Shown: piece after piece, positions 1-38,217 of the stretch
Numbering within the stretch: position 1 is the first letter of the stretch
Layout: each line of letters starts with the position of its first letter
NCBI GenBank assembly: GCA_007695245.1
Contig: REEE01000241.1
Coordinates: 1-38,217, forward strand
DNA from: Candidatus Competibacteraceae bacterium
GTDB lineage: Bacteria; Pseudomonadota; Gammaproteobacteria; Competibacterales; Competibacteraceae
DNA: 38,217 nt
Direction of reading: 5' to 3'
Program-made: the position numbers and the translations under genes
The notes under the pieces: generated by a model
What the model was told of the DNA's origin: nothing
The model's input: the letters and a program-made list of their open reading frames with translations, nothing else
Database searches by the model: none

Positions 1-224
1 TCCGGCCTGTGGGGCGTCGCCACAGTCAGGAGTTGAAAAAACTGTTGCAGGAGGCGGGCATTCCGCCGTGGGAGCGGGAGCGGCTGCCGTTGGTGTATCG
101 GGATGAGGCGTTGCTGGCGGTCGTAGGGTTGGACATCGCCGCCGATCATGCCGCCGCGCCCGGCGAGCCCGGCAGGTGCCTGGTTTTGCAGCCGCTGGCG
201 ACGGCCGACTCTGGCATCGTGTAG
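1..224 (+). CDS. tilS: tRNA(Ile)-lysidine synthase, C-terminal end (partial)
   Basis: Only the last ~73 residues are in the window; the 5' part lies upstream of base 1. The reading frame enters at base 3 and stops with TAG at 222-224. The stretch [16 protein letters not shown] followed by [13 protein letters not shown] is the characteristic C-terminal substrate-binding domain of TilS. TilS converts C34 of tRNA-Ile2 (anticodon CAU) to lysidine, using lysine and ATP in the cytoplasm, so that the tRNA reads AUA and is charged with isoleucine. A tRNA of exactly this type is encoded at 4102-4174. The catalytic N-terminal PP-loop domain cannot be seen, so intactness of the gene cannot be judged. 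Confidence 0.88.
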
Positions 225-280
225 TGGGGCTTTTGGAAATTAAACAGGGATCCTGATTGATCCTGAGAGGCGGAGCACCG

Positions 281-520
281 ATGGGCATGTTTGATTCGCT
301 CTATATCGAGCTGGACGGCCAGGAGCTGGAAGTCCAGACCAAGCGTTTTGACTGCGGCCTTGGGAGCTATCGCGTCGGCGACTGGATCGACGGTGCCCCA
401 CCTGGGATTCGCGTCTACTTCGACAGTCTGAGTCTCTCAACGCCGCCTTGTCCAGAACTCACGTTTGATGCCGAAGTCGCACGCGACTACAGACGCGACC
501 ACAAAACCACTTTTCCACGC
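281..520 (+). pseudogene. Truncated hypothetical protein fused to tRNA flank
   Basis: An ATG at 281 preceded by CGGAG (271-275) opens a protein beginning MGMFDSLYIEL. It resembles small uncharacterised proteins that start MGMFDSLY; I cannot assign a function. The first ~60 residues (to about 460) have ordinary codon use. After that the frame runs through a tRNA terminator (521-561) and antisense through tRNA-Arg-ACG, ending nominally at 649. The last ~50 codons are therefore not a natural C-terminus, and I mark the gene as truncated. The breakpoint lies just downstream of the tRNA 3' end, a common site for integration or deletion. A short functional product cannot be excluded. Confidence 0.45.
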
Positions 521-561
521 GCAAAAGAAAAGCGGCTAGCCAATTTCTCAGCTAACCGCTT
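521..561 (-). terminator. Intrinsic terminator of the tRNA operon
   Basis: On the minus strand an 11-bp stem (plus-strand arms 530-540 and 551-561, one G-U wobble) encloses a 10-nt loop and is followed by TTCTTTT (529-523). It lies 8 nt downstream of the encoded CCA end of tRNA-Arg-ACG, as expected for the end of the three-tRNA transcript. Confidence 0.8.
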
Positions 562-569
562 GTTTTATT

Positions 570-646
570 TGGCGCGCCCGGAGAGATTCGAACTCCCGAC
601 CACCTGGTTCGTAGCCAGGTACTCTATCCAACTGAGCTACGGGCGC
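570..646 (-). tRNA. tRNA-Arg (anticodon ACG)
   Basis: A 77-nt cloverleaf. The acceptor stem pairs 640-646 with 574-580; the discriminator G (573) is followed by an encoded CCA (572-570). The anticodon loop CUACGAA gives ACG (plus-strand CGT at 610-612), whose A34 is normally deaminated to inosine to read CGU/CGC/CGA. The T-loop TTCGAAT and D-arm TAGCTCAGTTGGATAGAG are canonical. It is the last tRNA of the minus-strand cluster. Confidence 0.95.
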
Positions 647-724
647 TGAGGGGGAAGTACAGTTTTTCCAAGACAGCTACAGACCGAAAATTACGAAAAT
701 TCTTGGCTTGTATTCAGGAGAATT

Positions 725-817
725 TGGCGGAGAGAGAGGGATTCGAACCCTCGATGGAGCTTTTAACCCCATACTCCCTTAGCAGGGGAGCGCCTTCAGC
801 CGCTCGGCCATCTCTCC
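725..817 (-). tRNA. tRNA-Ser (anticodon GCU)
   Basis: A 93-nt class II tRNA with a long variable arm. The acceptor GGAGAGA (817-811) pairs with 729-735; discriminator G (728) and CCA (727-725) are encoded. The anticodon loop CUGCUAA gives GCU, reading AGC/AGU. It lies between the two tRNA-Arg genes on the same strand. Confidence 0.95.
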
Positions 818-959
818 GGAAAATATCCATGCTCTGCGGATGACGGAACGCTTAATATAGCGCTTGCATCAATCCCCGTAAAGGGCTTTGGACTGCTCTC
901 GCTTCCCGAGGTTCCACGCTCTCGGCGCTCGCCAGCCGTCAATCCTTGACGGTGGAAAT

Positions 960-1036
960 TGGCGCGCCCGGCGAGACTTGAACTCACGACCTTCGGCTCC
1001 GGAGGCCGACGCTCTATCCAACTGAGCTACGGGCGC
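960..1036 (-). tRNA. tRNA-Arg (anticodon CCG)
   Basis: A 77-nt cloverleaf with acceptor pairing of 1030-1036 with 964-970, discriminator G (963) and an encoded CCA (962-960). The anticodon loop CUCCGGA gives CCG, reading CGG. It is the first gene of the minus-strand tRNA cluster and has the same acceptor stem as tRNA-Arg-ACG. Confidence 0.95.
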
Positions 1037-1047
1037 GTAGACAAAGC

Positions 1048-1076
1048 AAGATACTCGACTTGCGGTCTGTCGTCCA
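1048..1076 (-). promoter_or_regulatory. Candidate sigma-70 promoter of the tRNA cluster
   Basis: On the minus strand TGGACG (1076-1071) and TATCTT (1053-1048) are separated by 17 bp. The -10 box ends 11 nt before the mature 5' end of tRNA-Arg-CCG. Spacing and position suit a stable-RNA promoter, although the -35 box is imperfect. Confidence 0.4.
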
Positions 1077-1104
1077 GTATTCCGATTCGATATTTGTTCT
1101 GGAG

Positions 1105-1134
1105 TTTTCAGGGAAAACCAAATACCGTTATAAT
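1105..1134 (+). promoter_or_regulatory. Weak promoter candidate for the cytochrome gene
   Basis: A perfect TATAAT (1129-1134) lies 18 bp downstream of a poor -35 (TTTTCA, 1105-1110). It points toward the cytochrome gene at 1314, which would then have a leader of about 170 nt. Only the -10 box is convincing. Confidence 0.25.
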
Positions 1135-1313
1135 CTTGATGTGTCTTAGGCTTACCCAAGCGACACCCAAGACAGCAAGCCCGACCAAAACTTTCCCAAC
1201 AACGGTGCTCCCGTGAAAACGCATACCCGCCGATGGGGGAATGACCGAGTCGCGTCCACCGCAACGCATCCAGGAATGCGCCGGTCAAGATTGCGTTCCA
1301 ATGAGGTGAGAAT

Positions 1314-1907
1314 GTGAACCCACAAGCAGATAAATCCGTTATCACCACGTCCGTCGCCCTAGTCTCAGCACTGGTGCTGCTAGCCACCGCGTTATTCATG
1401 GTGGCCAGCCTCCTCGGCACCTTCGACAGCGCCTCCCCCGAAGATGACTCGCGAAGGCAAGCAGCGGTGCTCGAACGCATCAAGCCCATCGCGCGAGTCT
1501 CCTTCGAAGAACCCCAGCCGGTTGCCGAGACCGCCGGGATCAAAATAGCTGATCTTTCCGGAAAAGCGGTTTACGATCAATCCTGCGCGGCCTGCCACAC
1601 GACGGGAGCCGCCAACTCACCCGTCATCGGTGTTAGGGAACAGTGGGAATCCCGCTTCGCTCAAGGGCTGGACGTTCTGGTGGACCATGCCATCAACGGT
1701 ATCCGCGCCATGCCAGCCAGGGGTGGAAATCCCGCACTAACCGACGCCAACATTCGGGACTCCGTGATTTACATGTTGGAAGAAACCGGCTTCGAGGTTG
1801 CAACCGCCGAGGAGACCGCGCCCGCCGAGGAGGCCGAAGCCGAAGAAGTCGAAGAAGCTGAAGCTGAAGCCGAAGCTGAAGAAACCGAAGAATCTGAAGC
1901 CGAATAA
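1314..1907 (+). CDS. Membrane-anchored monohaem cytochrome c with Ala/Glu tail
   Basis: A 197-residue protein starting at GTG, directly behind the strong ribosome site AGGTGAG (1304-1310). Residues ~10-35 form one hydrophobic segment (uncleaved signal or anchor). A single haem c motif CAACH lies at 91-95, and AMPARGG supplies a likely axial Met at 133, so the periplasmic domain (~75-160) is of the cytochrome c5 type. It probably passes electrons from the bc1 complex to terminal oxidases or reductases. Residues ~164-197 are almost only Ala and Glu, encoded by imperfect GAAGCC/GAAGCT hexamers. The downstream terminator indicates a single-gene unit. Family assignment is firm; the redox partner is inference. 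Confidence 0.85.
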   Translation: MNPQADKSVITTSVALVSALVLLATALFMVASLLGTFDSASPEDDSRRQAAVLERIKPIARVSFEEPQPVAETAGIKIADLSGKAVYDQSCAACHTTGAANSPVIGVREQWESRFAQGLDVLVDHAINGIRAMPARGGNPALTDANIRDSVIYMLEETGFEVATAEETAPAEEAEAEEVEEAEAEAEAEETEESEAE

Positions 1908-1937
1908 TCCGCGATCCAACCGATATCGCCGCCATGC

Positions 1938-1973
1938 AAGGGCCATCTCCTCCAGGGGTGGCCCTTCGTTTTT
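1938..1973 (+). terminator. Intrinsic terminator after the cytochrome gene
   Basis: The stem AAGGGCCA (1938-1945) with TGGCCCTT (1959-1966) is followed by CG and five T residues (1969-1973). It lies 31 nt after the cytochrome stop and only 13 nt before the ATG of the ABC exporter. Confidence 0.8.
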
Positions 1974-1986
1974 CAGGCTCACTTTG

Positions 1987-3807
1987 ATGCGCCCCGATCT
2001 CCGTTACACCGAATCTCCGCGTCACGAACCGCATCACTGGACCAATATTCGCGCCCTGTTGCCCTATCTCTGGGAATATCGCGGTCGGGTGTTGCTCGCT
2101 CTCGGCTGCCTGGTGCTGGCCAAGGTCGCCAACATCGGTGTCCCGCTGGTGCTCAAGCAGATCGTGGATTATCTGGACGCTCACCGGGACGTGATGGTCG
2201 TGCTGCCGGTCACCCTGCTGCTGGCCTATGGGGCCTTGAAACTGGGCAATGCCCTGTTCAGCGAACTGCGCGATCTGTTGTTTGTCCGGGTACGCTATCG
2301 CGCCATGCGCCGGTTGACTCTGCGCACCCTGGCGCACCTGCATAATCTGTCGCTTCGCTTTCATCTGGAGCGCAAGACCGGCGCGATCAGCCGCGATCTG
2401 GAACGCGGCGCGCGCAGTCTGAGCACGCTGCTGAATTATCTGGCGTTCAGCATCCTGCCGGTGATGGTGGAATTTCTGTTGGCGGCGGCGCTGCTGCTGG
2501 GCCGTTACCCTGCGGTTTTTACGCTGATCATTTTTGGCAGCGTCGCCGTGTATGTCGGCTTCACGCTGGCGATCACCAACTGGCGAATGGAGCATCGCCA
2601 CGCCATGAACCGATTTGAGTCGCAGGCCGGCAACGAAGCGCTCGATAGTCTGATCAACTATGAAACGGTCAAGTATTTCGGCAACGAGCAGTGGGAACTG
2701 CGGCGCTGCGACACGACCCTGGCATCGTGGGAAAACAGCGCCGTGCTCAGCCAGACGTCAATGTCGGCGCTCAATTTCGGGCAGGGCGCGATCATCGCGG
2801 TCGGGGTGACGCTGATCCTGTTCGTGGCCGCCGGCCACGTCGCCGCTGGCCAGATGACGCTGGGCGATCTGGTGCTGGTCAACGCGCTGCTCTTGCAACT
2901 CTTCATTCCTTTGGGTTTTCTAGGAATTGTCTACCGGCAAATCCGCTATGCGCTGGCCGACATGAGCGACTTGGTGCGCCTGCTCGGGCAAACGCCGGAA
3001 ATCCGCGATGCGCCCGCCGCCGCCGAATTGGTGGTAAAACACGGCGAATTGCGCTTCGAGCAGGTCCGTTTCGGCTATCAGCCCGACCGGCAAATCCTGT
3101 TCGATGTGAACTTTACGGTGCCGCCGGGCCGCAAGTTGGCGGTGGTCGGCGCCAGCGGGGCCGGCAAGTCCACCCTGGCGCGGTTGCTGTTCCGGTTTTA
3201 CGACGCGACCGGCGGGCGCATTCTGATCGACGGCCAGGACATCCGCACCGTGACGCAAGCGAGCTTGCGCGCCGCCATCGGCATCGTTCCGCAGGACACC
3301 GTGCTGTTCAACGACACCCTCTATTACAACCTGGCCTACGCTCGACCCGGAGCCAGCCGCGAGGAGATCGCGGTGGCCGCCCGGATGGCGCAATTGCATG
3401 AGTTCATCGCCGCGTTGCCGGCCGGTTACGACACGGTGGTCGGCGAGCGGGGACTGAAGCTGTCGGGCGGTGAGAAACAGCGGGTCGCCATCGCTCGCGC
3501 CATCCTCAAACGCCCGCGCATTCTGGTTTTCGACGAGGCGACTTCGGCGCTGGACAGCCAGTCCGAACAGGCCATCTTGCAGGCCCTGCGCGCGGTGGCC
3601 ACGGATCACACCACGCTGGTGATCGCCCACCGGCTGTCCACCATCGTCGACGCCGACCAGATTCTGGTGCTCGAGCACGGTCGGGCGCGGGAGCGGGGCA
3701 CCCATCGGGAATTGCTGCAACAGAACGGGCTCTACGCGCAGATGTGGATTTTGCAGCAGCGGGAACGGGAAACCCAGGAGGAAGAACGCCTGCTGGGTCT
3801 GGATTGA
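1987..3807 (+). CDS. Atm1/AtmA-type ABC exporter (half-transporter)
   Basis: A 606-residue half-transporter with an N-terminal six-helix domain (~20-310) and a C-terminal nucleotide-binding domain. Walker A GASGAGKST is at ~388, the signature LSGGEKQR at 492-499 and Walker B ILVFDEATSALD from 512. Length, the NYETVKYFGNE stretch and the LLNYLAFSILP segment match the Atm1/HMT group of the inner membrane, which exports glutathione-linked sulfur, iron-sulfur-related or heavy-metal conjugates as a homodimer. The ATG at 1987 precedes MRPDLRYTE; an adjacent in-frame TTG (1984) is an alternative. No clear ribosome site is visible, and a terminator ends 13 nt upstream, so expression may depend on read-through. 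The substrate is not deducible. Confidence 0.88.
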   Translation: MRPDLRYTESPRHEPHHWTNIRALLPYLWEYRGRVLLALGCLVLAKVANIGVPLVLKQIVDYLDAHRDVMVVLPVTLLLAYGALKLGNALFSELRDLLFVRVRYRAMRRLTLRTLAHLHNLSLRFHLERKTGAISRDLERGARSLSTLLNYLAFSILPVMVEFLLAAALLLGRYPAVFTLIIFGSVAVYVGFTLAITNWRMEHRHAMNRFESQAGNEALDSLINYETVKYFGNEQWELRRCDTTLASWENSAVLSQTSMSALNFGQGAIIAVGVTLILFVAAGHVAAGQMTLGDLVLVNALLLQLFIPLGFLGIVYRQIRYALADMSDLVRLLGQTPEIRDAPAAAELVVKHGELRFEQVRFGYQPDRQILFDVNFTVPPGRKLAVVGASGAGKSTLARLLFRFYDATGGRILIDGQDIRTVTQASLRAAIGIVPQDTVLFNDTLYYNLAYARPGASREEIAVAARMAQLHEFIAALPAGYDTVVGERGLKLSGGEKQRVAIARAILKRPRILVFDEATSALDSQSEQAILQALRAVATDHTTLVIAHRLSTIVDADQILVLEHGRARERGTHRELLQQNGLYAQMWILQQRERETQEEERLLGLD

Positions 3808-3809
3808 GT

Positions 3810-4058
3810 TCAAACCTCATCCCAACCGTCCGCGCTGAATTCCAGCAGCGCGCGTTCCGTCTCGCTCAAAATCACCAGCACGCCGGCGTGCTGGCGTTGC
3901 AGCCAGGCGCGTCGCTCGTGCCGATCGATGGATTCGTCGGAGTCGAGAGCGACGGATGCACTGAGAACAATGGTCAACTCCTCGACCGCCGCTTCCAGTT
4001 CGTCCAATTCTTCCAGCAATTCCAGCCGCCGAAGCCGCAAGTCGTGAAAGGTCGTCAT
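3810..4058 (-). CDS. Small acidic helical protein of unknown function
   Basis: An 82-residue ORF (MTTFHDLRLRRLELL...) lies between the converging ABC exporter and tRNA-Ile2. Its N-terminal half is rich in Leu and Glu (RRLELLEELDELEAAVEEL) and is predicted by eye to form a coiled coil; the C-terminal half contains HERRAWLQRQHAGVLVIL. I do not recognise the family. The composition looks protein-like rather than antisense, but ribosome sites are weak for both the ATG at 4058 and an upstream TTG at 4085. The stop codon is 3 nt from the end of the convergent exporter gene. It could be read from the rpoD/tRNA transcript. Confidence 0.5.
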   Translation of the reverse strand: MTTFHDLRLRRLELLEELDELEAAVEELTIVLSASVALDSDESIDRHERRAWLQRQHAGVLVILSETERALLEFSADGWDEV

Positions 4059-4101
4059 GGTCAGACCGCTTGGATCGCACGCCAAGCCTTGGATTGAATG
4101 A

Positions 4102-4174
<73 letters not shown>

Positions 4175-4221
4175 GTGAGAGGTGAAATTCTAAGCCGATA
4201 TTCCGGTTTTCCGCCAGCGGG

Positions 4222-6096
4222 TTAGTCCAGATCCAGAAAACTGCGCAATTGTTCCGAGCGATTCGGATGCCGCAACTTGCGCAGAGCCTTGGCTTCGATC
4301 TGACGGATGCGTTCGCGGGTCACGTCGAACTGCTTGCCGACTTCCTCCAGGGTATGATCGGTCGGCATGTCGATTCCGAAGCGCATCCGCAGCACCTTGG
4401 CCTCGCGCGGGGTCAGCGTCGCCAGAACTTCGTGCGTCGATTCCCGCAGACCCTCGATGGTGGCGGCGTCCACCGGCAACATCACGCTGGCGTCCTCAAT
4501 GAAATCACCCAGATGCGAATCCTCGTCATCACCGATCGGCGTCTCCATCGAAATCGGTTCCTTGGCGATCTTCATGACCTTGCGGACCTTGTCCTCCGGC
4601 ATCTCCATGCGCAGCGCCAGATCTTCCGGCGTGGGTTCCCGGCCCATTTCCTGGAGCATCTGCCGGGAAATCCGGTTCAGCTTGTTGATCGTCTCGATCA
4701 TGTGGACCGGAATGCGGATGGTGCGGGCCTGATCGGCGATCGAGCGGGTGATGGCCTGGCGGATCCACCAGGTGGCATACGTCGAAAACTTGTAGCCCCG
4801 CCGGTATTCGAATTTATCGACCGCTTTCATCAGGCCGATATTGCCCTCCTGGATCAGATCCAGGAATTGCAAACCCCGATTGGTGTACTTCTTGGCGATG
4901 GAAATCACCAGCCGCAAATTCGCCTCGACCATCTCCTTCTTGGCGCGGCGGGCCTTGGCCTCGCCGATCGACATGTGCCGGTTGATATCCTTGATCTCGT
5001 GGATGGGCAACCGCACTTCCTGTTCGATGGCTTCCAGTCGCCGTTGCGCCGCCAGGATCGCCGCGCGGTGCTCCATCAGCGAGTTCGCGTATTTTTTGCC
5101 GCTCTGAATCTGTTCTTCCACCCAGTCGAGACGCGTTTCGTTTTGCGGGAACGAGGTGATGAACGTCTTGCGCGGCATCTGCGCCTGGCCGACGCAGAGG
5201 TTCATGACCTCGCGTTCGTGGGCACGGATGCGCTCGGCCATGGCGTGCAGGTTAACGATCATGCGATCCAGGGTTTTCGGCACCAGCCGAAACTGCAAAA
5301 ACCGGTCGCTGAGTTGTTGGCGGAGCGTCTGGGTCTGGGGATGCTGGAAACCCAGTTCGTCGGTGCTGTCCAGCGTTTGCTCGAGCAGGGCGCGCAAATC
5401 CGCAAAGCGGCGCGCGGTTTCCTCGGGATCCGGGCCGTTTTCGAACACGCTCCGCGTCCCTTCCTCTTCGCCCTCCTCCTCTTCCTCTTCTTCGACCGCT
5501 GCGACCTCCTCACCGACCACGGCATCCGGATCGTCGGCGGTCAACAAGACCTCGGTATCCGGCACCGGTGGGGGGGCTTCTTCAACATCATTGAAGCCGC
5601 TGATGATATCGGTCAGGCGGGTGCCATTTTCGCTGATCGAGTCGTAGATCCGCAGCAGTTCGCCGACCGTCAGCGGATAGTTGGCCAGCGCCGACAAGAC
5701 CTGGGTCATCCCTTCCTCGATGCGCTTGGCGATCAGAATCTCACCTTCGCGGGTCAGCAATTCCACGGTGCCCATCTCGCGCATGTACATGCGCACCGGG
5801 TCGGTGGTGCGGCCGAACTCGCTGTTCACATCGGCCAGCGCGGCGGCGGCTTCCTCGGCGACCACGTCGTCATCGGCGCTGACCGGATTCTCGTTGAGCA
5901 GCAGGTTCTCGGTATCGGGCACGAATTCGTGGACTTCGATGCCCATATCGTTGATCATCGAAATGATATCTTCGATCTGCTCGGGATCGACGATGTCATC
6001 GGGCAAATGGTCATTCACCTCGGCATAGGTCAGGAAGCCCTTCTCCTTACCGCGGGCGATCAACTTCTTTAATTGCGACTGTTGCTGCTCGCTCAT
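4222..6096 (-). CDS. rpoD: RNA polymerase sigma factor RpoD (sigma-70)
   Basis: The 624-residue primary sigma factor, which directs core RNA polymerase to -10/-35 promoters of housekeeping genes. Region 1.1 is at the N-terminus ([22 protein letters not shown]), followed by region 1.2 ([11 protein letters not shown]). A long acidic non-conserved insert contains runs of Glu around residues 200-215. Region 2 begins near 392 ([16 protein letters not shown], then the core-binding and -10-melting helices), and the region 4.2 helix-turn-helix ([18 protein letters not shown]) spans ~582-605. The start MSEQQQ at 6096 is preferred over an upstream in-frame codon at 6126 because it matches the family N-terminus. 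It is the last protein gene of the rpsU-yqeY-dnaG-rpoD block, 87 nt after dnaG. Confidence 0.97.
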
Positions 6097-6183
6097 GACC
6101 TGTTCACAGACTGGGATAGGAAACAAAAGGGAAATCGCTAATCATAACAGCTAACCCGCTTAGATGTCGCAAGACGAATATAG

Positions 6184-7920
6184 TTACTTTTTCGGCGATT
6201 TGCCGAGGTTCTGCAAAACCGCGCGTTCGGCGTCGCTCAGCGCTCGTGGCGTACCGCGCCGCAGCAGCATATCGGGCAACTGTTCCCGCGGATCCTGGCG
6301 GCGGCGCAGATAGGCCAGAATATCGGTGAGTTCCCGCTCGAATTGATAGTCCTGTTCTGGCACTTCCGGTTCCCAAACCGCGAGGCGCTCCAGAATTTTG
6401 CCTTCGCGCGTATCTCGATAGCGTTCCAACAGCGTGGCGATCCGGAGATGCGGTTGATTCCGCAGGATGCCCAGCAGTTCGGCCAACAATGGCATTCCCG
6501 GTTCGCTGCTATCCGGCGGGAGGGCGTCGGCCGATAGCTGTCGCGCCAGTTCCGGCCGGTATAGCAACAGAGCGATGGCTTTACGCAACGGGGTGCGAAT
6601 CAGCCGCAGATTGTGGTCGGCGCGACTGGCGGCGGCGGAGACCGGAGGCGGGCGCAGGCGGGTCGCCTCCAGTCCGGCTTCCTGCCGGAGCCGCCCGATC
6701 ATCAGATCGCGAAAATGCCCGTCGGGCAGTTTTTCCAGCAGCGGGCGCGCCCGCTCGGCCAAACGGGCGCGGCCGGCCAAGGTGTCGGGATCGGTCTGGG
6801 CGCGCAACTCGGCGAACAGATAGTCAGCCAGCGGCGTGGCTTGCGTCAGTCGTTGTTCGAACGCCGCCTGACCCTCGCGGCGCACCAGCGTATCGGGGTC
6901 CTCGCCCTCGGGCAAAAACAGAAAACCGATCCGCCGCCCGTCGCGCAGGAACGGCAGCGCCGTTTCCAGCGCCCGCCAACCCGCCACCCGACCGGCGCGA
7001 TCGCCGTCGAAACAAAACACCAGATCGTCGATCGCCCGGAACAACCGCTCGATGTGTTCGGCGGTGGTGGCGGTACCCAGAGTGGCGACGGCATAAGTCA
7101 CTTCGTGCTGGGCCAGCGCCACCACATCCATGTAGCCCTCGACCACCACCAACCGCTGGAGCGGCCGGCGGTGGGCGCGCGCCTCGTACAGGCCGTACAG
7201 CTCCGAACCCTTGTGGAATAACGGAGTTTCCGGAGAGTTGAGATACTTGGGCGTGGTGGTGCCCTCCAACGCCCGCCCGCCGAAGGCGATGACCCGGCCG
7301 CGCCGGTCGCGGATCGGAAAAATAATGCGGTCGCGAAAGCGGTCGCGCGGCCGGCCCCGCTCGTCGCGACTGACCAGCCCGGCGGTGAGGAGATCCTCGG
7401 CGGCGGCACCGGCCGCACTCAGCGCGCGGCTGAGATTTTCCCAGCCGGGGGGTGCGTAGCCGATGCCAAAAACATTGGCGATCCGCCCGGTCAGGCCGCG
7501 CTGGCGCAGATAGTCCACCGCCCGTTGTCGGGCCGGATGCTCGCGCAATTGCCGGCGAAAGAACTGGTCCGCCTGGGCGACCCACTCCAGCAACCGCCGG
7601 GTCGAACCGCCGTCTCCTCCGGTTTTGGGCAGGTCCATCCCCGCCAGCCGGGCCAGTTCCTCGACCGCATCCAGAAATTCCAGCCGCTCGTAGGACATCA
7701 GGAAGTCGATGGCATTGCCGTGAACGCCACAGCCGAAACAGTAATAAAACTGCTTGTGGGGACTCACCGAGAAAGAGGGCGTTTTCTCGGCGTGAAACGG
7801 ACAGCAGGCCATGAATTCACGGCCTGCCCGGCGCAGCGGGACGCGGGCGTTGACAATATCAACCAGATCCACCCGGCCCAGCAATTGATCGAGGAACTCC
7901 TGGGGAATGCGGCCAGCCAT
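6184..7920 (-). CDS. dnaG: DNA primase DnaG
   Basis: A 578-residue primase that makes RNA primers at the replication fork. The N-terminal zinc-binding domain has C40, H43, C61 and C64 (CCPFHAEKTPSF and YYCFGCG). The TOPRIM catalytic core carries VVEGYMDVVAL and FDGDRAG, and the C-terminal helical domain (~430-578) binds DnaB helicase. Length is usual for the family. The ATG at 7920 begins MAGRIPQEFLDQLL, a typical DnaG N-terminus; the ribosome site is weak. It lies between yqeY and rpoD in the macromolecular-synthesis operon, where coupling of translation, replication and transcription initiation is well known. Confidence 0.96.
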   Translation of the reverse strand: MAGRIPQEFLDQLLGRVDLVDIVNARVPLRRAGREFMACCPFHAEKTPSFSVSPHKQFYYCFGCGVHGNAIDFLMSYERLEFLDAVEELARLAGMDLPKTGGDGGSTRRLLEWVAQADQFFRRQLREHPARQRAVDYLRQRGLTGRIANVFGIGYAPPGWENLSRALSAAGAAAEDLLTAGLVSRDERGRPRDRFRDRIIFPIRDRRGRVIAFGGRALEGTTTPKYLNSPETPLFHKGSELYGLYEARAHRRPLQRLVVVEGYMDVVALAQHEVTYAVATLGTATTAEHIERLFRAIDDLVFCFDGDRAGRVAGWRALETALPFLRDGRRIGFLFLPEGEDPDTLVRREGQAAFEQRLTQATPLADYLFAELRAQTDPDTLAGRARLAERARPLLEKLPDGHFRDLMIGRLRQEAGLEATRLRPPPVSAAASRADHNLRLIRTPLRKAIALLLYRPELARQLSADALPPDSSEPGMPLLAELLGILRNQPHLRIATLLERYRDTREGKILERLAVWEPEVPEQDYQFERELTDILAYLRRRQDPREQLPDMLLRRGTPRALSDAERAVLQNLGKSPKK

Positions 7921-8017
7921 AAGCCCAAAGCCTAGCGGACCGGCGTCCGACTGTCAGCAGCAGCATGCAACAAAGAGGGCGACGCGGTGCGGAGCCCGTT
8001 CGGACTCGGCACCCCGC

Positions 8018-8464
8018 TCAACCACCGAAGCGGGCCTTGACCCGCGCGCTGACTGCGGCCAAATCCGCTCGGCCTTGCGCCTGGTCCTTGATCAGCGCCA
8101 TGACCTTGCCCATGTCGCGCAGCGACTGAGCGCCGGTCGCGGCGATGGCGTTGGCGATCAGAGTTTCGAGGTCGGTTTCGCTCAGCGGCGCCGGCAGATA
8201 GGATTGGACGAGGTCGATTTCGAAGCTCTCCTGCGCGGCCAGATCCGCGCGGCCGGCATTCTGGTACTGAGCCAGCGATTCCCGGCGTTGCTTGATCATC
8301 TTTTCCAGAACGCCGAGCGCCTGGGTCTCGTTCAGTTCGATGCGCTCGTCGATTTCGCGCTGCTTGATGGCGGCCAGGATCAGTCGGATCACGCCAAGAC
8401 GATTTTTGTCCTTGGCGCGCATGGCGGCTTTCATGTCATCCTGGATACGGTCTTTGAGGGACAT
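8018..8464 (-). CDS. YqeY/GatB-domain protein
   Basis: A 148-residue protein of the GatB/YqeY family: an N-terminal helical part (MSLKDRIQDDMKAAMRAKDKNRLGVIR) and a C-terminal helical domain (ETLIANAIAATGAQSLRDMGKVMALIK) like that of the tRNA-dependent amidotransferase subunit GatB. The family is thought to bind tRNA, but its role is not established. It is commonly located between rpsU and dnaG in gammaproteobacteria and betaproteobacteria, as here (39 nt from rpsU, 97 nt before dnaG), so it is probably transcribed from the rpsU promoter. Confidence 0.9.
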   Translation of the reverse strand: MSLKDRIQDDMKAAMRAKDKNRLGVIRLILAAIKQREIDERIELNETQALGVLEKMIKQRRESLAQYQNAGRADLAAQESFEIDLVQSYLPAPLSETDLETLIANAIAATGAQSLRDMGKVMALIKDQAQGRADLAAVSARVKARFGG

Positions 8465-8503
8465 GGCGATACTCTCGCGAACGCTGGGGGGCGGGCTGGC
8501 GCT

Positions 8504-8719
8504 TCAGTAGAGACGGACGCGACGGGTGACTTCCCGGGAAAGTTTCTTCAGATGACGCTTGACGGCGGCGGCGCGCTTGCGCTTGCGTTCCTGGGTGGGT
8601 TTTTCGTAAGACTCGCGGCGGCGGACCTCGGACAGCACGCCAGCTTTTTCACAGGAACGCTTGAAGCGGCGCAGCGCCACGTCAAACGGCTCATTTTCCT
8701 TGATTTTCACGGAAGGCAT
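8504..8719 (-). CDS. rpsU: 30S ribosomal protein S21
   Basis: The 71-residue S21 sequence ([21 protein letters not shown]...) has the usual very basic C-terminus. S21 binds near the 3' end of 16S rRNA and helps translation initiation. The strong ribosome site GAGGTGA lies at plus positions 8733-8727, 7 nt before ATG at 8719. It is the first gene of the operon, with a good promoter immediately upstream. Divergent tsaD is the classical gammaproteobacterial arrangement. Confidence 0.97.
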
Positions 8720-8748
8720 TAAACCGTCACCTCATTCATGGTCGAAGT

Positions 8749-8776
8749 ACAATAGTGGTTGGATTGGATTTGTCAA
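8749..8776 (-). promoter_or_regulatory. sigma-70 promoter of the rpsU operon
   Basis: On the minus strand a perfect TTGACA (8776-8771) and TATTGT (8754-8749) are separated by 16 bp. Transcription would start near 8742, giving a short leader of about 20 nt that contains the GAGGTGA ribosome site. Confidence 0.7.
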
Positions 8777-8791
8777 AAAACATTGTATGCT
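8764..8791 (+). promoter_or_regulatory. Possible tsaD promoter overlapping rpsU's
   Basis: TTGGAT (8764-8769) and TATGCT (8786-8791), spaced by 16 bp, point toward tsaD (8832). The site physically overlaps the -35 region of the rpsU promoter, so the two divergent promoters could interfere. The match to consensus is moderate. Confidence 0.3.
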
Positions 8792-8831
8792 AACCATTTC
8801 CATGGCTAAACGCAAAATATCGAGCGTGTGA

Positions 8832-9848
8832 ATGTTGATCCTCGGCCTTGAAACCTCCTGCGATGAGACCGGCGTGGCTTTATACGACAACGAACGCGGC
8901 CTGCTGGCCCACGCCCTGCACAGCCAGGTCGCGCTGCACGCCGAATACGGCGGCGTGGTGCCGGAACTGGCTTCGCGCGATCACGTCCGTAAAACCCTGC
9001 CCCTGCTGCGGGAGATTTTTCGCCAGGCGGACGTGACGCCGCGCGCGGTGAACGGCGTGGCCTACACGCGCGGTCCGGGGTTGATCGGCGCGTTGCTGGT
9101 GGGCGCGGCCATCGGGCGCGGTCTGGCCTGGACCTGGAACGTGCCGGCCATCGGCGTCCATCACATGGAAGGTCATCTGCTGGCACCGATGCTGGAGCCG
9201 GAACCGCCGGCGTTTCCGTTCGTCGCCTTGCTGGTGTCCGGCGGCCATTCCCTGCTGGTGGAAGTGGATGGAGTCGGCCAGTACCGGATTCTGGGCGAAT
9301 CGGTGGACGACGCCGCCGGCGAGGCGTTCGACAAGACCGCGAAATTGCTCGGGCTGCCGTATCCCGGCGGACCCGCCTTGGCCAAGCTGGCGGAACAGGG
9401 CGATCCCCGTCGTTTCACGTTTCCCCGCCCGATGACCGACCGGCCCGGCTGCGATTTCAGCTTCAGTGGCCTCAAGACCGCCGCGATCAACACCTGGCGC
9501 AAGCTGGAACCCACCCCGGAAAATCGGGCCGATGTAGCGCGGGCCTTCGAGGAAGCGGTGGTGGAGACGATGGCGATCAAATGTCGGCGTGCGTTGCAAG
9601 CGACCGGACTCGAACGCTTGGTGGTGGCCGGCGGCGTGGGCGCCAATCGGCGCTTGCGGGCTCGCCTGCGGGAACTGGCCGCGGAACTGGGCGGGCAGGT
9701 CTATTATCCCCGGCTGGAGTTCTGCACCGACAACGGCGCGATGATCGCCTACGCCGGTTGGCGACGCCTGGCGGCGGGACACCGTGAAGGGCTGGAGATT
9801 GAGGTACTGCCACGCTGGCCGCTGGACGGCTTGCCGGCGGTGAACTGA
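8832..9848 (+). CDS. tsaD: tRNA t6A37 threonylcarbamoyltransferase TsaD
   Basis: A 338-residue ASKHA-fold enzyme that transfers the threonylcarbamoyl group from threonylcarbamoyl-AMP to A37 of ANN-reading tRNAs, working with TsaB and TsaE in the cytoplasm. The N-terminus [19 protein letters not shown], the metal-binding HMEGH at 111-115, SGGHSLL, and [11 protein letters not shown] near the C-terminus are diagnostic. Length is standard. It is divergent from rpsU. One of its substrates, an AUA-reading tRNA-Ile, is encoded at 4102-4174. A strong terminator follows at 9884-9936. Confidence 0.97.
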
Positions 9849-9883
9849 CCCCGCGCGCTCGATTGACCAGCAGCTGTCGTTGG

Positions 9884-9936
9884 AAAACCCGCCCTTATCC
9901 CGCGCATTTTGCCAGCGCGGGGCGCGGCGGGTTTTT
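9884..9936. terminator. Nested-stem terminator shared by tsaD and RND permease
   Basis: The outer stem AAAACCCGCC (9884-9893) pairs with GGCGGGTTTT (9926-9935), and an inner stem CCCGCGC (9899-9905) pairs with GCGCGGG (9915-9921). T runs follow in both directions (TTTTT at 9932-9936 on plus; TTTTCC on minus). It can end tsaD and the convergent permease transcript. The right half lies inside the last codons of the permease gene, whose stop is at 9895-9897. Confidence 0.75.
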
Positions 9937-12900
9937 GCGCATGAAGATCCGATACAGCACCGGCACCACAAACAGGGTGAGCGCCGAGGAAAACGCCAGC
10001 CCCCAGACGATGCTGGCCGCCACCGGTCCCCAGAGCAATGATTTTCCCGCCAGCCCGAACGCCAGCGAGGACAGCCCGGCGATGGTCGTGCTGGTGGTCA
10101 TCAGAATGGCGATCACCCGGCGGCGCGCGGCGTAGAGCGTGGCGTGCAGGGCGCTCATGCCGGCGGCGCGGCGGGCGTTGGCGGCGTCGATCAACACGAT
10201 GGCGGCGTTGACCGCGATGCCGGTCAGGGCGATCACCCCATACAGGGTATACAGCGACAGCGGATTGCCCGATAGCAACAGACCCAGCGTGACGCCAGTA
10301 AAGGCCAGCGGCACGGTCACCAGGATCAGCAAGGGTTGGAAATAGCTGCGGAACCGGGCGGCGAGAATCAGATAGATCAGACCCACTCCCAGCAGAAACA
10401 GCGGTCCCATGGCCTCCAGAGATTCGGCGATATCGTCGAGTTCGCCGGAAAAGTCGAGATCGGTGGTGGGGAAGCGGTCCCGGATCTTTTCCCATTCCGC
10501 GCGCAGTTGATTGTTGGCGGTCAGGGTATCGATTTGTTCCCGGTCGAGATCGGCTTCCACGGTGATGGCCCGCCGCAAATTCCAGTGGCGGATCAGGCCC
10601 AGGCTTTCGCGGTCCTCGGCGACCAGCAGCGCGCCCAGCGTGGTGACGCCGCCGCCGGGCAGGGCGAGGGGATCGTCCAGCAGTTCGCGGACTTGTTGCG
10701 TCGTGCGCGGGGTCGCGCGAATCCGCAGCTCGACTTTCTCCCCTCGGTCGCGCAAATCCGCCACCACTTCGCCGTCCACATGCAGGCGCACCAGCCGGGC
10801 GACCTGTCCCGGATCGAGACCGGCGTTGCGGGCGGCGGGCACGTCCACCCGCAGGTTCAATTCGGCGCGGCCCGGTGTGTCGTCGTCCACGACGTCGCGA
10901 GCGCCGGGAAGGTCGGCCACGATGGCCTTGACCGCATCGGCGGCGGCCCGCAGTTCCTGGCGGTCGTCGGCGCGCACCTTGACGCTGATCGGCCGGGCGG
11001 TCGGCGGCCCGCCGGCGAGCTTCAGAAAGGAGATGGTCGCCGGACCCGGCGTGGCGACGACCGCCGCGCGCATGCCCTCAATGATGTCGTCCAATCCGCG
11101 CACCTCGGGCGCGGCCGGGTTCAACGAGACCGCGATCTGCCCGTACTGGTCGCCGTACAACGGCTCCGTTTCGGTGAACTTGATGCCGGCCATCGTCACC
11201 ACCGAGCGCGCCTCCCCGTCACGCAGACCGGCGCGCACCCGCTCCTCCACCGCCAGCGTCTGACGCAGCGTCTCCGCCAAGGGCGCATCGGGCGGCATGT
11301 CCACATGGACGTAATACAGCCGCACCGGGTCGAAGGCGAAAAACTGGAACTTCACCCACCCGCCGCCGACGGCCGCCGCCGCCCCGAGAAACAGCGCAAA
11401 AGCCAGCGCCAGATAGCGGAAGGGATAGCGCATGACGTGGATCAGCAGGCGGGTGTACTTCACCCGCACCCGGTGCGTCCACTTCTGGCGCAGCGCCTGG
11501 GTGCGCGAGCGGCCGATGGCATGCCGGCCCAGTCCGCTGACGTGGGCGGGCAGAATCCAGAACGCCTCGACCAGGCTCACCGCCAGACCCACCGTCACCA
11601 CAAAGGGGATGACGAACATGAACTGGCCGACGATGCCGGGCAACAGCATCAGCGGCAGAAACGCCGCGATCGTGGTCGACACCGCCGCGAACACCGGCAG
11701 GCCGACCTCGCGCAGCGCGTCCAGCACTGCGTTCAGGGCGTCCAGGCCGCGCTCGATGCGGAAATAGGCCGCTTCCACCACCACCACGGCGTCGTCCACC
11801 AACATGCCGAGCACGATGACGATGCCGAGCAATACCGAGACGTTGAGCGTGAACCCCACCGCTTCCAACAGCACGAAAGTCCCGGTGACGGAAAACACCA
11901 CACCCAGCGCCACCAGCGCGGCGATCCGCGCGCCGAGGAACAGCCAACAGACTCCCAACACCAGCAGCAGACCGATGGCGGCGTTGTTCTGCATGATGCG
12001 CAGCGCCTCGCGGGTGGCGACGGTCTGATCGTCGGCCAGGCTCAGCTTCAGGCCGCTGCTGGCCAGCAGCGGATTCTGGCGCTCGATATACTCGCGAATC
12101 CGGCCGACCAGTTCCAGCGTGTTGGTGTAGCCGATCTTGGTCACCGACAACAGCACCGCCGGCTGGTCGTCCATGGCGACGAGCTGGCGCGGCTCCTCGC
12201 GCCCGCGCCGCACCTGAGCCACGGCGTCCAGCGGCGTCGGTCCCGCGCCCGGTGCCTGGACGTAAAAACCGGCCAGCCGTTCCAGGTCGGGCTCGGCCCC
12301 GCTCACCCGCACCAGCCATTCACCGTCGGCGGTCTTGATCTTGCCGGCGAACACGTCGCGAAACCACAGCCGCAGCGCCTCGGCCAGCTCGATGGCGGTC
12401 AAGCCGCGGGCTGCCAGCGCCGCGGGTTCGAACTCCACGCGCAGCTCCGGCTCCTGGAAGCCCAGCGCCTCGACCTGATCCACCCCGGCGATCTGTTCCA
12501 GATCGTCCCGCACCGTGCGCGCGGCGTAGCGCAGCGTTTCGTCGTCGGCCTGACCGGTCAGCACGACCATGGCGGTGGGAAAGCCGTTGGAGGTGGTGAT
12601 TTCGATAATTTCCGGGTCCAGGGCCTCCGCCGGCAGTTCGGCGTTGGCCTTGTTCTGAATCTCGCGGCGCAGGTCGGTCACCCGCTTGTCGAAGACCCGG
12701 GCCGGCAAGTCGCGAAAGCGCACCAGAATGACCGAAACGCTCTCGCGCGAGGAACTGGTGATGAACCGCACGTCCTGGACGTTGCGCAGGGCGTCCTCCA
12801 GGGGATTGGTGACCCGCCTTTCCACGTCCTCGGCGGACGCGCCGGGCAGGGTCGTGGCGATGTTCACCCAGTTGAAGTTGATTTCCGGGTCCTGCTCGCG

Positions 12901-12999
12901 CGGCATCCGCGAATAGGCGAGCGCTCCGAGCAGGATGACCACAACGAAGGCGATATTGGCCAACGGATGGTTGGCGATCAGGGTGCGGAGGAAGCTCAC
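9895..12999 (-). CDS. RND-type efflux permease (AcrB/MMPL superfamily)
   Basis: A 1034-residue inner-membrane RND transporter using the proton gradient for export together with a periplasmic adaptor and an outer-membrane channel. It shows the twofold pattern: N-terminal MSFLRTLIANHPLANIAFVV helix, two large periplasmic porter regions, and TM4 with the paired aspartates D402/D403 in GMLVDDAVVVVEA. In TM10 the sequence GIAVNAAIVLIDA lacks the lysine of AcrB, as in several other RND subfamilies. The GTG start (12999) lies 1 nt after the stop of an adaptor-gene remnant (13001-13096), so adaptor and permease were once tightly coupled. The intact adaptor is now 1.8 kb away. Substrate unknown. Confidence 0.9.
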   Translation of the reverse strand: MSFLRTLIANHPLANIAFVVVILLGALAYSRMPREQDPEINFNWVNIATTLPGASAEDVERRVTNPLEDALRNVQDVRFITSSSRESVSVILVRFRDLPARVFDKRVTDLRREIQNKANAELPAEALDPEIIEITTSNGFPTAMVVLTGQADDETLRYAARTVRDDLEQIAGVDQVEALGFQEPELRVEFEPAALAARGLTAIELAEALRLWFRDVFAGKIKTADGEWLVRVSGAEPDLERLAGFYVQAPGAGPTPLDAVAQVRRGREEPRQLVAMDDQPAVLLSVTKIGYTNTLELVGRIREYIERQNPLLASSGLKLSLADDQTVATREALRIMQNNAAIGLLLVLGVCWLFLGARIAALVALGVVFSVTGTFVLLEAVGFTLNVSVLLGIVIVLGMLVDDAVVVVEAAYFRIERGLDALNAVLDALREVGLPVFAAVSTTIAAFLPLMLLPGIVGQFMFVIPFVVTVGLAVSLVEAFWILPAHVSGLGRHAIGRSRTQALRQKWTHRVRVKYTRLLIHVMRYPFRYLALAFALFLGAAAAVGGGWVKFQFFAFDPVRLYYVHVDMPPDAPLAETLRQTLAVEERVRAGLRDGEARSVVTMAGIKFTETEPLYGDQYGQIAVSLNPAAPEVRGLDDIIEGMRAAVVATPGPATISFLKLAGGPPTARPISVKVRADDRQELRAAADAVKAIVADLPGARDVVDDDTPGRAELNLRVDVPAARNAGLDPGQVARLVRLHVDGEVVADLRDRGEKVELRIRATPRTTQQVRELLDDPLALPGGGVTTLGALLVAEDRESLGLIRHWNLRRAITVEADLDREQIDTLTANNQLRAEWEKIRDRFPTTDLDFSGELDDIAESLEAMGPLFLLGVGLIYLILAARFRSYFQPLLILVTVPLAFTGVTLGLLLSGNPLSLYTLYGVIALTGIAVNAAIVLIDAANARRAAGMSALHATLYAARRRVIAILMTTSTTIAGLSSLAFGLAGKSLLWGPVAASIVWGLAFSSALTLFVVPVLYRIFMRKNPPRPALAKCAG

Positions 13000-13000
13000 T

Positions 13001-13096
13001 TCAGGGCGCTCCAGCGATAACGGTCACCGGCTGCCCGTCGCGCAGCGCCGGGTGGCCGCGCACCACGATTCAGGTCTCGGGCGGCAGGTCCACGGG
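13001..13096 (-). pseudogene. 3'-end remnant of the RND adaptor gene (96-bp repeat copy A)
   Basis: Read on the minus strand this gives VDLPPET-stop-IVVRGHPALRDG followed by QPVTVIAGAP and a TGA at 13003-13001. It matches the C-terminus of the adaptor at 14819-14914 with 91 of 96 bases identical. One substitution turns the Trp codon TGG into TGA. The similarity ends 2 nt before the vapC stop codon on one side and at the adaptor stop on the other. It shows where an adaptor gene once abutted the permease. Confidence 0.85.
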
Positions 13097-13098
13097 GG

Positions 13099-13467
13099 TT
13101 ACTCCGACTCAAAAGCCAAGCCCATGGATTTCGCTATCGTGCCGAGGCGCTTGTCCCGGGTCCACAGCAACACCGTTCCAGTCAGAGCAACCGCTGCCAG
13201 CAGATGGGCATCGATATAGCCGATGCCTTTGCCCATCAAGCCGCGCCGCTCGATGAAGAACAGCACCTCTGCGTCGGTGGCGCGCTGAGCGTTCGGTAAG
13301 TTCCGCAAGAGTGACAAAAACGCTTTACGGTTGGTCAGGTTGCCACACGCCAGTTCGCCGATGATGAACGGATGAATCAGTACCCGATGGGTATCGAGCA
13401 ACTCCACCAGCAACGGTTCGCCCGCGCGCAGGTGGTCGATCCAGACCGAAGTATCGACCAGAATCAT
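13099..13467 (-). CDS. VapC-type PIN-domain toxin ribonuclease
   Basis: A 122-residue PIN-domain protein. Conserved acidic residues that would bind the catalytic Mg2+ are all present: D5 (ILVDTSVWIDH), E38 (IIGELA), D86 (GYIDAHLL) and D105 (WTRDKRL). VapC toxins cleave tRNA or rRNA and stop translation when not bound by their antitoxin. The start overlaps the vapB stop by 4 nt (ATGA). Its own stop lies 2 nt from the 96-bp repeat copy A, so it sits at the very edge of the inserted segment. The toxin appears intact; its RNA target is unknown. Confidence 0.85.
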   Translation of the reverse strand: MILVDTSVWIDHLRAGEPLLVELLDTHRVLIHPFIIGELACGNLTNRKAFLSLLRNLPNAQRATDAEVLFFIERRGLMGKGIGYIDAHLLAAVALTGTVLLWTRDKRLGTIAKSMGLAFESE

Positions 13468-13661
13468 GATGGTTCGGACTGCCTTCTAGGCACCGGTTGC
13501 AGTTGCGGCTCGCTGCCGCCGAGTCGCGCCAGGCGGCGGGCGCTCTCCCGTTCGATCAAAGCCTTCAGGGCCTCTCGAATCAAGGCGGTTTTCTCAGCCA
13601 GTCCGGTCATGTCCCGCGCCTCGGCCAGAAGCTGATCGTCGATATTCAGTGTGGTGCGCAT
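13464..13661 (-). CDS. VapB-type ribbon-helix-helix antitoxin
   Basis: A 65-residue antitoxin. The N-terminus MRTTLNIDDQLLAEARDM is the usual DNA-binding strand-helix of VapB antitoxins of this type, followed by the helix ALIREALKALIERESARRLARLGG that leads to the toxin-neutralising tail. The start at 13661 is chosen over an upstream in-frame codon because MRTTLNID is the family N-terminus. It precedes and overlaps vapC. Antitoxins of this kind usually repress their own promoter as the VapBC complex; I see no clear operator upstream. Confidence 0.85.
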   Translation of the reverse strand: MRTTLNIDDQLLAEARDMTGLAEKTALIREALKALIERESARRLARLGGSEPQLQPVPRRQSEPS

Positions 13662-13841
13662 GGAACGGGCCTCGTCGACGGGGGTAAGCACAAAAATTAT
13701 ACGTCATCCGATGACGATTTTGATGCTCGCGCCGTCCGCGCCCGAGCGTTTTCGCGGAGACGGGGCGATCCGGCGCCTGCCTCTGGGTGGATGGTCGTTC
13801 CGTTCGAGTGATCGGAGCCAACCGAAACAGCGCGTTTTGGA

Positions 13842-13967
13842 TCAGCGGGTTCGCGGCGACCGAACGACCGTCGGGCGGTTGAGATCCACGATCGCGTATT
13901 CCGGCGGTTCGATCCGCGCCAGTTTCAGAGCCGCCGTGCCGCCGTGCGCGGCAACCACCGCGAAGCT
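13842..13967 (-). pseudogene. Fragment resembling a RegA/PrrA-type receiver domain
   Basis: A 41-codon open stretch between two stops, with no start codon, translates to SFAVVAAHGGTAALKLAR followed by IEPPEYAIVDLNRPTVV. The PPEYAIVDL core resembles the phosphorylated-aspartate strand of RegA/PrrA/ActR response regulators (PPAYAVVDL in PrrA). Nothing of the rest of a receiver or of the DNA-binding domain is visible, so it is at best a relic. Chance resemblance is possible. Confidence 0.3.
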
Positions 13968-13980
13968 TCAGGGGGTGATG

Positions 13981-14009
13981 ATTGTCGTTCGAATGTCGAA
14001 CGTGACAAT
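13981..14009. promoter_or_regulatory. Inverted repeat upstream of the CBS gene
   Basis: ATTGTCGTTCGA (13981-13992) is complementary to TCGAAC and GACAAT (13996-14009) around a 3-nt centre, with two extra bases (14002-14003) in the right arm. This gives 12 pairs. The centre lies about 58 nt before the transcription start expected from TATAAT at 14041, a common place for an activator site. A binding factor is not known. Confidence 0.4.
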
Positions 14010-14017
14010 TTGCCACA

Positions 14018-14046
14018 TTTATCAACGGGCAATAATCTTTTATAAT
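14018..14046 (+). promoter_or_regulatory. Promoter candidate of the CBS-domain gene
   Basis: A perfect TATAAT (14041-14046) is preceded at 17 bp by a weak -35 (TTTATC, 14018-14023). Together with the inverted repeat just upstream this suggests an activator-dependent promoter, with a leader of roughly 55 nt. Confidence 0.4.
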
Positions 14047-14109
14047 GGCTGGCAAATAACTAAATGGTCGCGGTTGTTTGATTGTGCCCATACACAGGAG
14101 AGAGCTTTG

Positions 14110-14709
14110 ATGAAACATTCTTATCGCCCGTTGCCGCTGTACCGGCTAGGCCCGGGAATCCGCCATGCTCGACCCAGGCAGCAGTTGCCCCGGCGCATCA
14201 CTACCGACGACCCGGCGTTATCGGTGATGACCGACCTCTGCCAGGTTACCGCCGTTACCACCGAATTATCGACCCCTCTCAGCAAGGGGCTGGACCTCAT
14301 GGTCAAACGCGGAGTACGCGTCCTGTTGGTCGTCGACGCCGACGACAACCTCCTTGGGTTGATCACCAGTCGCGACGTCAACGGAGAAAAGGTCGACCGG
14401 ATTCTGACTAAGGCCGGTTGTACCTGCGAGGACTTGCTCGTCTCCGATGTCATGACCCTCCGGGCGAAGCTGGAAGTGTTGATGATGGAAGACATCCTGG
14501 GCGCGCGAGTGGGCGACCTCATCGCGACCCTGCGGCAGGTCAACCGCCAGCACGCTCTGGTATTGGACGTCGATCCCGAAACCGAAATACCGACGGTGCG
14601 CGGCATTTTCTCGCTGTCGGAGATCGGCTTGCGGTTGGGGTTGAGCATCAATCCATCGCGGCGGCCGACCACCTATGCCGAATTGGAGCAAGCCGGAGCC
14701 GCGTTGTAA
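14110..14709 (+). CDS. CBS-domain protein
   Basis: A 199-residue protein. The ATG at 14110 is fixed by a strong ribosome site AGGAGAG (14096-14102, 7 nt spacing); the open frame further upstream is not coding. After a basic N-terminal ~35 residues there are two CBS modules: ~38-92 (VMTDLCQVTAVTTE... VRVLLVVDADDNLLGLITSRD) and ~105-175 (VGDLIATLRQVNRQHALVLDV... RGIFSLSEIGLRLG). CBS pairs bind adenosine nucleotides and act as energy or redox sensors. There is no enzymatic domain, so it is probably a stand-alone regulator or partner protein. It is the only plus-strand gene in the island that splits the efflux operon. Function unknown. Confidence 0.8.
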   Translation: MKHSYRPLPLYRLGPGIRHARPRQQLPRRITTDDPALSVMTDLCQVTAVTTELSTPLSKGLDLMVKRGVRVLLVVDADDNLLGLITSRDVNGEKVDRILTKAGCTCEDLLVSDVMTLRAKLEVLMMEDILGARVGDLIATLRQVNRQHALVLDVDPETEIPTVRGIFSLSEIGLRLGLSINPSRRPTTYAELEQAGAAL

Positions 14710-14818
14710 CCGCCGCGCTGGCGAACGGTGCCGATCCAGTCCGTGACCATTCTTCACGATCGGTGGCGTCATGAGGTTTTCCGCCAATGCGGGCTTCGGA
14801 CGCGAATCTCGACCCCCG

Positions 14819-14914
14819 TCAGCGCGCTCCAACAATAACGGTCACCGGCTGCCCGTCGCGCAGCGCCTGGTGGCCGCGCACCACGATCCAGGTCTCGGGC
14901 GGCAGGTCCACGGG
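14819..14914. repeat. 96-bp direct repeat copy B (within adaptor 3' end)
   Basis: The last 32 codons of the intact adaptor gene, including its stop, match 13001-13096 in the same orientation with five differences. Together the copies bracket a 1,722-bp segment. Outside 14819-14914 the flanks are unrelated. Confidence 0.85.
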
Positions 14915-15838
14915 GAACGGCCGGCCCTCCTGAGCGGCGGGCGCGGGCACAAAGCGGGCGCGGCCATCCTCCACCACGAACGCGCCCAACTCCTGGTCGC
15001 GTTTGACCATCAGCTCGGGCGGCAGCAGAACGTCCGCCGTCGTCCAGCGCAGCGTACCGCTGCTGCCGGCCGGCGCGGCCCGGTCGATGAAAGTCAGCCG
15101 CGCGACCCGGGTCCGCGCCGCGGCTTCCACCACCGGCGACAGCCGCAGCAGTCTGGCCGGATAGCGGTGGCCCTGACTCTCAAAGACGAGGTCGGTTGCC
15201 TGGGGTAGCGCCTCGGCGTGGGCCGCCTGGATCTGGGCCTCGATCTCGGCCGGAGCCAAATCCACCAGCCGGAGCAGGATCGCGCCCGGCAGAGCCAGCC
15301 CGCCGACCTGGGCCTGGCGCTCCAGCACCACACCGGCGAACGGGGCCACGATGCGGCACTTGTCCACGTTGCGGGCCGCGATCGCCCGTTGCGCCCGCGC
15401 GACGTCGAGGTCGGCGCGGGCGGCTTGCACCCCGGTTTCCAACTCCAACACTTCGTCATCGGCCACGAATTGCCGCTGTTTCAGGCTTTGCGCCCGCCGC
15501 AATCGCTGTTCGGCCAGCGCCACCCGGGCTCGGGCCGCCGCGACCTGCGCGTCGGCCTGAGCCAAGGCGAGACGGTAATCGGCGGGATCGAGTTCCAGCA
15601 GCAGTTGTCCGGCGCTGACCGTCCCGCCGACCTCGGCATGAACGCGCAGCACCTTGGCTGTCACTTCAGCGGCGATGTGACTGTCGTTGGGAGCGATCGC
15701 GCTGGCCGGAGCCGTGCCGGAGACCGGCAACGCTACCTCGCGCAGCGGTTGTACGCCGACCTCGACCGGCGCGGCGGCATGGGCGAGCGCGATGCAACCG
15801 AGGAGCAAGCCGGCCGAAAGAAAGACGCGTCGTGGCAT
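14819..15838 (-). CDS. RND efflux periplasmic adaptor (membrane fusion protein)
   Basis: A 339-residue HlyD/AcrA-type adaptor that links an inner-membrane RND pump to an outer-membrane channel. An N-terminal signal peptide (MPRRVFLSAGLLLGCIALAHA) fixes the start at 15838; the open frame continues upstream without a credible signal. It has a biotinyl-lipoyl half-motif (VLRVHAEVGGTVSAGQLLLELD), an Ala/Arg-rich alpha-hairpin (~90-150), the second lipoyl half (IVAPFAGVVLERQAQVGG) and beta-barrel and membrane-proximal domains. It is on the same strand as the permease at 9895-12999 but separated by the repeat-flanked island. It is short compared with AcrA (about 400 residues) but apparently complete. 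Confidence 0.87.
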   Translation of the reverse strand: MPRRVFLSAGLLLGCIALAHAAAPVEVGVQPLREVALPVSGTAPASAIAPNDSHIAAEVTAKVLRVHAEVGGTVSAGQLLLELDPADYRLALAQADAQVAAARARVALAEQRLRRAQSLKQRQFVADDEVLELETGVQAARADLDVARAQRAIAARNVDKCRIVAPFAGVVLERQAQVGGLALPGAILLRLVDLAPAEIEAQIQAAHAEALPQATDLVFESQGHRYPARLLRLSPVVEAAARTRVARLTFIDRAAPAGSSGTLRWTTADVLLPPELMVKRDQELGAFVVEDGRARFVPAPAAQEGRPFPVDLPPETWIVVRGHQALRDGQPVTVIVGAR

Positions 15839-15964
15839 GGATGGGCATCTCAAGCGTTGGAGCGAACGGCGTGAGTCTGAGGGAGGATGGCGAAGTCGCA
15901 CCATCTCGCAGTGCAGGTAGACAGCGCCGACACCCAGTTCTTTCTCGACGGTTACCAAAAAACT

Positions 15965-15988
15965 CCTCCGGGGGATTTTCCAGTGCTA
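15965..15988. repeat. Diverged copy of the 24-bp inverted-repeat sequence
   Basis: This stretch, with the core ATTTTCCAGTG (15975-15985), matches the left arm of the 121-bp element (16668-16691) at 18 of 24 positions, same orientation. It directly abuts the left end of the truncated IS1380-family element. Confidence 0.55.
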
Positions 15989-15990
15989 GC

Positions 15991-16667
15991 CCGGATTATT
16001 CATAAAAAAGGGCGAACCTCGTTCAACTCATTGATATAATTCGTGTTACGTCAATAACGCTTCGGAGAAGCCAAACGAGATCGCCCATGTCCCAGTCTAC
16101 CCCAGAGCCGTTGCGATTTCCTCCCGTCGCTGGTCTGACCGTGCGCGCCGAGTTCGATGGCGGGGCGCTGTCGTCGGACTTTGGCCCCCTGATTCTACGG
16201 GGCGTCGACCAGCGGATCGGGCTGATCGACCGTCTGGTCCAGGCCGTCGACGACCGGCGTCATCCGTCGTATGTTGCGCACTCCCTGCACGACCTGTTCA
16301 CCCAACGGATTTTTCAGATCGCCTGTGGCTACGCCGACGGCAATGATGCCAATACACTGCGGACTGACCCGCTGTTTAAGCTGGGGGTGAATCGTCATCC
16401 CTTGGTCCAGGCCCTGGACTTGGCCAGCGCCCCCACCTTCTCCCGGCTGGAGAATGCGGTCTCGACCAGAGACCTCTATCGCTTGGCGCGGGCCTTCGTC
16501 GATCAGTTCATCACCAGCTATCCTCAGCCCCCGGCCGCGATCGTGCTGGACTTGGATCATTCCGAGGATCCCACGCACGGACCGCAGGAATTCAGCATCT
16601 ACAATCACTACTACCGCCATCACTGCTACGTGCCGCTGTTGCTCTTTGAGGGCCTCTCGGGAAAATT
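15991..16667 (+). mobile_element. Truncated IS1380-family insertion sequence (left part)
   Basis: The left end is placed at about 15991, where CCGGATTATTCATAAAA resembles IS1380-type termini; the exact end base is uncertain. It contains the transposase 5' half starting at 16087 and breaks off at the 121-bp inverted-repeat element. No matching right terminus is visible, so it is a non-autonomous remnant. Confidence 0.6.
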
Positions 16668-16677
16668 CTTCCTGTAA
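16087..16677 (+). pseudogene. IS1380-family transposase, truncated
   Basis: The N-terminal ~192 residues of an IS1380-family DDE transposase, whose full length is usually 420-450 residues. Seen are the N-terminal region (FDGGALSSDFGPLILRGVDQRIG), the helical part HSLHDLFTQRIFQIACGYADGNDANTLR, and the first catalytic aspartate region IVLDLDHSEDPTHG with YNHYYRHHCYVPLLLFEG. At about 16667 the sequence runs into the inverted-repeat element and stops at TAA (16675-16677), losing the remaining catalytic residues. It cannot be an active transposase by itself. Confidence 0.85.
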
Positions 16678-16788
16678 ATTTTCCAGTGATAAATTTGGGG
16701 TGGTCGCTTCCTTTAGTAGGCTCAGATATGGCCAACACTACAAGTTGTGGTTGCCTGACAAAGGTATCACTGGAAAATTTACAGGAAG
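16668..16788. mobile_element. 121-bp MITE-like element with perfect 24-bp inverted repeats
   Basis: The arms 16668-16691 and 16765-16788 are perfectly complementary over 24 bp, both containing the core ATTTTCCAGTG or its complement, and enclose 73 bp without a usable ORF. It sits exactly at the break of the IS1380 transposase. I see no clear target-site duplication. Size and perfect terminal repeats suggest a MITE or the paired ends of a deleted insertion sequence; a strong RNA hairpin is the alternative role. Confidence 0.65.
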
Positions 16789-16816
16789 TTTAATTTTGAA
16801 ACACTGCGATTTTGGT

Positions 16817-16835
16817 CTGTTTCATTTTGAAACAG
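16817..16835. promoter_or_regulatory. Palindrome CTGTTTCA-TTT-TGAAACAG
   Basis: Perfect 8-bp arms (16817-16824, 16828-16835) surround a 3-bp centre. A half copy, ATTTTGAAACA, occurs at 16793-16803, exactly 31 bp (about three helix turns) before the same 11-mer at 16824-16834. The site lies just beyond the 3' end of prsR. There is no T run for a terminator, so a protein-binding site is possible; no promoter is recognised next to it. Confidence 0.35.
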
Positions 16836-16907
16836 CCCAAGACCTACGCGCCGCGCGTGGATCCACAAAACTGGATCCATCATCCTTCGCTGACTGGCAG
16901 CGCGTTT

Positions 16908-18244
<1,337 letters not shown>

Positions 18245-18272
<28 letters not shown>

Positions 18273-20371
18273 GGCTCGGCCTCCCCTGTTTGCAACTCCC
18301 GATCCGTCGCGACCGGAGCCGCGATTCGCGGCAAACGCAAGGTAAACACCGTCCCTTGGCCCGGCGCGCTGACGACCGTCAGCTCGCCTCCCGCCCCCCG
18401 CGCGAACTCGTGACTCTCGTAAACACCGATGCCCATGCCAGCATTCCCCTTGGTGGTCGTGAACGGCCGAAACAATTTCTCGCGGATGAACTTCTCGTCC
18501 ATGCCACAGCCATCGTCGCGGATGGCGGCGACCGCCATCCGATCTTCAGCGCGAACGACGACCTCGACCGCGCCATCGGGACCGGTCGCCTCCTGGGCAT
18601 TCTGAATCAGATGCTCCAGAACCGCGTTCAACCGTTCCTGATCCACCCGCACCCACGGCTCGTCACCCGGCTCGCCGCGCAGCACGGGCGCCGGCCGTCG
18701 AGCGGCGCGGGCCGCGACCGCCTGGCGCGCCGCGACTGCCAACGCCAGCGACCGCACCCGACCCGACACGGGTTCCTTGCGCAACTGCGCCAACAAGCGA
18801 TTCATCCGCTCGGTGGCGTTGGCGACCGTGCGGAAGGCGTCCTCGACAAACGCCGGATTGGCCTTATGGCGGGCGGCATTAGCCCCCACCAGGGCCAGTT
18901 GCGCGGCGATATTCTTGAGATCATGCACCACATAGGCCGACAGGCGATGAAAAGCCTCAAATTGGCGAGACTGCCACAAGGCCTCGCTGGCCTCCAGCAA
19001 CGCCACGTAGCCCGCCACCTGACGGCCCGCCGTCTTGAGCAGGTCGCGGTCTTCCCAGTTGAGTCGCTGGCGGGCGCGCCCCTCGGCCAACACCAAAAAT
19101 CCTCGCAACTCCTCACCGTGTAACAACGGCACCACCAGCCAGGCGCGCGGCAGTTCCAGAAACCAGTCCGGCAGCCGCAGATCGGCATAGACTTCCGGTT
19201 CCTGAACGTACTCGTCCAACTCGATCACCCACTGCCGCTGCTCCAAAAACCGAACCAGCGATCCATCGGCGGGTTCCCGGCGCGCTTCAGGTTCCCGCAG
19301 ATTCCAAGTCGCCTCCAGCACGAAGGCACCCGATTCCCGCCGGGTCCAGAGCAGGCCGCCGGCGCTCTTCACGATTTCGGCGGCGGCGCGGATGGCGCGC
19401 TGCCGCAGCGGCTCGTTGGGTTCGCCCGTCGACAGGGTCTGGGTGAACTTCAACCATTCCTCACGATAGTCGTATTTGAGGTTGAAGAAGTGTTTGTTTA
19501 ACAGCACCAACACCTTGGCGCGCAACTGTCCGGAAAAGAGCAGCACGGCCAACAGCACGCCGGCACCGGCTAGAAAGGCCAGTTGCAGGGCGGTTCCCCA
19601 GCTGCCGCCATAAGCCCGGATGTAGTAGCCCATGCCCGCCATCGCCAAGAGATAAACGCCGGCCCCGAGGATGGCAGCCGAGTGCAGCACGACCTTGCGG
19701 GAGACGAACACGTCCAGCGACCACTCCGGGTTCCGGGCCGCCGCCACGCCGATCAACGGGACCACCATGGCCCCGATCAGGCCGCGCGCCTCCCACATCG
19801 CCGCGTCCAGCCGCTTGAACAACAGGGCGTCGGCGTACAGAAAGAAATCGTAGGCGAACATCAAGCCCAGTCCCAAATACAGGAATTTGGTGGCCCAGCG
19901 TCGCTGCGGGTGCGTGTTGCGGAATAATTGTTCGATCAGCGCCAACCCGGCGATGGCCAAGCCGATGTGCCCCAGAATCGCGGCGTCGGCGGGCGGTTCG
20001 AAGGGCGGACTCCACAACTCGCTCAAGCTGATCCCCAGCAGCAAGACCCCGCAGCCGATCAGCGCCGGGCCGGCCCAGCGCAACCAACGGCCCGCGCCCA
20101 TCTCCCGGACCAGCGGTTCCAGCAGATGCATCAGGAACAGCAGCCACGCCACGTTGCGCGCCACTTCCAGCAGCTGATACAGCCAATCGAGACCCACCGC
20201 CTGAGCGGCGGCGTAATAGGACGCCCGCAAGGCCCACAGCAGGTTGATCAGCACCGCGGCGACCAGCAGCCCCCCCTGCAAGCGACCTCGCCAGCTCGTC
20301 AACAGCAGCAGGAACAGCAGCGCCCAGCCCACCGCCGCCGCGCCGTAACTCAACGCTCCGAGGTTGATCAT
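18245..20371 (-). CDS. prsK: PrsK, PEP-CTERM system sensor histidine kinase
   Basis: A ~708-residue membrane kinase. The N-terminal third has about eight or nine hydrophobic helices (~1-290), followed by a GAF-like domain (~310-465). The dimerisation box YVVHDLKNIAAQ has its phospho-accepting His at about residue 483, and the ATPase domain shows IQNAQEATG (N box), DDGCGMDE and GMGIGVYESHEFARGAGGEL (G boxes). This architecture is that of PrsK, partner of PrsR. I use ATG at 20371; an in-frame GTG at 20380 would add three residues, and neither has a clear ribosome site. The gene follows the sugar transferase by 6-15 nt, so all three form one minus-strand operon. The signal sensed is unknown. Confidence 0.88.
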
Positions 20372-20386
20372 GGTCGCCACGACGCG

Positions 20387-21784
20387 CTAATGCGCCCCTT
20401 TGCCCCAGAGAATGGTGTGGACGGTTTGCAGCAGAATAATGACATCGAAAAAGAAACTGTAATTCTTGATGTAGTACAAATCGTATTGCAGTTTCTCGCG
20501 CGCATCCTCTTCCGAAGCCCCGTAGGGATAACAAATCTGCGCCCAGCCGGTAATCCCGGGATTGACCATGTGCCGCATGGTGTAGAAAGGAATGTTTTTG
20601 CTGAGTTCGGCCACGAACTGCGGCCGTTCCGGACGGGGACCGACGAAGCTCATATGGCCCCACAGGACGTTGAACAGTTGCGGCAATTCGTCGATGCGGG
20701 TTTCGCGCAGGATTCCGCCGACCCGGGTGATCCGACTGTCTCCGGCCTGCGCCCAGCGGGCGACGCCGTCCCGCTCGGCGTCCACGCTCATGCTGCGGAA
20801 CTTGATCAACTCGAAGATCTCGTTGTTGCGACCGATTCGGGTCTGCCGGTACAGAATGGGGCCGCGCCCCCCTGACTCGATCCAGATCGCCAAGGTGGCG
20901 AAGGCCATGAACGGCCAGGCCACCGCCAGCAGCAGCAGGCTGGCGACCACGTCGAACAACCGTTTGAGCACCCGGTTGACCAGCGCCTTCTGGAAACCCT
21001 CTTCAAAGATCATATTGCTCGGCCGCAGGGCGTCGAGTTGAATTTTGCCGGTTTCCCGCTCGAAAAAAGCCAGAAAATGGCTTATCGAAATGCCATCGAT
21101 CCGACAATGCAACACTTCGTCGATCGGAAAACCCTTGCGTCGATCATCCATCGCCACCACGATTTCATCGATACGCAGTTCGTCGGCCAGATCCGGCAGC
21201 GTGCTGGTGACCTGGCGCATGCGGGTGGGCGGTACGCCGGGTTCTTCGTCTTCATGGACCTGAATGTACCCCGGGATGACGAAGCCCACGTTGCTACGTT
21301 GCTGCAACTCTTCGAGCCGCGCCGCGTTCCGGCCCACACCCAGCACCAGCACGCGCCGTTTGAGCAGGGCGTGATCGGAAGCCTTGAAAAACCCGAAGCG
21401 CAGCAGCAACACCCCGACAAAGGCGATCCCGAACGCCAGACTGAATTCGCCGCGACTGAGGGCAATCTCCGGAAGCAGATAGTAAACCAGACTCATGGCG
21501 AACAGCCCGAACAGGAAGCTGATGCCCACCCGCAGCAGCATGTCGGCCCGGCCGTTCCACAGGTTGCGCTCGTACAGACCCATCGCGATCATGATCGTGG
21601 TCATGACCAGCACGAACGCCAGAGCGCCGGACGCGACGTCGCCGAGCATCGGCCAGGATTCCCGACCGAACCGGAGCCCGTTTAACGCCTGGCCGAAATA
21701 GACCGCCAGAAACAGGTAGAGTATTTCCGCGAGCAGCAGCGTCAACAACGCTCGGGAGATATAATGTTTGAACAAACGAATCAT
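20387..21784 (-). CDS. PEP-CTERM-associated sugar transferase (EpsB-like initiating enzyme)
   Basis: A 465-residue polyprenyl-phosphate sugar-1-phosphate transferase. Four or five N-terminal helices (~10-135) precede a nucleotide-binding-like region ([12 protein letters not shown] at ~142) and the C-terminal catalytic domain ([12 protein letters not shown], then [44 protein letters not shown]). It transfers a sugar phosphate from a UDP-sugar to undecaprenyl phosphate, the first step of exopolysaccharide assembly at the inner membrane. The long N-terminal form next to prsK/prsR fits the exosortase-linked EPS type of this family. It is the first gene of the operon, divergent from the UDP-sugar genes. 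The donor sugar is not deducible. Confidence 0.88.
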
Positions 21785-21794
21785 GGATCAGGCA

Positions 21795-21806
21795 TACCGA
21801 TCGGTA
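21795..21806. promoter_or_regulatory. Perfect 12-bp palindrome upstream of the sugar transferase
   Basis: TACCGATCGGTA lies 10 nt before the ATG of the sugar transferase gene. A minus-strand TATAAA (21820-21815) lies just upstream and could be a -10 box, in which case the palindrome would fall at the transcription start, where a repressor could act. No good -35 is seen. Confidence 0.3.
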
Positions 21807-21869
21807 AGGTGGCTTTTATAGGGCAGCGAACCGGCCGCTCCCGTCACGTCCTGGCGCTGGCCATGTTAA

Positions 21870-21902
21870 GGCATCAATCAGGCATCAACCCACTAATATA
21901 TT
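21870..21902 (+). promoter_or_regulatory. Direct repeats GGCATCAA and -10 box before the UDP-sugar genes
   Basis: GGCATCAA occurs at 21870-21877 and 21881-21888, 11 bp apart (one helix turn), followed by TATATT (21897-21902). No -35 consensus is present; the repeats occupy its place, as for promoters activated by OmpR-like dimers. A second -10 candidate, TATACT, is at 21949-21954. Tentative. Confidence 0.3.
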
Positions 21903-21997
21903 CTCGGCGGCTTCATGAAAGCAGATGGGTGACTACCGACTCTTCCCTTATACTCATCGGCATTGATCACCAACCTCAGCAACGGAGTATGGAATCG

Positions 21998-23275
21998 ATG
22001 TTTGATCCCGCCACCGCCCGCATCGGCATCGTCGGCCTCGGCTATGTGGGGCTGCCCTTGGCCGTCGAGTTCGGCAAACAGTTTCCCACGCTCGGCCTGG
22101 ACATCAACGCAGCGCGCATCCAGGAATTACAGGCCGGTTCCGACAGCACGCTGGAAGTCGAACCCGAAACCTTGCGGGAGGCCCACCAGTTGCGCTACAC
22201 CAGCCGCGCCGCGGATCTGACGAACTGCAACGTCTACATCGTCACGGTTCCGACCCCGGTGGATGAGTATAAACGTCCGGACTTTAGTCCGCTGATCGGC
22301 GCGAGCACCACCGTCGGCCAAATACTAAAACCGGGGGATGTGGCGATCTACGAATCCACCGTCTATCCCGGCGCCACCGAGGAAGTCTGCGTGCCGATCC
22401 TGGAGCGGGAATCCGGCCTGCGCTTCAACGTGGATTTCTTCGCCGGTTACAGCCCGGAGCGCATCAACCCCGGCGACAAGGAACATCGACTGACCACCAT
22501 CCGCAAGATCACTTCCGGTTCGACCCCCGAAGCCGCCGAGTTCGTGGATGCGCTGTACCGGCGCGTCATCACCGCCGGCACCCATCGGGCGTCCAGCATC
22601 CGGGTGGCGGAAGCGGCCAAGGTGATCGAGAACACCCAGCGCGACGTCAACATCGCGCTGATCAACGAACTGGCGATGTTGTTCGACCGCCTGGGCATCG
22701 ACACCGAGGAAGTGCTGCGCGCCTCGGGCACCAAATGGAATTTTCTGCCGTTCCGACCCGGCCTGGTGGGCGGCCATTGCATCGGCGTCGACCCGTATTA
22801 TCTGACCCACAAGGCCCAGGAGATCGGCTATCACCCGGAAATGATCCTGGCCGGTCGGCGCATCAACGACGGCATGGGCGCCTATATCGTGCAACGGGTG
22901 GTCAAGTTGATGAACCAGCGACGGATGGCGGTGCGGGACGCCAAGATATTGATCATGGGCCTGACCTTCAAAGAAAACTGTCCGGATTTGCGCAACACCC
23001 GAGTGGTGGACGTCGTCCAGGAATTCCGCGACTACCACGCTCGAGTAGACGTTTACGACCCCTGGGTAAATCCGCGGGAAGCCCAGCATGAATACGGCAT
23101 CGACCCGATCGCCGAGCCGCAACCGGGTCACTACGACGCCATCATCCTGGCGGTGGCCCATCGCCAATTCCAGGAGATGGGCATCGAACGTCTCCGGGCG
23201 CTGGGCAAGCCGGGCGCGGTATTGTTCGATGTCAAGTATCTGTTCCCCGCCACCACCGTGGACGGTCGCCTATGA
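21998..23275 (+). CDS. UDP-sugar 6-dehydrogenase, TviB/WbpA-like
   Basis: A 425-residue nucleotide-sugar dehydrogenase oxidising UDP-linked hexoses, probably UDP-GlcNAc or UDP-GalNAc, to the uronic acid with two NAD+. The NAD-binding motif GLGYVG is at 13-18 and the catalytic Cys is C261 in [30 protein letters not shown] lies in the C-terminal domain. These are features of the TviB/WbpA branch rather than the UDP-glucose dehydrogenase branch. The ATG at 21998 has GGAG at 10 nt; another ATG at 21989 is too close to it. It overlaps the next gene by 4 nt. Divergent from the sugar transferase, it supplies uronic acid precursors for the same polysaccharide (inference). Confidence 0.88.
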
Positions 23276-24279
23276 AAATCCTGGTCACGGGCAGCGCCGG
23301 CTTCATCGGCGCGGCGCTGACGCTGCGGTTGCTGGAGCGCGGTGATGAAGTCGTCGGCTACGACAATCTCAACGAATACTACGACGTCAATTTGAAGCGG
23401 GCGCGATTGGCCCGCCTGCAGGCCTACCCCAGCTTCACCGAGGTGCGGGCCCATCTGGAGGATCGGGCAACCCTGATCGAAACCTTCGCCCAACATCAGC
23501 CGCGGCGGGTGGTGAATCTGGCGGCGCAGGCCGGGGTGCGCTATTCGCTTCAGAATCCGCACGCCTACGTGGATTCCAATCTGGTCGGATTCGTCAATCT
23601 TCTGGAGGCCTGCCGCCATCACGGGGTCGAGCATCTGGTGTATGCCTCGACCAGCTCGGTGTACGGGGCCAACACCCGGATGCCGTTCTCGGTCCACGAC
23701 AACGTGGATCACCCGGTCAGCCTGTACGCGGCGACCAAGAAGGCTAACGAGTTGATGGCCCACACCTACAGTCACCTCTACGGCCTGCCGACCACCGGTC
23801 TACGTTTCTTCACGGTGTACGGTCCCTGGGGACGACCCGACATGGCGCTGTTTTTGTTCACCCGCGCCATTCTGGCCGGCGAACCGATCGACGTGTTCAA
23901 TTACGGCCAGCACCGACGGGATTTCACCTACATCGACGACATCGTCGAGGGCGTGGTCCGGGTGCTGGATCAAGTAGCAGCGCCGAATCCGGATTGGTCG
24001 GGGGATACGCCGGACTCCGCCACCAGCCGCGCGCCCTATCGGCTGTACAACATCGGCAGCCATCGGCCCGTCGAGTTGTTGCGGTACATTGAGGTGCTGG
24101 AGGACTGTCTGGGGCGCAAGGCGACCCGCAATCTGTTGCCGATGCAGTTGGGCGATGTCCCCGACACCTATGCCGATGTCGAGGCGCTGGTCGCGGATGT
24201 CGGTTACCAGCCGGCCACGCCCATCGAGGAAGGAATCGCCCGGTTCGTGGCCTGGTATCGCGAGTATTATCGGGCTTAG
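23272..24279 (+). CDS. NAD-dependent UDP-glucuronate 4-epimerase-like protein
   Basis: A 335-residue extended short-chain dehydrogenase/reductase. The NAD-binding GxxGxxG is at 7-13 (GSAGFIG), with the catalytic Y152 and K156 ([11 protein letters not shown]) and a Ser/Thr-rich active-site strand [11 protein letters not shown]. The sequence [19 protein letters not shown] is typical of the CapI/LspL UDP-glucuronate 4-epimerases, which convert UDP-GlcA to UDP-GalA. With the upstream TviB-like dehydrogenase it forms a two-gene unit (ATGA overlap) making an epimerised uronic acid; whether the substrate is N-acetylated is open. Its stop codon overlaps that of the convergent dnaQ by 2 nt. Confidence 0.88.
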
Positions 24280-25019
24280 GCTTCCACCGCCCTCCCCGCT
24301 TCCAACCGCTTCCACACACACGGCCCGCCGCTGCTCTGGTCCAGCAGGTCCAGATAACCCGCATGGGCGGCGCATTCGGCGGCGTCAGCGCGAAGCACCG
24401 GCAACGGCGGTCGGTCGCGGAGCGCCGCCGTTCGTTGCGCCGATCCCGGTCGCCGCGCCGCCGCGCCGGCGGTCTCCGCCACGAACAGCGAATCCTGCTG
24501 GCGGGTCATCGTCAGATAGACTTCGGCCAGGATTTCCGCGTCCAGCAACGCGCCGTGCAAGGTGCGCTGGGTGTTGTCGATGTTGTAGCGCTTGCACAGT
24601 GCGTCCAGATTGTTGCGCTGGCCGGGGTGGCGCTGCCGGGCCATGAGCAGGGTATCCTCGACCTGGCAGATCTGCTCCAACACGGTCTGGCCGCAGCCAC
24701 AGCGCCGCAGCTCGTGGTTCAGAAAACTTAGGTCGAACGGCGCATTATGAATGATCAGTTCCGCGCCCCGCACGAAGTTCAGAAACTCGTCAGCGATGTC
24801 GGCGAAGCGCGGCTGGTTGGCCAGAAATTCGCTGGTGAGGCCATGCACGCGCACGGCTCCCTCGTCGATGGCCCGATCCGGTTGCAGGTAGACGTGGAAT
24901 TGGCGCTGGGTCGGTCGCCGATCGATCAATTCGAGGCACCCGATTTCGATGACCCGATGGCCTTGGGCGGGATCGAGGCCGGTGGTTTCGGTGTCGAGGA
25001 CGACTTGACGTTGGTTCAT
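24276..25019 (-). CDS. dnaQ: DNA polymerase III epsilon subunit (proofreading exonuclease)
   Basis: A 247-residue DEDDh exonuclease. Catalytic residues are seen as D9/E11 (DTETTGLD), D96 ([10 protein letters not shown]), and H155/D160 ([10 protein letters not shown]). The C-terminal ~65 residues are the poorly conserved tail that binds the polymerase alpha subunit. It removes mismatched 3' nucleotides during replication. The start at 25019 has GCGGAAACCCC upstream. rnhA, its usual neighbour, is 1 kb away because a MntA/HepT pair lies between them. The final residues overlap the epimerase stop. Confidence 0.93.
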
Positions 25020-25052
25020 GGGGTTTCCGCTTTAGCAAAAAATTCAATCCTA

Positions 25053-25068
25053 TACGGAGAAATCCGTA
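25053..25068. promoter_or_regulatory. Short hairpin TACGGA-GAAA-TCCGTA in the dnaQ/mntA divergent region
   Basis: A perfect 6-bp stem with a GAAA tetraloop, 34 nt upstream of dnaQ and 116 nt upstream of mntA. It could be an operator or a 5'-leader hairpin; nothing else in 25020-25184 is convincing. Confidence 0.25.
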
Positions 25069-25184
25069 AGACCTGCGCTCATCCGCCGAGGCATTCAGCA
25101 GGCGATGGAGTATGGTATATAGTCGAACGGCAAGATGGTTTCCGTGATCTTGCATCGATCGTTCTCAACCCTCCATTCAAACCG

Positions 25185-25616
25185 ATGCCCGTAATCCTGG
25201 ATTTCGCCTTGGACATTGCCGCCCTGGACACTACCGCCAGGGCACAGGGGTTGAAAATGATCGTCCTCTACGGCTCCCATGCCCGGCAAAAACCGCCCCC
25301 TGGTCCCGACAGCGACCTGGATCTGGCCATCCTCGGTTGTCCGGCGGACCGATTCTGGCCCTGCTTCCAGGCCCTGAGCGCTCTGTTTCCCGATCATCCG
25401 GTCGACCTGGTGCGCTTGGAGGACGCCGATCCGCTGTTGCGTCACGAGGTCATGTCGGTGGGGCGTCTATTGTACGGGGATCAAGACGATTTCTGCGAAT
25501 ATCGAGCCTTCGCGTTTCGGGATTTTGTGGATTCCGCGGATTTGCGTCGCCTGGAGCAGACGCTGGCGCGGCGTAAACTAAACTGGCTCGAGGAACAGTT
25601 GGATGGTTCGCACTGA
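25185..25616 (+). CDS. mntA: MntA-type minimal nucleotidyltransferase antitoxin
   Basis: A 143-residue minimal nucleotidyltransferase. The active-site pattern is present: G30-S31 (LYGSHAR), then D44 and D46 (PDSDLDLAIL) and a third acidic residue near D74 (HPVDLVRLED). Such proteins pair with HEPN toxins; in characterised systems MntA inactivates HepT by adding AMP groups to a tyrosine next to the active site. The only credible start is the ATG at 25185; the open frame upstream lacks one, and no clear ribosome site is seen. Its 3' end overlaps hepT by 14 nt. Confidence 0.83.
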   Translation: MPVILDFALDIAALDTTARAQGLKMIVLYGSHARQKPPPGPDSDLDLAILGCPADRFWPCFQALSALFPDHPVDLVRLEDADPLLRHEVMSVGRLLYGDQDDFCEYRAFAFRDFVDSADLRRLEQTLARRKLNWLEEQLDGSH

Positions 25617-26043
25617 ATTTGTCCGCCGCAAGCTGCACCTGATCACCGAGGATCTGGTCAGATTGGTGCCGTTCAAGGATGAAACCCTGGAGGCGCTGGT
25701 GGCCGATGACCTGCGGCTGGCCGCCGTGGAACGCTTCCTCGAACGCATCGTGATGCGCGCCGTGGATGTCAACGAACACCTGCTGTCCGAGCTGGCATCC
25801 CCGGATGCTCGCTGCGCGCGCCTATCCTACCGGGACACCTTTCTGATGCTGGCGGATTTGGGCGTCTATCCAGTCGATTTCGCCGAGCGCATCGCCGCCA
25901 GCGCGGGGCTGCGGAACATCCTGGTGCATGACTACAACGATCTGGATCGATCCATCCTGCATCGTTCCATCGGCGCCTGTCTGCGGGACTATGGGTCCTA
26001 CGTGGAACAGGTGGAGGAGTTCATCGCGCGCGGCGCGGGGTGA
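25603..26043 (+). CDS. hepT: HepT-type HEPN toxin
   Basis: A 146-residue all-helical HEPN protein of the DUF86/HepT type. The ribonuclease motif RX4HXY is intact: R104, H109, Y111 in LRNILVHDYND. The ATG at 25603 is preceded by GAGGAA. HEPN toxins cleave RNA, often tRNA 3' ends, and the tyrosine in the motif is the site AMP-modified by MntA in known examples. The overlap with mntA implies coupled translation. The pair stands between rnhA and dnaQ, genes normally adjacent, so it is probably an acquired module. Confidence 0.83.
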   Translation: MVRTEFVRRKLHLITEDLVRLVPFKDETLEALVADDLRLAAVERFLERIVMRAVDVNEHLLSELASPDARCARLSYRDTFLMLADLGVYPVDFAERIAASAGLRNILVHDYNDLDRSILHRSIGACLRDYGSYVEQVEEFIARGAG

Positions 26044-26070
26044 CGGAAGCCGAAAGCCCCATCGGGTGGA

Positions 26071-26517
26071 TCATCCGTTCCGCACGATCGCCGCCCGCGC
26101 CAGTCGATCCACCCGTTCGTTCTCGGGATGGCCGTGATGTCCCCGCACCCATTCCCATTCGACCTGATGCGGGGCCAGGGCGGCTTCCAGCCGCTGCCAG
26201 AGATCCACGTTTTTGACCGGTTGGCGGTCGGCGGTCTTCCAGCCGCGCCGCTTCCATCCGGCTAGCCACTCGGTGATGCCCTTCATCACATACTGGCTGT
26301 CCGTGCAAATCCGCACCCGCGCCGGACGCTTCAAGGTCTCTAGCCCATGGATCACCGCCAGCATTTCCATCCGGTTGTTGGTGGTGGCCGGTTCGCCGCC
26401 GGACAGGGTTTTTTCATGTTCCCGATAGCGCAAGAGCGCGCCCCAGCCACCCGGTCCAGGGTTACCGGAGCAGGCGCCGTCGGTGAACAACAGAACCCAG
26501 TCATGGGTTTCACTCAT
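26071..26517 (-). CDS. rnhA: Ribonuclease HI
   Basis: A 148-residue enzyme that cuts RNA in RNA-DNA hybrids (R-loops, Okazaki primers). The DEDD catalytic residues are present: D13 ([15 protein letters not shown]), E51 ([10 protein letters not shown]), D73 (CTDSQYV) and D137 (NERVDRLA), with the flexible His loop GHHGHPEN. I use the start MSETHD at 26517, giving the usual length; the frame also has a start at 26535. It begins 2 nt after the stop of the upstream ABC ATPase gene and converges on hepT. Confidence 0.94.
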
Positions 26518-26518
26518 G

Positions 26519-28134
<1,616 letters not shown>

Positions 28135-28138
<4 letters not shown>

Positions 28139-29298
28139 TGAGAAAAGGTCCTATGGAGACGGTCTGCGCGCCCTTCTCCCTCAAGCAGGAGAAGGGCGGG
28201 GATGAGAGCGGCATCAGGCATGGCCAGCAGCGCTTCCAGCCGCGCTGCCCGCTCCTTGGGTGGCAGGCGGCCCAGCGTTTCCGTCGCCTGGTAAAAGGCG
28301 GCGAAATCCTGCCCCTCCTGCTCGAACAGCGCCACGAAAGCCGGAACCCAATGGTAATAGGTGCTGACCCCGGCCAGCTTGGCGTTGTTCAAATCCCGCG
28401 CGAACCAGCGGTCGTAGCCGGTATAACCGTCCCAATCCTGCTTCAGGTCCTGATAGCGCACCTGTAAATCCGCCAGGATCTTGTGCTTCCCGGCGCGTTT
28501 CTCCGCGTCGTCGCGGGAAGAATCGTAGAGCGTCGCCAATCGCGCGCGCGTCTCCGTCACCAAATTCAGAAACGCCTCACGGCGGCGGAGATCGGCGGCG
28601 AACTCCTTCCGTTCGGCCGCCGAGCCGTATTGTTCCAACCAGCGCACCGCGCCTAATTGGCCCACGGCGGTCGCGAAAGCTTCGTTGAACGCGGTATCGT
28701 TGGTGATGTACAACCGCTGATGGGCCAATTCGTGGAACAGCAGTTCCGCCAACCGCCCGGTCGGCCAGCGAATGAAGGTGTTGAGCAGCGGATCGGCGAA
28801 CCAGCCCAGGGTCGAATAGGCGGAAATTTCGGCGAGATACACATCGTCGCCGGCGTCCCGCAGTTCGTCGACCAGGCGTTGCGCGGCGGCGGCGTCGAAA
28901 TAGCCCCGGTAGCTCAGACAGCCGGTGATCAAAAAGCACCAGCGGCGCGGCTCCAGGGACAATTCCGGCGCGGCGAACACGTTTTTTACCACCCAGGGTC
29001 GCTGAAGGTCGGCATAATCCCGATAGCTGCGATTGTCGGGCAGCGCCAGCTCGGCGCTGGCGAAGTCGCGCAACGCCTGGGCGGTCGCCAGCCGCCGGCG
29101 CAAATCCGGGTCGGTCGCGGGATCGGCCAACAGTTCCGCCACCGGCTGACGGACCCGCAACTGTTCCCACTGGCCCGCCGCCGCCTGCCGGTAATAGGCC
29201 AGATCGGCGCAGCCGGATAATAGCGCCAGTCCGCCGAGAACCAGCAGGCTAAAAAGCGTCCAAGAGATGTGCGGGATCGAGCGCATCGGGTCGCGCAT
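28135..29298 (-). CDS. Predicted aminopeptidase lipoprotein (zinc HExxH)
   Basis: A 387-residue protein with a lipoprotein signal (hydrophobic segment then LSGC, lipid Cys at ~30) and a zinc peptidase motif HELAH at 189-193, with E206 (NEAFAT) a likely third ligand. It matches the putative aminopeptidase family PF10023. It is probably attached to the periplasmic side of an envelope membrane, where it would trim peptides. This fits the coupled YejF-like peptide-import ATPase gene downstream. MRDPMRSIPH at 29298 is the chosen start (29286 is possible). The last ~20 residues are encoded by a REP-like hairpin (28170-28197), so the native C-terminus may have been altered. Confidence 0.8.
28170..28197. 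repeat. REP-like palindrome inside the aminopeptidase 3' end
   Basis: GCCCTTCTCC (28170-28179) and GGAGAAGGGC (28188-28197) form a perfect 10-bp stem around an 8-nt loop. The sequence resembles common dispersed palindromes of gammaproteobacteria. It is unusual in lying within a reading frame, encoding part of LLLEGEGRADRLH. Confidence 0.6.
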
Positions 29299-29379
29299 CA
29301 GCGGGGTTGGAGCCTGAGCGCATCGCGCCATGCGCCAGCAAAATGGGGTCCATGCATCCAATCGGTCTGAATCTTTCCA

Positions 29380-30627
29380 ATGACTGACATGAATATCTAC
29401 CTGGTCGGCGGCGCGGTGCGCGACGAACTACTCGGTCTGCCGGTCGGCGAGCGCGACTGGGTGGTGGTCGGCACCACGTCGGATGAATTGCTGGCGCGCG
29501 GTTTTCGCCCGGTCGGCAAGGACTTTCCGGTATTCCTGCATCCGGAAACCCGCGAGGAATACGCGCTGGCCCGCACCGAACGCAAGACCGCGCCAGGTTA
29601 CCACGGGTTCAATTTTGACACCGCGCCCGGGGTGACCCTGGAAGACGATCTGTTGCGCCGCGATCTCACCATCAACGCCATGGCGCGGGACGCCCGAGGT
29701 CACCTGATCGATCCCCATAACGGCGTCCGCGACCTGGAAGCCCGCTGGCTGCGCCACGTTTCCCCGGCCTTCGCCGAGGACCCGGTGCGGATCCTGCGGC
29801 TGGCCCGGTTCAGCGCCCGCTACGCGCCGCTGGGCTTCCGAATCGCTCCGGAAACGCTGGACCTGCTGCGGACCATGGTCGCCAGCGGTGAAGTGGACCA
29901 TCTGGTTCCGGAACGGGTCTGGGCGGAAACCGTGCGCGCCCTGGGCGAAGCTCGGCCCGGACAGTTCATTCAAACGCTGCGCGACTGCGGCGCGCTGGCA
30001 CGGATTTTCCCGGAACTGGACCGGCTGTTCGGCGTCCCCCAACCGCCCCTCCATCACCCCGAAATCGACGTCGGCGTCCATACCCTGCTGGCCTTGGCGC
30101 AGGCGGTGCGCCAGGGCGCGGATGTCGTGACCCGGTTCGCGGTGCTGGTCCACGATCTCGGCAAGGGAACCACGCCGCCCGAGGAATGGCCGCGCCATCT
30201 GGGTCACGAACAGCGCGGCGCCGAGCTGATCCGGATCTTCTGTCAGCGGTTGCGGGTTCCCAACATGTACCGCGAACTGGGTGTGCTGACCGCGCGCTTT
30301 CACACGCACTGCCATCGCGCCCTGGACTTACGCCCGAAAACCCTGCTCGGCGTCTTGCGGGGCCTGGACGCCTTGCGCAAGCCGCAACGCTTCGCCCAGT
30401 TCCTGACCGCCTGCGAGGCCGACGCACGGGGCCGGCTGGGCCTGGAGGACCGGGATTATCCACAAGCCGACTTGCTGCGCCAGGTCCAACAAGCCGCCGC
30501 CGACGTACCGACGCAGCCTCTGCTGGAACAGGGGCTCACCGGACTGGCGCTGGCCGAGGCGCTGCAACGGGAGCGACTGGCGGTGATCGCCGAAGCGCGG
30601 CGGGCTTTCAAGGCGACCCTGGTCTGA
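29380..30627 (+). CDS. cca: Multifunctional CCA tRNA nucleotidyltransferase
   Basis: A 415-residue class II enzyme that adds or repairs the 3' CCA end of tRNAs using CTP and ATP. The N-terminal catalytic domain has [11 protein letters not shown] (10-20), the GERDWVV metal site and [12 protein letters not shown] (93-104). The body shows [11 protein letters not shown] and the ERVWAE region. The C-terminal HD domain with LVHDLGKG (H258-D259) marks the gammaproteobacterial multifunctional form, which also has phosphohydrolase activity. The ATG at 29380 begins [11 protein letters not shown]; an internal ATG at 29389 is equally possible. It is divergent from the aminopeptidase gene and converges on rsmE. 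One tRNA in this window (4102-4174) lacks an encoded CCA and would need it. Confidence 0.94.
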
Positions 30628-30653
30628 TGGAGACCGGCCGGAGGGAGGCTTGC

Positions 30654-31391
30654 CTAATCCCAGTCCCCCCACAGCGCCTGCACCGCCGCCAGCGCCGCCA
30701 CCCCGGCGGTTTCGGTGCGCAGGATGCGCGGTCCCAACCGGACGCCGGTAAAGCCCGCTTGCAACGCGCGGGCGATTTCCGCCGGACTCAGGCCGCCTTC
30801 CGGGCCGATCAACAGCGTCACCCCGTCCGATGGCGGTTTCAGTCCACGCAGACCCCGTTCGGCCAGCGGATCGAGCAGGAGCCGCAACCCGGGCTCTCGC
30901 CCCAACCCCGCCAACCAGTCCGCCAGCGCCCGCGGCTCGCGCAATTCCGGCAGCCGGTTGCGCCCGCACTGCTCGCAAGCGCCGACGACGATCCCGCGCC
31001 AGTGCTGGACCTTGCGCGTCAGCCGTTCGCCGGCGAGCGCCACTCCGCCGCGCTCGGCGAATAGTGGCTGGAGGGTCGCGACGCCCAGTTCGACGGCTTT
31101 TTGCAGCGTATAATCCATTTTTTCGCCGCGCGAGATGCCTTGCGCCAGCGTCATCCGCAGCGGCGATTCCCCGTCGCCCGGCAAGTCGGCCGTCACGCGC
31201 GCCCGAGCCTGCCGCTTATCGATTTCCAACAGCGTGGCCGCGAACGCCCTACCCTCGCCGTCGAACAGAATCAATTCCGCGCCGGGTTTCAGCCGCAACA
31301 CCCGCACGGCGTGATTGAACGCGTTGTCGTCCAACCGCACGGTCGCGCCGATCGCCAGCGGCGCGGGGAGATAAAATCGGGGAATGCGCAT
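30654..31391 (-). CDS. rsmE: 16S rRNA m3U1498 methyltransferase RsmE
   Basis: A 245-residue SPOUT methyltransferase modifying U1498 of 16S rRNA with S-adenosylmethionine. An N-terminal PUA-like domain (MRIPRFYLPAPL... NHAVRVLRLKPGAEL) precedes the knotted C-terminal domain, with LLIGPEGGLSPAEI and LGPRILRTETAGVAAL forming the cofactor site. The start at 31391 (MRIPRFYL) is the family N-terminus; a longer frame begins at 31442. It is convergent with cca and divergent from hisC. Confidence 0.93.
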   Translation of the reverse strand: MRIPRFYLPAPLAIGATVRLDDNAFNHAVRVLRLKPGAELILFDGEGRAFAATLLEIDKRQARARVTADLPGDGESPLRMTLAQGISRGEKMDYTLQKAVELGVATLQPLFAERGGVALAGERLTRKVQHWRGIVVGACEQCGRNRLPELREPRALADWLAGLGREPGLRLLLDPLAERGLRGLKPPSDGVTLLIGPEGGLSPAEIARALQAGFTGVRLGPRILRTETAGVAALAAVQALWGDWD

Positions 31392-31600
31392 GTGGATACG
31401 AAAACCATGGTGGAAACTCGCCGGGATTAGCCCACAATTCAACCGCCGACTTCAACACCTGATGGCAAGATCAACACCCGTCCTGATTGCATGGCCTCCC
31501 AAACAGGAAACCATTTCATGCGAAGCGCGTTCACATACGGGCGGAGTGGGTCTTTTCTTGAACAGCAACCACTCCCCGGCCACTCTCTCGAAACTCGCCC

Positions 31601-32710
31601 ATGACTCCCGAGACCGCCAACCCCATCCAAACCGAACTCCGCTCGCCCAAAACCTGCTGGAGTCCCGTCGTACGGCGGCTCACGCCCTACATACCGGGCG
31701 AACAGCCGAAGCTCGACCACCTGGTCAAGCTCAACACCAACGAAAACCCCTACGGACCCTCGCCCCAGGTGTTGGACGCCATCCGCGCCGAACTGTCCGA
31801 CGCCCTGCGCCTGTATCCGGACCCGAACGCCGAGCGCCTCAAACAGGCCATCGCCGACTACCATGGAATCGCGCCGGCGCAGGTGTTCGTCGGCAACGGC
31901 TCGGATGAAATCCTGGCGCACGTCTTCCAGGCGCTGTTCCAACATCCCGCGCCGCTGCTGTTTCCGGATATCACCTACAGCTTTTACCCAGTCTACTGTG
32001 GTCTGTACGGCATCGACTTCGTCACCGTACCGCTGGCCGAGGATTTCACGCTGCGCGTGGCCGACTACCGGCGCCCGAACGGCGGCATCATCTTCGCCAA
32101 CCCGAACGCCCCCACCGGTCGTCTGCTGCCGTTGGCCGACCTTGAATGGCTGCTCCAACACAACCTGAATTCGGCGGTGGTCGTCGACGAAGCCTACATC
32201 GACTTCGGCGGCGAAACCGCCATCCCGCTGGTCGACCGCTATCCGAACCTGCTGGTCACCCAAACGCTCTCCAAATCCCGGTCGCTGGCCGGGCTGCGGG
32301 TGGGACTGGCGGTCGGCCATCCGGAGCTGGTCGAAGCGCTGGAGCGGGTCAAAAACAGCTTCAACTCCTATCCGCTCGACCGGTTGGCCATCGCCGGGGC
32401 GGTCGCCGCGTTCGCGGATCGCGCGCACTTCGAACACACCCGGCAGGCGGTGATCGCCAGTCGGGAACAATTGAGCGCGGCGCTGACGGAACTCGGGTTC
32501 GCGGTGCTGCCCTCGGCGGCGAATTTCGTGTTCGCCCGCCATCCGCGGCGAGACGCCGCCGAGCTGGCCGCCCGCCTGCGCGAACGCCACATCATCGTGC
32601 GCCATTTTCGCCAGGCGCGCATCGACCAGTTCCTGCGCATCACGGTCGGTGCCCCGGTGCACAACGCCGCGCTGCTCGCCGCGCTCGGACAAATTCTGGC
32701 GGAGGGTTGA
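31601..32710 (+). CDS. hisC: Histidinol-phosphate aminotransferase
   Basis: A 369-residue PLP-dependent aminotransferase converting imidazole-acetol phosphate and glutamate to histidinol phosphate in histidine synthesis. The substrate-entry motif [12 protein letters not shown] (44-55), GNGSDE (98-103), the [10 protein letters not shown] stretch and the PLP lysine K225 ([14 protein letters not shown]) are all present. The ATG at 31601 follows a 209-nt leader holding a GGAGTGG/CCACTCC stem but no recognisable attenuator. No other his genes are in view, and it is followed after 3 nt by the Nif3-like gene. Related aromatic aminotransferase activity is possible in HisC paralogues. Confidence 0.9.
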
Positions 32711-32713
32711 ATC

Positions 32714-33460
32714 ATGCAACTGCGCGAACTGGTCGCTCATACCGACCAGCTGCTGGCGGTGGACACCTTCACCGACTACTGTCCGAACGGCTTGCAGGTG
32801 CAGGGCCGGTCGGAAGTCCACACCTTGATCGGCGGCGTCACCGCCTGTCAGGCGTTGCTGGATGCCGCGGTCGAACAACAGGCCGATGCCGTGCTGGTCC
32901 ATCACGGCTACTTCTGGAAAGGCGAAGACCCGTGCATCGTCGGCATGAAGCACCGCCGCCTCGCCACCCTGCTCCGCCACGACCTCAGCCTGATCGCCTA
33001 TCACCTGCCGCTGGACGCGCACCCGGAACTGGGCAACAACGCCCAACTCGGTCGAGTGTTGAATTTAAGCGTAACCGGTACTGCTGGGGGCAATGGGTTG
33101 GTCATGCTGGGCGAACCGGCCGAGCCCACGAGCGGCGCGGCGTTCGCCGCCCATCTCGCCACCCGACTCAATCGGGAACCACTGCACGTGGCCGGCACCG
33201 ACGCGCCCATCCGCCGGCTGGCCTGGTGTACCGGCGCCGCGCAATCGTCCATCGAGGTCGCGCTCGCGGCCGGCGCGGACGCCTTCCTCACCGGCGAGGC
33301 GTCGGAGCAAACCGTCCACTTCGCCCGCGAAAACGGCCTGCATTTTTTCGCCGCCGGCCATCACGCCACCGAACGCTACGGCGTGCAAGCGCTGGGCGCC
33401 CATCTGGCGCAGCGCTTCGATCTGTGCTTTCAGTTTGTGGATATCGACAACCCAGCCTGA
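32714..33460 (+). CDS. Nif3-like dinuclear metal-centre protein (YbgI family)
   Basis: A 248-residue hexameric toroid protein of the Nif3/YbgI family. Metal-binding residues include H63 and H64 (LVHHGYFW), HLPLDAHPELGNN in the middle, TGEASEQ, and GHHATERYG near the C-terminus. A role in GTP cyclohydrolase-like chemistry or metal handling has been suggested, but the family's function is unsettled. It follows hisC by 3 nt and precedes petABC on the same strand. Confidence 0.9.
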   Translation: MQLRELVAHTDQLLAVDTFTDYCPNGLQVQGRSEVHTLIGGVTACQALLDAAVEQQADAVLVHHGYFWKGEDPCIVGMKHRRLATLLRHDLSLIAYHLPLDAHPELGNNAQLGRVLNLSVTGTAGGNGLVMLGEPAEPTSGAAFAAHLATRLNREPLHVAGTDAPIRRLAWCTGAAQSSIEVALAAGADAFLTGEASEQTVHFARENGLHFFAAGHHATERYGVQALGAHLAQRFDLCFQFVDIDNPA

Positions 33461-33758
33461 GGGAGGTTTTCCCAAAAATGCGACAGGGAATCCTCAAATT
33501 GCCCATGGAAACCCGGCGTCCGTGGCGACAAGTCCATAGACCCTCATATCCCCCTTGAGGTATAGTTTTGTTATGGCGTGGGAATCCTCGAAGCTCTGAC
33601 TTGGAGGTTGCCGCGTCACTCTGGCGGGCACCCCGGAAGCCGCCAGTTTCGGCAGGAGGGTCGTTCCTCATCTGGGGCCGGCGAACGCGAAGACCGTGCA
33701 TACCATTCGAGCTAGCAACCATCCATATCAACGATAAATCCCATAGAGGAGACTGCGT
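33461..33758. other. 298-bp gap between the Nif3-like gene and petA
   Basis: No gene is seen. A small stem (CCTCA/TGAGG, about 33542-33560) followed by TATAGTTTTG may end the upstream transcript weakly. The petA promoter must be here, but I find no convincing -35/-10 pair. The ribosome site GAGGAGA (about 33747-33753) directly precedes petA. Confidence 0.5.
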
Positions 33759-34358
33759 ATGAGTACGGTAGATGACGTCGATCTCGGCAGACGCCGCTTT
33801 CTAACCGCCACGGCGACCGTGGTCGGCGGCGTCGGCGTGGCGTTCGTCGCCGTTCCCTTTCTGAGTTCCTGGGCGCCCAGCGAACGCGCCCAAGCCGCCG
33901 GCGCCCCGGTGGAAGCCGACGTCAGCCGGTTGGAAGAAGGCGCGCTGATGACCGTTGAATGGCGCGGTCGGCCGATCTGGTTGCTGAAACGCAGCCAGCG
34001 GATGTTGGACGACCTGCCCGGACTCAGGGATCAGCTGCGCGATCCCGACTCCGCGGAGACCGCCCAGCAACCCCCTTACGCGCAAAACGTCCACCGTTCC
34101 ATCCGGCCCGAGTTGCTGGTGATGATCGGCATCTGCACCCACCTCGGCTGTTCGCCCACCTTCCGGCCCGAAATTGCGCCGGCCGATCTGGGATCGTACT
34201 GGCGCGGCGGCTTTTTCTGTCCCTGCCACGGCTCCGGCTTCGATCTGGCCGGCCGCGTTTTTCGGGGTGTTCCCGCACCGCTCAACATGGAGGTGCCGCC
34301 CCATCGGTTCCTGAGCGACTCGCTCGTGTTGATTGGCGTTGATCCGGAGTCTGCATAA
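33759..34358 (+). CDS. petA: Ubiquinol-cytochrome c reductase, Rieske iron-sulfur subunit
   Basis: A 199-residue subunit of the bc1 complex that takes electrons from ubiquinol at the periplasmic face. A twin-arginine type N-terminus (GRRRFLTATATVVGGVGVAF) supplies the Tat signal and membrane anchor. The 2Fe-2S cluster ligands are C126/H128 (CTHLGC) and C154/H157 (CPCHGSGF), with the disulfide cysteines C131 and C156. The strong GAGGAGA ribosome site fixes the start. It overlaps petB by one base (TAATG). Confidence 0.96.
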   Translation: MSTVDDVDLGRRRFLTATATVVGGVGVAFVAVPFLSSWAPSERAQAAGAPVEADVSRLEEGALMTVEWRGRPIWLLKRSQRMLDDLPGLRDQLRDPDSAETAQQPPYAQNVHRSIRPELLVMIGICTHLGCSPTFRPEIAPADLGSYWRGGFFCPCHGSGFDLAGRVFRGVPAPLNMEVPPHRFLSDSLVLIGVDPESA

Positions 34359-35584
34359 TGGCGAACACACAAGGCACAACCGGCCTGGTCGGCTGGATCG
34401 ACGAGCGTTTCCCGCTCACCAAGACCATCCGCGAGCACCTGACCGAATACTACGCACCCAAAAATTTCAACTTCTGGTATTACTTCGGCTCGCTGGCGCT
34501 GTTGGTGCTGATCCTCCAGATCGTGACCGGCATCTGGCTGACCATGAACTACAAACCCTCCGCCGAGGAGGCGTTTGCGTCCGTCGAATACATCATGCGC
34601 GACGTGAACTGGGGCTGGCTGATCCGCTACATGCACTCCACCGGTGCCTCGTTCTTTTTCCTGGTCGTCTACCTGCACATGTTCCGGGCCTTGCTCTACG
34701 GCTCCTACAAGAAACCGCGCGAGTTGCTCTGGCTCATCGGGGTGGTGATTTTTGTCGTGTTGATGGCCGAGGCGTTCATGGGGTATCTGCTGCCCTGGGG
34801 GCAGATGTCCTATTGGGGCGCGCAGGTCATCATCTCGCTGTTCGGCGCGATTCCCGGCATCGGCGACAGTTTGACGTTGTGGATTCGCGGCGACTATGTG
34901 ATCTCCGACGCCACCCTGAACCGGTTCTTCGCCCTGCATGTGATCGCCTTGCCGCTGGTGCTGGTCGGGCTGGTGTTCGTCCACATCGTCGCGCTGCACG
35001 CGGTCGGCTCCAACAATCCCGACGGCGTGGATATCAAGAAGGTGAAAGGTCCGGACGGCAAGCCGCTGGACGGCATTCCCTTCCATCCCTACTACACCGT
35101 CAAGGATCTGGTCGGCGTGGTGGTGTTCCTGATCTTCTTCTCGGTCGTGGTTTTCTTCGCGCCCGAGATGGGCGGCTTTTTCCTCGAACATCCCAACTTC
35201 GAACCGGCCGACCCGATGAAGACCCCGGAACACATCGCCCCGGTGTGGTACTTCACCCCGTTTTACGCCATCCTGCGCGCGGTGCCCGACAAACTGGGCG
35301 GCGTGATCGCGATGGGCGCTGCCATCGTGGTGCTGTTTTTCCTACCCTGGCTCGACCGCAGTCCGGTCCGGTCCATCCGCTATCGCGGCTTCGCCTTCAA
35401 GGCGGCTCTGGCCCTGTTCGTGGTGTCGTTCCTGATTCTGGGTTATCTGGGCGCTCTGCCGCCGAGTCCGGGACGCACCGTTCTGACCCAGATCTGTACC
35501 GTGATCTATTTCGCGTTCTTCGCCGTGCTACCGATTCTGCCGTGGTTTGAAAAGACCAAGCCGGTACCGGAAAGGGTGACCTGA
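34358..35584 (+). CDS. petB: Cytochrome b of the bc1 complex
   Basis: A 408-residue integral membrane subunit carrying haems bL and bH and the quinol-oxidation and quinone-reduction sites. Typical segments are FNFWYYFGSLALLVLILQIV, the haem-ligand helix LIRYMHSTGASFFFLVVYLHMFR, GYLLPWGQMSYWGAQVI, and the second pair of haem histidines in FFALHVIALPLVLVGLVFVH. The Qo-site motif appears as PEHIAPVWYFTPFYAILRA (PEWY appears as PVWY). Eight or more membrane helices are visible. It lies between petA and petC with no gap, so all three are one operon. Confidence 0.96.
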   Translation: MANTQGTTGLVGWIDERFPLTKTIREHLTEYYAPKNFNFWYYFGSLALLVLILQIVTGIWLTMNYKPSAEEAFASVEYIMRDVNWGWLIRYMHSTGASFFFLVVYLHMFRALLYGSYKKPRELLWLIGVVIFVVLMAEAFMGYLLPWGQMSYWGAQVIISLFGAIPGIGDSLTLWIRGDYVISDATLNRFFALHVIALPLVLVGLVFVHIVALHAVGSNNPDGVDIKKVKGPDGKPLDGIPFHPYYTVKDLVGVVVFLIFFSVVVFFAPEMGGFFLEHPNFEPADPMKTPEHIAPVWYFTPFYAILRAVPDKLGGVIAMGAAIVVLFFLPWLDRSPVRSIRYRGFAFKAALALFVVSFLILGYLGALPPSPGRTVLTQICTVIYFAFFAVLPILPWFEKTKPVPERVT

Positions 35585-35586
35585 CC

Positions 35587-36327
35587 ATGAAAAAAATCCT
35601 CATCACACTGACGCTCCTGGCCCTGCCGGGTCTGAGCCTCGCGGCCGGCGTGGGTTATCCGCTGCTGACCGCGCCCATCGACCCGCACAACAAGGCTTCG
35701 CTGCAACGGGGGGCGCAACTGTTCGTCAACTATTGCATGGGCTGTCACTCCCTGGAGCATCAGCGCTACAACCGCATGGCCCGCGACATCGGTTTGACCG
35801 ACGAACAGGTTCAGGACAACCTGATCTTCACCGGTGCCCGGGTCGGCGACACGATGAAAAACGCCATGGCCAGGGACGACGCCCGGAGCTGGTTCGGGGT
35901 CGCTCCGCCCGACCTGTCCCTGATCGCCCGGTCAAAGGGGGTCAACTATCTCTATACCTTCCTGCTGACCTTCTACGAAGATCCCAGCCGGCCGTTCGGC
36001 GCGAACAACGCGGCGTTCCCCAACGCCGGGATGCCGCACGTGCTGTGGGATCTACAAGGGATGCAGCGGGCCATCGTTGAGACTCATACCGACGCCGAGG
36101 GGAACGAAACCGAGGTCGTTACGGGTTTTCAACTGGCGCAACCCGGCTCCATGAGTCCGCCGGAATACCGGGAAGCCGCAGCGGATCTGGTCAACTTCCT
36201 GTCCTATGTCGGTGAGCCCATTCAACTGGAGCGCCAACGGATCGGCGTCTGGGTGATCCTGTTCCTGGGTTTGGCCCTGGTGGTGTTTTACCTGCTCAAG
36301 AAGGAATACTGGAAAGACGTCCATTGA
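35587..36327 (+). CDS. petC: Cytochrome c1 of the bc1 complex
   Basis: A 246-residue haem protein passing electrons from the Rieske subunit to soluble or membrane-anchored cytochrome c. A cleavable signal peptide (MKKILITLTLLALPGLSLAA) precedes the haem motif C50-M-G-C53-H54. The region around NAGMPHVLWDLQGMQ is characteristic of cytochrome c1, and one C-terminal membrane helix (VWVILFLGLALVVFYLLKK) anchors it. It starts 2 nt after petB and is followed by a GC-rich terminator hairpin. Confidence 0.95.
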   Translation: MKKILITLTLLALPGLSLAAGVGYPLLTAPIDPHNKASLQRGAQLFVNYCMGCHSLEHQRYNRMARDIGLTDEQVQDNLIFTGARVGDTMKNAMARDDARSWFGVAPPDLSLIARSKGVNYLYTFLLTFYEDPSRPFGANNAAFPNAGMPHVLWDLQGMQRAIVETHTDAEGNETEVVTGFQLAQPGSMSPPEYREAAADLVNFLSYVGEPIQLERQRIGVWVILFLGLALVVFYLLKKEYWKDVH

Positions 36328-36336
36328 TCCGCCGCT

Positions 36337-36368
36337 CCCGGCGGAGGGCCGCCCCGCCCTCCGCCGGG
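36337..36368 (+). terminator. GC-rich hairpin after petABC
   Basis: CCCGGCGGAGGGC (36337-36349) and its complement (36356-36368) form a perfect 13-bp stem with a 6-nt loop, followed by a T/C-rich stretch rather than a true T run. It probably ends or attenuates the petABC transcript, or stabilises its 3' end. Confidence 0.6.
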
Positions 36369-36429
36369 TTCCGTCCCTTTCCCCGCCCGCCGGGCCATCA
36401 CTTCATTCAGAGCGTTGCCCTGACTCGCC

Positions 36430-36834
36430 ATGACTTCGACCCGCCCTTATCTGATTCGCGCCATTTACGAATGGATCGAAGACAACCACCTGACGCCGCA
36501 TATCCTGGTCAATACCGAGGTTCCGGGGGTGGTCGTCCCCAAGCAGCACGTTCAAGACGGGCGGGTCGTGCTCAACATCAACGCGACGGCGGTACGCGAT
36601 CTGCGCCTCGGCAACGAATGGATCGAATTCAGCGCTCGTTTCGGCGGGGCTTCCCGCACCCTGCAAATTCCCGTGCCGGCCGTCCTGGCCATCTACGCCC
36701 GCGAGAACGGTCAGGGCATGGCGTTCGGCGAGGAGCCCGGTGGCGATGCGCCGCCACCGCCGTCCGACGCGTCACAGTCGGACAAGCCGGCGACCCGCTC
36801 CGACCGCAAGCCGACGCTGAAAATCGTGAAGTAG
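36430..36834 (+). CDS. sspB: ClpXP specificity-enhancing factor SspB
   Basis: A 134-residue adaptor that binds ssrA-tagged proteins and delivers them to the ClpXP protease. The N-terminal substrate-binding domain (TSTRPYLIRAIYEWIEDNHLTP... HILVNTEVPGVVVPKQHVQDG) ends around residue 110, and the C-terminal tail finishes with RKPTLKIVK, the short ClpX-binding peptide. It follows petC with a 102-nt gap occupied by the hairpin. In many gammaproteobacteria sspA lies between petC and sspB; it is missing here. Confidence 0.93.
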   Translation: MTSTRPYLIRAIYEWIEDNHLTPHILVNTEVPGVVVPKQHVQDGRVVLNINATAVRDLRLGNEWIEFSARFGGASRTLQIPVPAVLAIYARENGQGMAFGEEPGGDAPPPPSDASQSDKPATRSDRKPTLKIVK

Positions 36835-36871
36835 TCTTTAGGCAACTCGCAAAAAATATCCCCAACGGGAC

Positions 36872-36901
36872 CTGGCTCCCACGCTCCAGCGTGGGAGCCA
36901 G
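36872..36901. repeat. Perfect 14-bp palindrome between convergent sspB and BON genes
   Basis: CTGGCTCCCACGCT (36872-36885) and its exact complement (36888-36901) are separated by 2 nt. The motif CTCCCACGCTCCAGCGTGGG resembles a widely dispersed intergenic repeat of proteobacteria. Its position between two convergent genes allows a role as bidirectional terminator, though T runs are lacking. Confidence 0.65.
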
Positions 36902-36928
36902 TGTAGGTAAGGTCTTCTGGAAATAGCC

Positions 36929-38139
<1,211 letters not shown>

Positions 38140-38217
38140 TTAACCGATCCGGCGCGATCCGTGGCGATCTCCCACCCGTTGTATTGGGTTTCGGTTTGTT
38201 CTGACGACGGGTACCCG

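Follow-up and report, generated by a model that had tools for sequence, protein, structure and literature searches.

Tandem duplication followed by random loss (TDRL) is a recognised route by which gene order changes, and it is best documented in animal mitochondrial genomes (PMC5122201). Spontaneous tandem duplications are also found in bacterial chromosomes; in Pseudomonas fluorescens SBW25, for example, they are recent and span 45-290 kb (PMC7661048). Here we analyse a window of 38,217 nucleotides, positions 1 to 38,217 of contig REEE01000241.1 from a Candidatus Competibacteraceae bacterium, which was taken from a draft genome of 389 contigs. In this window the adaptor and permease genes of an RND efflux pump are parted by a vapBC toxin-antitoxin pair, a response-regulator scrap and a CBS-domain gene, providing a clear small example of a split bacterial operon. 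The locus shares with TDRL the change of neighbour order, the single surviving copy of each gene and the truncated pseudogene relic. However, it lies on a bacterial chromosome, an insertion-sequence relic may have joined in the second loss, and the duplicated intermediate is a reconstruction. As in SBW25, the event would be a direct-order duplication in a bacterium that supplied raw material for rearrangement, but the duplicated unit would measure only a few kb and be old enough for its copies to have diverged by 5%. The vapBC pair resembles other type II toxin-antitoxin modules in having a PIN-domain toxin that follows a VapB gene with a 4-nt overlap, and is unusual in its location only. Our literature search returned no report of duplication and loss splitting a bacterial operon, which is not to be taken as evidence of absence.

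A repeated adaptor end beside the permease

The original prediction, made from the sequence alone, had described two copies of the last 32 codons of the RND adaptor in the same orientation (13001-13096 and 14819-14914; 91 of 96 positions identical), and repeat comparison within the window agrees. The full repeat covers 13001-13097 and 14819-14915, with 92 of 97 positions identical at a spacing of 1818, so that a truncated extra copy of the neighbouring gene lies in the same orientation as the intact one, with about 1721 bp (13098-14818) between the two repeat copies. Since the next best match to the 97 bp elsewhere in the window reaches only 47/97 (mean 27), the repeat is not a chance resemblance. 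The stop codon of the inner copy is 1 nt from the GTG start of the permease (12997-12999), and the inner copy carries a Trp-to-stop change (TGG to TGA at 13070); both features had been noted from the outset and can be read directly. Domain and DNA matches likewise bear out the early assignment of vapBC, a response-regulator scrap and a CBS gene to the interval between the repeats, the scrap amounting to only 88 bp. The features of the locus are collected in Table 1.

Table 1. Features of the split efflux locus, with positions in the window
Feature	Position	Strand	Evidence and remarks
RND efflux permease, intact, 1034 aa	9895..12999	-	PF00873 E=8e-153; GTG start; adjoins adaptor in relatives
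Inner relic, final 32 codons plus stop codon of second adaptor copy	13001..13097	-	Repeat alignment; a stop (TGG to TGA) and two amino-acid changes
vapC toxin, PIN domain, 122 aa	13099..13467	-	PF01850; 82% protein identity to vapC of G016; stop codon abuts relic
vapB antitoxin, 75 aa	13464..13691	-	PF09957 E=3e-17; 87.5% identical to vapB of G016
regA/prrA-type response-regulator remnant, 88 bp	13879..13966	-	77-81% DNA identity to regA of G007, G011 and G021
CBS-domain gene, 199 aa	14110..14709	+	PF00571; promoter-like site 14019-14046 (promoter scan)
Outer repeat, 3' end of intact adaptor	14819..14915	-	Repeat alignment
RND periplasmic adaptor, intact, 339 aa	14819..15838	-	TIGR01730 E=5e-40; 64-77% protein identity to family adaptors
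Adaptor leader, like that of G016 up to the vapC start point of G016	15839..15905	-	Alignment to L062; leader alignment
IS1380-like relic	15959..16797	+	PF13701; transposase N-terminus 16087-16677

The two repeat copies differ at 13005, 13014, 13016, 13050 and 13070, and have no perfect run longer than 33 bp in common. We read the polarity of these differences against 13 aligned relatives, which allowed four of the five sites to be polarised, 13014 being ambiguous. Three of the four polarised changes fall in the inner copy and all three alter the protein (Arg to Pro at 13005, Gln to Pro at 13050 and Trp to stop at 13070), and the only change derived in the outer copy, at 13016, is synonymous. 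Small as these numbers are, they show the extra copy decaying and the full copy conserved. Because two amino-acid changes and a stop are derived in it, the inner copy behaves as a pseudogene relic. A GGAG motif resembling a ribosome-binding site lies inside this relic, 9 nt upstream of the permease start, and occupies the same place in most relatives; the relic was perhaps retained because the putative ribosome-binding site of the permease sits in it.

Gene order in related genomes

For comparison we used 39 genomes of the family, which include no further species from the genus to which the window belongs. The uninterrupted adaptor-permease pair for which the original prediction proposed to look is present in 15 family members: each matches the permease start and has an adaptor end directly before the permease, and in 14 of these 15, read closely, that end is part of a single adaptor of full or nearly full length. 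None of the family members with pump genes has two adaptors, or vapBC between adaptor and permease. The window's own genome contains no second full adaptor, no second vapBC and no second copy of the window's CBS gene, the nearest relative of the latter being a 71%-identical paralogue on another contig (C235).

In one genome of genus g9 (G016), vapBC adjoins the upstream end of the adaptor, on the opposite side from that seen in the window. The adaptor and its leader (window 14819-15899) align to L062:12502-13581 of this genome, and vapBC (window 13105-13727) aligns to L062:13602-14224, 20 bp beyond the adaptor leader, which gives a permuted order. DNA identity between G016 and the window is 82% for vapBC, 83% for the permease and 79% for the adaptor; vapBC is thus about as similar as the two pump genes, as expected for vertical descent. 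A second g9 genome (G031) retains a scrap of vapC, 94 bp long, upstream of the adaptor as in G016. The ancestral-type order is therefore found in relatives for all but the CBS part, the CBS gene not being next to the adaptor in G016. The leader alignment places G016 closest, among the relatives, to the leader of the window adaptor as far as the vapC boundary. Taken together, the gene order of G016, the scrap of G031 and this leader indicate that vapBC was most likely already the neighbour of the adaptor, with the adjacency seen in two genomes of a single genus and the window lineage placed in gene trees with modest support only. In most relatives, vapBC is absent or reduced to a scrap. In the window it is predicted to be a complete module, with a PIN toxin whose conserved acidic residues can be read in the translation and a VapB gene upstream of it.

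The CBS gene runs opposite to the other genes of the segment. The region around it (14001-14755) has orthologue-like matches in G021 (contig C51, 84%, the closest) and in G022 (contig C70, 77%). In G007, G011 and G021, regA is about 2 kb from a CBS gene, and the CBS-regB-regA block of these genomes lies at separate loci, beside a cytochrome c peroxidase-type operon, pepN or both. The window scrap is a piece of regA whose order and orientation relative to the CBS gene match this block, and regB is missing from the window, with no orthologue in the rest of the genome. The CBS/scrap part is therefore an eroded chromosomal block. A search of the window's own genome for a donor of this block gave no match to the cytochrome c peroxidase neighbour; pepN, the neighbour of regA in G011, lies on contig C37 beside a glutamine synthetase gene, with the homology to G011 stopping just before pepN. 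The fillers at 13728-13878 and 14756-14818 matched nothing among the compared loci beyond a few edge bases. In G030, a CBS gene some 2 kb upstream of the adaptor was considered as support for an ancestral adaptor-CBS link and left out, since the family is rich in CBS paralogues and the G030 gene, which has a hemE-like neighbour, shows an identity of only 72%.

In several family members (L117, L118 and L119; for example L118:6339-8903), a CBS gene is divergent from an ActS/ActR-like regB/regA redox two-component pair, and the CBS protein might be functionally part of this redox system. Further CBS paralogues occur elsewhere in family members.

Histories of the locus

The history that we favour, with a probability of about two in three, is that a local tandem duplication followed by complementary losses moved vapBC between the pump genes and left behind a dead 97-base adaptor end. 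The ancestral order would have been permease, adaptor, leader and vapBC, followed by the CBS/response-regulator segment. Through a short tandem duplication of adaptor-vapBC-CBS, another adaptor would then have come to lie on the far side of the CBS gene. From the first copy, we infer, most of the adaptor and its leader were lost, with the final 97 bp left beside the permease; from the second copy, vapBC and whatever followed would have gone, where the IS1380-like relic is now found, an element that may have taken part in this second loss. The most likely net change, judged from the gene orders compared, would be from permease-adaptor-vapBC to permease-(adaptor end)-vapBC-CBS-adaptor. A single history of this kind accounts for the repeat, the gene order, the decay and the presence of one full adaptor and one vapBC. 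Loss of a tandem second adaptor had been offered in the original prediction as an alternative to insertion, and this part survives in essence, as duplication and then loss; a genome with two full adaptors, which would represent the intermediate, was found nowhere among the 39 family genomes, where the window's genus has no other species, and such an intermediate should not persist for long.

The weak point of duplication and loss is that the two inferred deletions share an endpoint, the leader/vapC boundary, to within about 20 bp. A shared endpoint makes a single rearrangement the simpler account, unless erosion stopped at functional borders. The main rival is therefore a one-step translocation, in which vapBC-CBS (or the adaptor with its leader) was moved by template-switching or break-repair and 97 bp were duplicated on the way, with no full tandem intermediate; its product and relics would look almost identical to those observed. 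However, several deletions have taken place here, as the regA scrap by the CBS gene and the absence of sequence past the leader show, and step-wise loss thus comes at no extra cost. We regard the one-step move as unlikely.

Far less probable is insertion of a foreign 1.7-kb toxin-antitoxin/CBS island with duplication of the adaptor end as its target site; insertion with duplication of a gene end was one of the two histories named in the original prediction. The segment does have direct repeats at its bounds and does contain a toxin-antitoxin pair, but usual target-site duplications are far shorter than 97 bp. Moreover, vapBC borders the other side of the same adaptor in G016, where it is intact, and in G031, as a scrap, at an identity like that of vertical descent, and the CBS part derives from a family-wide chromosomal locus. 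Neither a transposase or integrase nor inverted ends were found between the repeats, and the unit was not found elsewhere in the window's own genome or at the loci of relatives. The inserted island is thus not supported, and the arrangement is most likely an ordinary rearrangement relic.

About as little credence is due to an assembly artefact, namely a misjoin of strain variants, for which the fragmented state of the draft would speak. The five differences between the copies make a simple repeat collapse unlikely, and the junctions are biologically sensible and the decay polarity coherent.

On paper, recombination between the repeats could delete vapBC and the CBS gene and rejoin adaptor and permease, and an exchange on the permease side of the stop codon would leave the rejoined adaptor free of it; given the short longest run shared by the copies, such deletion should be rare. 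An excised form was not seen among the genomes compared, none of which shares the arrangement. The further idea that vapBC eliminates cells which have lost the segment in this way, and so keeps the operon split, is the least plausible of all: both genes look intact and sit between direct repeats, but the repeats are diverging, vapBC of G016 lies outside any such repeat, and its loss or reduction to a scrap in most other relatives argues against strong self-preservation over evolutionary time. A resident toxin-antitoxin pair that has merely changed side can mimic an inserted island, and direct repeats flanking such a pair should not be taken as proof of mobility or addiction.

Possible consequences and neighbouring elements

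On the minus strand the order is now vapB, vapC, relic and permease, with some 100 nt between the vapC stop codon and the start of the permease, and a scan of the window found no convincing terminator between vapBC and the permease. This layout would allow the permease to be under the vapBC promoter, and so to be produced upon degradation of VapB and independently of the adaptor; we consider this improbable. In two relatives (G034 and G033; L072 and L073), the permease seems internally deleted or broken up, with gaps against the window permease, which suggests either pump loss in some relatives or faulty drafts there.

The IS1380-like relic begins just past the point at which the upstream homology of the adaptor ends. 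At its far end lies a MITE-like element of 121 bp (16668-16788) with 30-nt terminal inverted repeats (CTTCCTGTAAATTTTCCAGTGATAAATTTG), which occurs at about 20 places in the window's own genome, the longer matches being 82-98% identical. The ends of this element resemble the end of the adjoining relic, which may, on this likeness, be its source. Further along, at 16908-21784, a PrsR response regulator, a PrsK histidine kinase and an XrtA/PEP-CTERM-type glycosyltransferase follow one another, an arrangement like that of PEP-CTERM/exosortase exopolysaccharide clusters.

Follow-up and report, generated by a model that had tools for sequence, protein, structure and literature searches.

Within the 38,217 nt of Candidatus Competibacteraceae DNA analysed here (contig REEE01000241.1, hereafter the window), the transposase gene of an IS1380-family insertion sequence (IS) breaks off at a short inverted-repeat unit, raising the questions of what this unit is, by what it is moved and how the IS came to lose its other half. 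A preliminary description of the locus had reported perfect 24 bp inverted repeats bounding 121 bp (16668..16788, forward strand), and these were confirmed: the left terminal repeat (16668..16691, forward strand) consists of the variable CTTCC, the conserved TGTAAATTTTCCAGTGAT and an A, and the right repeat (16765..16788, reverse strand) is perfectly complementary to it. When extended, the arms reach 30 nt with 93% complementarity and are separated by 61 nt. The 17-mer CTGTAAATTTTCCAGTG, allowing up to three mismatches, occurs in the window solely at these two arms (0.01 expected), and DNA folding of the unit indicates a strong hairpin (z = -7.0). It harbours no transposase gene of its own, the two ORFs of at least 50 aa that reach into it both starting in the left half of the IS1380 element.

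A search of the same genome with the 121 bp unit found 22 other matching places (E <= 1.3e-7), 72% to 99% identical and in several cases partial, with flanks that differed by eye among the 21 loci compared side by side. The unit is hence short, multicopy and dispersed in unrelated flanks, and it is a Miniature Inverted-repeat Transposable Element (MITE). Its interior was not found in 58 other genomes (up to 14 candidates scored per genome), and in the 59-genome search G005 and G025 matched it at the ends alone. The 19-base end, with at most one mismatch, is present in 17 of the 39 family genomes, counting the host's own, against none for the reversed control. When this 19-mer was searched for across 84,980 species, 22 of the 30 stretches recovered belonged to the G005 assembly; the eight others had no paired end in the nearby DNA examined, L092 and L105 lying near its edge, and may be chance matches. 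Among the MITE copies of G000, G005 and G007 the outermost five bases vary (for example GGAAG, GGAGG and GGAAC; GGACC, GGAGG and GTACC), and the inner TGTAAATTTTCC is conserved. Two G007 loci (L137 and L141, on contigs C36 and C68) have a second MITE-like end directly adjoining a complete MITE, as would result from copies inserting into or alongside each other. An end variant, TGTAAATTTTCCCGTGAT, lies 33-56 bases from the ends of G007 contigs C41, C56, C59, C70 and C281, as would be expected if assembly had missed a longer, multicopy IS that ends in this way.

In relatives, the ends of the MITE delimit ISs of 1.5-1.7 kb that surround an ISKra4-related transposase: L045 in G005 (1563 bp, perfect 22 bp ends), L122 in G028 (1682 bp, ends agreeing at 23/24 positions, with the duplication CAAACTTC on both sides) and L123 in G015 (1527 bp, ends agreeing at 21/23, without target duplication). 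In G005, the outer 25 bp of the best MITEs agree with the IS at every position, and 21 bp are common to a G000 MITE copy and the same IS. The transposases of L122 and L123 share 52 and 53% identity with the L045 enzyme, and for all three the best NCBIfam model is ISKra4 (E 1e-26 to 8e-34), although their scores of 94-117 bits are well below the curated NCBI cut-off of 205; by this test they are ISKra4-related, not full members of the family. In each IS, the first ORF, of about 70 aa, and the transposase frame share 13-25 nt at eight consecutive A residues, where a predicted -1 frameshift at A8 or A8G, read from the sequence, would join the two ORFs.

This arrangement resembles that of the ISMich2 group of the ISKra4 family (p-MULT 4, Mutator-like DDE transposases), for which the excerpted text of PMC3942029 gives two ORFs and a -1 frameshift, and for the wider group direct repeats of 8 or 9 bp and inverted ones of 18-39 bp. 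All three parent ISs share the two ORFs with the predicted frameshift, as well as the IS-only organisation; similar direct and inverted repeats are seen in L122 and in the G005 IS, which has 22 bp ends and four exact end pairs, but the direct repeat is lacking in L123. A conserved terminal cytosine marks the ISMich2 group; many of the ends here start with C, though GGTCC, GTTCC and GGTAG ends occur. It is very probable that the MITE has been moved in trans by the transposases of such ISKra4-related, ISMich2-like ISs, which occur in this bacterial family, the copy in the window having inserted into an IS1380 element that later suffered a deletion. The transposase would recognise ends of about 20 bp, copy the element (through a circular intermediate in published p-MULT relatives) and insert it through an 8 bp staggered cut. 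A close transposase was not found in the host's own assembly (93.8% complete, 389 contigs), where the best match is 31% identical. The IS1380 family was rejected as a candidate mobiliser: a comparison by eye shows no relation between its left end (CCCGGATTATTCAT...) and the 24 bp repeats, and the IS1380 is therefore the element that was hit rather than the one that moved the MITE.

Earlier, the unit had been suggested to represent either a MITE family or the terminal repeats of an IS reduced by internal deletion. The multiple copies, together with full-length ISs having such ends in relatives, support that proposal, the unit being neither confined to this locus nor without ISs that share its termini. 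The internal-deletion alternative holds up in the shared ends, but similarity between the MITEs and the three ISs is confined to the terminal 19-33 bases, so that the MITE is not a plain internal deletion of L045, L122 or L123. That it is the direct deletion product of some one full-length IS, with subterminal DNA retained, is quite unlikely; the identity of MITE and IS ends, and the 33 bp that G007 MITEs share with the G028 IS end with one mismatch, would fit such an origin, but G000 and G005 copies resemble the three ISs over 21-25 bp only, implying that the interior derives from elsewhere or from a donor since lost. A terminator, structured RNA or other immobile palindrome might equally form the strong hairpin, yet this is an extremely improbable identity for a multicopy unit with IS ends and target duplications, and all Rfam matches fall far below gathering scores. 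The MITE has the properties listed for bacterial MITEs in the excerpted text of a review (PMC10969869), being short, non-coding, multicopy and bounded by inverted repeats shared with autonomous ISs.

The gene broken at the MITE belongs to the left half of an IS1380-family IS (15986..16667, forward strand; PF13701, 3e-64; transposase domain DDE_Tnp_1_4; 88% DNA identity to L107), of which the right half is missing. The truncated transposase ORF (16087..16677, forward strand) covers PF13701 profile positions 2-182 of 435 and ends just inside the MITE; its match to NF033539, at 7e-47, is below the model's cut-off. Homology to L107, a copy of the same IS1380 in relative G033 with an open transposase frame, spans 15986-16671 (601/686 identical) and stops four bases inside the MITE, which starts at 16668, bearing out the earlier placement of the element exactly where the transposase is cut. 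The view of the break as a simple interruption did not survive, as no IS1380 sequence follows the element, the right flank being unrelated to it, and the locus looks rather like a deletion. Searching the draft genome for the right half of the IS, taken from L107, gave only a 45 bp match of 84% (40 of 82 candidates scored), and thus no reciprocal product could be shown. The 8-mers on either side, GGAAAATT (16660..16667, forward strand), an A+T-rich insertion-site half within IS1380 coding sequence, and TTTAATTT (16789..16796, forward strand), differ at four of eight positions, so this copy has no target duplication; both are A+T-rich, as on average in other copies lacking one. The best and simplest reading of these sequences is a MITE insertion within the transposase gene of the IS1380, followed by a deletion that ended exactly at the right border of the MITE and would have removed the right half of the IS along with the other copy of the target duplication. 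Such a deletion could have arisen through intramolecular (adjacent-deletion) transposition of the MITE, or through recombination with a second MITE to the right; MITEs are described as hotspots for homologous recombination in the excerpted PMC10969869.

Across the family, an 8 bp A+T-rich target duplication, formed by the bases just outside the variable pentamer, occurs without mismatch at 18 of 88 MITE copies and at five IS insertions. By genome, the exact duplications number 1/16 in G000, 10/34 in G007 and 6/20 in G005 (where L170 and L184, which have the same flanks, count as two copies), with 1/18 among further copies of G000, G003, G014, G015 and G023. These counts leave out rows lacking a flank or having single or degenerate ends (L019, L020, L030-L032, L034, L135, L207 and L208), degeneracy meaning more than two changes in the 12 nt core for the set of 70 copies and three for the 18 further ones. 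For the G005 IS, 4/8 left ends have an exact partner among right ends located on other contigs. In 65 of the 88 MITE copies, three or more positions are mismatched between the flanking 8-mers. In the 49 unmatched copies of G000, G007 and G005, the two flanks agree little more than do flanks taken from different copies, over lengths of 3-16, without a clear excess at any other duplication length in that range (the largest being 0.07, at length 16 in G005). The 8-mers adjoining these 49 copies are 72-86% A+T, versus 46-55% in the next eight bases. With median identities of 84-96% among copies, the mismatched flanks cannot be put down to mutation alone. Most copies are therein unlike bacterial MITEs generally, as portrayed in the excerpted review, in lacking matching duplications though both of their flanks resemble halves of an insertion site.

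Few of the flanks that should pair with these half-sites could be located. Exact partner 8-mers were absent among the 28 unmatched ends in G000 and the 46 in G007, the latter sampled from 34 copies with two ends each, where the genome has 103 end matches. Adding IS ends in G005 gave one MITE-IS pair (L181/L035) and five IS-IS pairs, with four same-orientation matches in the control, of which a duplicated stretch contributed two; a single one of the 24 MITE ends there may have its partner at an IS, which does not exceed the control level. Comparison of 20 G007 copies with 398 kb of G026 and 22 other loci, seeking empty sites, met too little synteny, and the four matches comprised the right flank of L153, a 97 bp piece of the right flank of L158, a piece of the left flank of L161 and a MITE-to-MITE match of L154 with L199.

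These results bear on whether the window copy could be an assembly artefact, the contig having been joined through the repeated MITE so that the missing IS1380 half and duplication reflect a chimera. The assembly is a draft of 389 contigs, with a 99% identical copy near a contig end (C352:177-297), and none of the relatives tested has the flanking genes side by side: the HlyD-like gene to the left is present in 15 relatives, in which the DNA upstream differs from the window and mostly between relatives too, and neither prsR nor prsK was found near it by DNA comparison or tblastn within up to 1.6 kb upstream (4 bases for L197, 522 for L200). Chimeric joins should, however, leave the partner flanks elsewhere, and neither the exact 8-mers sought in G000 and G007 nor the right half of IS1380, among the candidates scored, appeared on another contig; moreover, six of seven G023 copies on contigs of 70-126 kb have at least four mismatched bases, and the seventh two. 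An artefact is on balance improbable. We infer, within an incomplete sampling, that events losing the partner, i.e. deletions, are likelier at unmatched copies than reciprocal exchange or chimeric joins, and deletions at these elements may be common.

Tentatively, ISMich2-like elements may routinely delete adjoining DNA, so that most MITE copies would join two unrelated half-sites and the truncated IS1380 would be one such scar, the partner flank being removed by intramolecular transposition or by MITE-MITE recombination with loss of one product. If many copies instead insert without duplicating their target, the absence of a duplication in the window would say nothing about deletion. The 65 copies with at least three mismatches, far beyond what copy divergence predicts, could be accounted for in this way, as could the near absence of partner flanks, which such insertion would never leave. 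Against this, exact 8 bp duplications exist in 18 of the 88 copies and in ISs too, and loss did occur in the window, where the right half of the IS1380 is gone; insertion without duplication is a rather unlikely explanation.

A third repeat, reported at 15965-15988 with 18/24 identity, was found as described (counting by eye), and the core ATTTTCCAGTG said to be shared by the three copies does occur exactly three times in the window, with one further site at 17163 bearing one mismatch. The last three bases (CTA, from 15986) belong to the IS1380 end or its target, leaving CCTCC-GGGGG-ATTTTCCAGTG (15965..15985, forward strand) outside the IS, next to an A+T-rich 8-mer, AAAAAACT (15957..15964, forward strand), that resembles the insertion sites of other copies. 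As all five IS1380 left ends compared in relatives have other flanks, the repeat is flanking sequence and not part of the IS1380 end. It matches MITE ends of the same genome at 17 of 21 positions, a level expected 0.02 times per window in 200 simulated 38 kb windows with the same dinucleotide frequencies, making it more than chance, though much weaker than the two arms. To judge from its sequence, it is probably the decayed end of a second MITE or IS copy. Coincidental resemblance is somewhat unlikely given that expectation, the real copy 0.7 kb away and the adjoining A+T-rich 8-mer, even though its four differences are clustered in a single block (TGTAA to GGGGG), which random decay would seldom produce, and the repeat is single copy in the genome within three mismatches. 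The suggestion that a MITE family hit the same place twice is thus moderately supported, the position outside the IS1380 beside an A+T-rich 8-mer speaking for it and the degeneracy of the repeat against. A history in which an older MITE was split by the IS1380 and then recombined with the inner MITE was rejected; it predicts that AAAAAACT equals TTTAATTT, and these 8-mers differ.

Other features of the neighbourhood were noted. The HlyD-like gene, which adjoins the third repeat, has in G015 a MITE with related ends (L199, G015:C4:20865-20999) about 170 bp upstream; the DNA between that MITE and the gene is unlike the window by eye, so the same insertion is not established. A toxin-antitoxin-like gene pair, VapBC-like by eye, lies at 13105-13727, between an RND pump gene and the HlyD-like gene, and in G016 (L192) such a pair is found beyond the HlyD-like gene, a difference in position showing that the region has also been rearranged. 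On the other side, genes for a PEP-CTERM response regulator (TIGR02915) and the histidine kinase PrsK (TIGR02916) are adjacent at 16908-20380 on the reverse strand. Between the MITE and prsR (16787-16834) are two palindromes of the form TGTTTCA-N3-TGAAACA (0.06 expected), one perfect (16818-16834) and one with two changes (16787-16803), the latter overlapped by the right end of the MITE by two bases. They may serve the PrsK-PrsR/RpoN system as enhancers; excerpts of PMC9850573 mention an enhancer predicted to lie upstream of a PEP-CTERM gene. The G007 copy L140 likewise abuts a TTTCATTTTGAAA site.

The MITE is a real mobile element, a further instance of a familiar and ordinary kind, in which the lack of target duplications at most copies alone might surprise a specialist. 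Judged by titles and the starts of abstracts, no description of MITEs of the ISKra4/ISMich2 group or of Competibacter was found in the literature, and an anonymous small repeat is now tied to an IS group whose miniature derivatives appear, from those same titles and abstract openings, not to have been described. A+T-rich half-sites without matching duplications offer a measurable signature by which the frequency of deletions caused by miniature elements could be tested in uncultured bacteria.
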